From Psychroflexus curvus (GTDB lineage Bacteria > Bacteroidota > Bacteroidia > Flavobacteriales > Flavobacteriaceae): DNA of 64,000 nt. The stretch lies in assembly GCF_020164585.1 (NCBI RefSeq), contig NZ_JAIQZF010000004.1:124001-188000 (forward strand), read 5' to 3'. The notes under the pieces were generated by a model. It made no database searches. It was not told the DNA's origin and worked only from the letters and a program-made list of their open reading frames with translations. Made by a program: the position numbers and the translations under genes. The stretch's first letter is position 1, and each line of letters opens with the position of its first letter. This document shows, piece by piece, positions 1-64,000 of the stretch.

Positions 1-841
1 TACTATATTCCTTGGCAAGTTCTAAGTATTCATTAATAGTAACTCTCACAGGAATAGAAGGGAATTTTATAAATTCACACAAAGCCATTTTAATAAGAAT
101 ACTATCAATTTCTGCAATTCTATCTTGATCCCAGTTAGGAGTTTTGTTTCTAGTGATTTCAGAAAACTCCTCATCAGCAAGTAGAGTTTTGGTAAATAAC
201 TCTCTGGCAAAGTTTTCATCCTCTACATTTTTATAGAGACGGGGTATGTTTAGAACTTCATCACTTTCTTTTTGTTTCTGCAAAAACTTTAACAAAGTGG
301 TGTTTACAATAGGAAAATCATCTATCCAGGTCAGGTTATGATCTTCATAATAATCATATAAATCATCATTGGGGGCGATAATCTTTTTGAAAATATCCAC
401 AACAAACTCTTTGTCTTCCTTAAAACTTGACGTCTCCGTAAAAATATAGTCTGAATAAATATCTGACTCCAAAATTTTGTTCCAAATCAAAATTGGATAT
501 TCATCATCCCTGGACCAATGGTTAAGTTTTTTGCTTTCCACAAGTTCACTCAAGGCATTGGAGTTTGCGATTCTGTGAAGCAGTTGATTATTGATAAACT
601 TCTTATTAGGATTTTTCTCTTCTTCTGTAGCCAGGAATTTCTTCTTCACAATCTTGTAATAGTCTTCGGCCTGACTCCTAATGTTAACCAAGAGTTCCAA
701 ATTGAGTAAAAAAAGATTGTACATATCTTCTGTGCTCTTTTTTAAAAATTTCTCTTCGGCTTGCATGGAGTCTTTACTGCCCTGATGGAAAGCATACAAA
801 GATTGCATCACTTTTGCACGAATATGTCTTCTTGTTAGCAT
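1..841 (-). CDS. nusB: Transcription antitermination factor NusB, 3' end cut off by the window
   Basis: Reading down from the CAT at 839-841, the protein begins MLTRRHIRAKVMQSLYAF, the typical start of flavobacterial NusB. It stays open for 280 codons to the window edge, where it reads IPVRVTINEYLELAKEYS, a NusB RNA-binding-domain signature. Flavobacterial NusB has a long N-terminal region and is usually about 300 residues, so only the last few tens of residues are missing. NusB binds boxA RNA with NusE (S10) and promotes antitermination of rRNA operons in the cytoplasm. The gene is divergent from the ABC exporter that follows. A -7 box at 865-872 supports this start. Confidence 0.93.
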   Translation of the reverse strand, partial: MLTRRHIRAKVMQSLYAFHQGSKDSMQAEEKFLKKSTEDMYNLFLLNLELLVNIRSQAEDYYKIVKKKFLATEEEKNPNKKFINNQLLHRIANSNALSELVESKKLNHWSRDDEYPILIWNKILESDIYSDYIFTETSSFKEDKEFVVDIFKKIIAPNDDLYDYYEDHNLTWIDDFPIVNTTLLKFLQKQKESDEVLNIPRLYKNVEDENFARELFTKTLLADEEFSEITRNKTPNWDQDRIAEIDSILIKMALCEFIKFPSIPVRVTINEYLELAKEYS

Positions 842-864
842 GTGTAGGTTCTAAAATTGTAGCG

Positions 865-872
865 CAAAAATA
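865..872 (-). promoter_or_regulatory. Bacteroidota -7 promoter box for nusB
   Basis: On the minus strand this reads TATTTTTG, a perfect match to the Bacteroidota -7 consensus TAnnTTTG, 24 bp upstream of the nusB start codon. I do not see a clear -33 TTG. The call rests on the -7 match and its position. Confidence 0.55.
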
Positions 873-996
873 ATATTAAAAAGAAGAGTTAGAAGCCTAT
901 TTCGATTTTTTTAAAAACAAAATGAGATTAGCCGAAGTCCTTGTTATGAATATATTTAAACTTTTGTTATATCAAAAGGCAATTCAGTCTTTTGAT

Positions 997-1004
997 TACA
1001 TTTG
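997..1004 (+). promoter_or_regulatory. Bacteroidota -7 promoter box for the ABC exporter
   Basis: TACATTTG matches TAnnTTTG exactly. Transcription would start near 1010. That rules out the in-frame TTG at 1002, which lies inside the box, as a start codon. It leaves the ATGs at 1020 and 1026. Confidence 0.6.
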
Positions 1005-1025
1005 CAACTTCAAAGTGAAATGTGG

Positions 1026-2786
1026 ATGAAGGCTCTACTAAGTCTAAATAAATACTTATATAAGTACCGAGGCAGGTTACTTCTTGGTTTTATAATTACC
1101 ATTGGTGCACGTGTCTTTGCAGTTTTTACACCTCAACTTATCAGAAATTCTACAAACGCCATAGAGGATTATGTAAATGGTAATGCAACAGATATAGCAG
1201 AGGTTAAAGAAGAATTACTTATCAATATCGGTCTTATTATTGGTGCAGCTTTAGCTTCCGCAATTCTCACATTCCTGATGCGTCAAACCTTTATAGTCGT
1301 TTCCAGATATATAGAATATGACTTAAAAAATGAAATCTATACGCAATATCAAAACCTATCTATTGATTTTTATAAGAGAAACAGAACTGGAGATTTGATG
1401 AACAGAATTTCTGAAGATGTCTCAAAAGTTAGAATGTATGTAGGACCAGCCCTGATGTATGGCGTTCAAACGCTTACGCTTTTTGTTGTCGTGATCTATT
1501 TTATGATAGAAGCCGCACCAATGCTCACCTTATACACTTTAGTTCCTTTCCCTATACTTTCTTTTGCTATTTACAAACTTAGTGTCGCCATCAACAAAAG
1601 AAGCGCGGAAATTCAGCAGTTTCTTTCCCATCTCAACACCTATACTCAGGAAAGTTTTAGCGGTATCGCCGTGATTAAATCCTACGGAATTTTAGGCCGT
1701 TTCAATTCTGATTTTGAGAAATTATCTAACGAGAGCAAAGAGAAAAATATCAGCCTGGTAAAAGTTGAAGCCTTTTTCTTCCCCCTTATGATTTTATTGA
1801 TAGGTTTTAGTAACTTGTTTGTCATCTATTTTGGTGGTATGCAGTATATCGATGGCAAAATAGAAAGCGTTGGAGTTATTGTAGAGTTCCTGCTTTACGT
1901 CAATATGTTGACCTGGCCTGTGGCTTCTGTAGGCTGGATTACCTCCATGGTGCAACGGGCTGAGGCCTCACAGGAACGCATCAATGAATTCTTGAGTGAA
2001 ACACCAAATGTCAAAAATAATTCGCCAAATTCTTCTGAATCTATCAAAGGAGAAATCGAATTTAAAAACGTCAGTTTTACTTACGAAGACACAAATATTG
2101 TTGCCCTAAATAATGTCTCCTTCAAAGTGAAGAAAGGAAAAACTTTGGCTATCATGGGTAAAACAGGATCTGGAAAATCTACCATTCTGGAATTGACAGG
2201 ACGCTTATATGATGTAGACCAGGGTGAAATTCTAATTGACGGTAAACCTATTGAAAGTTATAATCTTGATGGCTTAAGACAGCAGCTGGGCTACGTGCCA
2301 CAAGATGCTTTTTTGTTTAGCAGTTCTATACGAGACAATATTAAGTTTGGTAAAGCAAATGCTTCAGAAGAAGACATCATCAATGCAGCTAAAAACGCTG
2401 CTGTTCATGATAATATTATTGAATTCAGTAAAGGTTATGACACCGTACTTGGAGAGCGTGGCATCACCCTCTCAGGAGGTCAAAAACAACGGGTCTCCAT
2501 AGCTAGAGCAATTATAAAAGACCCACAAATCGTGTTATTCGACGATTGCTTATCTGCTGTTGATACAGAAACAGAAGAAGAAATATTTAATAAACTCAAC
2601 AAAATCTCTAACAACAAGACTTCAGTCGTTGTGAGTCATCGCGCCTCTTCCGCAAAAAACGCAGATCATATCATCATCCTGGAGGAAGGTGAAATTTTAG
2701 AGGAAGGAAATCATACCGAACTTATCGCTCAAGGTGGTTACTATAAAGACTTGTATCAAAAACAACTTTCAGAAAAAGAAAATTGA
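1026..2786 (+). CDS. ABC exporter half-transporter (fused membrane and ATPase domains, MsbA/Mdl type)
   Basis: The N-terminal half (to about residue 320) is a six-helix ABC exporter membrane domain. The C-terminal half is the ATPase: Walker A GKTGSGKST near residue 380, signature LSGGQKQR near 482 and Walker B VLFDDCLSAVD near 505. The residue after the Walker B Asp, normally the catalytic Glu, is Asp here, as in the degenerate subunit of heterodimeric exporters such as MdlA or BmrC. No partner gene is nearby, so the protein may pair with a distant subunit or work as a homodimer. The substrate (drug or lipid) cannot be told. Start: ATG 1020 or 1026 are both possible; MKALLSLNKYL resembles the usual family N-terminus, so 1026 was chosen. 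The gene is monocistronic as far as can be seen. Confidence 0.9.
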   Translation: MKALLSLNKYLYKYRGRLLLGFIITIGARVFAVFTPQLIRNSTNAIEDYVNGNATDIAEVKEELLINIGLIIGAALASAILTFLMRQTFIVVSRYIEYDLKNEIYTQYQNLSIDFYKRNRTGDLMNRISEDVSKVRMYVGPALMYGVQTLTLFVVVIYFMIEAAPMLTLYTLVPFPILSFAIYKLSVAINKRSAEIQQFLSHLNTYTQESFSGIAVIKSYGILGRFNSDFEKLSNESKEKNISLVKVEAFFFPLMILLIGFSNLFVIYFGGMQYIDGKIESVGVIVEFLLYVNMLTWPVASVGWITSMVQRAEASQERINEFLSETPNVKNNSPNSSESIKGEIEFKNVSFTYEDTNIVALNNVSFKVKKGKTLAIMGKTGSGKSTILELTGRLYDVDQGEILIDGKPIESYNLDGLRQQLGYVPQDAFLFSSSIRDNIKFGKANASEEDIINAAKNAAVHDNIIEFSKGYDTVLGERGITLSGGQKQRVSIARAIIKDPQIVLFDDCLSAVDTETEEEIFNKLNKISNNKTSVVVSHRASSAKNADHIIILEEGEILEEGNHTELIAQGGYYKDLYQKQLSEKEN

Positions 2787-2861
2787 AAATTGATTTGCAT
2801 TTTTGATTTTTTTTAAGACTTTTGAACAAATGTTATTTTAATCATATTTAATAAAGAAATT

Positions 2862-3257
2862 ATGAGTGACCAAGGATCGATGAAGAACGAAGACATTTTC
2901 TCGAAAGTGATAAGAGCTGGAAGAAGAACTTATTTTTTTGACGTAAGATCTACCAAAGCAGATGATTATTATCTGACTATAACGGAGAGTAAAAAATTTA
3001 CCAACGATGATGGTTCTTTCTTTTACAGAAAACACAAGATTTATTTATACAAAGAAGATTTCGAAAACTTTAAAGAAGCTTTGGAGGAAACTACCAACTT
3101 TATCATCGATAAAAAAGGGGAGGAAGTCATTAGCGAACGTCATCAAAAAGACTTTACAAAACCTTCTGAAGTTGAATCTGATGGATCAATTCAAACAGAA
3201 TCTGCAGACAAAACAAGCGCTACAGCTTTCACCAATATAAGTTTTGACGATATATAA
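2862..3257 (+). CDS. PUR-domain DNA/RNA-binding protein (DUF3276)
   Basis: This small protein of 131 residues has the conserved block IFSKVIRAGRRTYFFDVR followed by KADDYYLTITESKKF and HKIYLYKEDFENF, typical of the bacterial PUR-alpha-like family (DUF3276). The family is almost universal in Bacteroidota and is related to Borrelia BpuR. PUR domains bind single-stranded DNA or RNA, so a role as a cytoplasmic nucleic-acid-binding or regulatory protein is likely, though targets here are unknown. The tail after about residue 85 is acidic and poorly conserved. The gene stands alone and ends in front of the bidirectional terminator at 3359-3404. Confidence 0.9.
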   Translation: MSDQGSMKNEDIFSKVIRAGRRTYFFDVRSTKADDYYLTITESKKFTNDDGSFFYRKHKIYLYKEDFENFKEALEETTNFIIDKKGEEVISERHQKDFTKPSEVESDGSIQTESADKTSATAFTNISFDDI

Positions 3258-3358
3258 ACATTAGATTAAATAATTTTTAAAATCTACCCTAAGATTTTAA
3301 TTAGGCATCAGTAACGGTGAAATCTATTATTTTCACTAAAGTGTAGATGTCAATTTAC

Positions 3359-3404
3359 GGCACAAAAAAACCCGCAAATGAAAGTTTGCGGGTTTTTTTG
3401 TGCC
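3359..3404. terminator. Bidirectional intrinsic terminator
   Basis: A perfect 20-bp inverted repeat (arms 3359-3378 and 3385-3404) closes a 6-base loop. The stem has a GC core (CCCGC/GCGGG) flanked by A7 and T7 runs, so it can end transcription on both strands. It sits between the convergent PUR-domain gene and the secreted-protein gene. Confidence 0.92.
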
Positions 3405-3414
3405 TCTAATAAAT

Positions 3415-3999
3415 TTATTTAATCGTAATATCTTTATAATAGCTTCTGCCCTTAGTGTTGACAGCAATTGAATAGTTTCCTGATGGAACTTCAGAAAAAT
3501 CTAAGGTTTTGCTAAATACCGTATCACTATTTTCTAGATTAAAAATGACCTGTCCTTTTTTGTTTAGAACTTTAAACTGAGCCGGTTGCATGGTTGAATT
3601 GACGAAGGCTACTTTTACTTTTTTGGAATTAGGCTCCATGAGTTGAAAATGAGGCTTAAAAGCAACTTCAGAATTTGAGACTCTGATTCCTGACTTTGTT
3701 TTGAAAATAGTTTTAGTAGAAGTCATATAAGTGTCTTCCAATGAAAGGGAATAGGTGCCATTTGGAAGGTCTTCAAGACTTATATGTCTTGTATAGGGCT
3801 GAGATAAAGATTGTTCCTTAAACAGAACCTCACCATTACTGTCCTTAAAAATAAGCTGATCTGATGTTTGGAGGTTGCTTATTTTGATATTCAAAATTTG
3901 GTCTGACTTGACTTCAACTTCAAAATTTTCTGTAGCTAAAGTTGCAAAGCTGGTTAAAAAAACTAGTGTAATCGCTAATGTGTTAATAAATTGTCTCAT
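3415..3999 (-). CDS. Secreted protein of unknown function with two tandem beta-rich domains
   Basis: From ATG 3999 the protein begins MRQFINTLAITLVFLTSFATLA, a clear Sec signal peptide, so the longer in-frame extension upstream is not used. The mature part (about 170 residues) seems to hold two similar beta-sandwich units. Each ends in a matching segment, LPNGTYSLSLED and VPSGNYSIAVN, followed by a lysine-rich strand. This resembles the fold of type IX secretion C-terminal domains (LPxGxY), but I cannot assign it to a named sorting family. A periplasmic or surface location is inferred and the function is unknown. The stop lies 10 bp from the bidirectional terminator. Confidence 0.75.
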   Translation of the reverse strand: MRQFINTLAITLVFLTSFATLATENFEVEVKSDQILNIKISNLQTSDQLIFKDSNGEVLFKEQSLSQPYTRHISLEDLPNGTYSLSLEDTYMTSTKTIFKTKSGIRVSNSEVAFKPHFQLMEPNSKKVKVAFVNSTMQPAQFKVLNKKGQVIFNLENSDTVFSKTLDFSEVPSGNYSIAVNTKGRSYYKDITIK

Positions 4000-4225
4000 A
4001 ATTAATGTATCTAAGTTAATGTTCATTTTTCTTTTAAACTTACGAGACAAAGTTAAGGGGCAACATCGAATGATTTAAGTTCAAAATAAACACAAAGATG
4101 TGCTATATTAACCAGTAATTCGTATTTTAATATTACATTATTAAAATATGAAACATATTAGAAGTTTTAATACCTTTAAAAACTCTATTTAAAAATTGTG
4201 AATTCAATCCTTTAAATGCCTTTTT

Positions 4226-5113
4226 ATGAACAAAAATGCAAAACCTGTACTTGAGAAGCTAGCGCCAAACTTCGGAAATTCTTTTACTTATAAACAGTTC
4301 AATACCAACAATCAAAACAATAGTGATAAGTTTTGGCATTACCATCCAGAGCTGGAATTGGTTTATGTCAATGAAGGTTCTGGAAAATTGCTGGTAGGCA
4401 GTCATGCTTCATTTTATAGGAATGGAAATTTAATTTTCATAGGCTCCAACTTACCCCATTGTGGCTTCACAGATACTTTAGAAAAGAATCAACAGGAAAC
4501 CGTAGTACAAATGCTACCGTCATTTTTAGGGAAGTCATTTTTTGAAATCCCTGAACTCAAAAACATCAAAAAACTTTTACAGAGAGCACAATATGGTATT
4601 GTTTTCCATGGAGAAGCAAAAAGGGAAATTGGTCACAAAATAGAGGCCTTAGAGACTGCTCCTCCAGTAGAGCGACTTATAGGTTTACTTGAGGTTTTTA
4701 ATATGATGGAAAAAACCAAAAATTATACCTTGCTAAATGCCAATGGATTTCTACTGGAAGCTAAACTAGAGGACAATCAACGTATCAATTTAATTTTCAA
4801 TTTTGTGCAGCAGGAATTTCGGCGAAGCATTACTTTGGATGAAATCTCAGAAAAAGTGAATATGACAAAGCCAGCTTTCTGCAGATATTTCAAAAAAATT
4901 ACCAGAAAAACCTTTACCGATTTCGTGAATTCATACAGAATTACCCATGCTGCAAAAATGCTACATGAAAAGCAGATAAGCATCTTAGATGTATGTTATG
5001 AAAGTGGTTTCAATAATTTCAGTCATTTCAATAAGAAATTTAAAGCCTTTACTGGCCGCACGCCCACTCAGTATAGAAACGAACTTAATTATTCTGTATC
5101 CAAAAAATTTTAA
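4226..5113 (+). CDS. AraC-family transcriptional regulator with N-terminal cupin domain
   Basis: The N-terminal half looks like a cupin/AraC sensor domain (FWHYHPELELVYVNEGSG, then NLIFIGSNLPH). The C-terminal part carries two helix-turn-helix motifs: ITLDEISEKVNMTKPAFCRY, and ISILDVCYESGFNNFSHF followed by FKAFTGRTPTQYR, the AraC signature. The length of 295 residues is normal. The first HTH has MTKPAFCRYFKK, as in flavobacterial regulators of carbohydrate genes. No target can be read from the neighbours: upstream is the divergent secreted protein, and downstream is the convergent efflux operon, which has its own TetR. Confidence 0.9.
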   Translation: MNKNAKPVLEKLAPNFGNSFTYKQFNTNNQNNSDKFWHYHPELELVYVNEGSGKLLVGSHASFYRNGNLIFIGSNLPHCGFTDTLEKNQQETVVQMLPSFLGKSFFEIPELKNIKKLLQRAQYGIVFHGEAKREIGHKIEALETAPPVERLIGLLEVFNMMEKTKNYTLLNANGFLLEAKLEDNQRINLIFNFVQQEFRRSITLDEISEKVNMTKPAFCRYFKKITRKTFTDFVNSYRITHAAKMLHEKQISILDVCYESGFNNFSHFNKKFKAFTGRTPTQYRNELNYSVSKKF

Positions 5114-5180
5114 TAGGATTCCTAATCAGTTTTACCTTTATGGATCCCTTTAGTTAATTGATACTTCAAATTAATATTCT

Positions 5181-6302
5181 TTAATTCTTTTTCTGATAAC
5201 TCCAGACCGCTAAAAAATTCATAACTAAAGCATATATAAAAGTCTTCATAAAAATGACACCAGTGTCCTTAAACGTAGAGCCTTTAAGCATAATCATGCG
5301 CATAATCTCTACAAAATAAGCTACAGGATTGAGCTGTGTTAAGTTTTGTGCCCAAACTGGCATACTTTCAATTGGGGTAAATAAGCCACTCATTAAAATG
5401 AAAATCACTACAAAAAACCAGGCAATAAACATGGCTTGCTGTTGAGTGTCTGTAAAGTTGGAGATAAACAAGCCCATTCCCAAAATCACCAAGAGATAAA
5501 GGCTGGTATAGGCATAAATCAGCAAAGTACTCCCAAGCATTGGAGTGTTAAAAACCAACTTAGCTATGAGCAATCCAATACTTAGCAATACCAATCCAAT
5601 CATCCAAAATGGAAATAACTTGCCTACAATAAACTGCCATTTTTTAATTGGTGTGACATTGATTTGTTCTAAGGTACCTATTTCTTTTTCCCGCACAATA
5701 TTCATACTAGAGAGAAACAAGGTCAACATGGTGATGATGAGAACCAAAATTCCAGGAACCATCAACGTCTTATAATTCAAATTTTGATTGTACCAAAATG
5801 AAGTCACACTCTCTATGCTTGAATAGTTCAGACTTTGTTGAGCTGGGTTGTAACTTTCTAACTGAATAGTTTTATTAAAATTTGAAATGATTTTTTGGAT
5901 ATATACATTCTGGACTCCAGCTGTAGCACCATCTATTGCATTTATTCTTACAGCAACTCTTGGATGACTGGCATTTTGAATATCTTTTTCAAAATGATTT
6001 GGGATTTCTAGAACTAGATCCACCTTGTCCTTTAGTATGGCTTCTTCAGCTAAAGCAGGTGATTCAAAATAAACAGGATTTTCAAAATACGAAGACCCTT
6101 TTATATGCTCTATCAATTTTCGAGAAGAAAGACTTTTATCATAATCTATATAAGCCACTTGAATATTATCCACCTCATAAGTAGCAGCATTCGATAAAAT
6201 AATAAGCTGAAGTAAGGGCAACACAAAAATGATAGGAAGCATTGCTTTGTTCCTAAAGATTTGTTTGAATTCCTTTCTTATGATAATGAATACAATTTTC
6301 AT
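5181..6302 (-). CDS. ABC-2 type permease (YhhJ/YbhR-like), second of two
   Basis: This integral membrane protein of 373 residues has one N-terminal helix, a large periplasmic loop (about 40-165) and five C-terminal helices. The segment NIVREKEIGTLEQINVTPIKKWQFIVGK is the ABC-2 permease signature. It is the last gene of the tetR-tolC-hlyD-lipoprotein-ATPase-ATPase-permease-permease operon, a layout matching E. coli ybhGFSR. With its neighbour at 6330 it should form the inner-membrane channel of a tripartite drug or toxic-compound exporter. The 27-bp gap to the upstream gene fits a shared transcript. Confidence 0.9.
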   Translation of the reverse strand: MKIVFIIIRKEFKQIFRNKAMLPIIFVLPLLQLIILSNAATYEVDNIQVAYIDYDKSLSSRKLIEHIKGSSYFENPVYFESPALAEEAILKDKVDLVLEIPNHFEKDIQNASHPRVAVRINAIDGATAGVQNVYIQKIISNFNKTIQLESYNPAQQSLNYSSIESVTSFWYNQNLNYKTLMVPGILVLIITMLTLFLSSMNIVREKEIGTLEQINVTPIKKWQFIVGKLFPFWMIGLVLLSIGLLIAKLVFNTPMLGSTLLIYAYTSLYLLVILGMGLFISNFTDTQQQAMFIAWFFVVIFILMSGLFTPIESMPVWAQNLTQLNPVAYFVEIMRMIMLKGSTFKDTGVIFMKTFIYALVMNFLAVWSYQKKN

Positions 6303-6329
6303 GTCTTCCTTTTTAATACTATGAATGAT

Positions 6330-7436
6330 CTAGGCTAATCTTATCTTGTATTTTTTGATGCTAAGACCCAATAAAAAAATTGTCATAACCACTAAAATGA
6401 GTGTTTCTTTCCAGAAAAAACTAAAGCCTACACCTTTCAGCATAATTGATTTAATAATGATGATAAACCATTTGGCAGGAATAATATGACTGATTAATTG
6501 CAAAGGATAAGGCATACTTTCAATGGGAAAAATAAAACCTGATAGTAGAATTGTAGGAAGCATCAGGCCCATCAATGAAATCATCATAGCGGTTTGCTGA
6601 GTTGAGGATAAGGTAGAAATCAAAATACCTAAACTTAACGAAGTAATTATAAACAGGAGACTTGCTGTGACTAGCCAAAATATACTTCCTTCTATAGGCA
6701 TCTGAAATACAAACACGCTTAAGAGGACAATAACAATCGCATTAATAAGAGATAAAAAAATGTAGGGCACCACTTTACCCGCAATTACTGTACTTGGTTT
6801 TAAAGGCGAGACCAGCAAAATTTCCATCGTTCCTACTTCCTTTTCTCGCGTAATTGATATGGAAGTCATCATGGCTGAAACCAGCATTAAGATGACGGTC
6901 ATGACCCCTGGCACAAACATATAAACACTTTCAAGGGCTGGATTAAAGAACATTCTGCTTTCAGATTGTACAAGTTGTGGCGGTGGGTCCTGCTGCAAAT
7001 TCACCATTTGATATTTTACGACTATTGAATTGATGTAGTTGGTTATCGTGTTGGCTACATTGGGGTTGGTAGCATCGGTGATGATTTGAAATTTACTGGT
7101 TTCAGGACGTTGCAGATTTCTGGCAAAATCCTGGTCAAAAGTCACTACCGCTTTTACTTTGCCCTTTTGGAATGCGGTTTCAATTTCTTTTTCACTTTGC
7201 AGATGATCGATTACATTGAAATATTTAGAGGCCTTTAGATTGACTATAATTTCTTTTGAATTTTTATCATCAGCTTTATCAAGAATAGCGATATCAACGT
7301 TGTTGATTTCATTGGAAATCGCAAAACCAAACAGCAAAATCTGAGCGATAGGCATACCAAATAAGATGAAAAGAGAGCGCTTATCCCTGAAAATATGGTA
7401 AAACTCTTTTTTTACAAATCCTATAAACTTCTTCAT
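6330..7436 (-). CDS. ABC-2 type permease (YhhJ/YbhS-like), first of two
   Basis: This ABC-2 permease has 368 residues and the same plan as the next gene: an N-terminal helix, a periplasmic domain, then helices preceded by ITREKEVGTMEILLVSPLKPS. It resembles YbhS/YhhJ. Its start overlaps the end of the ATPase gene at 7433 by 4 bp, which indicates translational coupling. The two permeases are similar in length and motifs and probably form a heterodimer, each paired with one of the two ATPases. Substrates are inferred only from the efflux context. Confidence 0.9.
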   Translation of the reverse strand: MKKFIGFVKKEFYHIFRDKRSLFILFGMPIAQILLFGFAISNEINNVDIAILDKADDKNSKEIIVNLKASKYFNVIDHLQSEKEIETAFQKGKVKAVVTFDQDFARNLQRPETSKFQIITDATNPNVANTITNYINSIVVKYQMVNLQQDPPPQLVQSESRMFFNPALESVYMFVPGVMTVILMLVSAMMTSISITREKEVGTMEILLVSPLKPSTVIAGKVVPYIFLSLINAIVIVLLSVFVFQMPIEGSIFWLVTASLLFIITSLSLGILISTLSSTQQTAMMISLMGLMLPTILLSGFIFPIESMPYPLQLISHIIPAKWFIIIIKSIMLKGVGFSFFWKETLILVVMTIFLLGLSIKKYKIRLA

Positions 7437-8152
7437 CTGGCAAGTTTTAAAAACACCTCGTTCAATGTCTCTGCACCAAATTCCTTTTTGAGGGCTTTTG
7501 ATGTATCCAAAGCCTTAATTTTACCATCTACCATCATAGAAATTCGGTCACAGTATTCAGCTTCATCCATATAATGCGTGGTTACAAAAATGGTGGTGCC
7601 GCGATCTGCTGCTTCGTAGATCAATTCCCAAAATTGGCGTCGAGTGATGGGGTCAACTCCACCTGTAGGCTCATCCAGAAACACGACTTTGGGTTGATGT
7701 AACAAGGCTACCGAAAAAGCTAATTTTTGTTTCAAACCCAGAGGTAAGCTTTTTACTAACTGCTTTACGTAATTTTCCAAGCCTAAATTATCTACGACCT
7801 GCTGGTATTTCTGCTGAATTAGTTTTGCATTCAGCCCATAAATGCCTCCAAAGAACTGAATGTTTTCTTTGATGTTTAAATCATCGTATAAGGCAAACTT
7901 CTGACTCATGTAGCCAATGTTCTTTTTGACTAAATCCGCTTGAGTTGAAACTTTATAATCAGCAACAACAGCATCTCCTGCAGTAGGTTTGGAAATACCG
8001 ATAAGCATTTTCATAGCCGTTGTTTTTCCTGCACCGTTAGCTCCAAGAAATCCAAAAATTTCACCTTTTTTAACTTCAAAATTCAGCTTATCTACCGCTG
8101 TAAAATCACCAAAGGACTTGGTTAGATTCGTTGCTTTAATTGTTGTTTCCAT
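7433..8152 (-). CDS. ABC transporter ATPase, second of two in the efflux operon
   Basis: This 240-residue nucleotide-binding protein has Walker A GANGAGKTT, signature motif LPLGLKQK, Walker B VVFLDEPTGGVDP and H-loop TTHYMDEAEYCD. The signature deviates from LSGGQ (LPLGL), as is common for the second half of YbhF-like ATPases. The start METTIKATN at 8152 was chosen because it lies 5 bp after the upstream stop; a longer reading frame would overlap it. In YbhF/RbbA-type systems both ATPase domains are on one chain, whereas here they are separate genes. Confidence 0.92.
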   Translation of the reverse strand: METTIKATNLTKSFGDFTAVDKLNFEVKKGEIFGFLGANGAGKTTAMKMLIGISKPTAGDAVVADYKVSTQADLVKKNIGYMSQKFALYDDLNIKENIQFFGGIYGLNAKLIQQKYQQVVDNLGLENYVKQLVKSLPLGLKQKLAFSVALLHQPKVVFLDEPTGGVDPITRRQFWELIYEAADRGTTIFVTTHYMDEAEYCDRISMMVDGKIKALDTSKALKKEFGAETLNEVFLKLAR

Positions 8153-8156
8153 GGGT

Positions 8157-9062
8157 TTAGTTTCTTGAGAGTTCCATAAACACATCTTCAATTTCCGGAG
8201 AAATCAACTCTCCTTCAACGTCTTTGATTTTTTCATTTCTAAGATGATTTAGAACCTCATTCCAATCAAAATCTTTTCGAGAATCCATATAATGTAAGGA
8301 CTCCCCAAAAGGATAAATGCTATGCGTGTGTTGATAACTCCCTAAAACTCGTAAGGCTTTATATATGGACGGAGTTTGAATGTTTAAAACCTGCTTAGCA
8401 AAGTTTTTGACAATAGCCGAAGGCGTATCAACCTGAAGAATTTCACCCTGATTTATAAAGGCTATGCGATCACACAAAGCAGCTTCATCCATATAGGGGG
8501 TCGATACAAATATGGTAATACCCTTTTTTTGAAGCTTCTTCAACATGCCCCAAAATTCATTTCTGGATACCGGGTCAACGCCAGTGGTAGGTTCGTCCAA
8601 AAACAAAACCTTTGGTTTATGAATCAAGGCGCAACTCAAAGCCAGTTTTTGTTTCATCCCACCCGATAAATCCCCTGCTTTTCGCTTTTTGAAAGGTTCT
8701 ATCTGTACATAGATATCTTTGATCAAATCGTAATTTTCTTCGATGCTGGAGTTAAAAATGGTAGCAAAAAAGTTTAGGTTTTCCTCTACCGTCAAATCCT
8801 GATAAAGCGAAAACTTACCTGGCATATACCCTATATTTTTTCTCAATTGCTTATAATCTTTAATTACATCAAAACCAGCAACATTTGCCTGCCCTTCGTC
8901 CGGTAAAAGTAAACTTGCCAAAATCCTAAAAAGCGTTGTTTTACCTGCACCGTCCGGACCTATCAAGCCAAAAAGCTCATTTTCCCTGACCTCAAGACTA
9001 ATGTGTTTTAAAGCTTTTAAGTCCTTAAAGGATTTTGAAATATCACTGATTTGAAGGCTCAT
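8157..9062 (-). CDS. ABC transporter ATPase, first of two in the efflux operon
   Basis: The 301-residue ATPase has Walker A GPDGAGKTT, the canonical signature LSGGMKQKLAL, Walker B VLFLDEPTTGVDP and a switch region STPYMDEAALCD, in which the usual H-loop His is replaced by Pro (TPYMDEA instead of THYMDEA). An extra C-terminal domain of about 70 residues follows. The H-loop change suggests unequal roles for the two ATPases. It lies 3 bp downstream of the small lipoprotein gene and 4 bp upstream of the second ATPase, clearly in one transcript. Confidence 0.92.
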   Translation of the reverse strand: MSLQISDISKSFKDLKALKHISLEVRENELFGLIGPDGAGKTTLFRILASLLLPDEGQANVAGFDVIKDYKQLRKNIGYMPGKFSLYQDLTVEENLNFFATIFNSSIEENYDLIKDIYVQIEPFKKRKAGDLSGGMKQKLALSCALIHKPKVLFLDEPTTGVDPVSRNEFWGMLKKLQKKGITIFVSTPYMDEAALCDRIAFINQGEILQVDTPSAIVKNFAKQVLNIQTPSIYKALRVLGSYQHTHSIYPFGESLHYMDSRKDFDWNEVLNHLRNEKIKDVEGELISPEIEDVFMELSRN

Positions 9063-9065
9063 CTG

Positions 9066-9506
9066 TTATTGAAAATAAGTTGAATACTGATTGACACTAA
9101 ACTCAATTGAAGCCTTTAGTTCTTCAGCTTCAGCCACTGAACTCGCTTGTTTTAATTCACTTACTTTTTCAAGTAAAGCTTGTAACCAAATATGGAGATT
9201 ATCATGAGAAGCCCCTTCCATCGTACAATTGTCTATAATGTAATTGTTGATATTTATCAATTGATTTGCTAATTGATGATAGTCTTTTAAGGAAGTGGTC
9301 TGAAATTCATCCAAAACTTGCTTCAGCTTTTCTACGCCGTTATTGGTGACTAAGTCAGCATTCCAGGGCTCGTTTTGGTTTAATTCAATTTCATCCAACC
9401 AAGCTTCGTCCATAAATTTAGCCTCATCAGCATTGGTTTGGTTTTTACAAGCAAACAAAGCAAGGCTTACAATTCCAAATGTTGCAATAATTTTCATTGT
9501 TCTCAT
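9066..9506 (-). CDS. Small helical lipoprotein of unknown function within the efflux operon
   Basis: The start is M at 9506 or 9497. The leader MKIIATFGIVSLALFAC ends in a lipobox, so this is predicted to be a lipoprotein. The mature part (about 128 residues) looks all-helical with heptad-like Leu/Ile spacing. It holds the motif DNCTMEGASHDNLHIWL, whose Cys, Met and two His could bind a metal or heme; that is inference. It sits between the HlyD-like gene (70 bp away) and the ATPases (3 bp away), so it is probably an accessory subunit or substrate-sensing part of this exporter. I do not recognise a named family. Confidence 0.7.
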   Translation of the reverse strand: MRTMKIIATFGIVSLALFACKNQTNADEAKFMDEAWLDEIELNQNEPWNADLVTNNGVEKLKQVLDEFQTTSLKDYHQLANQLININNYIIDNCTMEGASHDNLHIWLQALLEKVSELKQASSVAEAEELKASIEFSVNQYSTYFQ

Positions 9507-9576
9507 TGGTTTATTTTTTTAATTAAATTCAATAGTTAAAATGTTACAATCGTATTCATGAAAAATTTTAGCAGAT

Positions 9577-10458
9577 TTATTCTAACCAAACTTCAGCTGG
9601 CATGCCTATTTTGAGTTTACCATCATTTTCAACTTCAACCTTAATCGCATAGACTAAAGCAACACGCTCTTCTTTAGTTTGAATGATTTTCGGGGTAAAT
9701 TCAGCTTCATCAGCAATCCAAGTGATATGACCTTCATAAGACAACATACCATCTTGAGAATCGACTTTCACTTGCACCTGGTCTCCTAAAACAAACTCTG
9801 TTAATTGTGGCTCTGAAATGTAAGCTCGAATTTCAAGTTTAGACAAATCAGCTATTTCAAATAAGGGTTTGCCATATTGAGCAACTTCCGAGGCTTCCGC
9901 GTAGGTATTGAGCACTCGACCATTCATAGGACTTTTGATCATGCTTTTTTCAATTAAATCTTCCAATTCTTTCAATTGAATTTCGATGAGCTGAAGCTCA
10001 GTAAGCACTGAAACGTTTTTTGACTTTACGCTATTTATTTGTTGGAGTAAAGCATTAATTTCTCCTTGAATATTGTCTAATTGTTGTTGAGTTGCCGCAT
10101 TGTCACTAAGCATTTGCTCAATTCGATTTCGATTTATTTTGGCAGTTTTCACTCTTGCAGAAAGCACGTCGATTTCTGCCAGTACACTGGCAGAATTGGC
10201 TTGTATAACTTCCTTCTTTGCCTTAAGATTCTGTTTTTTGAGATGCAGCGTTATGGTATCCTGGTAACCCACCATTTGATTTTTATTAAGCTGGGTCCCT
10301 TCATCTACATTAAGCGCCATGATTTTGGCTGTGTTTTCTGCAGAAACCAATACACTTGTAGTTTCAAAATTTCCGTAAGCATCTGCTTTTTCATCGGTAG
10401 AACACGATGTAAAAATAAATAGCAGAGGTAAGAATAGGAGTTTTGATATCGTTTTCAT
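9577..10458 (-). CDS. HlyD/YbhG-type periplasmic adaptor lipoprotein
   Basis: The start ATG at 10458 gives MKTISKLLFLPLLFIFTSC, a lipoprotein leader, and lies 1 bp from the tolC stop. The biotinyl-lipoyl-like strand pair (VLVSAENTAKIMALNVDEGTQLNKNQMVG) is split by a long coiled coil (about residues 80-180). The second lipoyl half follows (SMIKSPMNGRVLNTYAEASEVA), then a beta-barrel domain. This is the membrane fusion protein that links the ABC-2 permeases to the TolC-like channel. The length of about 293 residues fits YbhG. Confidence 0.92.
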   Translation of the reverse strand: MKTISKLLFLPLLFIFTSCSTDEKADAYGNFETTSVLVSAENTAKIMALNVDEGTQLNKNQMVGYQDTITLHLKKQNLKAKKEVIQANSASVLAEIDVLSARVKTAKINRNRIEQMLSDNAATQQQLDNIQGEINALLQQINSVKSKNVSVLTELQLIEIQLKELEDLIEKSMIKSPMNGRVLNTYAEASEVAQYGKPLFEIADLSKLEIRAYISEPQLTEFVLGDQVQVKVDSQDGMLSYEGHITWIADEAEFTPKIIQTKEERVALVYAIKVEVENDGKLKIGMPAEVWLE

Positions 10459-10459
10459 G

Positions 10460-11707
10460 TTAGTATCCTTTAATGGTGTTATAATTTTGTTTAGCAAGCA
10501 CCAATTCAATTTGATGTATCAGCTTTGAACTTTCACTTTCATAAAATTGAGTTTGCTCGGCCAAAAACGTGGAAGCGGTTATCGATCCATTTTTGAGCTG
10601 CGAATAAGTTGCATTCATAACCTTTAACCGCAATTCAATAATAGCATCATCATCTTCTATGATTTGCTCTAAACTTTTTATTTTCTGAAGTTGTTCATCG
10701 AGTTTTGTCTGGATTTGGAGCTGAAAAGTTTCTGCTTCTGCAGAAAGTTCTTCTTTCTTGAAGTCCAAACTTTTGCGTTTATTTTTATTGGCATTCCAAT
10801 CGAAAACTTTCCAGTTTAGCTGAAGTCCAACAAACACATAGTCTTGAAACTGATTGTCCAGCATATTCAATCCTGGATTGGAATAGCCAGCGTTGGCAAA
10901 GGCATTCAATCGCGGTAAGTTCTCTTTAGATATCAAATTTTGACTGGCTGTCAGTTCTTCTTTTTTGGCCTGGTAGAAATTTAATTCTGGTCTCTGGAGA
11001 GAGCCCTCATCAGTAACTTCAATCTTTTGGAATTGCAACTGATTTACATCTGAAACCTTTACTCCTATTAAGCTTGATAGTGCCTTCAGGAGATATTGCA
11101 AATTGCCTTCAAGCTCTGTAGTCTGTTGCTTTACCTTTAATAATTCCGCCTGGATAGCATCTTGAGCCGAAGCAACAATAACTCCATTGTCTACACCAGA
11201 TTTCACTTCTCGCAATTGTTGTTGAAGTTGCTGATTTCGCCTGGCCTGCAACTCAATTTTTTCCTGATGAAGCAAAATTGAAAAGTAGACTTGATTGATG
11301 CGTTGCTTCAATTCATACAACCTGATATCTACGGCTAACTGCTCGGCCTGATTCGTTTTTTGAAGAAGAGTTGACTTTGCATCGATCACACCACTGCCAT
11401 AAATCAACTGATTGATCTGTAATTCATTTCTGTATTGATCCTTGTTTGGGCCTTGAAAAGTAGAATTTGGAATTGCCAGATTGATGATATCCGATTGATA
11501 ACTAGCTCTGGAAAACAAGCTCACTTGCGGTAGCTGTTCTGAATCTATCACTTCGTTTTCTGTAGCTAATTGATTTTCTAACAGTATTTTTTGTTTGACT
11601 AAAGGATAATTTTCTGCTGCCAAGTTGTAGCAATCATCTAAGCTAAACACGTCTTGCGCTTGCGCCACTAAACCTGAAAACATGAATATGAGGATAAGCT
11701 TTTTCAT
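10460..11707 (-). CDS. TolC-family outer-membrane efflux protein
   Basis: This protein has 415 residues with a Sec leader (MKKLILIFMFSGLVAQAQ) and the long helical repeats of the outer-membrane efflux protein family. Examples are DVFSLDDCYNLAAENYPLVKQK near the N-terminus and the duplicated block beginning LQRPELNFYQAKKEEL. It should form the outer-membrane exit duct of the exporter. The downstream adaptor begins immediately after its stop. It is the first structural gene after tetR, 51 bp away. Confidence 0.92.
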   Translation of the reverse strand: MKKLILIFMFSGLVAQAQDVFSLDDCYNLAAENYPLVKQKILLENQLATENEVIDSEQLPQVSLFSRASYQSDIINLAIPNSTFQGPNKDQYRNELQINQLIYGSGVIDAKSTLLQKTNQAEQLAVDIRLYELKQRINQVYFSILLHQEKIELQARRNQQLQQQLREVKSGVDNGVIVASAQDAIQAELLKVKQQTTELEGNLQYLLKALSSLIGVKVSDVNQLQFQKIEVTDEGSLQRPELNFYQAKKEELTASQNLISKENLPRLNAFANAGYSNPGLNMLDNQFQDYVFVGLQLNWKVFDWNANKNKRKSLDFKKEELSAEAETFQLQIQTKLDEQLQKIKSLEQIIEDDDAIIELRLKVMNATYSQLKNGSITASTFLAEQTQFYESESSKLIHQIELVLAKQNYNTIKGY

Positions 11708-11758
11708 TGACTTTTGATTTGTTTATAAATATTGACTAACATTTCTGATTAGATCTTT

Positions 11759-12337
11759 TTAATTATTCTTTATAAGTGAAATTAGATTTTCAATAATTGC
11801 ATTTCCATGGTCTTCGATATCACTGTGGAAACCAGAGGATTTCCATTTGAACATTTGTAAACGAAAGGCTCCCATTATAATTTCAACTAAATTTTGGCTC
11901 TCTATCGCATTATTGAATTCACCATTTAACTGACCATTTTGAATTATCGGCAAAAGCAGATTGTGCTTTACCTTCATTACCCTCCTTATAGCATTATTTA
12001 TTCGCTCGCTTTCTTCAAGCAAGCCATCAGAAAAAACAACACTCACAAAATGGGGATGCTGTTTAAAATAGGATATCTGATGTGCAAATAAGCTCTTAAG
12101 CTGAAGGGCAGCAGAATCATTCTGATCTATTACTTTTTCACAGCGCTCCTGCATATCATCAGCCAAATAATTAAGCATAGCCAAAATAATTTCCTCTTTA
12201 CCCTTAAAGTGTCGGTAGATGGCACTTTCAGAAAATTGCATTTCTGTCGCAATATTTTTAATAGTTAAGCCGCTAATTCCTCCTTCGGTTAAAATTTTAC
12301 CAGCTGAGTTGATGATGTCTAATTGTCGTTTTGTCAT
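11759..12337 (-). CDS. TetR/AcrR-family repressor of the efflux operon
   Basis: The N-terminal HTH (ILTEGGISGLTIKNIATEMQFSESAIYRHFKGKEEIILAML) is a textbook TetR_N domain; the rest is a ligand-binding helical domain. The ATG at 12337 is preferred (MTKRQLDIINSAG). An in-frame GTG at 12355 lies inside the operator palindrome at the promoter and would add six unlikely residues. tetR is the first gene of the operon it presumably represses, so autorepression relieved by an efflux substrate is the expected logic. The length is 192 residues. Confidence 0.92.
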   Translation of the reverse strand: MTKRQLDIINSAGKILTEGGISGLTIKNIATEMQFSESAIYRHFKGKEEIILAMLNYLADDMQERCEKVIDQNDSAALQLKSLFAHQISYFKQHPHFVSVVFSDGLLEESERINNAIRRVMKVKHNLLLPIIQNGQLNGEFNNAIESQNLVEIIMGAFRLQMFKWKSSGFHSDIEDHGNAIIENLISLIKNN

Positions 12338-12343
12338 AAGTAA

Positions 12344-12359
12344 GTGAGTGTTCACTCAC
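12344..12359 (-). promoter_or_regulatory. TetR operator palindrome at the efflux operon promoter
   Basis: GTGAGTG-TT-CACTCAC is a perfect 7+2+7 inverted repeat, typical of TetR-family operators. It lies directly after the -7 box at 12359-12366, over the predicted transcription start, and 7 bp before the tetR ATG. A bound repressor would block transcription of tetR and the whole operon. Confidence 0.85.
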
Positions 12360-12366
12360 AAAACTA
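12359..12366 (-). promoter_or_regulatory. -7 promoter box of the tetR-efflux operon
   Basis: The minus strand reads TAGTTTTG, an exact TAnnTTTG match. It abuts the operator, which supports both calls. No good -33 TTG at the usual distance was seen. Confidence 0.65.
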
Positions 12367-12532
12367 CACAGGTTTTATCTTTTAAAATTTAAATTTTTAA
12401 ATTGTTAACAAAAAACTGATATATATCATGTATTCAGTAAATCAATTTAATACCAAAGGCATAACACAGATACCTAAGTCCTTTATAACTAAATATTTAA
12501 ATATAATTTAATCTCGTTAACCGCATGCTTTA

Positions 12533-12575
12533 TGATTTTAATCATATATTAAACATATCTTAATTTTTAGATTTG
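12533..12575 (+). promoter_or_regulatory. Crp/Fnr-type box and -7 element driving the nos operon
   Basis: TGATTTTAATCA (12533-12544) matches the FNR/DNR core TGAT-N4-ATCA. Exactly 23 bp later comes TAGATTTG (12568-12575), a perfect Bacteroidota -7 box, 25 bp before the first nos-operon ATG. The geometry fits class II activation (activator centred near -41). The same 12-mer occurs at 38965 in front of the copper-receptor genes. A weaker palindrome, TGATATATATCA, lies upstream at 12417-12428 with no -7 box at this spacing. Confidence 0.8.
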
Positions 12576-12600
12576 TTGAAGTAATTAAAATCAGAGAAAT

Positions 12601-13119
12601 ATGAAACCACTTATTAAAATCTCTTCTATTTTCCTTCTAGGCTTACTTATAGCTTGCGGTGGAAACGGAGAAAAAAAAGAAAAGGACCAGATAAAAGTTG
12701 GTCAGCAGTCAAAAACAGAAAAGAAATCTGAACCTGCAACACAGTCAACATCTGAAACTTCTGCAGAAGATGATATGGCCAATTTGGGAATCGGTCCTAT
12801 AAAATCGGTAGATATAAGCGAAGGCATAAATAAAGAAATGGCCGCCAGGGGTAAAAAGGTATATAATAATCTGTGTACAGCCTGCCACAAGATGGATAAT
12901 AAATTTGTTGGTCCGGCACAAGGTGGTGTGACTGAACGCAGAAGCCCCGAGTGGATCATGAACATGATTTTGAATCCGGAAGAAATGATCAAAAAAGATC
13001 CCATCGGAAAACGCTTACTCGTAGAAAGTAACATGGCAGTAATGGCCAATCAAAATGTATCTGAAGAAGACGCTCGTGCAATTCTGGAATACTTCAGAGA
13101 ATATGACAAGACTCATTAA
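12601..13119 (+). CDS. Lipoprotein monoheme cytochrome c, first gene of the nos operon
   Basis: A lipobox leader (FLLGLLIAC) is followed by a Ser/Glu/Lys-rich linker of about 60 residues. A class I cytochrome c domain follows with the heme motif CTACHK (Cys92, Cys95, His96) and a probable axial Met in the segment ESNMAVMANQN. It is predicted to be membrane-anchored in the periplasm and to pass electrons from the quinol pool side to NosZ. Clade II nos clusters commonly include such cytochromes in place of NosR-type electron donation. It is the first gene behind the Fnr-type promoter. Confidence 0.9.
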   Translation: MKPLIKISSIFLLGLLIACGGNGEKKEKDQIKVGQQSKTEKKSEPATQSTSETSAEDDMANLGIGPIKSVDISEGINKEMAARGKKVYNNLCTACHKMDNKFVGPAQGGVTERRSPEWIMNMILNPEEMIKKDPIGKRLLVESNMAVMANQNVSEEDARAILEYFREYDKTH

Positions 13120-13138
13120 TCCCTTTAAATATAACCCT

Positions 13139-13735
13139 ATGAACATTCATTTTATTAAATCACTGGCTTCTGTTTTTGTAATGGTATGCTTGTTAGCCTG
13201 CAACTCTTCGAATAATTCGAAAAGTTCTGACCAATCCACAGAAGATAAAACAAACTCAAGCGAAGTTTCTTCTTCCAATAAAGGACAGGCTTTTATTGAA
13301 GATAATGAAGGAGATCCAAATGCCCTTCAACTGGCAGTGGGTTCTGAAGATCACACCACTTTGGTTACAGCTGTCCAGGCTGCAGGAGTTGAAAATGCTT
13401 TGGTAAATGTGGGACCCCTGACAGTTTTCGCACCTACTAATGCGGCTTTTGACAAACTAGACAAAGCCACTTTGGAAGATTTACTCAAGCCTGAAAACAA
13501 ATCTAAACTTGCTAACATTTTAGTCCACCACGTTGCACCGAGCAATTACCCAGTCAAAACTCTAGAAAAAAATATAGAGAAAGACAGGAAGCTTTATATG
13601 GCGGATGGCTCTTATTTAGATGTGACTAAAAAAGGAGAAGATCTTTACATCGGTGATGCCAAGATTATCGCCACCGTTAATGTCAGCAACGGCTGGGTAC
13701 ATATTGTAGATAAGGTTTTATTACCAACTAACTAA
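13139..13735 (+). CDS. Fasciclin-domain lipoprotein in the nos operon
   Basis: The start MNIHFIKSLASVFVMVCLLAC (ATG 13139) gives a lipoprotein leader and avoids overlap with the cytochrome gene. After a Ser-rich linker comes one fasciclin (FAS1/beta-Ig-H3) domain, marked by GPLTVFAPTNAAFDKL and the closing NGWVHIVDKVLLP. FAS1 domains usually mediate adhesion or protein contact; a role in NosZ assembly or anchoring is only inferred from position. The gene lies 19 bp after the cytochrome gene and 33 bp before nosZ. The length is 198 residues. Confidence 0.88.
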   Translation: MNIHFIKSLASVFVMVCLLACNSSNNSKSSDQSTEDKTNSSEVSSSNKGQAFIEDNEGDPNALQLAVGSEDHTTLVTAVQAAGVENALVNVGPLTVFAPTNAAFDKLDKATLEDLLKPENKSKLANILVHHVAPSNYPVKTLEKNIEKDRKLYMADGSYLDVTKKGEDLYIGDAKIIATVNVSNGWVHIVDKVLLPTN

Positions 13736-13768
13736 ATTTTAAAATCAAAACAATAAACAATCAAAACA

Positions 13769-15736
13769 ATGAAAACAATTCAAAAACTATTACTAGGTCT
13801 AGGTGCAGGATTACTGTTAGTAGGCTGCGGTAACAATTCAAACGACAATTCTTCTGGTGCTATGGCATCTTCTAATGCAGAACAGGTCTACGTTGCTCCC
13901 GGAGAGCATGACGAATTTTACGCCTTTATGTCTGGCGGCTATTCTGGTAACTTAACCGTTTATGGTCTGCCAAGTGGAAGAATGTTTAAAGAAATTCCTG
14001 TTTTTTCTCAATTTCCAACCAATGGTTATGGATATTCTGAAGAGACTAAAGCTATGCTTAATACGTCTTTCGGATTTATCCCTTGGGGAGATTCTCACCA
14101 TCCGGATATTTCTCAAACCAATGGAGAATTGGATGGGCGTTGGATTTTCATCAACGAAAACAACACTCCACGTATTGCCAGAATTAGCTTGACCACTTTT
14201 GAAACCGATGAAATCATCGAAATCCCTAATTCTGCTGGTAACCATGCTTCATCTTTTGTGACTGAAAACACAGAGTATATTGTAGCAGGAACACGTTTCG
14301 CAGTTCCAAATCCACAAAAAGACATGCCAATTGACGATATGAAAGGGAAGTTCAAAGGCCCTTTGAGTTTTATTTCTATCGATCAGGAAACCGGGCGGAT
14401 GAATTTAGATTTTCAGTTGAATATGCCAGGTTTCAATTATGACTTAGCTCACCCTGGCCGTGACAAATCTCATGGTTGGTTCTTTTTTACTTCCTATAAT
14501 ACCGAAGAAGCACACTCTATGCTAGAGGTCAATGCTTCACAAAACGATAAAGACTTTATCGCCGCTGTGAACTGGCAAAAAATTGCAGAATATGTAGAAA
14601 ATGGTGGAGGAAAAAAAGTAGCTGGCACTTATGCTCACAATGTGTTTGATGAATCAACAATGACGGCCACTACAGAAATGAAAGAAGGCGTTATTTCTGT
14701 CGATCCTCGCGAAGTTGAAGGTGCTGTGTTTTATATGCCGGTTCCAAAATCACCTCACGGCGTAGATGTAGATCCATCCGGACAATACATCATTGGTAAT
14801 GGTAAATTATCTACTCAATTGAGCGTGTATTCTTTTGAAAAAATGATGAAAGCTATTGAAGATAAAGATTATGACGGTGACGCTTACGGTATCCCCATTT
14901 TAAGCTTCGAATCTGTTTTGGAAGGCGTTGTAGATAGTGGTGGTTTAGGACCATTGCATACTGAATTTGATGGTAAAGGAAATGGATACACCACCTTCTT
15001 TATCTCTTCTGAAGTCGTTAAATGGAAAATAGGAACCTGGGAAGTTTTAGATAGAAAACCTACCTATTATTCCGTTGGACACTTGATGATTCCTGGTGGT
15101 AACTCAAGAAAACCATATGGTAAGTATATGGTAAGTTTAAATAAAATTACCAAAGACAGGTATCTGCCAGTTGGACCAGAACTGGAACACTCTGCACAGT
15201 TATATGATATATCAGGAGATAAAATGAAACTCATATACGATTTCCCAACCCATGGTGAACCTCACTATGCTGCAGGAATCCCTGCTGATAAAATAAAATC
15301 TCAGTCTAAAAAATATTATGAGTTAGAAGAGAACAATCATGAGTATGCAGTAAAAAATGAAGCTAATACCCGTGTAGAACGTAATGGCAATGAGGTGCAC
15401 GTTTATGCAACCACAGTTAGAAGCCATTTTGCACCCGATAATATTGAAGGTATAAAAGTTGGTGATAAAGTGTATTTTCATATCACAAACCTAGAGCAGG
15501 ACTTTGATGTTCCTCATGGATTTGCAATGATTGGAGCTAATACATCAGAGATTTTGATTATGCCCGGACAAACTAAAACCATTGTATGGGAACCAAAACG
15601 CGAAGGAGTTTGGCCTTTCTACTGCACAGACTTCTGTTCTGCACTTCACCAGGAAATGCAAGGTTATGTAAGAGTTTCTGCTAAAAACAGCAACACTAAA
15701 TTACGCTGGAAATTAGATGAAGATTGGAATGAGTAA
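13769..15736 (+). CDS. nosZ: Nitrous oxide reductase, clade II (Sec-exported, lipoprotein-type leader)
   Basis: NosZ reduces N2O to N2 in the periplasm. The leader (LLLGLGAGLLLVGCGNN) is a Sec/lipobox type rather than the twin-arginine leader of clade I, which places it in clade II. The seven-bladed propeller carries the CuZ histidine segments (DSHHPDIS, AHPGRDKSHGW, SPHGVDVDPSG, GPLHTEFD, GEPHY). The C-terminal cupredoxin domain has the CuA motif C-x3-C-x3-H-x2-M (Cys619, Cys623, His627, Met630), plus VPHGFAM. The full length of 655 residues and all copper ligands seen argue for an active enzyme. A terminator-like hairpin follows the stop. Confidence 0.98.
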   Translation: MKTIQKLLLGLGAGLLLVGCGNNSNDNSSGAMASSNAEQVYVAPGEHDEFYAFMSGGYSGNLTVYGLPSGRMFKEIPVFSQFPTNGYGYSEETKAMLNTSFGFIPWGDSHHPDISQTNGELDGRWIFINENNTPRIARISLTTFETDEIIEIPNSAGNHASSFVTENTEYIVAGTRFAVPNPQKDMPIDDMKGKFKGPLSFISIDQETGRMNLDFQLNMPGFNYDLAHPGRDKSHGWFFFTSYNTEEAHSMLEVNASQNDKDFIAAVNWQKIAEYVENGGGKKVAGTYAHNVFDESTMTATTEMKEGVISVDPREVEGAVFYMPVPKSPHGVDVDPSGQYIIGNGKLSTQLSVYSFEKMMKAIEDKDYDGDAYGIPILSFESVLEGVVDSGGLGPLHTEFDGKGNGYTTFFISSEVVKWKIGTWEVLDRKPTYYSVGHLMIPGGNSRKPYGKYMVSLNKITKDRYLPVGPELEHSAQLYDISGDKMKLIYDFPTHGEPHYAAGIPADKIKSQSKKYYELEENNHEYAVKNEANTRVERNGNEVHVYATTVRSHFAPDNIEGIKVGDKVYFHITNLEQDFDVPHGFAMIGANTSEILIMPGQTKTIVWEPKREGVWPFYCTDFCSALHQEMQGYVRVSAKNSNTKLRWKLDEDWNE

Positions 15737-15769
15737 TAAGTTGATGTTTTGATTTTGATTACTCAATCT

Positions 15770-15802
15770 GGGGCGAGTAGAATTCTCTGCTCGCCCTTTT
15801 TT
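15770..15802 (+). terminator. Terminator-like hairpin between nosZ and the nos assembly genes
   Basis: GGGCGAG and CTCGCCC form a 7-bp GC-rich stem (15771-15777/15790-15796) followed by T6. It lies inside the operon, 34 bp after the nosZ stop and 16 bp before the next gene. It probably acts as a partial terminator or 3' mRNA stabiliser, giving more nosZ than assembly-factor transcript. Confidence 0.8.
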
Positions 15803-15818
15803 ATTAAAAAATTAGATT

Positions 15819-16424
15819 ATGAAAACAGCAAGTATTACCATGATTATTGGCTCTGCCCTATTGTTTGGATTATTTTTATATCCCCTTTGGAGCATTAGCC
15901 TGGAAGCACCTCAATATCCAAGTGGCATAGGCATGTATATCAACCTCGACGGACTTGAAGGTCATGAAAAGCACGATATTCAAAATATAGATGGGCTTAA
16001 CCATTATATAGGCATGCGTAAATTACCAAAAGATGATGAAATGTGGGAGTTTTCTGTATTTCCCAAAGTCGTTGGTGGTATGGCTATATTGGGCATTATC
16101 ATTGGAATTCTAGGCTTTTTTAAAAAAATATCCTACAACTGGTTTTTAGGATGGCTCATTCTTATGCTTGTGCTAGGTGTTCTCGGCATGATCGATTTTA
16201 ATAACTGGATGACCGATTATGGCACTAACTTAGATCCAAAAGCCATCATGAAAATGACAGATGATGAAGGCAATCCCTTAAGTTACAAGCCCCCCTTGTT
16301 TGGTTCTAAAGATATATTAAATTTTACAGCTCATTCTTATCCGGCATTAGGTGCAATTTTGATGGGAGCTGGTATGTTTCTTACGTTTGTAGCTTACATC
16401 ATCGGGCTTAAAAAAACAAAGTAA
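15819..16424 (+). CDS. Four-helix membrane protein of clade II nos clusters
   Basis: This 201-residue protein has about four transmembrane helices (near 8-28, 88-108, 115-135 and 170-195). A periplasmic loop between the first two contains the HEKHDIQNIDGLNHYIGMRKL segment with several His residues. A membrane protein in this place, between nosZ and nosL, is a recurrent feature of Bacteroidota nos operons, where it takes the position of nosB. Its biochemical role is not known to me; the His/Met-rich loop makes a part in copper handling or NosZ maturation reasonable but unproven. It is 1 bp from nosL. Confidence 0.8.
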   Translation: MKTASITMIIGSALLFGLFLYPLWSISLEAPQYPSGIGMYINLDGLEGHEKHDIQNIDGLNHYIGMRKLPKDDEMWEFSVFPKVVGGMAILGIIIGILGFFKKISYNWFLGWLILMLVLGVLGMIDFNNWMTDYGTNLDPKAIMKMTDDEGNPLSYKPPLFGSKDILNFTAHSYPALGAILMGAGMFLTFVAYIIGLKKTK

Positions 16425-16425
16425 T

Positions 16426-16878
16426 ATGAGAAAATACACCCTTTTAGCTCTATTAATAATTGCTATTACCTCCTGCGATAAATCAGTAAAACCAATCAAG
16501 TACGGAGAAGATCAATGTGACTATTGCAGCATGAGCATCGTTCAAAAAACGCATTCAGCCCAGATGGTGACTGAAAAAGGAAAGCAACACAAGTTTGATG
16601 CTGTTGAATGTATGGTGAATTACATTAAGCAAGAACCGAAAAAGTTTGAAAATGCTACTTTGCTTGTGGCTAATTACAATCAGCCCGGCGAAATGATTCC
16701 TGCTGAAAATTCAGCCTACTTGATCAGTAAGAGTTTACCAAGCCCAATGGGAGCTAACTTAACTGCTTTTGCAACTACAGCTGAGGCTAAAGAAGCACAA
16801 AAAAAATTAGATGGTAAAGTATATCAATGGAATGAACTTATGGAAGTCATCAATACGAATAGTCATCAAAGTCGATAG
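16426..16878 (+). CDS. nosL: NosL copper-chaperone lipoprotein
   Basis: This 150-residue lipoprotein (leader ending AITSC) has the NosL copper motif DQCDYCSMSI and the following HSAQMVTEKGKQHKFDAVECM, which supply Cys, Met and His ligands. NosL binds Cu(I) in the periplasm and delivers it to NosZ via NosD/F/Y for CuZ assembly. It is tightly packed in the operon: 1 bp after the membrane-protein gene and 1 bp before nosD. The length is typical. Confidence 0.95.
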   Translation: MRKYTLLALLIIAITSCDKSVKPIKYGEDQCDYCSMSIVQKTHSAQMVTEKGKQHKFDAVECMVNYIKQEPKKFENATLLVANYNQPGEMIPAENSAYLISKSLPSPMGANLTAFATTAEAKEAQKKLDGKVYQWNELMEVINTNSHQSR

Positions 16879-16879
16879 A

Positions 16880-18127
16880 ATGAAATCAAGTTTCTTCCTC
16901 TTATGCCTTATTATAGCATTAAACTTCAGCTATGCACAAAACAGAACCCTGGAGGTGTGTGCTAAGGATTGTGAGTTTACTTCGATTCAGCAAGCAGTCG
17001 ACCAGGCAAAAGCTGGGGATTCCATTTTTATAAAAAAGGGAGTTTATAAAGAACATGATATATTTATCAACAGGAAATCGCTTCATCTCTACGGTGAAAA
17101 AGGCAGCATAATAGATATCGACCATAAAGGCTATGGGATTAAGGTGGAAGCTAATGATTTTAGCATCACTGACCTGACTATAAAAAACGTTGAAGTAAGT
17201 TACACATCGGATTATGCGGCGATTTACCTTTTTAAATGTGACAATTTCAAACTAAAAAACATCACTTTAAAAAAAGCATTCTTTGGATTTCTGATTGAAA
17301 AATCCAGCAAGGGCATTATCGAAGAAAACGATATTTCTGGTATTGGTCAATCTGAAGCAAGTTCTGGAAACGCCATTCACCTTTGGAATTCAAAAGAGCT
17401 GGAAGTGCGAGATAACGATGTTTACAATATGCGGGATGGGATTTACATTGAATTTGGAAGCAATAATGTTTTTGAGAACAATACAAGCCACGACAATATG
17501 CGCTACGGACTGCATTTTATGTTTTCCGATGATAATCGCTACAGTTATAATACGTTTCAAAACAACAGTGCTGGCGTTGCCGTTATGTTTTCTAAACGCA
17601 TTCAAATGAACAATAATGTGTTTAAAAAAAATTGGGGAACAGCCTCTTATGGTTTGTTACTGAAGGAAATCAGCGATGGCGAAATCTATCACAATACTTT
17701 TGAAAATAACACAACAGGTATCACTGCAGATGGTTCTACCCGAATAAATTACTACGAAAATGACTTTATCAATAATGGCTATGCTGTAAAATTCATAGGA
17801 GGCAGCTACAAAAACAAGTTTTATAAAAATAATTTTCTTTACAATAACTTTGATTTAAGCTACTCTGGAAGACTGAACAATAACAGTTTTGATACTAATT
17901 ACTGGAGCGATTACACTGGTTATGATTTGGATAATGATAACTATGGAGATGTGCCTTACCGTCCTGTAAAATTGTTTAGTTATCTGGTAAACGAAACGCC
18001 CGAAAGCATTATTTTATTGAGAAGTCTATTTGTAGATATCATCAATTTTTCAGAAAAGGTAACCCCTGTTTTTACCCCAAAAAACCTTACCGACCAACAA
18101 CCCTTAATGAGCGAAGTGCAATGGTAG
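16880..18127 (+). CDS. nosD: NosD periplasmic beta-helix copper-cluster assembly protein
   Basis: From ATG 16880 there is a Sec leader (MKSSFFLLCLIIALNFSYAQ), then a right-handed parallel beta-helix of CASH/PbH1 repeats with recurrent N-rich turns (NNVFENNTSHDNMRYGLHF, GEIYHNTFENN) and the NosD-type ending NYWSDYTGYDLDNDNYGD. The length of 415 residues is normal. NosD works with the NosFY ABC complex to build the CuZ site. The start follows the nosL stop by 1 bp, and the end overlaps nosF by 7 bp. Confidence 0.96.
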   Translation: MKSSFFLLCLIIALNFSYAQNRTLEVCAKDCEFTSIQQAVDQAKAGDSIFIKKGVYKEHDIFINRKSLHLYGEKGSIIDIDHKGYGIKVEANDFSITDLTIKNVEVSYTSDYAAIYLFKCDNFKLKNITLKKAFFGFLIEKSSKGIIEENDISGIGQSEASSGNAIHLWNSKELEVRDNDVYNMRDGIYIEFGSNNVFENNTSHDNMRYGLHFMFSDDNRYSYNTFQNNSAGVAVMFSKRIQMNNNVFKKNWGTASYGLLLKEISDGEIYHNTFENNTTGITADGSTRINYYENDFINNGYAVKFIGGSYKNKFYKNNFLYNNFDLSYSGRLNNNSFDTNYWSDYTGYDLDNDNYGDVPYRPVKLFSYLVNETPESIILLRSLFVDIINFSEKVTPVFTPKNLTDQQPLMSEVQW

Positions 18128-18828
18128 AATTTAAAGATATTCAAAAAAAATTTGGTAAAAATGACGTGCTTACGGGCATAAATTTAAAAATCCAAGATGG
18201 TAAAACCACAGCAATTTTAGGTCCTAATGGTTCCGGAAAAACCACCTTAATCAAAATATTGCTTGGGATGTGTCATTCAAATAAAGGAGATATTTTAGTT
18301 GGTAACTCCACTACCAAAAACAATTGGTCTTATAGAAAAAACATTGATTACCTCCCTCAAATCGCCAATTTCCCGGGAAATATAAAAGTGAAAGAAATCA
18401 TTGCGATGATCAAAGACTTGAGACATCAAAAAACTCGTGATGAGGAGTTGATCACGTATTTTGAATTGAAGCCCTACCTAGACACCAAGCTGAGTCATCT
18501 TTCCGGTGGATATAAACAAAAAGTGAACCTGGTGCTTAGTCTTATGTTTGATAGTCCATTTGTTATTTTGGATGAACCGACTTCAGGCTTAGATCCTCTG
18601 TCTTTAATCAAGCTAAAAGACCTGCTCAAAAAAGAACAAGACAATGGGAAAACCATCCTGATTACGTCTCACATCATGAGTTTTGTAGAAGAAATTTCAG
18701 ACCACATCAGTTTTATTTTAGACGGTAAAGTCTATTTCGATGGAAGTATAGATGAATTAAAATCAACAACCCAAGAAACCGATTTTGAATACGCCATTGC
18801 TAACTTATTAAAAAACGATCATGCTTAA
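18121..18828 (+). CDS. nosF: NosF ABC ATPase of the NosDFY complex
   Basis: This 235-residue ATPase has Walker A GPNGSGKTT, signature LSGGYKQKVNL, Walker B FVILDEPTSGLDP and H-loop TSHIMSFVEEISDH. It is the cytoplasmic motor of NosDFY, converting ATP hydrolysis into conformational changes that pass copper or sulfur species to NosZ. It overlaps nosD by 7 bp and nosY by 8 bp, a strong sign of translational coupling. Confidence 0.96.
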   Translation: MVEFKDIQKKFGKNDVLTGINLKIQDGKTTAILGPNGSGKTTLIKILLGMCHSNKGDILVGNSTTKNNWSYRKNIDYLPQIANFPGNIKVKEIIAMIKDLRHQKTRDEELITYFELKPYLDTKLSHLSGGYKQKVNLVLSLMFDSPFVILDEPTSGLDPLSLIKLKDLLKKEQDNGKTILITSHIMSFVEEISDHISFILDGKVYFDGSIDELKSTTQETDFEYAIANLLKNDHA

Positions 18829-19603
18829 AATTTTAAAATACAGTTTTTTTGACTTGATAAGAAGCCGCTGGAGTTATGTGTATTTCCTGTTCTATCTACT
18901 TCTGAGTTCGGTATTGTTATTTTTAAATAATGATTTATCAAATGCTATCATCACACTGCTCAATGTTGTGATTGTTTTAGTGCCGCTCATCGGCACTATT
19001 TTCGGAGTCATGTATTATTACGATTCGCAGGAATTTACAGAACTCCTTTTAGCACAGCCTATTAAAAGGAAGTCCATATTTTTGGGTCAGTACCTGGGTG
19101 TTGCCACTTCCCTATCTTTAAGCGTGTTGTTAGGCTTAGGCATTCCCTTTGCATTGTATGGCTTATTTCAATCCAATGTCATTTTTGATTTTTTAATTCT
19201 GATTGTGGTTGCCGTTTTTTTAAGCTTTATCTTCAGTGCTTTAGCTTTTAATATCGCCCTGACCAATACCAATAAAATCAAAGGATTTGGATATGCCATT
19301 TTAGTTTGGTTGTTTTTAGCAGTCATTTATGATGGTGCTTTTTTGATTGCCCTCATCTACTTTCAGGAATATCCTCTAGACCAGTTTACTTTGGTTGCCA
19401 CGCTTTTCAATCCTATTGATTTATCACGAATTTTAATCTTACTAAAGCTCGATATCTCCGCTTTACTGGGTTATACAGGAGCTATTTTTAAAGACTTTTT
19501 CGGTACCATAGCCGGAAGTTTAGTGTCTTTAGGCGTTTTGGCAGTATGGGTAGTTTTACCATTATGGCGAATGCTTCACGTTGCTAAGAAAAAAGATTTT
19601 TAA
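18821..19603 (+). CDS. nosY: NosY ABC-2 type permease of the NosDFY complex
   Basis: This 260-residue protein has six predicted membrane helices and the motif YYYDSQEFTELLLAQPIKR, typical of NosY, the ABC-2 partner of NosF. It is the last gene of the nos operon; a 20-bp inverted repeat follows 17 bp after the stop. No nosR, nosX or clade I accessory genes are present, in line with a clade II system. Confidence 0.95.
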   Translation: MLKILKYSFFDLIRSRWSYVYFLFYLLLSSVLLFLNNDLSNAIITLLNVVIVLVPLIGTIFGVMYYYDSQEFTELLLAQPIKRKSIFLGQYLGVATSLSLSVLLGLGIPFALYGLFQSNVIFDFLILIVVAVFLSFIFSALAFNIALTNTNKIKGFGYAILVWLFLAVIYDGAFLIALIYFQEYPLDQFTLVATLFNPIDLSRILILLKLDISALLGYTGAIFKDFFGTIAGSLVSLGVLAVWVVLPLWRMLHVAKKKDF

Positions 19604-19620
19604 ATAAAAACATCAACACC

Positions 19621-19662
19621 AAGACCTCACAGTCCCCAAAACTTTGGGGACTGTGAGGTCTT
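19621..19662. terminator. Perfect 20-bp hairpin after the nos operon
   Basis: Arms 19621-19640 and 19643-19662 are perfect inverted repeats around a 2-base centre (CCCCAAA/TTTGGGG core). There is no long T run afterwards. The very long perfect stem could be a terminator, an mRNA 3' protector or a dispersed palindrome; similar CCCCAAA/TTTGGGG cores occur at 41786-41809 and 52117-52136. Confidence 0.75.
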
Positions 19663-19704
19663 ATTCCAAATGAAGCATAAGAGAATTTTACTATGACTTC
19701 AACT

Positions 19705-19747
19705 TGATTCAAATCATAAACTAAGGCATAATCTAGTCGTAATTTTA
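19705..19747 (+). promoter_or_regulatory. Crp/Fnr-type box and -7-like element of the ric operon
   Basis: TGATTCAAATCA (19705-19716) is followed after exactly 23 bp by TAATTTTA (19740-19747), a 7/8 match to TAnnTTTG, 23 bp before the ric ATG. The 12-mer is identical, in the other orientation, to the one at 31842-31853 before the truncated-hemoglobin operon. Confidence 0.75.
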
Positions 19748-19770
19748 TTTTGAATTAAAATACACATATC

Positions 19771-20490
19771 ATGACTTCATTGAAGGATAAAACTGTCGCA
19801 GCACTGGTTAGCGAAAACATTAACACAGCCCACGTATTCAAAAAATATGGCATCGACTTTTGTTGTGGCGGTGGTATCAGCGTCTCAAAAGCTTGTGAAA
19901 AAAATCATGTTGAACTGGATGAATTAATTGACGATATAGTCAATCTGAAGGATAAAGGCAGAAGCTATGACTATAAAAAGTGGGACCTGAATTTCCTGGC
20001 ACAACATATTGAAAACGTGCACCACAGCTATGTAGAAGAAACTATTCCACTACTTATTCAGTATACCAATAAAGTAGCAAAAGTACATGGCGATTCAGAT
20101 CCGGAATTAATAAGAGTTAGAGATTTATTCGTTGATGTCGCGAATGAATTAACTCCGCATTTAAAAAAAGAAGAGTTGATATTATTCCCTTTCATTGCTA
20201 AAATGGAACGCGCAGTTAAAAGTGGCGAAAGCCTGGAGCGACCTCATTTTGGAACGGTTGAAAACCCTATTGCCATGATGGAAGACGAACATGAAGCTGC
20301 CGGGGATCTTTTTAAAGAAATCGCATCTTTAACCCATAACTATAGCCTGCCAGAACATGCCTGTAACACGTATAGAGCTATGTTTCATAAACTGGAAGAG
20401 TTCGAAAATGATTTACATTTGCACATACATTTAGAAAATAATATCCTTTTTCCAAAAGCTTTAGCCCTGGAAAAGAAAATTTTTTCATAG
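19771..20490 (+). CDS. ric: Di-iron Fe-S cluster repair protein (Ric/ScdA/YtfE family)
   Basis: The N-terminal ScdA_N domain (VAALVSENINTAHVFKKYGIDFCCGGG) has the typical Cys-Cys-Gly motif. The hemerythrin-like domain supplies di-iron ligands (HHSYVEETIP, LTPHLKKEELILFPF, EDEHEAAG, HIHLENNILFPKA). Length is 239 residues. Ric repairs Fe-S clusters after nitrosative or oxidative damage in the cytoplasm. Placement behind an Fnr-type box just after the nos operon fits an anaerobic NO-stress role. The downstream membrane-protein gene follows 9 bp later. Confidence 0.96.
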   Translation: MTSLKDKTVAALVSENINTAHVFKKYGIDFCCGGGISVSKACEKNHVELDELIDDIVNLKDKGRSYDYKKWDLNFLAQHIENVHHSYVEETIPLLIQYTNKVAKVHGDSDPELIRVRDLFVDVANELTPHLKKEELILFPFIAKMERAVKSGESLERPHFGTVENPIAMMEDEHEAAGDLFKEIASLTHNYSLPEHACNTYRAMFHKLEEFENDLHLHIHLENNILFPKALALEKKIFS

Positions 20491-20499
20491 TTTGTTTTG

Positions 20500-21741
20500 A
20501 TGACCCTGAACCAGCAATTTTTAAGTAGTCTGTTTTATTTTATAATTATTGCTGTTTTGGGGTTTTTTCTTAGACTCGCAGCCACACCTTTCAGTTTGGA
20601 TATGGTTAGCAACTACAAATACGTAGTACATGCCCATTCGCATGTAGCCTTATTGGGCTGGGTCTATTTAGGTTTAAGCAGTTTTATCGTTTATTTTTTT
20701 GTTTCAGAATCTAAAGTCAAAAAACATTACTCCAAAATTTTCTGGGCAACTCAGGCTTGTTTAATCGGGATGCTTATGGCCTTTCCAATTCAGGGTTATG
20801 CTTTAGTGTCGATAACATTCTCCACCTTATTCCTGCTGGTAAGTTATGTATTCTTCGGGTTTATTTTAAAGCATACAACACCTGAATTCAAATCCAGAAA
20901 ATCATTTCTCCTCATCAAACATGCCTTGTTTTACATGGTATTATCCTCCATTGGTCCATGGGCTTTAGGACCAGTTATGGCAACTTTAGGAAACGAATCA
21001 GTTTGGTATAAACTGGCGATATATTTCTACCTCCACTTTCAATATAATGCTTGGTTTGTGTTAGCCTTTATGGGCCTCCTGGTGTTTATCCTGGAGAAAA
21101 CTCAATTCATAATCGAAACCAAATCCTTTTCAAAATTTATTTTCCTTTTCCATATAGGAATCATCGGTACCTTTTTCTTATCCACACTTTGGGCAACATC
21201 ACACTGGACGGTGTATTTACTCAGCAATTTAGGAAGTTTGTCTTTATGGCTTGGCTTCTTCTATTTGTGGAAATCTGTTAAAAAGTCCTTTGATCCATTT
21301 TACGAAGCATTAATCCCCCAATCCAAATTTATTCTTAAGTTTCTTGTGTTTGTTTTCATCCTAAAATTGACGATGCAAACCTTGAGTGGGATTCCTTTTT
21401 TTGCTGAACTAGCCGCTGCAAACTTGGATGTGGTCATTGGGTATTTACATTGGTTTTTCTTAGGCTTCGTCAGTTTGTTTTTATTGTTTTTGGCCTCCTA
21501 CCTGAAATGGATCAGGCTTTCAAAGTTTAGCCTTAGCCTATACCTCATCGCGTTTATCTCAACCGAATTTTTAATCTTCTATCGCGCTGGCATCATTAAC
21601 TTTCAATGGGATTATTTACCCAATTTGAATACCTATTTAGCTATGGCTTCTTGCTTATTTAGTGTTGCTGTGATTACAATTTTAGGCCAAACTCTTTTAA
21701 TCAGGAAGAATCAAAATCAATTGACTTCCAAGACTGGTTAG
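20500..21741 (+). CDS. Polytopic membrane protein resembling heme-copper oxidase/NnrS-type proteins
   Basis: From ATG 20500 the protein has 413 residues and about eleven or twelve hydrophobic helices. A His-rich start of helix two (HAHSHVALLGWVYLGL near residue 45) and YLYFHLQ-like His in FYLHFQYNAWFVLAF recall heme-ligand helices of NorB, cbb3 subunit I or NnrS. However, the HH pair and full set of six histidines of a real oxidase are not seen. Co-transcription with ric suggests NO metabolism or tolerance; binding of heme is inference. Stop is followed by a repeat/terminator region. Confidence 0.7.
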   Translation: MTLNQQFLSSLFYFIIIAVLGFFLRLAATPFSLDMVSNYKYVVHAHSHVALLGWVYLGLSSFIVYFFVSESKVKKHYSKIFWATQACLIGMLMAFPIQGYALVSITFSTLFLLVSYVFFGFILKHTTPEFKSRKSFLLIKHALFYMVLSSIGPWALGPVMATLGNESVWYKLAIYFYLHFQYNAWFVLAFMGLLVFILEKTQFIIETKSFSKFIFLFHIGIIGTFFLSTLWATSHWTVYLLSNLGSLSLWLGFFYLWKSVKKSFDPFYEALIPQSKFILKFLVFVFILKLTMQTLSGIPFFAELAAANLDVVIGYLHWFFLGFVSLFLLFLASYLKWIRLSKFSLSLYLIAFISTEFLIFYRAGIINFQWDYLPNLNTYLAMASCLFSVAVITILGQTLLIRKNQNQLTSKTG

Positions 21742-21772
21742 CCCAAGCGTTGTCCTTGTCAGATTGCGCCCC

Positions 21773-21840
21773 CCTGCCTTCCGAGGAACTCAGGCAGGCG
21801 AAGTCCTTGTCAGGTTGAGCGCAGTCGAAACCTGATTTTT
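21773..21840 (+). terminator. Hairpin-rich dispersed repeat ending in a terminator
   Basis: CCTGCC...GGCAGG (21773-21798) and TCAGGTT...AACCTGA (21810-21816/21829-21835) form two hairpins, the second followed by T5. The sequence GTCAGGTTGAGCGCAGTCG is of the dispersed flavobacterial intergenic type. It follows the ric operon by 30 bp. Confidence 0.65.
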
Positions 21841-21993
21841 AAAACTAATAACTTTTCAGAATCTCTTAAGTTAAATAAAACTACAGACCGAAAAATACAG
21901 TATGACTAATTATATATTAATAAATAACATCTGTTTTATGTTAATTATGTAAATAATTATAATATTTGTTATGCTAATTATAAAACTAATATT

Positions 21994-23313
21994 ATGAGAC
22001 TTGCATCCATCCTGTTTTTATGTTTAATCTATGTGAGCAGTTTAGCTGCTCAGCAAACCACGTTAATCAACAATGTTGAAATTTTTAATGGTAAAGATCA
22101 AAAAACATTTAAGGCTAATGTTCTTATTGTAAATAACAGCATTAGCAAAATCTCCAGCAACCCCATTGCGACAGACAAAAGTGGAAACACTCGAGTCATT
22201 GACGGGGATGGTAAGTTGCTTATGCCGGGATTGATAGACGCGCATTACCATACCATGTTTGCGAGTCTTCCACAAGTGGTTTTACTCACTTCAGATATTG
22301 GTTTTATCAACCTTGCAGCAGCTAAAAATGCTGAAAACTTACTCATGAATGGGTACACAAGCGTTAGGGATCTGGGAGGTCCAGTTTTTGGCTTAAAAAA
22401 AGCCATCGACAGAGGTATTTCTAAAGGGCCAAGAATATGGCCCTCTGGCGCATTTATTTCGCAAACCGGTGGTCACGGTGATTTTCGCTTACCTAACGAA
22501 ATTCCTTCAGATCCAAACCGTGGCTTGTCCTATGCAGAGCGTATCAATGCCGTTGCCATTGCCGATAGTCCTGATGCGGTAAGGGTGAAAACCAGAGAAC
22601 AACTCATGCAGGGTGCGAGTCAGATTAAATTGATGGCTGGTGGCGGCGTTTCTTCCCTTTATGATCCGCTGGATGTTACACAGTATACTATTCCCGAAAT
22701 CAAATCAGCGGTAGAAGCCGCGGAGAATTGGGGAACTTATGTCACTGTTCATGCCTATACGCCTCGAGCCATACAGCAAGCCATCGAAACGGGAGTGAAA
22801 TGCATAGACCACGGTCAGCTCATCGATGAAGAAACCGTAAAACTCATGGTAGATAACGATGTATTTTGGAGTTTACAACCGTTTATTGACGAAGGAAATA
22901 CTGGTAATTTATCGCCAGAAAGTCGTGCCAAACAATTGGAAATGTACTCAGGTACAGACAAGGCTTTTGCTCTTGCTAAAAAATACAAAATGAAAATTGC
23001 TTACGGCTCTGATGTCTTATTTAATGCAAAGAAAGCAGCGCAGCCCAATGTACAATTGCTTAAAATGAAACGCTGGTTTGATAATTTTGAAATTCTCAAA
23101 ATGGCTACTGCAGACAATGCAGATTTACTTGCTATGTCTGGCAAAAGAAGCCCTTACGCTGGTAAAATTGGTGTTATAGAAGAAGGTGCATTGGCTGATA
23201 TTCTCATCGTCGATGGTAATCCGCTTAAAGATTTAGAGCTGTTAAATAATGCAGAAGAAAAACTTCTTTTAATAATGAAAAACGGGCAGATTTTTAAAAA
23301 TAGACTTAACTAA
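21994..23313 (+). CDS. Secreted amidohydrolase (imidazolonepropionase/prolidase-like)
   Basis: A Sec leader (MRLASILFLCLIYVSSLAAQ) precedes a metal-dependent amidohydrolase fold: the N-terminal beta domain, the HxH motif DAHYHTMF, a probable carboxylated Lys in IKLMAGGG, metal His in TVHAYTPRA and CIDHGQLI, and the catalytic Asp in YGSDVLF. The C-terminal ADILIVDGNPLKDL closes the family. The length of 439 residues matches periplasmic Xaa-Pro dipeptidase-like amidohydrolases. The exact substrate (a proline dipeptide or a cyclic amide) cannot be told. The gene is 29 bp upstream of the NlpE-like gene. Confidence 0.9.
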   Translation: MRLASILFLCLIYVSSLAAQQTTLINNVEIFNGKDQKTFKANVLIVNNSISKISSNPIATDKSGNTRVIDGDGKLLMPGLIDAHYHTMFASLPQVVLLTSDIGFINLAAAKNAENLLMNGYTSVRDLGGPVFGLKKAIDRGISKGPRIWPSGAFISQTGGHGDFRLPNEIPSDPNRGLSYAERINAVAIADSPDAVRVKTREQLMQGASQIKLMAGGGVSSLYDPLDVTQYTIPEIKSAVEAAENWGTYVTVHAYTPRAIQQAIETGVKCIDHGQLIDEETVKLMVDNDVFWSLQPFIDEGNTGNLSPESRAKQLEMYSGTDKAFALAKKYKMKIAYGSDVLFNAKKAAQPNVQLLKMKRWFDNFEILKMATADNADLLAMSGKRSPYAGKIGVIEEGALADILIVDGNPLKDLELLNNAEEKLLLIMKNGQIFKNRLN

Positions 23314-23342
23314 TGTCAATTTGACAATTAAAAACCTTTGAT

Positions 23343-23774
23343 ATGAAGTATTTTTTTAGTTTAGTTTTACTGATGCTGTTGGTTTTGGCTTCCTGTAAAG
23401 ACAAACCAAATCAGCAAGAAAACAAGAATTATGATGTTCTTCCAACTGCAGATAACAGTCGGTATGCACTAGATTGGGATGGCGTTTACAAAGGGATTTT
23501 ACCTTGTGCCGATTGTGAAGGGATAAAAACTCAAATCACACTACATCAGGATTTGACTTATGTTAAGGAACAAACCTATTTAGGTAAAACCGATGAAACT
23601 TATACAACCACCGGTAAATTCTCCTGGAACGATGCGGGTAGCGCCATTAGGCTAGACCATCCCAAACCTAACGCCTATCAAGTCGGGGAAAATAGTCTCT
23701 TTGCTTTAGACATAAATGGTGAAAAAATAACAGGTGACCTTTCAGGTTTTTATGAGCTGACTAAAAGCCCTTAG
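23343..23774 (+). CDS. NlpE-like copper-resistance/envelope-stress lipoprotein
   Basis: A lipobox leader (LLMLLVLASC) is followed by the NlpE N-terminal domain: WDGVYKGILPCADCEGI, with the hallmark CxxC, and KTQITLHQDLTYVKEQTYLGK. The length of 143 residues matches single-domain Bacteroidota NlpE proteins. In E. coli, NlpE senses lipoprotein trafficking, redox and copper stress at the outer membrane; direct copper binding by this CxxC is plausible. It sits between the amidohydrolase and DUF481 genes, same strand, spacings under 30 bp. Confidence 0.9.
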   Translation: MKYFFSLVLLMLLVLASCKDKPNQQENKNYDVLPTADNSRYALDWDGVYKGILPCADCEGIKTQITLHQDLTYVKEQTYLGKTDETYTTTGKFSWNDAGSAIRLDHPKPNAYQVGENSLFALDINGEKITGDLSGFYELTKSP

Positions 23775-23797
23775 ATAGACTTAAATTTTAATTTATT

Positions 23798-24856
23798 ATG
23801 GAGTGTATTTATAAATCCTCTGAACGACATATTCATTTAAAATTTGTTGTTGTAGTTCTGTTCTTTTTTCTTTTATGGAGCAATAGTCTATCAGCTCAAA
23901 CAGATTCTATTCAATTAAAAAATGGCGATCTTATAGTTGGGCAGCTTAAAGAAATGAAACAAAATATAGCCTTATTTGAAACCGATTACAGCAATACCGA
24001 TTTCAAAATTAAATGGAATGAAATAAAGAATGTAAAAACCCAAACAATATATTTAATAACTCTTAGTGCAGGTAAACGCTACACGGGGCATTTGGAAAGT
24101 GTATCTGATGATGTCGTATCCGTAATAAATCAAAATGATACTTTAGTCAGGTCTAAAATCAATGACATTGTTTTCCTCAAAAAAATAGATTTTGATTTCT
24201 GGAGCAATGTAAATGTGTCCTTAAGTATCGGCTATAACTTTACAAAAGCCAATAATCTATCTCAATACAGTGTGAGAAGCAATCTGGGTTACAGAGCAGA
24301 GCGCTGGTCTGCTTTGTCACGTTATAACCATATCATTTCAGCACAAAGTGATGTTTCGTCTACCCAAAGACTGGATGCTAATCTTATTTACAATCGTTTC
24401 CTTAAAAAAAATTGGTTTCTTTTAGGAGAGGTGAATTGGCTGTCGAATACCGCTCAAAATATAGACCTCAGAACTGTAAGTAAAGCTGGTCTTGGTAAAT
24501 ATATCATCCAAACCAATAGCCTCTACTGGGGTCTGCAAACCGGTATTTCTTTTAATAATGAAAGTTTTAGCGTCGAAGGTCAAAACACATATAACAACAG
24601 TTCTGAAGCTTTCCTGGGAACCGAAGTCAATTTTTACGATATAGGCGATTTAAACCTGTTGAGCAGAGTCGTAGTCTACCCGAGTTTAACTGAATCTGGG
24701 CGGTGGAGAACAGATTTCAACTTAGATGTGAAATATGATTTACCTTTAGATTTCTTTATCAATTTTGGCATCAGTTTAAATTATGATAATCAACCTGTTC
24801 GAGGCGGCAGTGAAACAGATTATATCTTTCAAACTACTGTAGGCTGGAGCTTATAA
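23798..24856 (+). CDS. DUF481 outer-membrane beta-barrel protein
   Basis: After a long n-region and signal helix (FVVVVLFFFLLWSNSLSAQ), the first ~110 mature residues form two repeated small beta units (IQLKNGDLIVGQLKEMKQ, ITLSAGKRYTGHLESVSDD). A DUF481 (YdiY/salt-induced) barrel of alternating strands then ends in TVGWSL, with a hydrophobic C-terminal pattern typical of outer-membrane barrels. The function of DUF481 is not known. Position suggests an envelope-stress group with the NlpE-like protein. Confidence 0.85.
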   Translation: MECIYKSSERHIHLKFVVVVLFFFLLWSNSLSAQTDSIQLKNGDLIVGQLKEMKQNIALFETDYSNTDFKIKWNEIKNVKTQTIYLITLSAGKRYTGHLESVSDDVVSVINQNDTLVRSKINDIVFLKKIDFDFWSNVNVSLSIGYNFTKANNLSQYSVRSNLGYRAERWSALSRYNHIISAQSDVSSTQRLDANLIYNRFLKKNWFLLGEVNWLSNTAQNIDLRTVSKAGLGKYIIQTNSLYWGLQTGISFNNESFSVEGQNTYNNSSEAFLGTEVNFYDIGDLNLLSRVVVYPSLTESGRWRTDFNLDVKYDLPLDFFINFGISLNYDNQPVRGGSETDYIFQTTVGWSL

Positions 24857-24948
24857 AACACAATTCTGATTCTTTTTTTATTGCTGAAACTGTCTCTCCC
24901 AACCTTGATCTTGCAATTGGTTTTTCTTAAAATCAAGATTGACAATAT

Positions 24949-25692
24949 CTAAACATTCACCCCGAACAAATAACCTACAAGAGCAGATAATCCCATGGCG
25001 ATAGAGCCCCAGATCACAATTCTAAGAATGGCTTTTGGAATACCAGAACCACCTGTTTTGGCTGAGATTGCTCCGAGAATAATCAGGGAAATGATGGTAA
25101 AGCCGTACAGGTAATATTCCATCGAATCCATCGGCGCAAAAATGGTAACCAGCAAAGGTAAAGCGCCGCCAAAAGCAAATGCTATGCAGGAAGTTAAAGC
25201 TGCCTGTATAGGTTTTGCCTGATTGATATCGTTGATGCCCAACTCATCTCTAACATGCGCCCCTAAAGCGTCGTTTGCCGTCAATTCCTTGGCTACCTTA
25301 AGCGCTGTTTCTTTTTTCAGTCCGCGTTCTTCATAAATTTTGGCCAGCATCTGTAATTCCAGTTCCGGCATCTCTTCCAGTTCTTTTTTCTCTCGTTCAA
25401 TATCGGCTTTTTCAACATCGGTTTGAGAGCTTACAGACACGTATTCTCCAGCAGCCATAGAAAGGGCTCCGGCTACTACTCCTGCAGTAGTCGCCAACAA
25501 AATAGGATCTCGTGTTAAACTTGCGGTCGTAACCCCAATAGCTAAACTAGCCGTAGAAATAATACCGTCGTTTGCACCGAGTACTGCTGCACGCAACCAA
25601 TTGCTTCGCTGAACATAATGTGCGTCTAAATAAGTATCGATATTATCAGCATCCTTATCCGCAGATACCTCTGTCGTTTTGTTATTTGCCAT
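24949..25692 (-). CDS. VIT1/CCC1-family Fe/Mn transporter
   Basis: This 247-residue protein has the N-terminal signature LRAAVLGANDGIISTASLAIGV and AAGEYVSVSSQTDVEKADIEREK (metal-binding cytoplasmic region), then three C-terminal helices. The family moves Fe(II) or Mn(II) out of the cytoplasm, so the protein would lower free iron or manganese. It is convergent with the DUF481 gene and follows the CbpM/CbpA pair on the same strand with a 30-bp gap, which hints at a shared stress transcript. Confidence 0.93.
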   Translation of the reverse strand: MANNKTTEVSADKDADNIDTYLDAHYVQRSNWLRAAVLGANDGIISTASLAIGVTTASLTRDPILLATTAGVVAGALSMAAGEYVSVSSQTDVEKADIEREKKELEEMPELELQMLAKIYEERGLKKETALKVAKELTANDALGAHVRDELGINDINQAKPIQAALTSCIAFAFGGALPLLVTIFAPMDSMEYYLYGFTIISLIILGAISAKTGGSGIPKAILRIVIWGSIAMGLSALVGYLFGVNV

Positions 25693-25722
25693 GGCCTTTC
25701 TTAGTCTGGTTCGTTATATCCT

Positions 25723-26022
25723 TTATTCATCGACATCAAATGCCCTCAACTTATTTTTCGTCAGCCTCAGTTCTTCCTGTAAATCATCGATTTGATGCAG
25801 CAAATTATGTATTACGTCAATACCTTCTATGTTAATGTTCAACTCGTAATGAAATTGAATGGCTCTCTCAAGCGTTTTTAGCTGTTGGTTTAAAATATAT
25901 TTTTTATCATCTACAACAATGATTTCAATAACACCGTAGTCATTTAAGGCATTGATAAAAGAAAAATTTATATCGCAATTCGAGCAGAATTGTTCCACAA
26001 GTATCATCTTATTTGTTTCCAT
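25723..26022 (-). CDS. cbpM: CbpM-like chaperone modulator
   Basis: This 99-residue protein fits the MerR-like CbpM fold: N-terminal [20 protein letters not shown], then a middle segment ([21 protein letters not shown]) and a C-terminal coiled helix. CbpM binds the J domain of CbpA and inhibits it. It overlaps the cbpA gene by 14 bp on the same strand, the arrangement found in many bacteria. Confidence 0.85.
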
Positions 26023-26935
26023 GAGTTCTGATGTTTTGTAATTCTGTTACTAGTTCTTTTTCTTTTTTGGACAGGTTTGTTGGCAGTTTCACTTGATAGG
26101 TTACAAACAAATCACCAAATTCACCCTCTTTTTTATAGACAGGAAAGCCTTTTCCTTTCAATTTTAGTTTTGTGCCGGGTTGGGTTTCAGGAGCCACCTT
26201 AAGTTTCACCTGGCCATCAAAAGTGTCTAGCAAGACCTCGCCGCCAAGCAAAGCTGTGTAAAGATCTAAATCTGCTGTGGTATATAAATGCTTTCCGTCT
26301 CGTTTAAATTCGGTGTTATTTTTAATTGAAACCCTAATGTATAAATCTCCACTTGGTCCTCCATTTGCACCCGGTGCCCCATGTCCATTTATTTTTATCA
26401 CCTGTCCATCTTCAATGCCTGCAGGAAATGTTAAACGGATTTTTTTACCATTTACAGTTAATGTTTGTTTTTGTGAGGTGTAAACATCTTTTAAATTTAA
26501 TTCTAATTCAGCATTTAAATCCTGACCTCTATACTTGGTTTGTCCTGTTCTTCTTCCCTGACTACTACCTCTTCCCTGGCCACCAAACATGGATTCAAAA
26601 AAATCTGAAAAATCTCCTGAAAATTCCTGCTGACCTGAATCTGCTCCAGTATGCTGATAGGCTTGTTGCTGCTGTCTTTGTTGCTGCTGAGCTTTTTTGA
26701 ATTCATCTGCGTGTTTCCAGTCCTTACCAAATTCGTCGTATTTTTTTCGATTTTCAGGATTACTCAGTACTTCATAAGCCTCGCTGACCTGTTTGAATTT
26801 GTTTTCTGCCTCCTGATTATTAGGATTTAAGTCTGGATGGTATTTCCTAGCCAGCTTTCGATAGGCTGCCTTAATCTCCTTTTCAGTGGCCTTTTTGGAA
26901 AGGCCTAGTATTTTATAATAATCGATAAATTCCAT
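26009..26935 (-). CDS. cbpA: DnaJ-class co-chaperone CbpA
   Basis: The N-terminal J domain ([22 protein letters not shown]) contains the HPD motif in KYHPDLNP. A Gln-rich/Gly-rich linker (about residues 80-140) replaces the zinc finger of DnaJ. It is followed by two C-terminal substrate-binding domains ([20 protein letters not shown]). The length of 308 residues is normal for CbpA. It stimulates DnaK and is coupled to cbpM, its inhibitor, downstream. Confidence 0.95.
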
Positions 26936-27086
26936 AGCTGATATTTAAGCTTGATTGCTAAGCATCTATTCCAAAGTTAGATACTTTGTTTTAAACATAT
27001 AAGGTTTACCCTCAAAAACTCTTAGGTATAATTGAATATCCTAAAAAAAATGATGTATTTAAATATTTTCAAAAATCAAAATCAAA

Positions 27087-27545
27087 TTATTTCCAAAACG
27101 AATCAGGCCAGACTTCACATGCCTGTTGAGAATTATGAATGTTCTGATATTCTGCAAGTTGATTTTCGGTGAGTTTTTCTTGAATCAAATTAAACAGTTC
27201 ACGCTCTTCCAGGCGAATGTGCTTCTGCAGCAATTCATAAATAGCTTTGAAATCTTCATAATCCTTGGACTGAATTTCAAAAAGAGATTTTAAGTCACGA
27301 TGTTGCTGTTTTGCTTCTTTTACTAACTCATGTTCTTCATTCAATCTGGGGAACAGATGCTTTTCTTCCATTTCGAAATGAGGAATTAAGTGATGTTTCC
27401 AAAACCAGGCAGCATAGGCTTCCATGACTTGGCATTCAGCTTTTTTCGTCACTCCTTTCTGTAGACGCAAGGCAAAAATAAGCCCGTCATGATGTTCTCT
27501 ACTTAGGTTTTTTAAGGCTTCGTGACGTTTTATCGGGCTGTTCAT
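27087..27545 (-). CDS. Hemerythrin-domain protein
   Basis: This 152-residue protein has the hemerythrin-like ligand pattern: LSREHHDGLIFALRL, WKHHLIPHFEMEEKHLFP, QQHRDLKSLF and KHIRLEERELFN. Such proteins bind a di-iron site and react with O2 or NO in the cytoplasm. The gene is divergent from rrf2, and the 75-bp gap holds an inverted repeat (27566-27580), so it may be controlled by that regulator. Confidence 0.9.
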   Translation of the reverse strand: MNSPIKRHEALKNLSREHHDGLIFALRLQKGVTKKAECQVMEAYAAWFWKHHLIPHFEMEEKHLFPRLNEEHELVKEAKQQHRDLKSLFEIQSKDYEDFKAIYELLQKHIRLEERELFNLIQEKLTENQLAEYQNIHNSQQACEVWPDSFWK

Positions 27546-27563
27546 AAGTTGTTGATAACTAAA

Positions 27564-27580
27564 AAGGACTTATTTGTCTT
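27564..27580. promoter_or_regulatory. Probable Rrf2 operator between the hemerythrin gene and rrf2
   Basis: GGACTTATTTGTCTT is an imperfect inverted repeat of form GAC-N6-GTC. It shares ATTTGTC with the perfect palindrome at 28073-28084. It lies 41 bp before the rrf2 ATG and 19 bp before the divergent hemerythrin start, and 17 bp upstream of a -7-like TATTTTTA (27597-27604). Confidence 0.6.
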
Positions 27581-27620
27581 ATTATAATATTAGCTGTATT
27601 TTTACTTCAAAATCATATAT

Positions 27621-28052
27621 ATGTTTTCAAAACGCTGTGAATATGCGATAAAAATAATGACCTTTATTGCACATCAGCAAAAAAAGTCGGACAAAAAAGT
27701 AGATGTGGATGCCATTTCTAAGGCTATTGACTCTCCAAAAGCATTTACAGCTAAAATTTTACAAGATTTAGTCAAATCTGATTTGTTAGTCAGTTCTCGC
27801 GGGCGATTTGGTGGTTTTTCATTACCCGATCAATTTAACATCAGTCTTTCACAGATTATTGAAGCCATAGACGGGAAAAAATTATTAGAAGGTTGCGTCT
27901 TGGGGTTTGGGACCTGTTCAGAAAAAAATCCTTGTATTGTTCATCATCATTTAAAATCTGCCAGGCAACATTTAAAAATAAAATTACAAGAAACTAATTT
28001 AGAGATTATCGCTAAACGCGTGAATGAAAAAAATGCCTATTTCAAGGAATAA
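27621..28052 (+). CDS. Rrf2-family Fe-S transcriptional regulator (NsrR/IscR-like)
   Basis: This 143-residue protein has the Rrf2 winged HTH (MFSKRCEYAIKIMTFIAHQ, AFTAKILQDLVKSDLLVSSRG). The cluster-binding loop has Cys spaced C-x6-C-x5-C (GCVLGFGTCSEKNPC). The spacing differs slightly from IscR and NsrR, but three cysteines are enough for an NO- or iron-sensitive [Fe-S] cluster. Two related palindromes flank the gene, one on each side, which suggests that it regulates itself, the hemerythrin and the downstream ribonucleotide reductase. Confidence 0.92.
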   Translation: MFSKRCEYAIKIMTFIAHQQKKSDKKVDVDAISKAIDSPKAFTAKILQDLVKSDLLVSSRGRFGGFSLPDQFNISLSQIIEAIDGKKLLEGCVLGFGTCSEKNPCIVHHHLKSARQHLKIKLQETNLEIIAKRVNEKNAYFKE

Positions 28053-28070
28053 AAAAAATTACCCTGAAAT

Positions 28071-28086
28071 AAGACAAATTTGTCCT
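28071..28086 (+). promoter_or_regulatory. Probable Rrf2 operator before the class II ribonucleotide reductase
   Basis: GACAAATTTGTC (28073-28084) is a perfect 12-bp palindrome, extended to AAGACAAATTTGTCCT. It lies 18 bp after the rrf2 stop and 26 bp before the reductase start. It shares the GAC-N6-GTC layout with the site at 27566-27580. Confidence 0.65.
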
Positions 28087-28112
28087 AATATAAATATTAA
28101 AAAACACCATCT

Positions 28113-30119
28113 ATGCCACTAGATTTTAAACTTGATGAAAGCTTTGTTGAAAAGTACAGCCAGATTAAACCTGATTTTGGTTTTAATGGCTTGGGATTAT
28201 TAACCTATCACCGCACCTACTCCAGATTAAAAGCCAATGGAGAAAATGAACAATGGTTTGAAACCATACAACGAGTTGTAGAAGGTTGTTACAGCCTTCA
28301 AAAAGAACATATTCTTAGAAATGAATTGGGCTGGAACGATACCAAAGCCCAGCGCTCAGCTCAGGAAATGTTTGCCCGAATGTTCACTATGAAGTTTTTA
28401 CCACCCGGCAGAATGCTTTGGGCCTTGGGAACTCCCCTTATCCATGAAAAAAAAGTCGGTCAGGCTTTATTCAATTGCGCCTTTGTATCCACAAAAGATA
28501 TAGATAAAAGCATTAGTGATGCTGTGAAACCATTCACCTTTATGATGGACATGAGTATGGTAGGTGTTGGCGTTGGCTTTGATGTTTCTGGTGAGCATAA
28601 AATTCAAATCCATCAACCTGAAAAAGATTCCGAAACCTATGTTATTCCTGACTCCAGAGAAGGCTGGGTGAAAAGCCTGGAGTTGTTGCTAGCCTCCTAT
28701 TTTGGCCAGCATTTTAATACTAATCAAACCCATAAAATCGAGTTTGATTATAGCCTTATCAGAAAAGAAGGCGAACCCATTCACGGATTTGGCGGCATCT
28801 CTTCTGGACCAAAACCTTTAGAAAAACTTCATGAGCAGATTCGTACTATTTTAAACCGGGTGAATCAAAAGAACCTAAGCATCACAGTCATAACCGATAT
28901 CATGAATATGATAGGACAGTGTGTGGTTGCAGGAAATGTGAGACGTACTGCGCAAATTGCTCTGGGAAACGCCGAAAGCGAAGAGTACAGGAAACTTAAA
29001 GATTACCAGTGGGACAGTAAAACTGAAACTTATGTAGGAGAAAACGCTCATCGGGCTGCCTATGGCTGGGCATCAAATAACAGTGTATTTGTAGACAATA
29101 ACACAGATTTCGAAGACTTAGCTAAACAAACGGCTATAAATGGTGAGCCTGGTTATGTATTCATGGATAACATTAGAGCATATTCCAGGATGTCTGACCC
29201 TGCAGATCATAAAGATCATAAAGCAGTGGGTACTAATCCTTGTGGAGAACAGTCTTTGGAGAGCTATGAACTTTGTTGTTTGGTAGAAACTTTTCCATCA
29301 CGAGCTGAAAACAAGGAAGATTACTTACGAACCTTAAAATTCGCCTATCTCGTTGGTAAAACCGCCACCTTGGTGACTACCACATGGCATGAAACCAATC
29401 GGGTTCAAAAACGCAACCGCCGCATTGGAACATCTGTTACAGGGGTTACAAATTTTATTGGTCAGAATTCTTTAGAAATTTTCAAAAACTGGTTAGAGTC
29501 TGGCTATAAGGAAATTCAAAGTTGGGATGAGATTTATTCGTCCTGGTTATGTGTCCCTAAAAGCATCAAAACCACGAGTGTGAAACCTTCAGGAACAGTA
29601 AGTCTATTAGCAGGAGTAAATCCTGGCTGTCATTATCCTGAATTTAACTATTACATCAGAAGAATTCGAATAGCTAAAAACTCAAAATTAATACCTCAAC
29701 TTTTTGAAGCTGGACTGGAAATTGAAGACGATGTAATGGATCCAAGCTCTGCTGTGGTTTCATTTCCTATTCATAATGAAGGCAAATCCTTAAACGAAGT
29801 CAGCATCTGGGAACAAGTGAGTTTAGCTGTGTTTTTGCAACGCTACTGGTCCGATAATCAGGTGTCGTGTACGGTTACGTTTAAACCAGAAGAAGCAGAT
29901 CAAATTAAACCGATTTTAGATTTTTTCAAATATGACCTTAAGTCTATTAGCTTTTTACCCAAGTTAGAAATGGGAGCTTATGCGCAAATGCCTTATGAAG
30001 CCATTTCCAAAGAAAAATATAAACAGATGAAATCTAAAATGAAAGGAGATTTCAGCATACAGTCTTTTGAAGATGGTAAAGGAGAAAAATTTTGCAATAA
30101 CGATACCTGTTTGATATAA
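28113..30119 (+). CDS. Adenosylcobalamin-dependent ribonucleoside-triphosphate reductase (class II)
   Basis: The 668-residue protein matches the monomeric B12-dependent RTPR of Lactobacillus leichmannii. It has the redox Cys in ALFNCAFVST (Cys122), the thiyl-radical region TNPCGEQSLESYELCCLVE (Cys377, and Cys388 eleven residues later, as C408/C419 in the model), and the C-terminal shuttle pair CNNDTC at the very end. It makes dNTPs without oxygen, using a cobalamin-generated thiyl radical. The enzyme is slightly shorter than the usual ~700-740 residues. The Rrf2 box in front and nadA behind imply induction under anaerobic or NO stress, when class I enzymes fail. Confidence 0.94.
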   Translation: MPLDFKLDESFVEKYSQIKPDFGFNGLGLLTYHRTYSRLKANGENEQWFETIQRVVEGCYSLQKEHILRNELGWNDTKAQRSAQEMFARMFTMKFLPPGRMLWALGTPLIHEKKVGQALFNCAFVSTKDIDKSISDAVKPFTFMMDMSMVGVGVGFDVSGEHKIQIHQPEKDSETYVIPDSREGWVKSLELLLASYFGQHFNTNQTHKIEFDYSLIRKEGEPIHGFGGISSGPKPLEKLHEQIRTILNRVNQKNLSITVITDIMNMIGQCVVAGNVRRTAQIALGNAESEEYRKLKDYQWDSKTETYVGENAHRAAYGWASNNSVFVDNNTDFEDLAKQTAINGEPGYVFMDNIRAYSRMSDPADHKDHKAVGTNPCGEQSLESYELCCLVETFPSRAENKEDYLRTLKFAYLVGKTATLVTTTWHETNRVQKRNRRIGTSVTGVTNFIGQNSLEIFKNWLESGYKEIQSWDEIYSSWLCVPKSIKTTSVKPSGTVSLLAGVNPGCHYPEFNYYIRRIRIAKNSKLIPQLFEAGLEIEDDVMDPSSAVVSFPIHNEGKSLNEVSIWEQVSLAVFLQRYWSDNQVSCTVTFKPEEADQIKPILDFFKYDLKSISFLPKLEMGAYAQMPYEAISKEKYKQMKSKMKGDFSIQSFEDGKGEKFCNNDTCLI

Positions 30120-30128
30120 ATACTAACT

Positions 30129-31055
30129 ATGATGAATTTAAAGAAGGAGATTAAACAGCTCAAACAAGAGAAAGATGCAGTGATCTTAGCGCATTATTAC
30201 CAGGATCCGGCTATTCAAGATATTGCAGATTATTGTGGTGATAGTCTTGAACTCGCTAAAAAAGCCCAAGAAACATCTGCAAAACTTATCGTTTTTGCAG
30301 GTGTTCATTTCATGGCTGAAACCGCTAAAATTTTAAATCCATCTAAAAAAGTTTTAGTACCCGATTTGGATGCCGGCTGCTCTTTGGCAGATGATTGTAA
30401 TGCAACAGATTTTAAAAAATTTATCGATAACTATCCTGAACACCTTATCCTCGCTAGTATCAATTGTAGTGCAGAAATTAAAGCCATGAGTGATTTAGTT
30501 TGTACACCTTCCAATGCTTTAGAGGTTGTAAACAGAATTCCTAAACATAAAAAGATCCTATTTGCTCCTGATGAACATTTAGGAAATTACCTGATTAAAG
30601 AAACGGGAAGAGATATGATAGTCTGGAATGGCTCATGCCTTGTGCATGAAGCCTTTTATTTCAATAAAATTTTAGATTTAGTTGTTGAATACCCTTATGC
30701 TCAACTAATTGCGCATCCCGAAAGTGATGCTGAAGTTTTGAGAATAGCCCATTTTGTTGGCACAACTTCAAAGCTGCTCAATTTTGTAAAACAAGACGAA
30801 CATCACGAATTTATCGTCGCTGCAGAGACTGGAATACTTCAGGAGTTGCAAAGATTAGTTCCACATAAAAAACTGATTCCTGTACCCATTCAGGACGATA
30901 TTTCCTGTGCTTGCAGAGAATGTGATTTCATGAAACTGAATACTTTACAAAAGCTTTATGACTGTTTAAAAAATGAAGACCCGGAGATAAAACTTCATCA
31001 TGAAGTAGCTCATAAAGCAGCCGTCCCTTTAAAAGAAATGATGAGTCTACACTAA
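30129..31055 (+). CDS. nadA: Quinolinate synthase NadA
   Basis: The 308-residue protein contains the NadA signatures AVILAHYYQDPAIQDIADYCGDS, VHFMAETAKILNP, FAPDEHLGNYL and the Cys ligands of the [4Fe-4S] cluster (GCSLADD, NGSCLVHEA, CACRECDFMK). It condenses iminoaspartate and DHAP to quinolinate for NAD synthesis. nadB and nadC are not near. It is 9 bp after the ribonucleotide reductase and so likely co-transcribed. Its cluster is sensitive to O2 and NO, which could explain why an Rrf2-type regulator controls the pair. Confidence 0.97.
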   Translation: MMNLKKEIKQLKQEKDAVILAHYYQDPAIQDIADYCGDSLELAKKAQETSAKLIVFAGVHFMAETAKILNPSKKVLVPDLDAGCSLADDCNATDFKKFIDNYPEHLILASINCSAEIKAMSDLVCTPSNALEVVNRIPKHKKILFAPDEHLGNYLIKETGRDMIVWNGSCLVHEAFYFNKILDLVVEYPYAQLIAHPESDAEVLRIAHFVGTTSKLLNFVKQDEHHEFIVAAETGILQELQRLVPHKKLIPVPIQDDISCACRECDFMKLNTLQKLYDCLKNEDPEIKLHHEVAHKAAVPLKEMMSLH

Positions 31056-31119
31056 AGCGATAAAAGCGCTGTTTAAAGTTCGCTTTGTAAGTTTAGGTTT
31101 TTATAACTAAGATTAGCTT

Positions 31120-31512
31120 TTAGGAATCGGTCTTTCTATTCATGTAAATCTGCATAAATATATGAGAAGCCATATTCCTGGCGTTATTTTTTGCACGGTC
31201 GGCGAGATCGCCTTCAAAGTAATCGTCCACAGTCTCAAACCAAAGATTTAACCAGACACCAAAATGTTTTTGCTCTATGCTTTGATCGAAATCCTGGTCA
31301 ACGCGTTGATGCGCCAGTTTCGGATTGCCTTTGTAGTTGCGTTTAAAAAGTAAATTGGTTTCCCAAAAATCGGTTAGTTTCTCAAGATGCTCATTCCAGT
31401 CCTGGATGGTTTCATTGAAAAAATAACCTATCTCCTCGTTTTTACGAACTTTTGTGTAGAATTGATGGACTAGCTTAGACACATCTTCCCTTGTTGTTAG
31501 GTCTGTTTTCAT
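31120..31512 (-). CDS. Group III truncated hemoglobin
   Basis: This 130-residue protein fits the TrHb3 group: DVSKLVHQFYTKVRKNEEIGYFF (B10 Tyr in FYTKV), WETNLLFKRNYKGNP and the heme-proximal His in EQKHFGVWLNLW. Members bind O2 or NO in the cytoplasm; a role in NO detoxification is likely. Its ATG overlaps the stop of the small membrane-protein gene by 4 bp (ATGA), so the two are translated together. It is downstream of a Crp/Fnr-type box. Confidence 0.95.
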   Translation of the reverse strand: MKTDLTTREDVSKLVHQFYTKVRKNEEIGYFFNETIQDWNEHLEKLTDFWETNLLFKRNYKGNPKLAHQRVDQDFDQSIEQKHFGVWLNLWFETVDDYFEGDLADRAKNNARNMASHIFMQIYMNRKTDS

Positions 31513-31796
31513 GAAATAAAAATATAATAAGCAATGCTGAGCACACTTGATAATACACTAATCACTTGTAATAAAAAAACCATTTTTGATTTTAATCCGA
31601 CTAAAACTGAAGCATTATAAATCATGGCGACTATCACAATCCAGCTCAGATGAATAACGTGATAAACAGAATTTCCATCTGCCAAAACCATCATAGCAGC
31701 TATAGAGCCAGGGCAACTAGAAACAATGATGCCCAGGATAGAATTTGCCATATAAAACCTTTCAAAATCAGTTGATAATCTATTAATTATGTCCAT
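31509..31796 (-). CDS. Small three-helix membrane protein coupled to the truncated hemoglobin
   Basis: This 95-residue protein has three or so hydrophobic helices (near 18-38, 48-66, 71-93) with the GIIVSSCPGSIAAMM segment in the first. I do not recognise a family. It is the first gene of an operon with the truncated hemoglobin (4-bp overlap) and lies behind a Crp/Fnr-type box at 31842-31853. Function in NO handling is inferred only from this linkage. Confidence 0.75.
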   Translation of the reverse strand: MDIINRLSTDFERFYMANSILGIIVSSCPGSIAAMMVLADGNSVYHVIHLSWIVIVAMIYNASVLVGLKSKMVFLLQVISVLSSVLSIAYYIFIS

Positions 31797-31810
31797 TGTA
31801 CTTTTTTTTT

Positions 31811-31853
31811 ACAAAGTACAAAGCAACATGAGAACCATTTATGATTTGAATCA
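31811..31853 (-). promoter_or_regulatory. Crp/Fnr-type box and -7-like element of the truncated-hemoglobin operon
   Basis: On the minus strand TGATTCAAATCA (31853-31842) is followed after 23 bp by TACTTTGT (31818-31811), a weak TAnnTTTG-like box. The palindrome is identical to that before ric (19705), and they share 16 bases in a row. It also lies 11 bp behind the stop codon of the Crp/Fnr gene. Confidence 0.75.
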
Positions 31854-31863
31854 GTTCTGGAAT

Positions 31864-32460
31864 TTATCTGAAAATCTTTCGCTTTTTAATTTGAATTTCT
31901 CCCTTTTTCTCCAGTGACTTACAGGATCGAATAACGGTTTCTACCCGTAAACCGGTTAAGTCAGCGATTTGCTGACGCGTTAAGTCTACTTCCAGGACGT
32001 CTGTCGAATCCAGGTCATGGATATGCTTTTTGGTGTAGTCTAGCAATCTCAAAATTCGATGTTCAGGTTCCTGAGATGAAATTTCTGAAGCCATAATCGC
32101 TTTGTAATAGAGTCGGGAGGCCAATACTTCTGAAATTTTAAGATGTGTGTCAGGGTTTTGTTTAAGCAATTCAAAAAAAATATCTTTCGGCAAGCGGTAT
32201 AGTTCAGCATCTGTAATAGCTTCAGCTCCTGCAGGATAGGCTACATCTGCAAATAAAGGCGGCTCTCCAAAACTTTGTCCGGCATAAAAAATCCCTTGAA
32301 TGAACTCCTTACCATCCCGGTTGACGTTATTCATTTTCACTTCAACAGACTTCACTTGAAAATAAAATTGGGCTTTGCTGCCATAGTCGAAAATAATATG
32401 GCCTTTCTCTATTTTAATGAGTTCGGCATTGAATTGTAACAATAAATCGGGGTTGATCAT
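31864..32460 (-). CDS. Crp/Fnr-family regulator lacking Fe-S cysteines (DNR-like candidate)
   Basis: The 198-residue protein has an N-terminal cyclic-nucleotide-binding-like domain (FIQGIFYAGQSFGEPPLFADVAYPAGAEAI) and a C-terminal HTH. The recognition helix LRVETVIRSCKSLE keeps the Glu and Arg that in FNR contact TGAT, matching the TGAT-N4-ATCA boxes in this window. The only cysteine is in this helix, so it cannot bind an FNR-type [4Fe-4S] cluster; a heme- or ligand-sensing DNR/NNR-like mechanism is more likely, but not shown. It is the probable activator of the nos, ric, hemoglobin and copper-receptor promoters. Confidence 0.93.
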   Translation of the reverse strand: MINPDLLLQFNAELIKIEKGHIIFDYGSKAQFYFQVKSVEVKMNNVNRDGKEFIQGIFYAGQSFGEPPLFADVAYPAGAEAITDAELYRLPKDIFFELLKQNPDTHLKISEVLASRLYYKAIMASEISSQEPEHRILRLLDYTKKHIHDLDSTDVLEVDLTRQQIADLTGLRVETVIRSCKSLEKKGEIQIKKRKIFR

Positions 32461-32561
32461 AAGGCAGCTTTTAACATGTCATAAAGATCACATTTTTAGA
32501 ATAATATCGCATAGAAAAGTCTTTTTTGTATGGACAATTGATATTAATAAAGCTTTCAAAC

Positions 32562-34991
32562 CTAAAACTCAATCTCTAACGTAGCATACCAGTTTCTTGG
32601 TGCGGAAGGGATAATACCCGGTCCAGGATAACCTGTTGCTCTTCGGGTAAAGTATTCTTCGCCCAAAAGGTTATTGACGCCAGATTCGAGTTTGAAGTTT
32701 CTGTAGCGGTAAGACAAAGAAAAATCCAATATATCATATTGAGGAATCTCCCCAATGACCCCACTTAAGCTTGCCTCCACAGAGTTTGTAGCATCTGTAA
32801 ATTGCTCAGACAAATACGAGTATTGCATATTGACGGCAAAGTTCTTATAAGCAAATTTGAACCCGGTTTTAAGGTTGAGATCAGGCACAAATTCTACCCT
32901 GTTACCTTCTATGCCTGGACGCTGAGAATTAGTATATTCTGAATTGATGACCGAGGTATTCACGAAAACATTAAGGTCGTAAACCGGGTCTAGGTTAAGT
33001 ATCTTCTTAACATTGAAATCGAATAAAGACTCTACGCCGTAGATAAGAGCATCCCCCACATTCCCTCTTTCACTGATGATTCGATTATCTTCTAAAACCT
33101 TTTGTATAAAACCAATTCTTCCCTGGTAAGATAAAGCAAAAACACCTGCATCATAAGACACAAAATCATTGAAATTCCCTCTTAAACCTAAGTCAGCAGT
33201 AAAGCCTTCTTCATCGGTAATGTCGGGATCCACAGCAAAAGCGGGATTGCTGATATTGATATCGGAAAAGGTAACAGAACGGTAGTTTTCTGAGATGTTG
33301 GCATACATTTCGACATCATCATAGGGTTTATAGCTTAAACCGAGTCCTAGAAGCAAAAACGAACGTTCAAAACTTCTTTGATCCTGGATGGTTTGATCGT
33401 CAATCACATTTCCCGCAGCATCGGTATTGATACGTCTAAAAAACCCATCGCTTTCTGTTTTAATATATTCAAACCTGAAACCAGGCGTAACCGAGAACCT
33501 TTCGCTTACATAAAAAATATTTTCTCCAAACACCGCTACATTTGTATTGGGCAGATCAAATTCTGACTGATTGGGATAGCCCGGATATTCATCGTTTCTA
33601 AAACTAAAATCAGGACCAAACCCATCAGAACCAGCTCCTTGTTGTTCCTGGTTGTTGGAGTTGTAGAACTTTGTACCGATGAGGAAAGTAGCGTCTTTAT
33701 CTAACAGCTCATATTCACTCAACAGGCGGGCTTCAAAACCAAAATTATTAAAATCACCCACAATCAAATCCCGTTCACTATTGGGGTCAATTTGGTTGAC
33801 TCTGTTGGTTCTAAAACCTAATGCACTTCGTTTGGCATTAAGACCAAAAAAATTGAATGTGAAATTGGTTTTTTCAGTAAACTCATGGGCTAGTTTTATG
33901 TTATAAAGCAACCAGTCCACCTCAAACCAGTTGCGCTCACGATTGCTTTGGTAAGGGTCTTCTGCAAACATTTGATTGGTAAGACCTCCAGCCTGTTGAG
34001 ACAGATAATTCATATAAGTCACTTCCCCAGTGAGCTTTGTTTTTTCACTTAATTCATAGCCTACGTGTGAAAACATATTGATGGATTCGTATTCAGAATT
34101 GGGCCTGAACCCGTCACCACGCTTATAATTTATATACGTATAATAACTCCAGTCGTTTTTGGTACCGCTTAAGCTGGTAAAATTGGTATAAAGCCCAAAG
34201 CTACCTGCTGTATTTCGAGTAATTACTTCAAGGCTTTTGTTTGGGTTGGGCTCTTTCATGATGAAATTAACCAAACCTCCAAACTGAGTTCCATACTGCA
34301 GAGAAGCTGCTCCCCTTATGATTTGAATTTGCTGTAAGCCTGCCGAAGCGGGTGTGTAATAACTTTCGGGATAGCCCAAAACATCAGCACTGATGTCATA
34401 GCCGTTTTGGCGGGTATTGAAGTTGGCTGTTCGATTGGGGTTAAGTCCTCTTCCTCCAATATTCAGTTGCAATCCACCATCGTCATTTTGAAAAATATTC
34501 AATCCGGCAATCTGACTGTAAATTTGCCTGGCATTGTTAGTCGCCAGATTGGCCATAGACTGGTCAACTTGAATAACTTCTGTCTTTTTACCCGCATAGA
34601 TTGCGGTGCCTACAACATCATTAAGGCGGTTAAGCGCAAAAACTTTTTCTTTTTGAGCTATGATTTGGACTTCTGAAAGTTCTTCCGACAAAGCTTCTAA
34701 TTCAATGCTAAGTGATGAAGTTTCTGAAGGTTTGATAGTTTTCTCAAGGATTTGATATTGAAGTCCATAGAAAACTAAATTCAATTCTTCTTTCAAGGTT
34801 TCAAGCTTAAAATAGCCCGATGCATTGGTTTGGGCTAAGATGCCTTTTTCTCTGTCGTAAACATTAACCGACTTAAGTGGCTTTTGACTGGCTTTGTCAT
34901 ACACATGGCCTTCAACCTGGTAAGTTTGAGACCAGCCTATGACTGAACATAAACACAAAAAGATTAATACGCTAAAGTCCTTTAATTTCAT
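32562..34991 (-). CDS. TonB-dependent outer-membrane receptor (FecA-like, iron type)
   Basis: This 809-residue receptor has a Sec leader (SVLIFLCLCSVIGWSQ), a CarboxypepD_reg-like domain (VEGHVYDKASQKPLKSVNVYD), a plug domain (QLNIGGRGLNPNRTANFNTR, IIRGAASLQYGTQFGGLVNF) and a 22-strand barrel ending in NWYATLEIEF with a terminal Phe. It is the last gene of the DUF4856-imelysin-HTTM-TonB operon, which in flavobacteria is linked to iron (possibly citrate or siderophore) uptake. It overlaps the HTTM gene by 20 bp. Confidence 0.93.
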   Translation of the reverse strand: MKLKDFSVLIFLCLCSVIGWSQTYQVEGHVYDKASQKPLKSVNVYDREKGILAQTNASGYFKLETLKEELNLVFYGLQYQILEKTIKPSETSSLSIELEALSEELSEVQIIAQKEKVFALNRLNDVVGTAIYAGKKTEVIQVDQSMANLATNNARQIYSQIAGLNIFQNDDGGLQLNIGGRGLNPNRTANFNTRQNGYDISADVLGYPESYYTPASAGLQQIQIIRGAASLQYGTQFGGLVNFIMKEPNPNKSLEVITRNTAGSFGLYTNFTSLSGTKNDWSYYTYINYKRGDGFRPNSEYESINMFSHVGYELSEKTKLTGEVTYMNYLSQQAGGLTNQMFAEDPYQSNRERNWFEVDWLLYNIKLAHEFTEKTNFTFNFFGLNAKRSALGFRTNRVNQIDPNSERDLIVGDFNNFGFEARLLSEYELLDKDATFLIGTKFYNSNNQEQQGAGSDGFGPDFSFRNDEYPGYPNQSEFDLPNTNVAVFGENIFYVSERFSVTPGFRFEYIKTESDGFFRRINTDAAGNVIDDQTIQDQRSFERSFLLLGLGLSYKPYDDVEMYANISENYRSVTFSDINISNPAFAVDPDITDEEGFTADLGLRGNFNDFVSYDAGVFALSYQGRIGFIQKVLEDNRIISERGNVGDALIYGVESLFDFNVKKILNLDPVYDLNVFVNTSVINSEYTNSQRPGIEGNRVEFVPDLNLKTGFKFAYKNFAVNMQYSYLSEQFTDATNSVEASLSGVIGEIPQYDILDFSLSYRYRNFKLESGVNNLLGEEYFTRRATGYPGPGIIPSAPRNWYATLEIEF

Positions 34992-36336
34992 CTTTAAATG
35001 GTAGTATCCAACTTTTGGGCTGGAATGATTCGTATTGTTTTAGTAAATCCACATCGGGATCAATGTAGGGTTGGCTTCTTCTGCCGTTGAGTGCTACATA
35101 GCTTTCTACATAAATTTCGATGGGTTCATGCCCCTGAGCTTTGAATTGTTCGCCTAAAAAATGGGCGTATTCCAAAATAAAATCGGGCTGTGTGCTCATT
35201 TGTTTCTCCTGAAACGAAGAAAGAAAATCTGTGTTATCAACGTAAAAATAGGTGTTTTTATCCGGGTTCACCACTTTAAAATTGGCATACCCTCTCTTCT
35301 CCATCAGCATCACTCGCCACGAAAACCTATACCCCTCTTCCCTCCAGAACAATTCGCTGGGATACAACACATATCTAAACGGCATCAGCAACTGAATCAC
35401 GAAAAAAACGACTAAGCCAGAAACAATTAATTTTTGATTTGCATAATTAAACGTTGCTGTGGCAACAGGTTTAGGACTGATGCTGAACAGCTTCAAGAAC
35501 TTTTGAATGCTGCGTATGATTTTGTGATGCACTTTCGGATCAAAGAATACCAAACTTCCAATGATCATGATGTAAGGAAACATACCTATGGGAAAAAGCA
35601 CTCGTGTAAATACATGAAAGAACACCACCAGCACAAAGGCATAAGTTCGAGTTCTTTTGTAAAGTAGCAAGAACGGTATGAAAAGGTCGTAAAGCATTCC
35701 AGACCAGCTCATAGCAAAGTGAAACCACTCTTGCTGCATCAAATTTTCACCGATAAACGGCAGATCATATTTGGAAGGTAACCAGATTTTTAAAGGCATG
35801 GCTTTAAACAGCCAGTCGCTGTTGAGCTTTGCCAAGCCTGCATAAAAATAAACCAGACCCAGCAACAGTTTTATTGAATCAACAGTCCATTTGGGGATGT
35901 TTAAATATTGCTTCTTGTTAATGAGGTTATCGATAGAATAGTAAGCATTGGCTGGCAAAACAATCATCAAAAAACTGACTAAACTGATAAAGTAATAATG
36001 ATTGAGGTAAGTGGTCTTGTCCATGAGTTCTATGTAGGTAAAACTCAAAAAAAACAGAATAATAGCTAAACGGTATTTCAGCCCAAGTGCCACAAATAAA
36101 GCAGAGAGTCCACAGATGATAAAAACGAGATAAGTCCAGTCGCCAATAGGCTTCACCCATTCAAACCCGAAGTAAGAAAAATGAAATTTCGGATCGAGAT
36201 ACAACTTTTCTATCCAGCCATAACTCCAAAATCGAATGATACTAATGAGCATCATCAACCCAAAACCAATTCTAAACACCGCTAAGGGTGCGGCTGAAAC
36301 TTGTTGATTACAATAGGATTTTAAGTGCTTTAGCAT
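34972..36336 (-). CDS. HTTM-domain membrane protein (gamma-carboxylase-like)
   Basis: The 454-residue protein has the HTTM domain of vitamin K-dependent gamma-glutamyl carboxylase relatives (APLAVFRIGFGLMMLISIIRFW, TYLNHYYFISLVSFLMIV, LLGLVYFYAGLAKLNSDWL, TRVLFPIGMFPYIMI). A soluble C-terminal domain of about 130 residues follows (SYVALNGRRSQPYIDPDVDL). The family's chemistry in bacteria is not established. In flavobacteria it is consistently coupled to a TonB receptor and imelysin-like lipoprotein; a role in iron uptake is inferred from that. It overlaps the downstream TonB gene by 20 bp. Confidence 0.9.
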   Translation of the reverse strand: MLKHLKSYCNQQVSAAPLAVFRIGFGLMMLISIIRFWSYGWIEKLYLDPKFHFSYFGFEWVKPIGDWTYLVFIICGLSALFVALGLKYRLAIILFFLSFTYIELMDKTTYLNHYYFISLVSFLMIVLPANAYYSIDNLINKKQYLNIPKWTVDSIKLLLGLVYFYAGLAKLNSDWLFKAMPLKIWLPSKYDLPFIGENLMQQEWFHFAMSWSGMLYDLFIPFLLLYKRTRTYAFVLVVFFHVFTRVLFPIGMFPYIMIIGSLVFFDPKVHHKIIRSIQKFLKLFSISPKPVATATFNYANQKLIVSGLVVFFVIQLLMPFRYVLYPSELFWREEGYRFSWRVMLMEKRGYANFKVVNPDKNTYFYVDNTDFLSSFQEKQMSTQPDFILEYAHFLGEQFKAQGHEPIEIYVESYVALNGRRSQPYIDPDVDLLKQYESFQPKSWILPFKDEIKGL

Positions 36337-36340
36337 ACGT

Positions 36341-36375
36341 ATAAAAAGGGATTTTCAAACTTATGAAAATCCCTT
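36341..36375 (-). terminator. Terminator-like hairpin between the imelysin and HTTM genes
   Basis: A perfect 12-bp stem (36346-36357 with 36364-36375, loop of 6) is followed, in minus-strand reading, by a T run. It lies 26 bp after the imelysin stop and just before the HTTM start. It may reduce expression of HTTM and the receptor relative to the two lipoproteins. Confidence 0.8.
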
Positions 36376-36401
36376 ATAAAATTTAACAGGATTAAGAAGG
36401 A

Positions 36402-37514
36402 TTAGTCTCCGTCAGCATCAACAAAATCAACACTAATGTCTAAAGCCTGGAGCATATCGACTTTCAATAACACAACCGCCAATTGAATAATATCATAAGT
36501 TTCAGTCATCGTAACATTATTAGTTTCCACTTGCTCGGCAAAACAATCTTTTAACGTACTTATTTTACTACGAGCGGCATCATATTGGCTATTGATCATT
36601 GAGCTTAACTCTTCGCTTTCTTTTATTGAGTTAAGATAATCATCCAAACTCTTGCCATTATTCCCGCTGGTATAAGCACGACCATTGAAGAAATTCTGAA
36701 TAGCATCTATAGCTTCCAAAGCCAGAACTTTAGAAAAACCGGATGAATAGTATGCCTCTACGCGATCTGGTAAAGGATTTGGCGAAAAAACACCCGCTGG
36801 AATTCCAAATTTATTTGCTCTGAATCCTTTTTCGTAATAGTAAATAAAATCATTGACGACTAGGTTGATAGAGCCAGTGGCTGTATTATCTGTATTGGCA
36901 ATAAATGTGTCACGGTAGCCATTTTTCCAATCCTCTAGTATAGCCAGAGTTAAGGTATTCATTTGATCAGTCAAATCAGATAAATAAGTTTTACGTTTAC
37001 CTGAATCAGCAGCAGAAGTGTAAACCTCTATGATTTCTGCATCGGACTCTGCCATCCCGTAAAGCATATAATCTAAAGCAGGAAAACCAACCGCATCATT
37101 ATTATTGACGCTTGATAAATCATAATCCTGAGATTGAATATTATTTTGAATATCCTGAATATTGGTTGGATATACATTCATCTGAAAGATATAATTGGTG
37201 TTCTCGGCCATGCCTACGTTGAACATTTCGACATGCTGCCAGACTTTGTAAGCTTCTTTCCAGGCAGTCCTCAAACTCTCAAGGTTTGCAGCATTTGGTT
37301 CAGCGATAAAGACCTCTTTTTGTGCCACTAAAGTTTCAAGTTTAGCAGTTAAATCTTCATAAGCAGGAATAATAATGTTATCTGCCCAATTGACAAGCAT
37401 TGCCGAACGATCAAAGTCATCATTTTGAATAGCATCTGTATCAGAACTGTCATCTGAACTACAGGCTCCTATCATTAAAAGGCTAACTACGGCTAAAATT
37501 GTTTTCTTCATCAT
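36402..37514 (-). CDS. Imelysin-family lipoprotein (degenerate GxHxxE motif)
   Basis: Start: Met at 37514 or 37511 gives the leader MKKTILAVVSLLMIGAC, a lipoprotein leader; a longer frame upstream lacks a signal. The body is an imelysin-type helical bundle of about 370 residues (LRTAWKEAYKVWQHVEMFNVG; LAILEDWKNGYRDTF). The family's GxHxxE metal motif is replaced by GFPALDYMLYG, as in many flavobacterial imelysin-like proteins, so metal binding may differ. Located second in the operon, probably a periplasmic-face or surface iron-binding partner of the TonB receptor. Confidence 0.9.
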   Translation of the reverse strand: MMKKTILAVVSLLMIGACSSDDSSDTDAIQNDDFDRSAMLVNWADNIIIPAYEDLTAKLETLVAQKEVFIAEPNAANLESLRTAWKEAYKVWQHVEMFNVGMAENTNYIFQMNVYPTNIQDIQNNIQSQDYDLSSVNNNDAVGFPALDYMLYGMAESDAEIIEVYTSAADSGKRKTYLSDLTDQMNTLTLAILEDWKNGYRDTFIANTDNTATGSINLVVNDFIYYYEKGFRANKFGIPAGVFSPNPLPDRVEAYYSSGFSKVLALEAIDAIQNFFNGRAYTSGNNGKSLDDYLNSIKESEELSSMINSQYDAARSKISTLKDCFAEQVETNNVTMTETYDIIQLAVVLLKVDMLQALDISVDFVDADGD

Positions 37515-37588
37515 ATTAATTATAATTTTGCAAATATAAAAGCAGAAAGGCATTTGCTTATTTAATTTAATCTTAAACTAATTCTAAA

Positions 37589-38791
37589 TTAGCTAGAAGC
37601 CTGCTCTAATGTAAAGTCGAATCTCGCTGCGATTTGGCTTGCTAGATTCTCTAAAGTGTCTTCAGAAACATCCCATAAGCCATTGCCTTCCATGAGTGTT
37701 GACAGAATAGTATCTACTTCAGCTTTACTAAAGTAAGGGCTGTCAGAGCCTGGCTGTCTTGTAAATTGTAAGCTATAAATAAATCCGAAGCCTTCAGAGA
37801 GATCGTGAAAAGCCCCGCCCTTATCGGTAGCGATGTTATTTTTACCTTGTTGCAGGTAATACACAGCTCTTATCCCAATAATTTCAGAAATTTTCTCTCT
37901 GATAATTTCAGCCTGTTGATCTCTTAATTCATAGTCTTTTTCCACAATAGCAGCGCGGCCTAAAATGAAAGCATCATAAATGTCACCGGCGATACCCTCA
38001 AAATCAGGATCATTTTCTACACGAGCTAAATATTTGTTCAAAAAGCTATCCTGACCAAGCTCTGGATTGGTTTGGTTATCGGTACCATACAAGTAACCAA
38101 AAGCCTCATCCCATTTATGCTCCATGGTCGTATAATTTTTACCTTCTTCGGTAATCTCATTATTATTATTTTCAATATTATTACCTTCATCAAGTACAGA
38201 AGTGCTCAAATAATTGTTTAGCATTTGGTCTGTCATCAAAGCACCAATAAGTGATTTAAGTACGGCTTGATTGTATTCTAGACCTTTAGCGTTCACATAC
38301 CTTACGCTACCTCCACCAGCTTCTTGAATTTGACCGGCTTGACCAGGTGCTGCCATGGTATTCCAGTTTGGAAAAACTTCTGTGACTTGACTGCTTATCC
38401 ATTCGTCAAATTGGTTTCTAATAGCAAGGGCTTCAGTAGTGTTGGCGGAAAAATAATCTTTGGAGGCCGCTGTTTTGCTTCTTAGGCTTTTACCAGATGC
38501 GTTTAAATCAGCATCAGAAAAATCAGCATCACCTTCTTGGTGTGCATACATAGAAATCAATTCAGTTTCAGTATGGCTAGTGTTTTTTAATGCACCATCC
38601 AGCTCATTTCCCATCATAATTCTGGTCGTTTGACCTCCATAACTCACTGTGCTATTTCCATTACGCTCAAAGCTATAGGTCTCAGGAGTTTCTAAAACTG
38701 GAACGTTAACAGTATCATCATCTTCACATGAGATTAAAAGTAAAACGGTAAAACTTAAAAATAGACTTGTGATTAAATTTGATTTTTTCAT
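37589..38791 (-). CDS. DUF4856 lipoprotein, first gene of the iron-type TonB operon
   Basis: The 400-residue protein has a lipobox leader (FLSFTVLLLISC) and the DUF4856 features: PETYSFERNGNSTVSYGGQTTRI near the N-terminus, LRSKTAASKDYFSA, WDEAFGYLYG, and a C-terminal helical part with IIGIRAVYYLQQGK. Its function is unknown. It precedes the imelysin-like gene by about 75 bp on the same strand. In flavobacteria it is nearly always found with imelysin, HTTM and TonB-receptor genes, so it probably belongs to one iron-uptake assembly. Confidence 0.9.
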   Translation of the reverse strand: MKKSNLITSLFLSFTVLLLISCEDDDTVNVPVLETPETYSFERNGNSTVSYGGQTTRIMMGNELDGALKNTSHTETELISMYAHQEGDADFSDADLNASGKSLRSKTAASKDYFSANTTEALAIRNQFDEWISSQVTEVFPNWNTMAAPGQAGQIQEAGGGSVRYVNAKGLEYNQAVLKSLIGALMTDQMLNNYLSTSVLDEGNNIENNNNEITEEGKNYTTMEHKWDEAFGYLYGTDNQTNPELGQDSFLNKYLARVENDPDFEGIAGDIYDAFILGRAAIVEKDYELRDQQAEIIREKISEIIGIRAVYYLQQGKNNIATDKGGAFHDLSEGFGFIYSLQFTRQPGSDSPYFSKAEVDTILSTLMEGNGLWDVSEDTLENLASQIAARFDFTLEQASS

Positions 38792-38964
38792 TTTTAAAAA
38801 ATTATGTTTATTTAGACTTGTTATAAATACAATGCAAATATAAAACTCATTTTAACTTGAGCAAATTTTATTTGTATTAAGTTTAAATAAGAATAGTTAA
38901 AAGTTTAAACTCCTTTCATAAGCCCACAAAAAAGAAAGCCCACACGATAAATAGTTTTCAAATG

Positions 38965-39007
38965 TGATTTTAATCACAAACCAAGGCAACTGTTCTATTT
39001 ATTTTTG
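38965..39007 (+). promoter_or_regulatory. Crp/Fnr-type box and -7 element of the copper-receptor operon
   Basis: TGATTTTAATCA (38965-38976, extended to GTGATTTTAATCAC) is identical to the nos-operon box. After exactly 23 bp comes TATTTTTG (39000-39007), a perfect -7 match. The predicted transcription start falls at the GTG of the next gene (39012). This ties copper import to N2O respiration. Confidence 0.82.
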
Positions 39008-39011
39008 CAAC

Positions 39012-39395
39012 GTGAAAAACATCAAACTCCATATTGCGCTGGCACTCAGTCTTATTGTGCTTCTCTTCACAGTAAAGTCGGCATTTTGGCTATCCTATTA
39101 TGTGGTATTCACCGATAACTTTATTGAAAATTACTGTGAGAACACCGATAAACCTGAGCTTGAATGTGATGGAAAATGCTTTCTAAGTGACGTCCTCGAT
39201 AAAAAAGAAACAGACACTCCAAAAAATGCTAATATTTTCCTGGAAAGCGAACTTATTTTCACCACTATTGTTTATGAGACAGATCTTATTTTAGATCCTT
39301 TTATTTCAAAACAACAACACTCCTACTTTTATACTTCACTCTATAAATTTCATTATCTAAAAAGCAGTTTTAAGCCTCCTGCAGTTTGTGTTTAA
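39012..39395 (+). CDS. Small membrane-anchored protein with a Cys motif, paired with a copper TonB receptor
   Basis: GTG start at 39012 (128 residues); an upstream ATG at 38964 would lie in the promoter. One N-terminal helix (IALALSLIVLLFTVKSAFWL) is followed by the motif NYCENTDKPELECDGKCFL, with Cys spaced C-x9-C-x3-C. Such small proteins with C..KPELxCxGKC motifs often precede copper-type TonB receptors in Bacteroidota. Copper binding by this motif is plausible but not shown. The gene lies 47 bp upstream of the receptor. Confidence 0.75.
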   Translation: MKNIKLHIALALSLIVLLFTVKSAFWLSYYVVFTDNFIENYCENTDKPELECDGKCFLSDVLDKKETDTPKNANIFLESELIFTTIVYETDLILDPFISKQQHSYFYTSLYKFHYLKSSFKPPAVCV

Positions 39396-39442
39396 CACCA
39401 CCTTTTTTTTAAACACAATAGTTAAACATAAAATGCTTAAAC

Positions 39443-41740
39443 ATGAAATTTATTCTAAGCGCCATATCCCTTTTGGCTACTTCTATAATGCTAATTGCAC
39501 AAACTAAGTCTATAGAAGTAAAAGACGCACAAACCAAAGAAACTCTTACCGGGGTTTACGCCATCGATCAAAATAACAAAGAGGATTACCGCATTACTGA
39601 AAACAAGATTCTAAAATTAGAAATCGGTAAAACTTACCGCGTTAGCCATATAGGCTATAGTTCTCAAGTTTTAAAAATAAAATCCTCAACTCCGGAAGTT
39701 GTTTTCCTGGAAGCTCAAAATACAGAGCTGGCAGAAGTTTTAGTCACAGGGAAGATCTTTCAGGACCCTGTGATGAACATCACCACGCCAGACTTAACGG
39801 AAAGAGTCAGTCAGCCCAAAAATGTAGCAGATCTTTTTCGAGACATCAACGGATTTGGCCTTATAAAACGCGGGAATTACGCCATAGATCCATCGTTCCG
39901 AGCTTCACAATACGAACAATTAAACATTCAATACGACGGTGGTACTAAAGTCATGAACGCTTGCCCCAACAGAATGGATCCCATCACAACACATGTGATG
40001 CCAGAAGATATCGCAAAAATTGAAGTGGTTCGCGGACCTTACACTATGCGCTACGGCGCTACCTTTGGCGGGCTCATCAATATGGTTTCCAAACGTCCAG
40101 AACTAGGAAAATATGGCTTTTCAGGAAGTGCTTCTACTGGCTATGAAACCAATGGAAACTCCATGGTTAACATGGTTCGCCTTCAATATGCTGAAGAAAA
40201 GTTCGATGTCGTGGGCATGTACGGTTACCGGGATTTTGGCAACTACGAAGATGGAGCTGGTCGAGAAATCCCTTCTTCATTTAGAAGTATAGACTACAGC
40301 CTTCGGCTAGGCTACAACTTCGCCAGTCTGGAACGTTTGCAATTGCACTGGAGACAATCCTATGGAAGAGATGTGCTTCACGCTTCCTTACCAATGGATT
40401 CAGATTACGATGATTCTTCTATGCTATCCCTGGATTATTTTAAAAAAAACCCAGGTAAAACACTACAAAAAATACAGGCTAAAGCTTACTATTCTTACGT
40501 AGACCATTTAATGAGTAACAGCAGACGAAGTAATTTTAGTACAGTTGAAGCTCTTTCTCCTGTTGAAGCTACTACAGCAGGTGGTCGATTTGAATTAGAA
40601 TGGAAACTCGATGAGTTCTGGACACTTTTCACGGGAACCGATGCGCTTTTAATCAGTAGAGACGGGACCAGAAATCGGCTTATCAAGCTTAATATGATGG
40701 GAATGTCAATCAATCCGCCAATAGAATTGACAGATAAAATCTGGCAGGAGTCGTTTATCAATGACTATGGATTTTTTGCAGAATCACGTTACAGACTCAA
40801 CACCTCAACAGTTCTCAGCGCAGGTATTCGATATGATGTGGTAAACTCAGATATTCAAGATCCCGCTTCAGATTTCCAAGATTACTATCCAGGTTTAGGA
40901 AACAGAACTGAACACAATTTTAGTGGGACCCTATCGCTTAAAAAATTACTGGATGCTGATAATCAATTGGAATTCGCTTTTGGTCGTGGGGTGCGATCAG
41001 CCAACATGATTGAGAGGTTTATCAATCATTTTCAGGTGGGGCAGGATCCGTTTGAGTACATCGGAAACCCAAATCTAGATGCCGAAGTCAATAATCAATT
41101 TGAAGTCGCCTACACGGGTAAGAAAACAATGGATGGACCCGTCGACAGACTGGACTGGGGAGCTTCCGTCTATTTTTCTCAATTCGAAAATTACATCGTC
41201 GCCATCATAGATCCTACCAAAACGAGAAAGTTTATGCCCAATCAGGAACCTCTAAACCCTAAAGTCTTTAGAAATCTGGATGATGCTTACAAAACAGGTT
41301 TTGAAGCCAATCTGGGAGTCAACTTCTTTAATAATTTTCAATTTGATGCTGAAGCAGCATACGTATACGCTAGAAATGAGGATTTGAACGAATCCCTGCC
41401 ACTTACGCCTCCTTTGCGTAGCAAGTTGAGCTTACAATACAACAAAAACAAATTCTGGATTGCCACCGACTTAAGAGTCGTAAGCCAACAGGACGAACTT
41501 GCGACTTCATTTGGTGAAAATCAGGCGACGCCAGGTTACGAATTGGTTGATTTTCGATTGGGTTATGAGTTGTTACCCGACCTTAACCTTGGCGGAGCAG
41601 TTTTGAATGCATTTGATCAGCAATATTATGACCATTTAAATTTTGCTTTCAGAAATCAGGCCAACGCCAGTTTAAGCGGAATGGAACGCCTCACCGATCC
41701 AGGTCAAAATTTTACTGTATTTGTAAAGTATGAGTTTTAA
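39443..41740 (+). CDS. Copper-specific TonB-dependent receptor (OprC/NosA-like)
   Basis: This 765-residue receptor has a leader (AISLLATSIMLIAQ), a carboxypeptidase-like domain, a plug and a barrel ending VFVKYEF. The plug contains ACPNRMDPITTHV: Cys174-x3-Met178 corresponds to Cys143-Met147 of OprC. The barrel has VDHLMSN, with His355-x-Met357 matching His323-Met325 at almost the same spacing (181 vs 180 residues). These are the OprC copper ligands. NosA, its relative in Pseudomonas stutzeri, is needed to load NosZ with copper. The Fnr-type box upstream supports the same role here. Confidence 0.93.
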   Translation: MKFILSAISLLATSIMLIAQTKSIEVKDAQTKETLTGVYAIDQNNKEDYRITENKILKLEIGKTYRVSHIGYSSQVLKIKSSTPEVVFLEAQNTELAEVLVTGKIFQDPVMNITTPDLTERVSQPKNVADLFRDINGFGLIKRGNYAIDPSFRASQYEQLNIQYDGGTKVMNACPNRMDPITTHVMPEDIAKIEVVRGPYTMRYGATFGGLINMVSKRPELGKYGFSGSASTGYETNGNSMVNMVRLQYAEEKFDVVGMYGYRDFGNYEDGAGREIPSSFRSIDYSLRLGYNFASLERLQLHWRQSYGRDVLHASLPMDSDYDDSSMLSLDYFKKNPGKTLQKIQAKAYYSYVDHLMSNSRRSNFSTVEALSPVEATTAGGRFELEWKLDEFWTLFTGTDALLISRDGTRNRLIKLNMMGMSINPPIELTDKIWQESFINDYGFFAESRYRLNTSTVLSAGIRYDVVNSDIQDPASDFQDYYPGLGNRTEHNFSGTLSLKKLLDADNQLEFAFGRGVRSANMIERFINHFQVGQDPFEYIGNPNLDAEVNNQFEVAYTGKKTMDGPVDRLDWGASVYFSQFENYIVAIIDPTKTRKFMPNQEPLNPKVFRNLDDAYKTGFEANLGVNFFNNFQFDAEAAYVYARNEDLNESLPLTPPLRSKLSLQYNKNKFWIATDLRVVSQQDELATSFGENQATPGYELVDFRLGYELLPDLNLGGAVLNAFDQQYYDHLNFAFRNQANASLSGMERLTDPGQNFTVFVKYEF

Positions 41741-41760
41741 TTGATTTTGATGGTGTTTTT

Positions 41761-41926
41761 ACACGCTGTCCATTACTAGTCCTCTCCCTCCCCAAAGTAT
41801 TGGGGAGGGGTTACGGGCCTGCCTTCCAAGGAAACCTGCCTGCCAGAGGCATGACAGGCAGGCGCAGGCAGGCTACACACTTCCATCGCTAACGCAAAAT
41901 GAGTACGGAAGGCTTAAAGGTGAGAG
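41761..41926 (+). repeat. Dispersed 3' element, copy 1, with hairpins
   Basis: Downstream of the copper receptor: ACGCTGTCCATTACTAGTCC, then a perfect 10-bp hairpin (41786-41795/41800-41809, loop AGTA), a block of GGCAGG/CCTGCC palindromes (41817-41874), and CTTCCATCGCTAACGCAAAA leading into GGCTTAAAGG. Similar modules in the same order lie at 48321-48485 and, inverted, at 52082-52158, each directly after a gene in the gene's own orientation. Confidence 0.75.
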
Positions 41927-41989
41927 GTGATTTTTTTTTACTGATAAACTAATTGTTGGTAAACTGTTATCGGTTCTCAGTGATAGCGT

Positions 41990-42495
41990 ATAATGGAATA
42001 ATCGAGTAATGGTGTAATCGAGGGAATAACAAAACACTCACTGGCTCACAAATTGTTAATACTTAATATTGAATTTGTCATTCAGAAGGAGCTTTTTCAG
42101 TGGAATCGACTATTGGAATAATCGAGTAATGGTATAATCGGGGGAGTAACTCACCACTCAAAAACTCACAGACTACTCATACAGAACAACGGATTTTGAA
42201 TTTGTCATTCAGAAGGAGCTTTTTCAGTGGAATCGACTATTGGAATAATCGAATAATGGTATAATCGGGGAAGTAACTCACCACTCACAAACTCAAAAAC
42301 TCACAAACTCAAAAACTCACAAATTGTTAATACTGAATATTGAATTTGTCATTCAGAAGGAGCTTTTTCAGTGAAATCGACTATTGGAATAATCGAATAA
42401 TAGTATAATCGGGGGAGTTACTCACCACTCACAAACTCACAGACTATAAAAAATTCCCTGCCTTTGCCAAAAAGTGTCTCCGGCGGAATGACAAC
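41990..42495 (+). repeat. Tandem intergenic repeat array (about 130-bp units)
   Basis: The phrase GAATTTGTCATTCAGAAGG begins at 42071, 42198 and 42342, each followed by AGCTTTTTCAGTGRAATCGA and GGAATAATCGARTAATRGTATAATCGG. A partial unit lies at 41994-42020. A 16-bp short tandem repeat (42283-42324) separates two units. The array opens with TTGTCATTC and closes with GAATGACAA (42486-42494), a 9-bp terminal inverted repeat. A solo copy lies at 48541-48575. No reading frame of note was seen in this 940-bp gene-free stretch. Confidence 0.8.
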
Positions 42496-42650
42496 ACTGA
42501 AACTGACAACACACCTACTCCTCTCAAACATAGTGAATTAAGAGTTAGGCGCATCACACACGAAGACTGAGCTTTATAGCCATCTCATTTGAAAATCAAA
42601 AAAAAAGGGCTTATAGAACATTTGTTACATTCAATGCGTATCTTAATACA

Positions 42651-42658
42651 TAATTTTG
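42651..42658 (+). promoter_or_regulatory. -7 promoter box of the RND efflux operon
   Basis: TAATTTTG is an exact TAnnTTTG match, 20 bp upstream of the tolC-like ATG at 42679. It lies downstream of an alternative upstream start at 42589, which makes that longer start unlikely. Confidence 0.6.
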
Positions 42659-42678
42659 CAATTCCTAATTCAAAACAC

Positions 42679-44007
42679 ATGAATGCATACCTAAAATTAG
42701 TTGCTTTTACAGCTATTTTATTCAGTCTTGGGCAAATAAAGGCTCAGGAAGAAATAGAATTTACGCTTGAGGAATTAAAAACCGAAGTCCTTGAAAACAA
42801 TAGGTCGCTTCAAGTTAATGAAAGTAAATTCAGAAAAATAAAAGCACAATACAGACAAACCAATGCTGCATTTTTACCACAGCTAAGCGTCTCTCATAGT
42901 TTTTACAGAACCAATAATCCTGTACAGGCTTTTGGTACTTTGTTAAATCAAGGTGTTTTTACGGAGCAGGATTTTCAAATCGATAACTTGAACAACCCGA
43001 GCGCGATTTCCAACTTCACCACTGCTTTAGAAATTCAGCAGCCTCTTATCAATCTGGATAAGTGGGCACAACGCTCAGCATTAAATGCCCAGAGGGAAGC
43101 GCAGCAGCTTCAGAATACATTTGAAGAGAAAGCACTTTTAGTTGAAGTAGAAAAACTTTATATGCAACTTCAGCTCGCTTATAAAGGCCTGGAGGTGCTT
43201 GAGCAAACTAAACAAATTGCCAGACAAAATTTCGAAACTATACAGAACTTTTATGACGAAGGTTTACTGGTTATACCAGATGTTTTGAATGCAGAAGTAA
43301 GATTGAATGAAGTTGAAAATGAGTACGTCTCAGCATCCAATCAACTTAAGAATCTTTCAGATTATCTCCTGTTTCTTATGAATAAAGATTCCAATGCTGT
43401 GATAAAGCCAACTTCAAAACTCGAATTAAATGTGGTTGCACCAGAAGAAGGCAACCAGATTGAAACAAGGGAAGATGTTTTGGCTGTCGATTTACAAACA
43501 GAAGCACAATCCAAAATGCAGACAGCTTCAAAGTTATCCTTTCTCCCAACGCTTAACGCTTTTGGGAATGTACAGTGGTTTGATGACGAAATCTTTTCAA
43601 CCAACTCCAGAAACTTCTTTGTAGGTGCATCTCTCAACTGGACTGTTTTTGAAGGAGGCAGAAACATCGCAAAACTCCAAGAAGAAACCGCAAGTCTGGA
43701 CCAGGCGCAGCTGGAAGCGTCCATGTACACCTCTCAATCTTACCTGGAATTGGAAAAAGCAAAACGACAGTTTCGAGAGGCAGAACAAAAACTCAACAGA
43801 AATAGACTTTCCCTGGAACAGGCAGAAAAGGTTTACAAAATCAGGAAAGATAGATTTGAAGAAGGGCTTGAGAGAACCACCGATTTACTTCAGGCAGAAC
43901 AACAGCAGTCTGCCATGAGGTTGTCTTACAATCAATCCATATTCGAATTTAATTACGCCCAGTTATATGTCCAATTTTTAGCAAACAACTACACTTATGA
44001 AAAATAA
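42679..44007 (+). CDS. TolC-family outer-membrane efflux protein (RND operon)
   Basis: From ATG 42679 there is a Sec leader (YLKLVAFTAILFSLGQIKAQ) and 443 residues with the outer-membrane efflux protein helical repeats (FTLEELKTEVLENNRSLQVNE; FLPTLNAFGNVQWFDDE; DRFEEGLERTTDLLQAEQQQ). It forms the exit duct of a tripartite RND pump with the next two genes, overlapping the adaptor gene by 11 bp. No regulator gene is adjacent. Confidence 0.92.
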   Translation: MNAYLKLVAFTAILFSLGQIKAQEEIEFTLEELKTEVLENNRSLQVNESKFRKIKAQYRQTNAAFLPQLSVSHSFYRTNNPVQAFGTLLNQGVFTEQDFQIDNLNNPSAISNFTTALEIQQPLINLDKWAQRSALNAQREAQQLQNTFEEKALLVEVEKLYMQLQLAYKGLEVLEQTKQIARQNFETIQNFYDEGLLVIPDVLNAEVRLNEVENEYVSASNQLKNLSDYLLFLMNKDSNAVIKPTSKLELNVVAPEEGNQIETREDVLAVDLQTEAQSKMQTASKLSFLPTLNAFGNVQWFDDEIFSTNSRNFFVGASLNWTVFEGGRNIAKLQEETASLDQAQLEASMYTSQSYLELEKAKRQFREAEQKLNRNRLSLEQAEKVYKIRKDRFEEGLERTTDLLQAEQQQSAMRLSYNQSIFEFNYAQLYVQFLANNYTYEK

Positions 44008-45067
44008 ATTATCACCTATAGTCTTATTTGCCGTGCTTATCTTAAGCTTAGCAGGCTGTGGAGAAGAAACTCAAAACGAGAACCCTCAACCAGAAGCGGT
44101 AGAAGTTAAGGTTCAAAAACCTGTTACCAGCTTACCTCAACGCTTGAACCATAAGGGTAAAATTCAATCTTCAAAGTCTATTGGGGTTCAATCCAGAGTA
44201 GCGAGTTATGTAGATAAAATCTTTGTAGATATAGGGGATGCTGTCAGTAAGAATGAATTACTCGTCAAATTGAACAGCGATGATCTCCAGGCAAGACAGG
44301 CTCAGATTTCTGCTCAACTCGAAGAGATAGAGGCCACACTCGAAAATGCTGAAAAAGACTATGAACGCTATAAAAACTTAAGGGAAAAAAATAGTGTTTC
44401 AGAAAAAGAATTAGAATCTATTAGATTGAAATACAAGTCTGTAAAAAGTCAAAAAGCAGCAGTTGAGAGTCAGCTAAAAGAAATAAAGTCAGAATTAAAA
44501 TATTTCAACATCAGAGCTCCTTTCGAAGGCGTAATCACTTCAAAATTGGCCCAGGAAGGAGATTTGGCAAATCCACAAACCCCTATCCTTCAAATGGAAG
44601 TTGACAATGCCTTTGAATTCCATTTTTCGGTTTCAGAACGAGCGATTTCCGCTTTAAGAGTAGGACAAGATGCAACAGTTGAAATTTCTAATGGCAGTCA
44701 ACAAATCGATGCTCAAATTTCAGAATTTAGCTCTTCCTCACTTAATTCGGGTGGTCAATATGTGGTGAAAGCAGAACTGATCAACAAGAACAATGTCGAG
44801 TTGTTTTCTGGTCAACAAGCTGAAATTCAACTTGTCACCGACGTTTTAGATCAAGGAATTTTCGTCCCAAAATCAGCAGTTTTCCGCAGAGGCGGTTTGC
44901 AGGGTTTATTTGTAGTAAGTCCAGCAAATAAAGCCATGTTAAGATGGGTGGAAACTGGAATTAGCTATGGCGATCATACTAATATTCTTTCTGGATTAAG
45001 CAGTGATGAGTCTATTATAACTTCTGCAGATTCCAAACTTTATAATGGAATGCCTGTAAAATATTAA
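43997..45067 (+). CDS. RND efflux periplasmic adaptor lipoprotein
   Basis: The 356-residue protein has a lipobox leader (VLILSLAGC), a split lipoyl domain (RVASYVDKIFVDIGDAVSKNELLVKL and APFEGVITSKLAQEGDLANP), a coiled hairpin between them and beta-barrel plus membrane-proximal domains. It is a HlyD/AcrA-type membrane fusion protein joining the RND permease to the TolC-like channel. It overlaps the upstream gene and is 5 bp from the permease. Confidence 0.93.
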   Translation: MKNKLSPIVLFAVLILSLAGCGEETQNENPQPEAVEVKVQKPVTSLPQRLNHKGKIQSSKSIGVQSRVASYVDKIFVDIGDAVSKNELLVKLNSDDLQARQAQISAQLEEIEATLENAEKDYERYKNLREKNSVSEKELESIRLKYKSVKSQKAAVESQLKEIKSELKYFNIRAPFEGVITSKLAQEGDLANPQTPILQMEVDNAFEFHFSVSERAISALRVGQDATVEISNGSQQIDAQISEFSSSSLNSGGQYVVKAELINKNNVELFSGQQAEIQLVTDVLDQGIFVPKSAVFRRGGLQGLFVVSPANKAMLRWVETGISYGDHTNILSGLSSDESIITSADSKLYNGMPVKY

Positions 45068-45072
45068 ATCTT

Positions 45073-48000
45073 ATGAAAAATGGTATTGCTGGTAAACTAG
45101 CCAACGCATTTCTGACTTCTAAAATCACCATCTTACTGATGGTTGTATTTATGGGAGTAGGTATTTATGCTACACTACTCATTCCAAGAGAGGAAGAGCC
45201 ACAAATAGACGTGCCAATGGCCGATATATTTGTCAGCTATCCAGGAGCGAGTCCCAAGGAAATCGAATCCAAAGTCATCATTCCTCTGGAGCGTGTCATT
45301 TCCAATATTGAAGGTATTGAATATGTACATACCACTTCTATGCAGGGACAAGGCATGCTTATAGCTCAGTTTTATGTAGGAGAGAATGTTGTAGATTCTT
45401 ATGTGAAACTCCATAACGAGATAGAGCGGCACATGGACGAAATACCCAAAGGCGCTTCTCCCCCACTCATCAAAACAAGATCTATAGATGATGTTCCTGT
45501 TGTTGGGCTTACACTTTACAGTGATAAGTTCGACGATTACCGCCTTAAAGAAATTGCTGATGAGCTTATTGTAGAAATCGAAAAGGTGGAAAATGTGTCT
45601 TCTACTGAAGTTATCGGTGGCAGAAGCAAAGAATTAAAAATCAGTTTTGATCATCAAAAAGCAGCGCTATACAATTTGGATATTTTAAGTGTGACTCAGA
45701 GGATTCAGGCCAATCACTCCAGATCCAAAAGTGGTGTGATTCAAAATCAAAACGAAAATATTCTTATCACCACTGGGAATTTTATTAAAACTGAAAAGGA
45801 TCTGAAACAAATCGTTGTTGGTACTTATAAGAACAGTCCCGTATACCTCCATCAAATAGCAAAGGTAGAGGAAGGTCCTGAAAAACCAGAGAGTTATGTA
45901 GAATTTGGTTTTGGCGCTGCAAGTGCAGAACAAGAAGAAATGCCTTCTTCCTACTCTGCTGTGACGCTATCGATTGCCAAAAGAAAAGGCTCCGATGCGA
46001 TGCAGGTAGCCGACCAGATTATTGCTCAAAAAGAGCGCTGGGGACAATATATTATTCCAGAGGATGTAGAACTGGAAGTCACACGTAACTATGGAGAAAC
46101 CGCATCGGCTAAGGTTACTGACTTGCTTTTTAACTTGCTAAGTGCCATTATTGCCGTCACTTTAGTGGTGATGTTATCTATGGGTTGGCGCGGAGGTCTC
46201 GTGGTTTTTATTTCGGTTCCTATCACCTTTGCTTTAACCATGTTGAGCTATTATCTATTTGATTATACCTTAAATAGAATAACCCTTTTTGCACTTATTT
46301 TCATTACCGGGATTGTGGTAGATGATTCTATTATCATTACAGAAAATATGCACCGGCATTTCAAGATGAAGAAAAGGTCCTTACGGAATGCAGCCATTTA
46401 TGCGATCAACGAAGTTGGTAATCCTACCATTTTAGCAGCCTTTATTGTTATTGCTTCAGTGTTACCCATGGCGTTTGTAAGTGGACTTATGGGACCTTAT
46501 ATGAGTCCTATGCCCATAGGGGCCTCTATAACAATGATTCTTTCCCTTTTTATTGCACTTACGATTGTACCCTTCCTTGCCTTTTACTTTTTAAAAGGGG
46601 ATGGCAAACAAGACAATGGGGAAGAAGAAGATGATGAAGAAGCTATCAAAAAAGCAGATAAGCTCAGTGATGATAAATTAAAATCGACCAGAATATATAA
46701 ACTCTATGAAAAAGTACAGCAGCCACTTCTGGAAAGTTCGAAAAAACGCTGGCTCTTTATTGGAAGTACGGTCGTCCTTCTTATCGCTTCGGTATTTTTG
46801 TTTTTAAATGAATCTGTGTTGGTGAAAATGCTTCCCTTCGATAACAAAAACGAATTTCAGATTGTTATCGATATGCCAGAAGGTACTCCATTAGAGGAAA
46901 TGCAGGCCGTTACATTAGATATTGCAGAGTATGTCAAGGGCAGAGAAGAAGTCGTGAACTATCAAACCTATGTAGGCACAGCCTCCCCTATTACCTTCAA
47001 TGGTTTGGTGAGACATTACGATCTCAGAAACGATGAACATCTTGCAGACATTCAGGTGAATATCACCAACAAAAGCGAACGTAGCGCACAAAGTCATGAT
47101 ATTGCAAAATCCTTCAGAAAGGATGTGAAAGCAATTGGAGACCGCTATGGTGCGGTCATAAAAATTGTGGAAGTTCCACCTGGACCTCCTGTATTGTCTA
47201 CAATCGTTGCCGAAGTTTATGGTCCAGATTACGATGAGCAAATAAAGATTGCCAAAAAAGTTAAAGGTATTTTACAGGAAACTCAGGATGTGGTCGACAT
47301 CGACTGGCGTGTAGAAGCCGACCAAACCGAAGTTGAATTTATAGTGGACACCGAGCGTGCCAACCTGGAAGGGGTGAGCACTCAGCAAATTGTTGAAACT
47401 ATGCGACTAAGCCTTGGGAATACTTCTATTGGCATGGCGTACAGAGAAAATGAACGCGACCAGGTTAGCATCACCTACTACACTCCAAACCTTGAAAAAT
47501 CATCTACAGGTGATTTATTAAAGTTAAAAGTAAAATCACAACAGGGCCACATGGTTAACATTGGAAACCTTGTGAGCCTGGTAGAGCAGCCCATAGAAAA
47601 AAGCATCTATAGAAAAAATAAACGCCGAGTAGTGTATGTCACGGCAGAAATGGCTGGCGAGTTAGAAAGTCCAGTCTATGCTATTTTGGGCATGGAAGAA
47701 TACCTTAAAGATATGCACTTGCCAGAAGGCTATTCTATACAAGAATTATATACAGACATCCCTGTAGATACAGAAGATTACTCTGTGAAATGGGACGGTG
47801 AATGGCAAATCACGCTGGAGGTATTCCGAGATCTTGGTATAGCTTTTATAGGTGTTATTTTCATTATTTATATGTTGATCGTTGGCTGGTTTCAAAGCTT
47901 CCGCTCCCCTATAGTAATGATGATTGCCATTCCACTTTCATTAATAGGGATTGTGTTAGCACACTGGCTCTTTGACGCCTTCTTTACGGCTACTTCATTT

Positions 48001-48306
48001 ATTGGTATGATAGCCTTAGCGGGGATTATGGTAAGAAACTCGGTTTTACTGGTCGACTTTATAGAAATTCGTCTCAACGAAGGCATCTCCCTTAAGCAAT
48101 CTATCATTGAGGCAGGAGCGGTGAGAACTACACCTATATTATTGACCGCAGGAACTGTCGTTATTGGAGCCGTTGCGATACTCTTCGATCCGATTTTTCA
48201 AGGTCTTGCTCTATCTCTCATGGGGGGGACTATTGTTTCGACATTTTTAACCCTAATTGTTGTACCCCTTGTGTTTTATATGGTGATGAAAAAGAAATAT
48301 AAATAA
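45073..48306 (+). CDS. RND efflux permease (AcrB/hydrophobe-exporter type)
   Basis: This 1077-residue protein has twelve helices in the RND 1+5+1+5 arrangement and two large periplasmic loops. The opening LLIPREEEPQIDVPMADIFVSYPGASPKEIE and the helix-4 proton-relay motif FITGIVVDDSIIITENMHRH are both present. The second half has IGMIALAGIMVRNSVLLVDF. An acidic cytoplasmic insert lies near residues 515-535 (NGEEEDDEEA). The substrate is not evident; no heavy-metal-type Met motif was seen in helix regions, so organic substrates are more likely than metals. A dispersed repeat follows immediately. Confidence 0.93.
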   Translation: MKNGIAGKLANAFLTSKITILLMVVFMGVGIYATLLIPREEEPQIDVPMADIFVSYPGASPKEIESKVIIPLERVISNIEGIEYVHTTSMQGQGMLIAQFYVGENVVDSYVKLHNEIERHMDEIPKGASPPLIKTRSIDDVPVVGLTLYSDKFDDYRLKEIADELIVEIEKVENVSSTEVIGGRSKELKISFDHQKAALYNLDILSVTQRIQANHSRSKSGVIQNQNENILITTGNFIKTEKDLKQIVVGTYKNSPVYLHQIAKVEEGPEKPESYVEFGFGAASAEQEEMPSSYSAVTLSIAKRKGSDAMQVADQIIAQKERWGQYIIPEDVELEVTRNYGETASAKVTDLLFNLLSAIIAVTLVVMLSMGWRGGLVVFISVPITFALTMLSYYLFDYTLNRITLFALIFITGIVVDDSIIITENMHRHFKMKKRSLRNAAIYAINEVGNPTILAAFIVIASVLPMAFVSGLMGPYMSPMPIGASITMILSLFIALTIVPFLAFYFLKGDGKQDNGEEEDDEEAIKKADKLSDDKLKSTRIYKLYEKVQQPLLESSKKRWLFIGSTVVLLIASVFLFLNESVLVKMLPFDNKNEFQIVIDMPEGTPLEEMQAVTLDIAEYVKGREEVVNYQTYVGTASPITFNGLVRHYDLRNDEHLADIQVNITNKSERSAQSHDIAKSFRKDVKAIGDRYGAVIKIVEVPPGPPVLSTIVAEVYGPDYDEQIKIAKKVKGILQETQDVVDIDWRVEADQTEVEFIVDTERANLEGVSTQQIVETMRLSLGNTSIGMAYRENERDQVSITYYTPNLEKSSTGDLLKLKVKSQQGHMVNIGNLVSLVEQPIEKSIYRKNKRRVVYVTAEMAGELESPVYAILGMEEYLKDMHLPEGYSIQELYTDIPVDTEDYSVKWDGEWQITLEVFRDLGIAFIGVIFIIYMLIVGWFQSFRSPIVMMIAIPLSLIGIVLAHWLFDAFFTATSFIGMIALAGIMVRNSVLLVDFIEIRLNEGISLKQSIIEAGAVRTTPILLTAGTVVIGAVAILFDPIFQGLALSLMGGTIVSTFLTLIVVPLVFYMVMKKKYK

Positions 48307-48320
48307 CAGGGCGTTTTAAC

Positions 48321-48690
48321 GGGCTGTTCGTTACAAGTCCGCAAGACAATAGCCAGATTTTCAAAAACCTGGACTGGAGCTTCAAAAGTCGCTCTGCCAA
48401 GTTAGAAAATCTAGGCTTTTGTCTTTTACGGGATTTTTACTTCCATCCCAAACGCAAAATCAGTGCTGAGGGCTTAGAGGTATGTTTTTTCTGGTCAACT
48501 GGTTGTCGGTTTTCAGTAAAATTGAATAAAGAACCTTAAATTTTGAATTTGTCATTCAGAAGGAGCTTTTTCAGCGACTGATAAATCTTTAATATTGAAA
48601 GACAGATAGATTCCCTGCCTTTGCCAAGGAAACCAGCCTGCCAGAGGCACGACAGGCAGGCGCAGGCAGGCTAGTCGAAGCGAAAGAGTG
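48321..48690 (+). repeat. Dispersed 3' element, copy 2, plus solo copies of two other repeats
   Basis: After the RND permease: GGGCTGTTCGTTACAAGTCC, then CTTCCATCCCAAACGCAAAA and GGGCTTAGAGG (copy 2 of the element at 41761). At 48541 there is a solo copy of TTTGAATTTGTCATTCAGAA, and at 48618-48672 a second copy of the GGCAGG/CCTGCC palindromic block. No gene is present between 48307 and 48886; 48700-48880 is AT-rich with short repeats such as TCTAATATC. Confidence 0.75.
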
Positions 48691-48886
48691 GTTAGTGGTT
48701 TCAAAATTTAAAAAATTATATTCTTTATTCTTTATTTTTTATTCGGTGTTCGGTATTCAGAAATCTTTGAAACAAGAGCCAGGGCTTAGAGACTAAAGAT
48801 TTCAACTGCTAACCTAGCACTTCTAATATTTAATACCTTACTTCTGATATCTAAAATCTAACTTCTAATATCTTTCAAAAAACAAC

Positions 48887-49627
48887 TTACTCCATCAAAA
48901 CCTGGAAAAGCATCATCAGGGCAATAGAAACGGTAGCTATAGTAGCAACATGCTGTTTTTTAGCATTTTCTAAAGCATCTGGCACAAGATCTGAAAAAAC
49001 CATCCAAATCATGGCCCCGGCCGCCAGGCCTAATCCTACGGGCAGGAACGACTTAAAGGCGGAAACAAACAAAAACGCAGGTATAGCTAAAAGGGGTTGC
49101 GGCAAACTGGAGACCACACTCCAGCCTGCAGCCTTCCATGTACTCATGCCTTTGGGAATCAATACCAGGCTAATGGCTAAACCTTCAGGAATGTTGTGTA
49201 TAGCAATTGCAACAGACATAAACACACCAAATCCTTCTTCACCTCCAAAAGACACGCCTACCCCAACGCCTTCTGCAAATGAATGTATAGTCATCACACC
49301 AATGATCATCAATGCTTTCTTTGCATTCGCTCCCTTTAGCTTACCAACATGAAGATTTTCATGACTGGATAGCCATTTCTGGCTTAAAAGGATAAAAACC
49401 AGACCTATCAATACTCCACTAATTGTTTTATAAAGGTCATAATTTATGCCTTCATTAATCAGGCGAAAACTGGCGGCCAGCATAATTCCCGATGCGACTC
49501 CACCAGACCAGCCCAGCCATTTCTTGGGCATTTTTTTTGCGAAAAAGAAGGGAATTGCTCCAAAACCCGTCGTAATTGCGGTGATTAAGGCGTATAAAAA
49601 AACTCTAAATACAGTCTCGTCAAACAT
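48887..49627 (-). CDS. ZIP-family divalent metal transporter
   Basis: This 246-residue protein has eight predicted helices. It carries the metal-binding signatures TIHSFAEGVGVGVSFGG (helix IV) and AIHNIPEGLAISLVLIP (helix V). ZIP proteins take up Zn(II), Fe(II) or related ions into the cytoplasm. The direction and ion cannot be read from sequence alone. It is monocistronic, with no visible Zur or Fur site. Confidence 0.92.
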   Translation of the reverse strand: MFDETVFRVFLYALITAITTGFGAIPFFFAKKMPKKWLGWSGGVASGIMLAASFRLINEGINYDLYKTISGVLIGLVFILLSQKWLSSHENLHVGKLKGANAKKALMIIGVMTIHSFAEGVGVGVSFGGEEGFGVFMSVAIAIHNIPEGLAISLVLIPKGMSTWKAAGWSVVSSLPQPLLAIPAFLFVSAFKSFLPVGLGLAAGAMIWMVFSDLVPDALENAKKQHVATIATVSIALMMLFQVLME

Positions 49628-49712
49628 AACTTCAATAGTATCGAATGTTCATCAGGATCAAAAACAAATTAAATTCTTGTAGCATTCAAAAAGATCGAAA
49701 TAAGACAATTTA

Positions 49713-50390
49713 CTAATTTATAATAAACTCTACTGCCGATTGAATGTGTAAATCGGTCGTTTTAATATAAGGTATTTTTGAGCTTTCATCTTTGAGCAGA
49801 ATTGGTAATTCTGTACACCCTAAAATAGCAGCATCGATTGTATCCTGATGCTTTTCAATCAGTTCTTTATAAAATGCTTTGGCCTCTTTAGAAAATATCC
49901 CTTTTGTCAATTCATCGGAAACGAAATAATGAGACTTTTCGATAGCTTCTTCCTCTGGAATGATGACCTCTAAGTTGTATTTTTCGATAAGGTAATCCTT
50001 CAGAAAGGCTTTGGTTATAGTTGGTCGGTTTCCGAGTAGCAGTAATTTTTTGTAATTGTGTTGAACCGCTTCTTTTCCTATCGAATCTCCAATGTGCAGA
50101 AAGGGAATTTCAAGTTGAGGTTGAACATATTTTACCGCCATATGCGGCGTGTTGGCACAAATGACAATAGCTTCGGCACCAGCTTCCTGAAGTTTTTTGG
50201 CAGCATTGAGGTAAACCGAATTTATTTCCTCCTGCTCTTGACGCCGCATCACATCCATAGTAATGCTGTAGAGTAAAAGTTCCGGATTTGAATGTGTCGC
50301 ATTTTGCTCAATAACCTGTGCATTGATGGCCTTGTAATACTCTAAGGTTGAGTGGTAAGAAGTTCCTCCAATAAGTCCTAATCGTTTCAT
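49713..50390 (-). CDS. Aspartate/glutamate racemase family protein
   Basis: This 225-residue protein starts MKRLGLIGGTSYHSTLEYY and has the two catalytic cysteines in IVICANTPHMA and ILGCTELPILL, so both halves of the two-base mechanism are intact. It should be a PLP-independent amino-acid racemase (Asp or Glu); substrate is not resolved. It is 26 bp downstream of the PhnA-like gene on the same strand. Confidence 0.92.
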   Translation of the reverse strand: MKRLGLIGGTSYHSTLEYYKAINAQVIEQNATHSNPELLLYSITMDVMRRQEQEEINSVYLNAAKKLQEAGAEAIVICANTPHMAVKYVQPQLEIPFLHIGDSIGKEAVQHNYKKLLLLGNRPTITKAFLKDYLIEKYNLEVIIPEEEAIEKSHYFVSDELTKGIFSKEAKAFYKELIEKHQDTIDAAILGCTELPILLKDESSKIPYIKTTDLHIQSAVEFIIN

Positions 50391-50415
50391 GATACATGTT
50401 TTAGGTTATATCAAG

Positions 50416-50775
50416 TTAAGCTTTTTTCACAAATTCAGATTTTAAAGCCATCGCTCCAAAATCTTTAATCTTACAGTCGATATTATGATCGCCGTCAGTA
50501 AGTCGGATGTTCTTCACTTTAGTCCCCGCTTTCACGGGTTTTGGAAAGCCTTTGACCGGAAGGTCTTTAACGACGACAACGCTATCGCCATCTTCAAGTA
50601 CATTTCCATTGGCGTCTTTTATGACTGGCTCATCGTTTTCTGCTTCGGTTTCTTCAGATTCCTTTTCTCCAGGATTCCACTCAAAACTACACTCCGGACA
50701 ATTGTAAAGACCTTGTTCAACAGCATAGCCGTAAGGCGATTTGCAACTTGGACATTCTTTCATTTCTTCTGACAT
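50416..50775 (-). CDS. PhnA/YjdM-like zinc-ribbon protein
   Basis: From ATG 50775 the protein (119 residues) has an N-terminal zinc ribbon [22 protein letters not shown], an acidic linker, and the PhnA domain ([22 protein letters not shown]-type segment with [20 protein letters not shown]). Despite the name alkylphosphonate utilisation, no phosphonate genes are near and the family function is unsettled. The longer reading to 50796 adds only seven unsupported residues. Confidence 0.9.
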
Positions 50776-50883
50776 AAGTTTTTGATTTGATTGCAATGGG
50801 AGCTCAAAAGTGCGGATTTATTTTACCTTTTACCATTTAAATCGGATGCAATATCATAATAAATCACAATCCTGATTTGACTT

Positions 50884-51879
50884 TTACTTATCAAAGCTTA
50901 TGCTCCACATTCCTCTCACTTCGTTTACGTCATAGCCAATCGCATTATCTTTAGGGTAAAGCGCCTGAATTCTTTCCAAAATTTTCGGTTGAATTTCTTC
51001 ACCAGGGGTACCGTGACATTTTAAACACATATCGTTGGTGACGATGGGATAATAGAAATTTACGTTTTCATTTTCTTCGACGACAATAGGTTCTGGTTGT
51101 TCCCCATTTTCTAAGATCTGCTTGTACAGAGAAATGTAGTTCAATTCTTCTTCATTAGCTTCATTTTTGGGGTTTCTGTACTTATCAGACACTCGCTTTA
51201 TTTTAGCATTATGCTTAGTAGACATAGAATCTGTAAGCGGCATGGCCTGCACATTACAAAACGAAAGCGCATGTAAAACACCCTCCTTTTGGATTGCGCC
51301 CATCAGATTTTTACCTAAAGTCGCTTTGGTAGATTTGGCGTAAGTCATCCCAATATCTGCATAATTTTGCTCTGGTTCTGGAAGTTGAGCAACAGATTTT
51401 CCTTTTTGCCTGTACCTTTTCTCATGATTTTTTTTCCAGTGTTGCTCAAACCACTCTGGTTTTTCTATTTCATAATCATAGATAAACGCTGCAATCGCTT
51501 CTATGTCTTCCTGTGCATAAGGCTGATAGGGCATTAACCCAAAGCGCTTAACCGCCCCTTTTAACTTAGCTTTATCCTGAGCTGGCTTCTCTACAAAATT
51601 CCAGATATCCGCCATAAATTCTTTTTTAGATTTAGCATCTTTAGAATACCTTGCTTTTATGGCAATCATCGGTGGAGCAATCATAGACCCCTCCTCAGCT
51701 TTTGGATTGTGGCAGAGGTAACACTTGTTTTCCATAAGTGTCTTTCCTCTTACTGCTATTTCTTCTGAATTTATATCCGTTGACTTGAGCTCGAAGTACT
51801 CGGCTTTATCTCCTTGAGATGACTTTTTACAGGAGGTTAGGCTCGCGAGTATCACTGAAACCATTAGAATCCATTTCAT
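50884..51879 (-). CDS. Diheme lipoprotein cytochrome c with DUF3365 domain
   Basis: The leader MKWILMVSVILASLTSC ends in a lipobox. Two heme-binding motifs are present: CYLCH near residue 54, within a class I cytochrome c domain (MAPPMIAI-like MIAPPMIAIKARYS follows), and CLKCH near 288, in the C-terminal DUF3365 (Tll0287-like) sensor domain. It is predicted to be anchored to a membrane and exposed to the periplasm, with an electron-transfer or redox-sensing role. A GTAAC-N4-GTTAC palindrome lies 49 bp upstream of the start. Confidence 0.9.
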   Translation of the reverse strand: MKWILMVSVILASLTSCKKSSQGDKAEYFELKSTDINSEEIAVRGKTLMENKCYLCHNPKAEEGSMIAPPMIAIKARYSKDAKSKKEFMADIWNFVEKPAQDKAKLKGAVKRFGLMPYQPYAQEDIEAIAAFIYDYEIEKPEWFEQHWKKNHEKRYRQKGKSVAQLPEPEQNYADIGMTYAKSTKATLGKNLMGAIQKEGVLHALSFCNVQAMPLTDSMSTKHNAKIKRVSDKYRNPKNEANEEELNYISLYKQILENGEQPEPIVVEENENVNFYYPIVTNDMCLKCHGTPGEEIQPKILERIQALYPKDNAIGYDVNEVRGMWSISFDK

Positions 51880-51927
51880 AAGTAGTAATTTGAAAAAGCA
51901 AGTTACATGACTTGGGTGACTTTTATG

Positions 51928-51941
51928 GTAACTTAAGTTAC
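51928..51941 (-). promoter_or_regulatory. Crp-like palindrome upstream of the diheme cytochrome
   Basis: GTAACTTAAGTTAC is a perfect 14-bp palindrome of form GTAAC-N4-GTTAC, 49 bp before the cytochrome start. An almost identical site (GTAACTTTAGTTAC) lies before the TauE/SafE gene at 55049. Confidence 0.65.
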
Positions 51942-51954
51942 AGGGAGGGGGTTT

Positions 51955-52158
51955 TAGACGGTAGACGGTAGACGAAGACGAAGACGAAATTAAAAAAATA
52001 TCAGATTGAGGAACTTTAAATTTATTGAATAACCTTTATAATTCAGCATTCAATATTCGGTATTCAGTATCAAGTATTCACCATTCCTTAGCCCCGATAG
52101 CAATGGAAAGCCCTCAACCCCCAAGGCTTTGGGGGGGGCGGACTTGGAATGTATAGCG
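51955..52158 (-). repeat. Short repeats and dispersed 3' element, copy 3 (inverted)
   Basis: 51955-51988 is a short tandem run of AGACG-type units. 52035-52085 is AT-rich with repeated ATTC. On the minus strand 52158-52082 reads CGCTATACATTCCAAGTCCG, a CCCCCAA/TTGGGGG hairpin and CTTTCCATTGCTATCGGGG, the third copy of the element at 41761 and 48321. It lies just downstream of the lactate permease stop in that gene's orientation. Confidence 0.65.
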
Positions 52159-52206
52159 GGAATAGCTCCTGAAAAAACAACTTCAGATTCTTAAACACCA
52201 GAAGGC

Positions 52207-53859
52207 TTATTGTAATGGCGAAAATCCGCTGTAAATGAGTATACCTACAATAGCTGTGATGAGTAGATAGTAAATTAATGCAGGTAGAGCATTTATTCTG
52301 ATCATTTTTCCTTCTGCGCCAATACAGCCAACTGTTGCAGAAACGGCTACAATGTTATTTATGCAAATCATGTTTCCAATGCCAGAACCTATTCCTTGCA
52401 TTGATAAAATCAGAATAGGTGAAAAGTCGAGAATTGAAGCAGTTTCAAATTGAAATGACATAAACAGGATATTGGACACTGTTGCTGAGCCGGACATGAA
52501 AGTTCCTAGCATCCCCACGAGTGTAGCAAAGAAAGGATAGGCTGCGCCCGACAGGTCTGCCGTAGCTTCAGCCATGGTAGTCAGCATACTGTCCATTCCA
52601 CTTGTATTTACTCCAGAATTGAGCATGAGTTGTACCAGCCCGACTCCTGCTAAAAGGGCTATTGCAGCGGCACTAATTTGTTTGAAAGTTAACTGCCATG
52701 CTCTTTTAATATCCTTTTTACTCATTTTATGAATGAAGTGGGTGGCTAAAGCAACTAGCATAAAAGGAATGGTCCCAGGCAGATAAGCCCACTTCAAATT
52801 GTAAGTCAGATCTTTTATTCCCGCCACATTGGTTAAGGTGAATTCCTGATCCATAAGAAGTTGTTTTATGCCAAATGCCGGAATTCTCGAAATCACAAGA
52901 ATAATTGCAATGAGAATGTAGGGGGACCAGGCTTTAAAGAGTGACATTTTGGATTCTCCTGTATTTCCAGTATCAATTTTGGAAGTCCATAGTTCTGGCC
53001 AGGCCGACTTGTGTGGGAAATCCCATTTCTTTTTTGGGACTAAAAACCCGTGTTTTGCAGCAATAATAACAATGCCTAAACCGATAAAAGCACCTACCAA
53101 TGACGGAAGTTCCGGACCAAAAAAGACAGCTATAAGCAGATAGGGAATCATAAAAGCAAGTCCTGCAAAAATGGCAAATGGAGCTGCGGCTAAAGCAGGC
53201 TTAATCGATTTTTCCTTACCAAAAACACGTGTCATTATTGCAAGCCCTAATAAAGGAATAAATATTCCGGCAATGCTATTGGGGATAGCAATCCATTCGG
53301 TCAATGCCATTTTGAAACTTTCAGCAGAAATGCCTGTGGAGGCAATATTTGTTCCAAGTGTACTCATAGATCCAAATATGGGAGTCCCCACTGCTCCAAA
53401 AGGTACTGGAACAGTGTTGAATATAAGAGCAACCAGGGCGGCGGCCAGCGGTGGAAATCCCAGACCTACCAGCAGAGGTGCTGCTAAAGCAGCGGGGGTT
53501 CCAAAGCCAGCAGCTCCTTCAATAAAGGCTCCAAACATAAAACCTATGATGATTGCCTGGATACGCCGATCATCTGTGATCCCATTAAACCCATGGTTGA
53601 TTGTAGCCATGGCTCCGGATAACTTGAGGGTATTTAAAATCAAAATAGCTCCAAAAATGATGATGAGAATGTCAAATGCTTTTAGAAATCCAAAAAAGGT
53701 GTAGCCTAGAACAAATTCAATACCCATATTCCATTTAAAAAAGGCTACCAGCACCGCTAATATTAATGCCAAAGGCAATGCTTTGTTGGCACCACAATTA
53801 AACCCAGCCATTAAAATAATCGTAAGAAGTATTGGCGAAAAAGCTAGTAATGCATCCAT
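52207..53859 (-). CDS. L-lactate permease family transporter
   Basis: The 550-residue protein has about thirteen helices and the LldP/GlcA family signature [31 protein letters not shown], followed by [18 protein letters not shown] second characteristic block near the C-terminus reads [21 protein letters not shown]. It imports lactate or glycolate with protons. No lactate dehydrogenase gene is near. A dispersed repeat follows the stop by 49 bp. Confidence 0.92.
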
Positions 53860-54192
53860 AAAAATAGATTGAGATCAAGTTTATAAATAACCACTAACAA
53901 ACTTAAAACATCTTTTTGATACGGCTCTCAAGTATTAAAATGACTTTGGACATAAATTGTTATAATTACCAGTTTAAGATAATGCTCAATTTGCTTTACT
54001 TATAGTTTCTGGAATGTGTAAAAATCCTTCAATTAACAATTTTCAGGAAAAGGTCACTGAGAAATAAGTCTATCTCTAGCTTGATGAAAGCAACTAAATT
54101 AAAAAAGAAAACTAACCGGCTAAACCTTTGAAACATGTTCAAAAATCAGACTTTCAGAAATTTGTTTTTGAAAGGCTATAAATTAAAACCAA
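53860..54192. other. Gene-free interval
   Basis: 333 bp between the lactate permease start and the TauE/SafE stop, both on the minus strand. AT-rich; I see no convincing terminator, RNA gene or coding frame. It should hold the permease promoter, but no perfect -7 box was picked out. Confidence 0.4.
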
Positions 54193-54996
54193 CTACCTGG
54201 TGAATTCTTTGTAAACAATATATAAACCCATCAATAAAACGAACCACCCAAAGCCTTTTTTTAATTTTTTCCCGTTGATGAATTTATTCAGCCAAATCCC
54301 TAAAAATATACCAATGACAGATAGTCCTGTAAAAATCCCGAGGAATTTCCATTCGATATCTATGTTTTGAACATCACCTATAAACCCAATCAGGGATTTT
54401 ACAGCTATGATTAATAAGGAAGTGGCGACAGCTTTTTTCATAGGTAACTTAGCTAACAATACCAAAGCAGGAATGATAAGGAACCCTCCTCCTGCTCCAA
54501 CAATTCCTGTGAGAAAACCTACGACAATACCTTCTATGATAATCAAGGGATAATTGTAGTTGACTTCACTTTCGGCCTCCTTAATATTTTCTGTTTTGTC
54601 TACGATCATAGAATAGGCTGCCAGTAGCATAATCAGTGCAAAAAATAACATGATTCCTACACCTTTGGTCACTTCGAAGCCCGAAACCGTAAAGAGTGAG
54701 TCTGGAATGGCAGGAACTGCGAATTTTCGGGTGAGGTAAACAGCGATAAAAGCGGGGATGGCAAAAACCGTTGCTGTTTTGATATCGACTAAGCCCTTTT
54801 GTATGTTCCTGAGTGCTCCTACCAAACTAGCTGTACCAACGACAAAAAGCGAATAGGCTGTGGCCGTTACGGGGTCTTCTGAAAGTAAATATACTAGAAC
54901 CGGAACAGTAAGTATGGAACCTCCCCCGCCGATTAAACCAAGCACTATACCTATGATGAGTGCCCCAAAAAAACCTGATAATTCTATTATTTCCAT
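54193..54996 (-). CDS. TauE/SafE-family sulfite or anion exporter
   Basis: This 267-residue membrane protein has the internal duplication of the family: GIVLGLIGGGGSILTVPVLVYL in the first half and VVGFLTGIVGAGGGFLIIPALVLL in the second, with about eight helices. Members export sulfite, taurine-derived organosulfonates or related anions. No sulfur-metabolism gene adjoins it. A GTAAC-N4-GTTAC palindrome lies 52 bp upstream, shared with the diheme cytochrome. Confidence 0.92.
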   Translation of the reverse strand: MEIIELSGFFGALIIGIVLGLIGGGGSILTVPVLVYLLSEDPVTATAYSLFVVGTASLVGALRNIQKGLVDIKTATVFAIPAFIAVYLTRKFAVPAIPDSLFTVSGFEVTKGVGIMLFFALIMLLAAYSMIVDKTENIKEAESEVNYNYPLIIIEGIVVGFLTGIVGAGGGFLIIPALVLLAKLPMKKAVATSLLIIAVKSLIGFIGDVQNIDIEWKFLGIFTGLSVIGIFLGIWLNKFINGKKLKKGFGWFVLLMGLYIVYKEFTR

Positions 54997-55019
54997 AAGA
55001 TGGATTTCATTTTAAAACG

Positions 55020-55062
55020 TAAAGATAGAATTAGACCAAAGCTAATCAGTAACTTTAGTTAC
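55020..55062 (-). promoter_or_regulatory. Crp-like palindrome and -7-like box of the TauE/SafE gene
   Basis: GTAACTTTAGTTAC (55049-55062) is a near-perfect GTAAC-N4-GTTAC palindrome. On the minus strand TATCTTTA (55027-55020), a 7/8 match to TAnnTTTG, follows after 21 bp and lies 23 bp before the ATG. The layout mirrors the Crp/Fnr-type promoters elsewhere in the window. Confidence 0.65.
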
Positions 55063-55082
55063 ATTGAAAGTAAGGCTTTAAA

Positions 55083-55112
55083 TTGATTTTGAAAGATTAT
55101 TATTTATCTTAG
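55083..55112 (+). promoter_or_regulatory. -33/-7 promoter of the yqeY gene
   Basis: TTG (55083-55085) is separated by exactly 19 bp from TATCTTAG (55105-55112), a 7/8 match to TAnnTTTG. The ATG follows 14 bp later. This is the clearest unaided two-part Bacteroidota promoter in the window. Confidence 0.7.
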
Positions 55113-55126
55113 CAAAAAAATTAGAA

Positions 55127-55576
55127 ATGGCACTAGAACAAGAGGTGATGCAAAAAATGAAAGAAGCGATGAAGGCCAAAGATTCGGTCGCCTTAGCTTC
55201 TTTACGATCTATCAAAAGTGAAATTTTGAAGGCTAAAACTGCTACTTCCAGCAAGGATGAAATTCCTGAAGCTGAAGAATTGAAATTGGTTCAAAAACTG
55301 GTAAAGCAACGAAAAGATAGTGCTGATTTGTATCTAGAGCAAGACCGTAAGGATTTGGCTGAAGCAGAATTGGCTGAAGCTAAAATCATTGAACAATTTT
55401 TACCAGCACAGTTAAGCGAAGAAGAAATTGATAAAGAAGTCAAGTCCATTGTAGAAGAAACTGGGGCTAGCTCTATGAAGGATATGGGAAAAGTAATGGG
55501 CATGGCTTCTCAGCGCCTGGCTGGAAGAGCTGATGGAAAAACAATTTCAAAAATTGTGAAAGGCAACTTGTCTTAA
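55127..55576 (+). CDS. GatB/YqeY domain protein
   Basis: The 149-residue protein is a stand-alone YqeY domain: N-terminal helical part EVMQKMKEAMKAKDSVALASLRSIKSE and C-terminal GKVMGMASQRLAGRADGKTISKIVKG, the tail also found in GatB. It is thought to contribute to tRNA-dependent amidation or tRNA interaction; its exact function is unproven. It is followed by the tRNA-Arg gene 55 bp later. Confidence 0.93.
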   Translation: MALEQEVMQKMKEAMKAKDSVALASLRSIKSEILKAKTATSSKDEIPEAEELKLVQKLVKQRKDSADLYLEQDRKDLAEAELAEAKIIEQFLPAQLSEEEIDKEVKSIVEETGASSMKDMGKVMGMASQRLAGRADGKTISKIVKGNLS

Positions 55577-55631
55577 GCTAATATTATTGTAATCTTGCAA
55601 TTCATAGATTTCCGTTTTCACGGAAATTTTA

Positions 55632-55705
55632 GGCCGCGTAGTTCAACTGAATAGAATATCAGATTTCGGCTCTGAGGGTTGGGGGTTTGAATCCCTCCGC
55701 GGTCA
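55632..55705 (+). tRNA. tRNA-Arg (anticodon UCG)
   Basis: A 74-nt cloverleaf: acceptor GGCCGCG/CGCGGTC with discriminator A, D arm GTTC/GAAT, anticodon stem TCAGA/TCTGA with loop TTTCGGC (anticodon TCG, reading CGA), T arm GGGGG/CCCTC with loop TTTGAAT. CCA is not encoded. It is followed by a terminator and then by a 104-bp tandem repeat. Confidence 0.95.
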
Positions 55706-55726
55706 CGAATAAATACTTCAAAAAAG

Positions 55727-55758
55727 AAAAAACGCCAAGTTTACTTGAGCGTTTTTTT
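55727..55758 (+). terminator. Intrinsic terminator of tRNA-Arg
   Basis: AAAAAACGC-CAAG...CTTG-A-GCGTTTTTT forms a stem with one bulged base and a 4-base loop, ending in T7. It lies 22 bp after the tRNA. Confidence 0.88.
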
Positions 55759-55777
55759 GTTTGAAGTATTTTCAAAC

Positions 55778-56089
55778 CGGAACGCTTTGGGATGCGCGAA
55801 GCGAATCCTCAATGAACACAGCAAGCAGAAAACCACGTTATTTTTCATAGTGGAGTTCTTTGTTTTCGACACAATCAAAAGCGGAACGCTTTGGGATGCA
55901 CGAAGTGAATCCTCGATGAACACAGCAAGCAGAGAACAACGCTTTTGCTCATAATGAAGTTCTTTTTTACAAATATAAGCGGAAGCGGAACGCTTTGGGA
56001 TGCGCGAAGCGAATACTCGATCAACACGACGAGTGGAAAACCACGCTAAAAATAGAGTGGTTTTTTTATTTTGAGAAAAGCGAAAGTTC
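55778..56089. repeat. Three-copy 104-bp tandem repeat downstream of tRNA-Arg
   Basis: Copies begin at 55778, 55882 and 55986 with CGGAACGCTTTGGGATG, exactly 104 bp apart, and continue CGAAGCGAATCCTCGATGAA with few changes. The second half of each unit is a hairpin followed by T-rich sequence, clearest in copy 3 (AAAACCAC...GTGGTTTT, then T run). The period is not a multiple of three, so the open frame across it on the minus strand is not conserved between copies and is probably not coding. Confidence 0.85.
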
Positions 56090-56221
56090 ATGTGGTTTTA
56101 AAAAGAAACAGCCAAATTGAATCAGAGATAGGTGGGATTTACTACACTTTTGCTGACCCAAGGTCTGACTTCAATGTAAAACTAAATTTCAGATCAGTTA
56201 ACACTTCAAAAATAATTCGTT

Positions 56222-57028
56222 TTAAGATCTAGCTGAAAGCAGTTTTTCCAAAACGGTTTCCACCCCATGATTATCATTACTTGATGTAGCATAATTGGCT
56301 ACTTCTTTAACCCGAGGATGTGCATTGGACATGGCGTAACTAAATTGTGCTAACTTCAACATTTCAATATCATTGTTATAATCACCAAAAATCATCGTCT
56401 GCTCAGGTGTTACCCCCAAGTTCTTTTGAATTTGTTTTAGAGCAAAGGATTTATTGGCTTCTTTATGAGAAATATCAACCCAATTCTGTGCAGAAACAAT
56501 CACTTGGACCTGATTGACAACTGGCTGAAGGTAAGGATACACAAACTCCTCTGAGGAATCAAAATGAAAAACTGCAATTTTTAAGAATTTGTCATCAGTG
56601 ACCTGAGTAAGATCATCGACTTGTGAAGCCTCTGTATAATATTCGCGTAGTTTGGAAATGAAACTTGAATCTTTGGATTCAATATAAGCTGTTTTTCTAC
56701 CGCATAAAACAATATGAGAATTCTTTATTTCTCTAATGCGTGAAATACAGTCTGAAATTTGATTTAAGCTCAATTGCAGTAAGACGTTGGTTTCGTCCTT
56801 ATACTTCATAACAGCACCATTCTCTGCGATAATGCTAATGTCATTATTGATAGAGGGAAACTTGCTTAATATGCTTTGGAATTGTCTTCCACTCGCTGCT
56901 ACAAAATGAATATTCTTATTTTTTAGCTGCTGAAACTGATTCAGAAATTTTGTACTAACCTCATGTCGGCTATTTAACAGGGTGCCATCCATATCGGAAA
57001 CCACCAGTTTGATGTTCGAAAAATCCAT
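56222..57028 (-). CDS. Cof-type HAD-IIB phosphatase
   Basis: From ATG 57028 (MDFSNIKLVVSDMDGTLLNS) the protein has 268 residues. Motif I is DMDGT, motif II is AASGRQ, the motif III Lys lies in KSFALKQIQKNLG, and motif IV is IFGDYNNDIEML. The family dephosphorylates sugar phosphates, nucleotides or flavins in the cytoplasm. A longer frame upstream adds 29 residues without family character. Divergent from the YjbQ gene. Confidence 0.92.
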   Translation of the reverse strand: MDFSNIKLVVSDMDGTLLNSRHEVSTKFLNQFQQLKNKNIHFVAASGRQFQSILSKFPSINNDISIIAENGAVMKYKDETNVLLQLSLNQISDCISRIREIKNSHIVLCGRKTAYIESKDSSFISKLREYYTEASQVDDLTQVTDDKFLKIAVFHFDSSEEFVYPYLQPVVNQVQVIVSAQNWVDISHKEANKSFALKQIQKNLGVTPEQTMIFGDYNNDIEMLKLAQFSYAMSNAHPRVKEVANYATSSNDNHGVETVLEKLLSARS

Positions 57029-57252
57029 GTTATAATTTATTTTTTGGTCATTGAACCAAAGTGCGTGATAACTCCACAGAGTTTCAAAAAAAAAACAAAT
57101 GTAGATATCATCCATAACATAGACATAGATTTTGAGTTTTTAGAATAAATAATTTAGAAGTTAATGATATAATGATCTCATGACTTTGCTTAAGATTAAA
57201 CGCTTTTGTGTGGATTTTGTATATTACCCGTCAAGCTAAAACACATGAATTT

Positions 57253-57690
57253 ATGACTTCTTTTCAAAAAGAGTTTACGCTAAAGGCTTATAGTAGAGGC
57301 TTTCACTTAATAACCAAGGAGATAATGCAAGAAGTAAAACAGGAGTTGAGTTCAATTGACATAGGTGTTTTTCATGTTTTCATTCAACACACTTCTGCTT
57401 CATTGACGATCAATGAAAATGCAGATCCATCTGTAAGAGTAGACTTTGAAAGCCACTTCAACGATTCGGTACCAGAGCACGCTCCATATTACACGCATAC
57501 CATAGAAGGGTCTGATGACATGCCCGCCCATTTAAAGGCCTCCACTTTAGGTTCTTCATTAAGTATTCCTATAAGTCATGGCGAGTTGAATCTGGGGACC
57601 TGGCAGGGCATATACTTATGCGAACACAGAGATAATGGTGGTAGGCGAACTATCGTAGTCACAGCCTTAGGAACTCTTTCAAAACACTAG
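57253..57690 (+). CDS. YjbQ family (UPF0047) protein
   Basis: From ATG 57253 (MTSFQKEFTLKAY) the protein has 145 residues with the conserved UPF0047 blocks IQHTSASLTINENADPSVR and SHGELNLGTWQGIYLCEHR, including conserved His and Cys near a likely metal site. The family is annotated as secondary thiamine-phosphate synthase, a weak activity seen in E. coli YjbQ; the true role is unknown. Monocistronic. Confidence 0.93.
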   Translation: MTSFQKEFTLKAYSRGFHLITKEIMQEVKQELSSIDIGVFHVFIQHTSASLTINENADPSVRVDFESHFNDSVPEHAPYYTHTIEGSDDMPAHLKASTLGSSLSIPISHGELNLGTWQGIYLCEHRDNGGRRTIVVTALGTLSKH

Positions 57691-57996
57691 CTTTAAATAG
57701 AAACCCTCTCCTTTTGATAGTGATTTTCAGTTGGACTGCAATTAAAGTTTAAGCCTGTTACGACCGATCAATAGGTTTTACACTAATGTTTAGCTTTATT
57801 ATGGTGTTTCACCAATTTCATCAATCTCGCTTATCATAAAAAATACTATCATAAAGTACCTTTAAAAATAAGTTAGATGAGCAAATAGAGCGAAAACATT
57901 CGCAGTCTGCTTGTCAATATGTAAATAATCAAAACTTAGGCGAATTCAGATTCGTTTACTTTTACGCTTTCTACAATTTTTTAATTAACTTTAAAT
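57691..57996. other. Gene-free interval
   Basis: 306 bp between the YjbQ and SLC13 genes, both on the plus strand. AT-rich, with no repeat copy and no clear hairpin terminator or palindrome found. It presumably holds the SLC13 promoter. Confidence 0.4.
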
Positions 57997-59781
57997 ATGA
58001 CCATTGAAGCTTATATTACTCTTGCTATTATTGCCATAAGCATGTTCTGCTATATCAAGGAGAACATTCCAGTAGATTTGGTTGCTATAGGCGTCATGGT
58101 GAGCTTGGTGACCACCGGCGTAATTGATGCCGACAAAGCCATTTCTGGCTTTGCCAATCAGGCTACTCTTGCCGTAGCCGCCATGTTTATTTTGAGTCAG
58201 GCGTTGATCAAATCGAATTTAATCGACTTGTTAGTTCCATTGATGCAAAACTTACTGGGCAAAGGATATCCAAAATCCATATTTAGTATGGCATTTATGG
58301 TGAGCGGAATTTCAGCATTTATAAACAATACCCCCGTAGTAGCTACCTTTATTCCAGTAGTGAACAGGACTACAAAAAAGCTCAAGCGCTCTCCTTCCAG
58401 GTATTTAATCCCCCTTTCCTATCTGGCTATTTTTGGAGGCTGTTGCACTTTAATCGGCACTTCCACCAATTTGCTTGTCAGCGGAATGGCATCAGACAGG
58501 GGATTTGAGGATTTTAATATGTTTACACTTGCGCCCATTGGACTTTGTTTGTTTACAGTAGGCTTGCTGTATTTGATGTTTGCTGGCCGTTACTTTCTTC
58601 CAGATCAAGGATCAAAAGACCTGATGGAAGAACAGGAAGAAACTAAACGATTTTTAGCAGAAGTCAGGCTAAAGAAAAAACCCGAGGAAGAGGAAATGGA
58701 TTTAAATAATTTATTCCAGGATAAAGACATAACGATCAAAACTCACAAAAGAGATAATGAAACTGAAGATAAACCAGATCAATCTAAAAAATTAAAAGAA
58801 AATGACTCGTTGTTGATTGAAGGCTCTCTTAAAGAAATGAACAAATTGATTAAGGATGACTATTTCAGTCTAACAGAAGACTTTGAGGATAAAGAATTTC
58901 CCGATGAGGAAACCCGTATGCTGGAAATCATCTTACTCCAGAATTCAGACCTCATAGGTCAAAAGCTCGAAGAGGTCGATTTCCTAAATCGCTACAATGC
59001 CAATGTTATAGGCATTCGCCAAAGAGGTGAAAAACAACTTTCTGATTTAAAGGAAGTAAAACTACAGGCCGGTGATATCCTGGTTTTACTAACCAATGAA
59101 AATGGATACCAACTCCTACAGGAAAGTCAGGAAAAACGAAATTCACCCTTTATCTCCGTGAGTGAACAAGTAGTAAGCGACATAAACCCAAAGAAGTTAT
59201 ACATTTCGATTTCAGTGATACTATCTGTTATTCTTTTGGCTACTTTCAATATTTTACCCTTGGTGATTTCAGCTTTCGGGGGGATTGTTATTTTAAATAG
59301 TCTTGGAATCATCAGTATGCAAGAGGCTTATCGGGCGATCGACTGGAAAGTGATTTTTCTGTTGGCCGGCTCCTTAAGTTTGGGGGAAGCAATGACCAGC
59401 AGCGGCCTTTCTCAGAATATTAGCGAGATGCTGATAAGCACAACCAGCGAATTTCAAAGCAGAATGCTTTTAGTTGCTGTTTTTTATGTGTTTACTTCCC
59501 TACTCACGGAAACAATGAGCAATAATGCTTCAGCAGCTTTAATGGTACCCATAGCTTTTTCGGTTTCCTCAGGTTTAGATACCAATATTTTACCCTTTTT
59601 GGTAACCATTGCCATTGCTGGAAGTGCGAGTTTTATGACGCCCATTGGTTACCAAACCAATACCATGGTTTTTAGCGCAGGTAAATATAAATTTACGGAT
59701 TTTACGAAAGTAGGGGCTCCACTCCACCTCTTATTCGTGATCTTAGCCAGTATACTTATTCCTTATTTTTATCCGTTTTAG
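57997..59781 (+). CDS. SLC13-family permease with TrkA_C domain
   Basis: This 594-residue protein has two membrane halves (residues 1-200 and 400-594) with SLC13/DASS hallmarks: SGISAFINNTPVVATFIPVVNR and the matching ETMSNNASAALMVPIAFSVS, each a helix-breaking Na+/anion site, plus GGCCTLIGTSTNLLVSG. Between them lies a charged region and a TrkA_C domain (ILLQNSDLIGQKLEEVDFLNRYNANVIGIRQRG). Such proteins move sulfate, dicarboxylates or other anions with Na+. The last 26 bp overlap the convergent DUF202 gene. Confidence 0.92.
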   Translation: MTIEAYITLAIIAISMFCYIKENIPVDLVAIGVMVSLVTTGVIDADKAISGFANQATLAVAAMFILSQALIKSNLIDLLVPLMQNLLGKGYPKSIFSMAFMVSGISAFINNTPVVATFIPVVNRTTKKLKRSPSRYLIPLSYLAIFGGCCTLIGTSTNLLVSGMASDRGFEDFNMFTLAPIGLCLFTVGLLYLMFAGRYFLPDQGSKDLMEEQEETKRFLAEVRLKKKPEEEEMDLNNLFQDKDITIKTHKRDNETEDKPDQSKKLKENDSLLIEGSLKEMNKLIKDDYFSLTEDFEDKEFPDEETRMLEIILLQNSDLIGQKLEEVDFLNRYNANVIGIRQRGEKQLSDLKEVKLQAGDILVLLTNENGYQLLQESQEKRNSPFISVSEQVVSDINPKKLYISISVILSVILLATFNILPLVISAFGGIVILNSLGIISMQEAYRAIDWKVIFLLAGSLSLGEAMTSSGLSQNISEMLISTTSEFQSRMLLVAVFYVFTSLLTETMSNNASAALMVPIAFSVSSGLDTNILPFLVTIAIAGSASFMTPIGYQTNTMVFSAGKYKFTDFTKVGAPLHLLFVILASILIPYFYPF

Positions 59782-60091
59782 ACTCCTTTTCTACTTCTGA
59801 GTCATCGTAAAAGCGGTTCAGTTTTCTCTGCAAAAGCTGATACCTATAAATACCAAAACTCAGTAAAAAAGCACTGATTCCAAAGAGAGCATAACCTACC
59901 CAGCTTAAGGGATCAAAGTCCTTGAGTTTGATGAAAGCTATACCTGCTACAATAAGATAAAAACTTGTCCGGATGTAAGCGAAAAAAGTGCGTTCATTAG
60001 CTAAAGTGGTGCGCTCCATAGCTAAAAAATCACGCAATATTATTTTTTCATCATTCTTGAAGTCACTCCTAAATCTTCTAAATCGTTTCAT
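59756..60091 (-). CDS. DUF202 (YidH-like) membrane protein
   Basis: This 111-residue protein has the DUF202 motif LAMERTTLANERTFFAYIRTSFYL, two or three helices, and a charged C-terminal tail. Its function is unknown. The 3' end overlaps the convergent SLC13 gene by 26 bp, which leaves no room for a separate terminator for either. Confidence 0.9.
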   Translation of the reverse strand: MKRFRRFRSDFKNDEKIILRDFLAMERTTLANERTFFAYIRTSFYLIVAGIAFIKLKDFDPLSWVGYALFGISAFLLSFGIYRYQLLQRKLNRFYDDSEVEKESKTDKNKE

Positions 60092-60451
60092 GGTTTATAG
60101 TTAATGTATTTCAATGTAATAAAAAGTATACAATTTTCATTACTTCTTATAATACTCTTAAAAGCTTTGCATTTCACAGGTCAATAAGTATTTTGAACAA
60201 GTATTAATTATTATACAATAAACCTGAATAGTAAATTTATACACATCTGCTTAATATCCAAAGGCAGGTGCTAATAAAACAGAAATAGACTTTTAATTTC
60301 TTTAGCCAAAACAACAAATCCTATTTTGGCTCAGCCTAAAAAACTCACAGGTTTATATAAGCTCGGTATTAATGAAATGTTTAGTTGCTACTCAGCTCGC
60401 TTTTAGCGTTTCATATCGAACTGAGGATTTATTAATTTTAAAAAAAATAGT
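60092..60451. other. Gene-free divergent interval
   Basis: 360 bp between the divergent DUF202 and erythromycin-esterase genes. No RNA gene, repeat copy or clear operator was found. It should contain both promoters. Confidence 0.4.
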
Positions 60452-61750
60452 GTGAAAAATTCAGTTATTGCAACTCTGCAGGAAAATAAAAATGACTTTA
60501 AGGAGAAAGAGGATTTAAAAGCCCTTATAGATTCCATCAAAGACAAGAGAATTGTAATGATGGGGGAAGCTTCTCATGGAACTCACGATTATTACAACTG
60601 GAGAGCCAAGATTTCTAAACTTTTAATGGAAGAGCATGGTTTTGATTTTGTTGCCGTTGAAGGAGATTGGCCAGCCTGTTATGAACTCAACCGCCATGTC
60701 AAAAATTATGAAGATGCCAGTGAAGAAACAAAATCGGTACTCAGGGAATTTAAAAGATGGCCGTCCTGGATGTGGGCCAACTGGGAGGTCCACGAGTGGA
60801 TGCAATGGCTTAGAGAATTTAACAAAGAACTGCCATCAGGCAAACGTAAGGGCTTTTACGGTCTGGACGTATATAGCCTTTGGGAATCGCTGGATGCCGT
60901 AATGGAGTATCTGAAAAAAGAAGACCCGTCTGCTTTTGAAACTGCTAAAACAGCCATGCGCTGTTTTGAACCTCATCGCGATGAAGGAGGACAAACATAT
61001 GCCTTATCCACAAGATTGGTTCCTGAAGGCTGCAGCAGAGAAGTCAGTCAATTGCTTTCTGAAATTCGTAAAAACGTATCCAATTATAATTCGGATCGTG
61101 AACACGCTTTCAGCACCGAACAAAATGCAGTGGTCACTAAAAATGCTGAAAAGTATTATCGCATCATGGCTTCCGGCGACGAATCCACCTGGAATCTTCG
61201 AGACCGACACATGATGGATACCCTTAACCGGCTGATGAAATTTCATGGTGAAAATGCCACGGGAATCGTCTGGGCACACAATACCCATATAGGCGATGCT
61301 TCTTACACCGATATGGGTGACCAGGGTTTATACAATATAGGAGAGCTTGGTCGGGAAGAATATGGAAAAGATAAGGTATCTCTTATTGGTTTTGGCAGTT
61401 ACCGCGGAAGTGTGCTGGCAGGAAATTCCTGGGGTTCAGAGGTTCAGGAAATGAAGTTGCCGGAAGGTCGTGAAGATAGCTGGGAAGATTTATGCCATCG
61501 CGCAGGAGATCAGTTTCACATCCATATGGAGGATCTCAGGCACATTCCTGAATTGCAGAAAAGAATCCCTCACCGGGCAGTAGGTGTGGTTTATAATCCC
61601 AACCACGAGCGGTTTGGAAACTATGTGCCTACGCTTATCACCAAACGCTATGATCATTTTTTGTTTTTTGATAAAACCAAGGCCTTAAATCACATAGATG
61701 TTTCTGTTGAAGACTCTAAACTTCCCGAAACCTATCCTTATGGATTGTAA
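60452..61750 (+). CDS. Erythromycin-esterase-family protein
   Basis: The GTG start at 60452 is used because no in-frame ATG precedes the first conserved motif. The 432-residue protein has the family's signature sites: VMMGEASHGTHDYYNW, VAVEGDWPACYELNRHV, IVWAHNTHIGDASY and IPHRAVGVVYNPNHER, with the Glu and His residues used in esterase catalysis. Real Ere enzymes open macrolide rings, but most members of this wider group have unknown substrates, so drug resistance should not be assumed. Confidence 0.9.
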   Translation: MKNSVIATLQENKNDFKEKEDLKALIDSIKDKRIVMMGEASHGTHDYYNWRAKISKLLMEEHGFDFVAVEGDWPACYELNRHVKNYEDASEETKSVLREFKRWPSWMWANWEVHEWMQWLREFNKELPSGKRKGFYGLDVYSLWESLDAVMEYLKKEDPSAFETAKTAMRCFEPHRDEGGQTYALSTRLVPEGCSREVSQLLSEIRKNVSNYNSDREHAFSTEQNAVVTKNAEKYYRIMASGDESTWNLRDRHMMDTLNRLMKFHGENATGIVWAHNTHIGDASYTDMGDQGLYNIGELGREEYGKDKVSLIGFGSYRGSVLAGNSWGSEVQEMKLPEGREDSWEDLCHRAGDQFHIHMEDLRHIPELQKRIPHRAVGVVYNPNHERFGNYVPTLITKRYDHFLFFDKTKALNHIDVSVEDSKLPETYPYGL

Positions 61751-61954
61751 AGTTTATAAGCCCATAAATGACTTAGAGGATTTACCGGAATTGAAATTCA
61801 ATTTGATTCTGAACTGTCTGAGTAATTTTCACCTAGGCAATTCAGTTTTATAATAACAAAACATCCATTTTAATAAGTGAGCTTTAGGTATAAGACTAAC
61901 ATTTGAGCTTAGGCTCGACTAAACACATTTATAGTATTAACTTAAATTCAAAAG

Positions 61955-63457
61955 ATGAATAAATCACACAGGAACAAAATCTACGATCTGATTTGCGTTG
62001 GCGGAGGAATAATGAGCATGACTTATGCTTTGATGCTTAAAATTTTAAAACCTGAGTTTGAAATTTTAATTCTCGAACGCCTTTCAGAAACCGGCCAGGA
62101 AAGCTCTAAAACCATGAACAATGCAGGAACAGGGCATTCTGGCAATTGCGAACTCAATTACACGTTGGTAGAAGATAACGGTCATGTCGATATCTCCAAA
62201 GCACTCGATGTATGTCATGATTTCGAACTCACCAAGCAATTCTGGAGCTATCTCATCGAAGAAGATTTTATATCGAATCCAGATTCATTTGTGTTTCCGA
62301 CTTCCCATTGCAGCTGGGTACATGACGAAGAACAGGTGAAGCTTCTCAAAAAAAGATTTGAAAAAATGAAAGCCAGTGTGGAGTTTGAGAACATGGAATA
62401 TACCGAAGATTTTGACAGCATGCGCGACTGGTTTCCTGTCATTATGAGGAATAGAGACGATAACGAACATCTTGCAGGAACACGAATTAAGCAGGGGACA
62501 GAAATTGACTTTGAAGCGGTCACCAAATCTTTTATGAACATCCTGAAAAACGAATTTGATGTCGATATTTTGGTAGATCATGACGTGAAAGATGTCAATA
62601 GAACCCACCGGGGTTGGACTGTTGATGGCAAGACTGCCTCTGATGAAAAATCCTTTTCATTTGAAACAGAAAAGATTTTCATTGGTGCCGGTGGCGGAGC
62701 ACTCCTACTCCTTCAAAAATCGGAGATTGAACAGCATAGTCATTACGGTGGTTTTCCCGTAAGCGGAAAATGGCTGGTTTGCCGTAACGAAGAGCTTATC
62801 AAAAACCATGATGCTCAGGTGTATTCCAAAGCCAGCGGAAATAATCCGCCCATGTCTGCTCCACATTTAGATTCCCGTCACATCGATGGAAAAAAAGCAC
62901 TTATGTTTGGTCCGTTTGCAGGATTTAGTACCAAATTTTTAAAAGAAGGCTCCTCCCTAGACCTTCCCCACTCTATTAATTTTGAAAACATTCCTACCTA
63001 TTGGGGGGTCTTTTGGAAAAACCTTGACCTTACCAGATATCTTGTAGAACAGGTGGTGACTGGAAAGGATGCCCAGTTGGAAGAATTAAGGAAATTTGTA
63101 AAAGATGCCAAGTCTGAAGACTGGGAAATGCAAAACGCTGGACAAAGAGTTCAAATTCTTAAGAAAAGTAAAGAAGAAGGAGCCTTGCTGGAGTTTGGAA
63201 CTGAAGTTGTTTCCAACAAAGATGGTACGGTTACAGCTTTACTTGGCGCTTCACCAGGAGCTTCAACCGCAGTCAAAATTGCTTTAGACATTATAAAGCA
63301 GGAATATCCGGATTTACTGAATTCGGACGAAGTCAAAACTAAGCTTAATCACATGATCCCTTTTTGGGATAAACCCGTTGAGGGGAATGAAGATGAATTC
63401 AGAAAAATTCGTGAGCAATGCCATGAGAAACTGGGCCTGAAGGTTAGTGCTGAATAG
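61955..63457 (+). CDS. mqo: Malate:quinone oxidoreductase
   Basis: This 500-residue FAD protein starts with the dinucleotide fold LICVGGGIMSMTYALMLK and has the Mqo blocks TMNNAGTGHSGNCELNYT, LCHDFELTKQF-like VCHDFELTKQFWSYL and FPVSGKWLVC. The C-terminal block is LLGASPGASTAVKIALDII. It oxidises malate to oxaloacetate at the membrane, feeding electrons to quinone, and so links the TCA cycle to respiration. It stands alone, with the next gene 297 bp downstream. Confidence 0.96.
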   Translation: MNKSHRNKIYDLICVGGGIMSMTYALMLKILKPEFEILILERLSETGQESSKTMNNAGTGHSGNCELNYTLVEDNGHVDISKALDVCHDFELTKQFWSYLIEEDFISNPDSFVFPTSHCSWVHDEEQVKLLKKRFEKMKASVEFENMEYTEDFDSMRDWFPVIMRNRDDNEHLAGTRIKQGTEIDFEAVTKSFMNILKNEFDVDILVDHDVKDVNRTHRGWTVDGKTASDEKSFSFETEKIFIGAGGGALLLLQKSEIEQHSHYGGFPVSGKWLVCRNEELIKNHDAQVYSKASGNNPPMSAPHLDSRHIDGKKALMFGPFAGFSTKFLKEGSSLDLPHSINFENIPTYWGVFWKNLDLTRYLVEQVVTGKDAQLEELRKFVKDAKSEDWEMQNAGQRVQILKKSKEEGALLEFGTEVVSNKDGTVTALLGASPGASTAVKIALDIIKQEYPDLLNSDEVKTKLNHMIPFWDKPVEGNEDEFRKIREQCHEKLGLKVSAE

Positions 63458-63754
63458 CGCATTAAATTGTTTTGAAAGTTTTAAATTTTAATAAGAGTAT
63501 GGTGACTAATCAGCCTCTTTATAACATCACTAATCGCAATGCTATTTCAGACAAAGCTCACAAAGCAAACCCGCGAAGAAACGCAAAGTATAGCGTGTCA
63601 CTGATTTAAAAAATTCACCTTCTTGACTAAGCGCAAAGCGATGCTTGCTTGCTTGAAAAAAATTAGTAAAAAAGCGAATTCAGTTGCTGATGTTCGATTA
63701 ATGGATGACTTATTACCTACTATTTATTCAAAAAAAATAATTCAAAAACAATAC

Positions 63755-64000
63755 ATGATGAGTACAAAAAAAGACATGATAGAACGTCAACTAAAAAAAA
63801 GAAGCATTGAAGATAAGGCGGTCTTAAAGGCCATGCAGGACGTGGACAGGAGGCTTTTTGTACCTGAAGATATGAAAGACAAAGCTTATGAGGACAGTCC
63901 CCTGCCTATTGGGAAATCTCAGACGATAAGTCAGCCCTACATCGTTGCCTATATGGCCCAGGCTCTAGGACTGAAAGATAGTGATAGAGTCCTTGAAGTA
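63755..64000 (+). CDS. pcm: Protein-L-isoaspartate O-methyltransferase, 5' part only
   Basis: The first 82 codons lie in the window and the frame is still open at its edge. From ATG 63755 (or 63758) the protein reads MSTKKDMIERQLKKRSI, then DRRLFVPEDMKDKAYEDSPLPIG, SQTISQPYIVAYMAQAL and the start of the SAM-binding motif RVLEV. These are the hallmarks of PCMT, which repairs isoaspartyl residues in damaged proteins using SAM. The 297 bp between mqo and this gene contain no feature I can support. Confidence 0.92.
   Translation, partial: MMSTKKDMIERQLKKRSIEDKAVLKAMQDVDRRLFVPEDMKDKAYEDSPLPIGKSQTISQPYIVAYMAQALGLKDSDRVLEV

Follow-up and report, generated by a model that had tools for sequence, protein, structure and literature searches.

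The layout of promoters in Psychroflexus suggests that Crp/Fnr-type proteins act there as class II activators from operators centred at -41.5. Two regulators probably share this layout, one serving a low-oxygen core of genes and the other serving genes for nitrogen oxides and copper. The layout consists of a TGAT-N4-ATCA palindrome and a -7 box of the TAnnTTTG type placed 23 bp further downstream. In the window, a 64,000-nucleotide stretch of the Psychroflexus curvus genome, it is found at four promoters (Table 1). To our knowledge, activated promoters of Bacteroidota are poorly described relative to those of Proteobacteria. A fixed-spacing rule would make the control of low-oxygen metabolism and N2O reduction predictable from flavobacterial genome sequence. 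It would also place the nos genes, Fe-S repair, haemoglobin, and copper receptor of N2O reducers under one regulator that can be tested, with the microaerobic core assigned to another.

Letter-by-letter reading of the four focal palindromes found a TAnnTT box after exactly 23 bp in each case, counting the bases that separate the last A of the palindrome from the first T of the box. The palindrome TGATN4ATCA occurs seven times in the window (1.95 expected; none of 100 shuffles reaches seven), and three of the seven have no box. The whole pattern TGATN4ATCA-N23-TAnnTT occurs four times with 0.02 expected, and none of 100 shuffles reaches four. The preliminary description of this DNA had claimed the four exact spacings and the sharing of two 12-mers, and direct reading bears out both: TGATTTTAATCA is common to the nos and copper sites, and TGATTCAAATCA is common to the ric and haemoglobin sites, the latter on the minus strand. 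The -7 box that it gave as TAnnTTTG is exact at only two of the four promoters, the ric box being TAnnTTTA and the haemoglobin box TAnnTTGT. Its gene labels stand, with NosZ and Ric matched directly, the haemoglobin matched through 2ig3, and the copper label resting on the best NCBIfam model, below its cut-off. Since the window pattern was chosen after the sites had been seen, the weight lies on the genome-wide tests of spacing.

Table 1. Features of the window discussed in the text (positions counted from the first letter of the window).
Feature	Position	Strand	Remarks
nos operator, palindrome TGATTTTAATCA	12533..12544	+	predicted -47 to -36; gap-23 site at 6/10 orthologous promoters including the window's
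nos -7 box TAGATTTG	12568..12575	+	predicted start ~12580, from box position -12 to -5 (PMC9723704)
nos operon	12601..19603	+	cytochrome c, fasciclin-domain protein, NosZ (Sec type), 201 aa protein, NosL, NosD, NosF-like ATPase, NosY-like permease
ric operator, palindrome TGATTCAAATCA	19705..19716	+	gap-23 site at 9/10 ric homologues including the window's
ric -7 box TAATTTTA	19740..19747	+	TTTA ending in 7/9 ric sites
ric, iron-sulfur cluster repair di-iron protein	19771..20490	+	TIGR03652, E 9.2e-72
Group III truncated haemoglobin	31120..31512	-	phmmer to PDB 2ig3, E 4.6e-14
95 aa membrane protein (by eye), haemoglobin operon gene 1	31509..31796	-	
Haemoglobin-operon -7 box TACTTTGT	31811..31818	-	fits TAnnTTGY, motif SM5 of F. 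psychrophilum (PMC9723704)
Membrane protein/truncated haemoglobin operator, palindrome TGATTCAAATCA	31842..31853	-	gap-23 site at 10/10 homologues including the window's
Window Crp, Crp/Fnr-type regulator, recognition helix VETVIR	31864..32460	-	Pfam cNMP_binding and HTH_Crp_2; PDB relatives include DNR
Copper operon operator, palindrome TGATTTTAATCA	38965..38976	+	gap-23 site at 7/8 homologues including the window's; eighth at gap 24
Copper operon -7 box TATTTTTG	39000..39007	+	predicted start 39012, on the GTG itself
127 aa protein with CxxxC-type ECDGKC motif, copper operon gene 1	39012..39395	+	
TonB-dependent receptor	39443..41740	+	best NCBIfam model TonB-copper, 256 of 472 bits, under cut-off

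Some products of these operons are less typical. The NosF-like ATPase and NosY-like permease are labelled by position, the permease match being under the Pfam cut-off. The second nos gene (13055-13735), flanked by the cytochrome c and NosZ genes, encodes a fasciclin-domain protein. An extra palindrome, TGATATATATCA, lies at 12417-12428, 184 bp 5' of the nos cytochrome start, and nos upstream palindromes of a similar kind occur at -159 to -192 in five genomes (G001, G021, G041, G004, and G024). The 95 aa membrane protein had no Pfam or NCBIfam match, and no Pfam family was found for the 127 aa protein of the copper operon. Mislabelling of the truncated haemoglobin was considered and rejected, since Pfam and NCBIfam gave no match, yet the protein clearly matches the group III structure 2ig3. 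The small protein of the copper operon has its start codon 4 nt 3' of the -7 box (39000-39014), and the same is true of all eight homologues (GTG in six, ATG in two). The start codon would coincide with the predicted +1, which predicts a leaderless mRNA.

The 23-bp spacing is a property of the genus and not only of the window. The P. curvus genome (3.0 Mb) has 11 matches to the palindrome and full TAnnTTTG box at gaps of 10-40, and six of these are at gap 23. All six lie 4-51 nt upstream of an ORF start; two of them overlap an ORF, one the start of a divergent gene (L004) and the other the upstream extension of its own gene (L011). The five matches at other gaps include four within long ORFs (L001, L002, L003, and L006), and the fifth is the hemN palindrome on the opposite strand. 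Forty genomes were searched as relatives, and the matches listed come from 16 of them (P. curvus, 11 others of the genus, and four from other families). Among these listed matches, gap 23 accounts for 38 of 150 (next gap, 12), divided into 6 of 11 in P. curvus, 30 of 123 in the genus, and 2 of 16 in the other families, where there is no gap-23 peak. For a second genus of the family, the 150 matches listed come from 11 of its 15 genomes, and 53 of them have gap 23 (next gap, 11). A gap-11 peak was rejected as a second class of site, the own-genome member examined being located in a 529 aa ORF.

Searches with the gap fixed at 23 delimit the layout further. There are 62 matches in the 23 genomes of the genus, found in 22 of them, against two for the reversed pattern, a control that may be too lenient as TAG and CTA occur in it; this weakness does not affect the gap histograms. 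Sampling of 247 genomes across the phylum showed the pattern in all 25 other genomes of the same family (106 matches). Another family of the order has nine matches in three genomes, 32 other genomes of the class have 30 matches, and 186 genomes of other classes have 25, while the reversed pattern occurs once in all 247. These counts were summed by hand and are consistent with a tally of 72 of 247 genomes. The layout is mainly a feature of the Flavobacteriaceae. When named genomes were scanned, the top hits (92-76% identical) came almost entirely from Psychroflexus, in agreement with the genus of the window. Around relatives of the window Crp in many genera, 80 named loci (63 with full flanks; eight from Psychroflexus or near kin, partly the same genomes as the genus set) gave 83 matches, 43 at gap 23 and 27 at gap 24. 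Gap 24 belongs mostly to the haemoglobin promoter of Flagellimonas, Allomuricauda, Aquimarina, Mesonia, and Flavobacterium, where 20 of the 27 precede P0001, the operon partner of the haemoglobin, and two precede the truncated haemoglobin gene (trHb). The spacing rule is therefore 23 or 24, and 23 prevails in Psychroflexus. These distributions leave a negligible probability that the common spacing arose by chance or as a by-product of AT-rich sequence. Both motifs are indeed AT-rich and three of the seven window palindromes have no box, but four sites were seen against 0.02 expected, the reversed pattern gave 2 matches against 62, and the gap histograms, with peaks of 6 of 11 and, among the matches listed, 38 and 53 of 150, refute chance spacing.

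The position of the palindrome points to an activator. At class II promoters, CRP and FNR sit at about -41.5, and the sigma-A promoter of Bacteroidota has a TTG or TTTG element at -33. Mapped starts of Flavobacterium psychrophilum have TAnnTTTG at -12 to -5 (PMC9723704), so a gap of 23 places the palindrome at -47 to -36 with its centre at about -41.5. The -7 boxes are of the Bacteroidota type, two of the four in the window being exact and those of the haemoglobin homologues in G021, G015, and G005, among others, also being TAnnTTTG. The haemoglobin promoter has TAnnTTGT in the window, G004, and G024, a possible sign that sigma preference has changed at this one promoter. In the part of its range left free by the palindrome, the -33 element is mostly absent. 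TTG at a spacing of 17-20 is not enriched among 61 distinct gap-23 sites of the genus (5, against 5.3 after shuffling), and TTTG at a spacing of 16-19 is present in seven (2.1 after shuffling; 10 of 2000 shuffles reach seven) and missing from 54. We infer that a bound activator mostly stands in for the -33 element, and that this replacement is incomplete, as seven of the 61 sites keep a TTTG. The proposal that a class II Crp/Fnr regulon is adapted to the Bacteroidota promoter is supported as regards the -41.5 centre and its conservation at orthologous promoters; the gap is 23 or 24 elsewhere, and 'adapted to' probably means 'replaces', most sites being without the -33 TTTG.

An operator that covers the place of the -33 element could also bind a repressor, and the TTTG kept there in seven of 61 sites would suit one. 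The palindromes would then overlap the promoter, and low oxygen or NO would relieve repression. This is very unlikely. A repressor has no need of a spacing fixed to 1-2 bp, most of the sites lack the -33 TTTG, and gap 23 agrees with the class II position. In F. psychrophilum, moreover, expression of cbb3 and haem-synthesis genes rises when oxygen is limiting (PMC9723704).

The layout is conserved at homologous promoters. A footprint scan accepted an exact palindrome with up to two box mismatches, or one palindrome mismatch with up to one in the box. For the four operons together, 32 of the 38 homologous promoters keep a gap-23 site, the window being counted among them: 9 of 10 for ric, 10 of 10 for P0001/haemoglobin, 7 of 8 for the copper operon, and 6 of 10 for the nos cytochrome, the same scan finding none at the other four nos-cytochrome promoters. 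The scan found no such site at 29 internal controls upstream of nos2, trHb, and CuTonB. The lone match under NosZ is the ric site, which is reached since that NosZ is split. Upstream of the Crp gene there are weak matches in 4 of 11 loci, where the box has no TA.

The genes behind the gap-23 sites of the genus are often ones for life at low oxygen. For each of the 62 sites (61 distinct) in 23 genomes the downstream ORF was taken; family labels are those of representatives, all other members having been assigned by eye on their initial residues. The sites precede usp in 13 cases, hemN in 11, cbb3 genes (FixS, FixH, and CcoI-like ATPase) in five, and thioredoxin-like genes in five. They are followed by acetyl-CoA hydrolase, DJ-1/PfpI, P0001/haemoglobin, and the small copper protein with three each, and the nos cytochrome with two. 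The remaining 14 sites stand before other genes or are not followed by a clear ORF, and only some of these suit a low-oxygen role; they include a multicopper oxidase-cytochrome c gene (L081), hemF, deoC, mlaE, and a ribosome-hibernation factor gene, the rest being without an evident role or ORF. Because the same layout precedes hemN, cbb3, usp, and other genes, the sites would form a general microaerobic regulon with a nitrogen-oxide/copper branch. A regulon of NO, N2O, and copper genes had been described, and that branch is present; the regulon is wider, with hemN, usp, and cbb3 genes as its most frequent members. A genome-wide scan had been suggested as a test, with many hits unrelated to anaerobic genes as the refuting outcome. 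It did not refute the proposal: among the six exact sites of P. curvus, nos and the copper operon have one each, and the others precede hemN, usp, a gene of the cbb3 set, and a thioredoxin-like gene.

Several individual sites deserve mention. In G003 (L081:759-2234) the gene after the site encodes a multicopper oxidase with a C-terminal cytochrome c, possibly a nitrite reductase. The thioredoxin-like sites in G003, G016, and G040 differ in sequence. One P. curvus site (C12:371882) runs into the beginning of a divergent ORF of 188 aa that looks tag-like by eye, and the site's conservation in G004 is confounded for this reason.

Two Crp/Fnr proteins of P. curvus have FNR-like recognition helices. 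The genome encodes five cNMP-binding proteins. In one of them, a frame of 658 aa, no Crp-type helix was seen in the terminal segments read. The helices of the other four, read by eye, are SESLIR in a response regulator-Crp fusion, VETVIR in the window Crp, and SRVVISR and TSQALSR in the others. Among the Crp proteins of this genome read in this way, only the fusion and the window Crp retain the Glu...Arg of FNR-type helices. Helix positions were matched by eye from an alignment with DNR and from the helix of E. coli FNR. By the published rule for FNR-type specificity (PMC1274295), VETVIR and SESLIR both have the Glu and Arg of the helix and no Arg at 180. The fusion is composed of receiver, cNMP_binding, and HTH_Crp_2 domains, and its gene adjoins a gene for a PAS histidine kinase. 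All 23 genomes of the genus encode this fusion, and in 12 of them its gene is directly followed by a gap-23 site, there before usp. Each of the two proteins lies beside a gap-23 site of its own.

The distribution of the window Crp links it to the nitrogen-oxide branch. It is found in 11 of the 23 genomes, including all ten with a NosZ match (nine above the cut-off; G024 has two part matches below it). This co-occurrence has p = 1e-5 with the relatedness of the genomes ignored, and it could reflect joint transfer of neighbouring genes. In 68 of the 80 named loci, the member of the window-Crp family has P0001 or the haemoglobin no more than 10 kb away. As it accompanies NosZ in 10 of 10 genomes and lies near the haemoglobin in 68 of 80 loci, the window Crp is probably the regulator of the nos, ric, haemoglobin, and copper sites. 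It had been proposed as the regulator of the whole set, and that can be upheld for this branch as likely; as sole regulator it is rejected, the motif being present in all 12 genomes that lack it. The original observation was right and its mechanism is most likely right, with the scope widened and the number of regulators two in Psychroflexus. Two genomes show unusual combinations. In G013 the fusion, the window Crp, and NosZ are all present without any exact gap-23 match, though near-matches precede ric and P0001. G015 (L145 and L077) has the window Crp with the haemoglobin operon, copper operon, and ric with their sites, but no NosZ match; nos may possibly have been lost from its regulon.

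The sequences of the operators differ between the two groups of genes. T at core position 5 together with A at position 8 characterizes 27 of the 32 nitrogen-oxide/copper sites. Genomes that lack the window Crp have this pair in 3 of 28 sites, and genomes that carry it have the pair in 2 of their 26 other sites. Counted as distinct 12-mers, with relatedness ignored, the numbers are 12 of 17, 2 of 15, and 1 of 12, suggesting two overlapping specificities. The difference does not carry over to other genera, where five of five hemN sites located beside relatives of the window Crp have A or G at position 8; either these genes have been taken over by a regulator of the window-Crp type, or the site difference is looser than Psychroflexus makes it seem.

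A single regulator is an alternative reading. The fusion would drive all gap-23 promoters and the window Crp would do something else, such as repress or modulate, in keeping with the presence of the fusion in 23 genomes, the motif in 22, and the window Crp in 11. This is unlikely, given the distinct bases that the nos, ric, haemoglobin, and copper sites have at positions 5 and 8, and given the linkage of the window-Crp family to the haemoglobin or its operon partner. The second genus also argues against it, having gap-23 and gap-24 sites and no detected fusion: there was no match in its 15 genomes at E 1e-40, and the same query matched 23 of 23 in Psychroflexus. With no match at that threshold, the fusion is rejected as a family-wide regulator, and its assignment holds at most for Psychroflexus. 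Because gap-23 sites are abundant in the second genus and the fusion was not found there, other Crp/Fnr proteins must use the layout in that genus, where 10 of the 15 genomes have window-Crp relatives.

The two-regulator reading leads to the following proposal. A Crp/Fnr dimer would bind at -41.5, about where the Bacteroidota -33 element would lie, and would recruit RNA polymerase to a TAnnTTTG box that mostly has no -33 element. The fusion and its PAS histidine kinase would most likely switch on the low-oxygen core (hemN, the cbb3 oxidase, and usp) at TGATWWWTATCA-like sites, and perhaps the thioredoxin-like and acetyl-CoA hydrolase genes as well. The stand-alone window Crp would most likely switch on nos, ric, the truncated haemoglobin, and the TonB receptor at TGAYTnnAATCA-like sites. 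Low O2 or redox state may be the signal for the fusion, and NO or a related compound may be that for the window Crp. More tentatively, the whole family might use a class of promoters with a Crp/Fnr dimer in place of the -33 element at 23-24 bp, the protein that fills this slot varying by lineage. The Psychroflexus paralogues, one of them a two-component response regulator, could discriminate by the bases at positions 5 and 8. Low oxygen and nitrogen oxides would in this way be read separately from a near-identical box.

The proposed regulators have counterparts in other bacteria. The FNR, ANR, and FixK anaerobox regulons of Proteobacteria have a TGAT-N4-ATCA core in class II position and include cbb3 oxidase, hemN, and nos among their targets; nos is reportedly a target in a FixK2 study, and hemN is said to be one in an Anr study. 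The Psychroflexus sites are alike in core, position, and these targets. They differ in that the TAnnTTTG promoter mostly lacks a -33 element, whereas the promoters of Proteobacteria are of the -10/-35 type, and the outer T of TTGAT is not conserved. Each Psychroflexus regulator has one Cys, and neither has the four-cysteine set for the Fe-S cluster of FNR proper. In the FixL-FixJ-FixK cascade of rhizobia, FixJ is a response regulator with a LuxR-type output domain. A PAS histidine kinase and a response regulator beside a cbb3-type regulon are common to both systems. In the Psychroflexus fusion, however, the output consists of cNMP_binding and HTH_Crp_2 domains, so that receiver and Crp output are joined in one protein that would replace both FixJ and FixK.

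Like DNR and NnrR, the window Crp is a Crp/Fnr protein of one chain with ties to nos and to genes for handling NO, in its case ties of gene linkage. Its best solved relatives include DNR (3dkw), with weak similarity (E 9e-12). Its helix is ETVIR and theirs is ETFSR, and the phylum and promoter type are different. HcpR and HcpR2, predicted NO-related Crp/Fnr regulators of Bacteroides and Porphyromonas, likewise connect this protein family with nitrogen-oxide stress in Bacteroidota (PMC1274295). HcpR2 has the motif GTAACnnnnGTTAC and a replaced Glu181 (PMC1274295), whereas the Psychroflexus sites have TGAT-N4-ATCA and the helix keeps its Glu. The DNR, NnrR, and HcpR regulons were reconstructed in 2005, and the word Flavobacter is absent from the available text of that work (PMC1274295). 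According to a study of CRP/FNR proteins in a reactor community, its Ignavibacteria and related genomes give no evidence that this family controls denitrification (PMC8510549). Searches of openly accessible literature at title and abstract level turned up no account of this layout for a Crp/Fnr regulon of flavobacteria. The TonB-dependent copper receptors NosA and OprC are anaerobically induced and have been proposed to supply N2O reductase, although the need for them is disputed (PMC8610252). The receptor of the window shares the type, its match being below the TonB-copper cut-off, and it differs in belonging to a Flavobacteriaceae operon after a small CxxxC protein.

A second conserved element occurs at some promoters. 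It lies upstream of TATTTTTG at gap 16 in three genomes (G020:C48:350500, G004:C44:156415, and G003:C32:340665). The element is an inverted repeat, TGTCCA...TGGACA in two of the genomes and TGTCAA...TTGACA in the third, and the changes are paired. It is probably the operator of another regulator.
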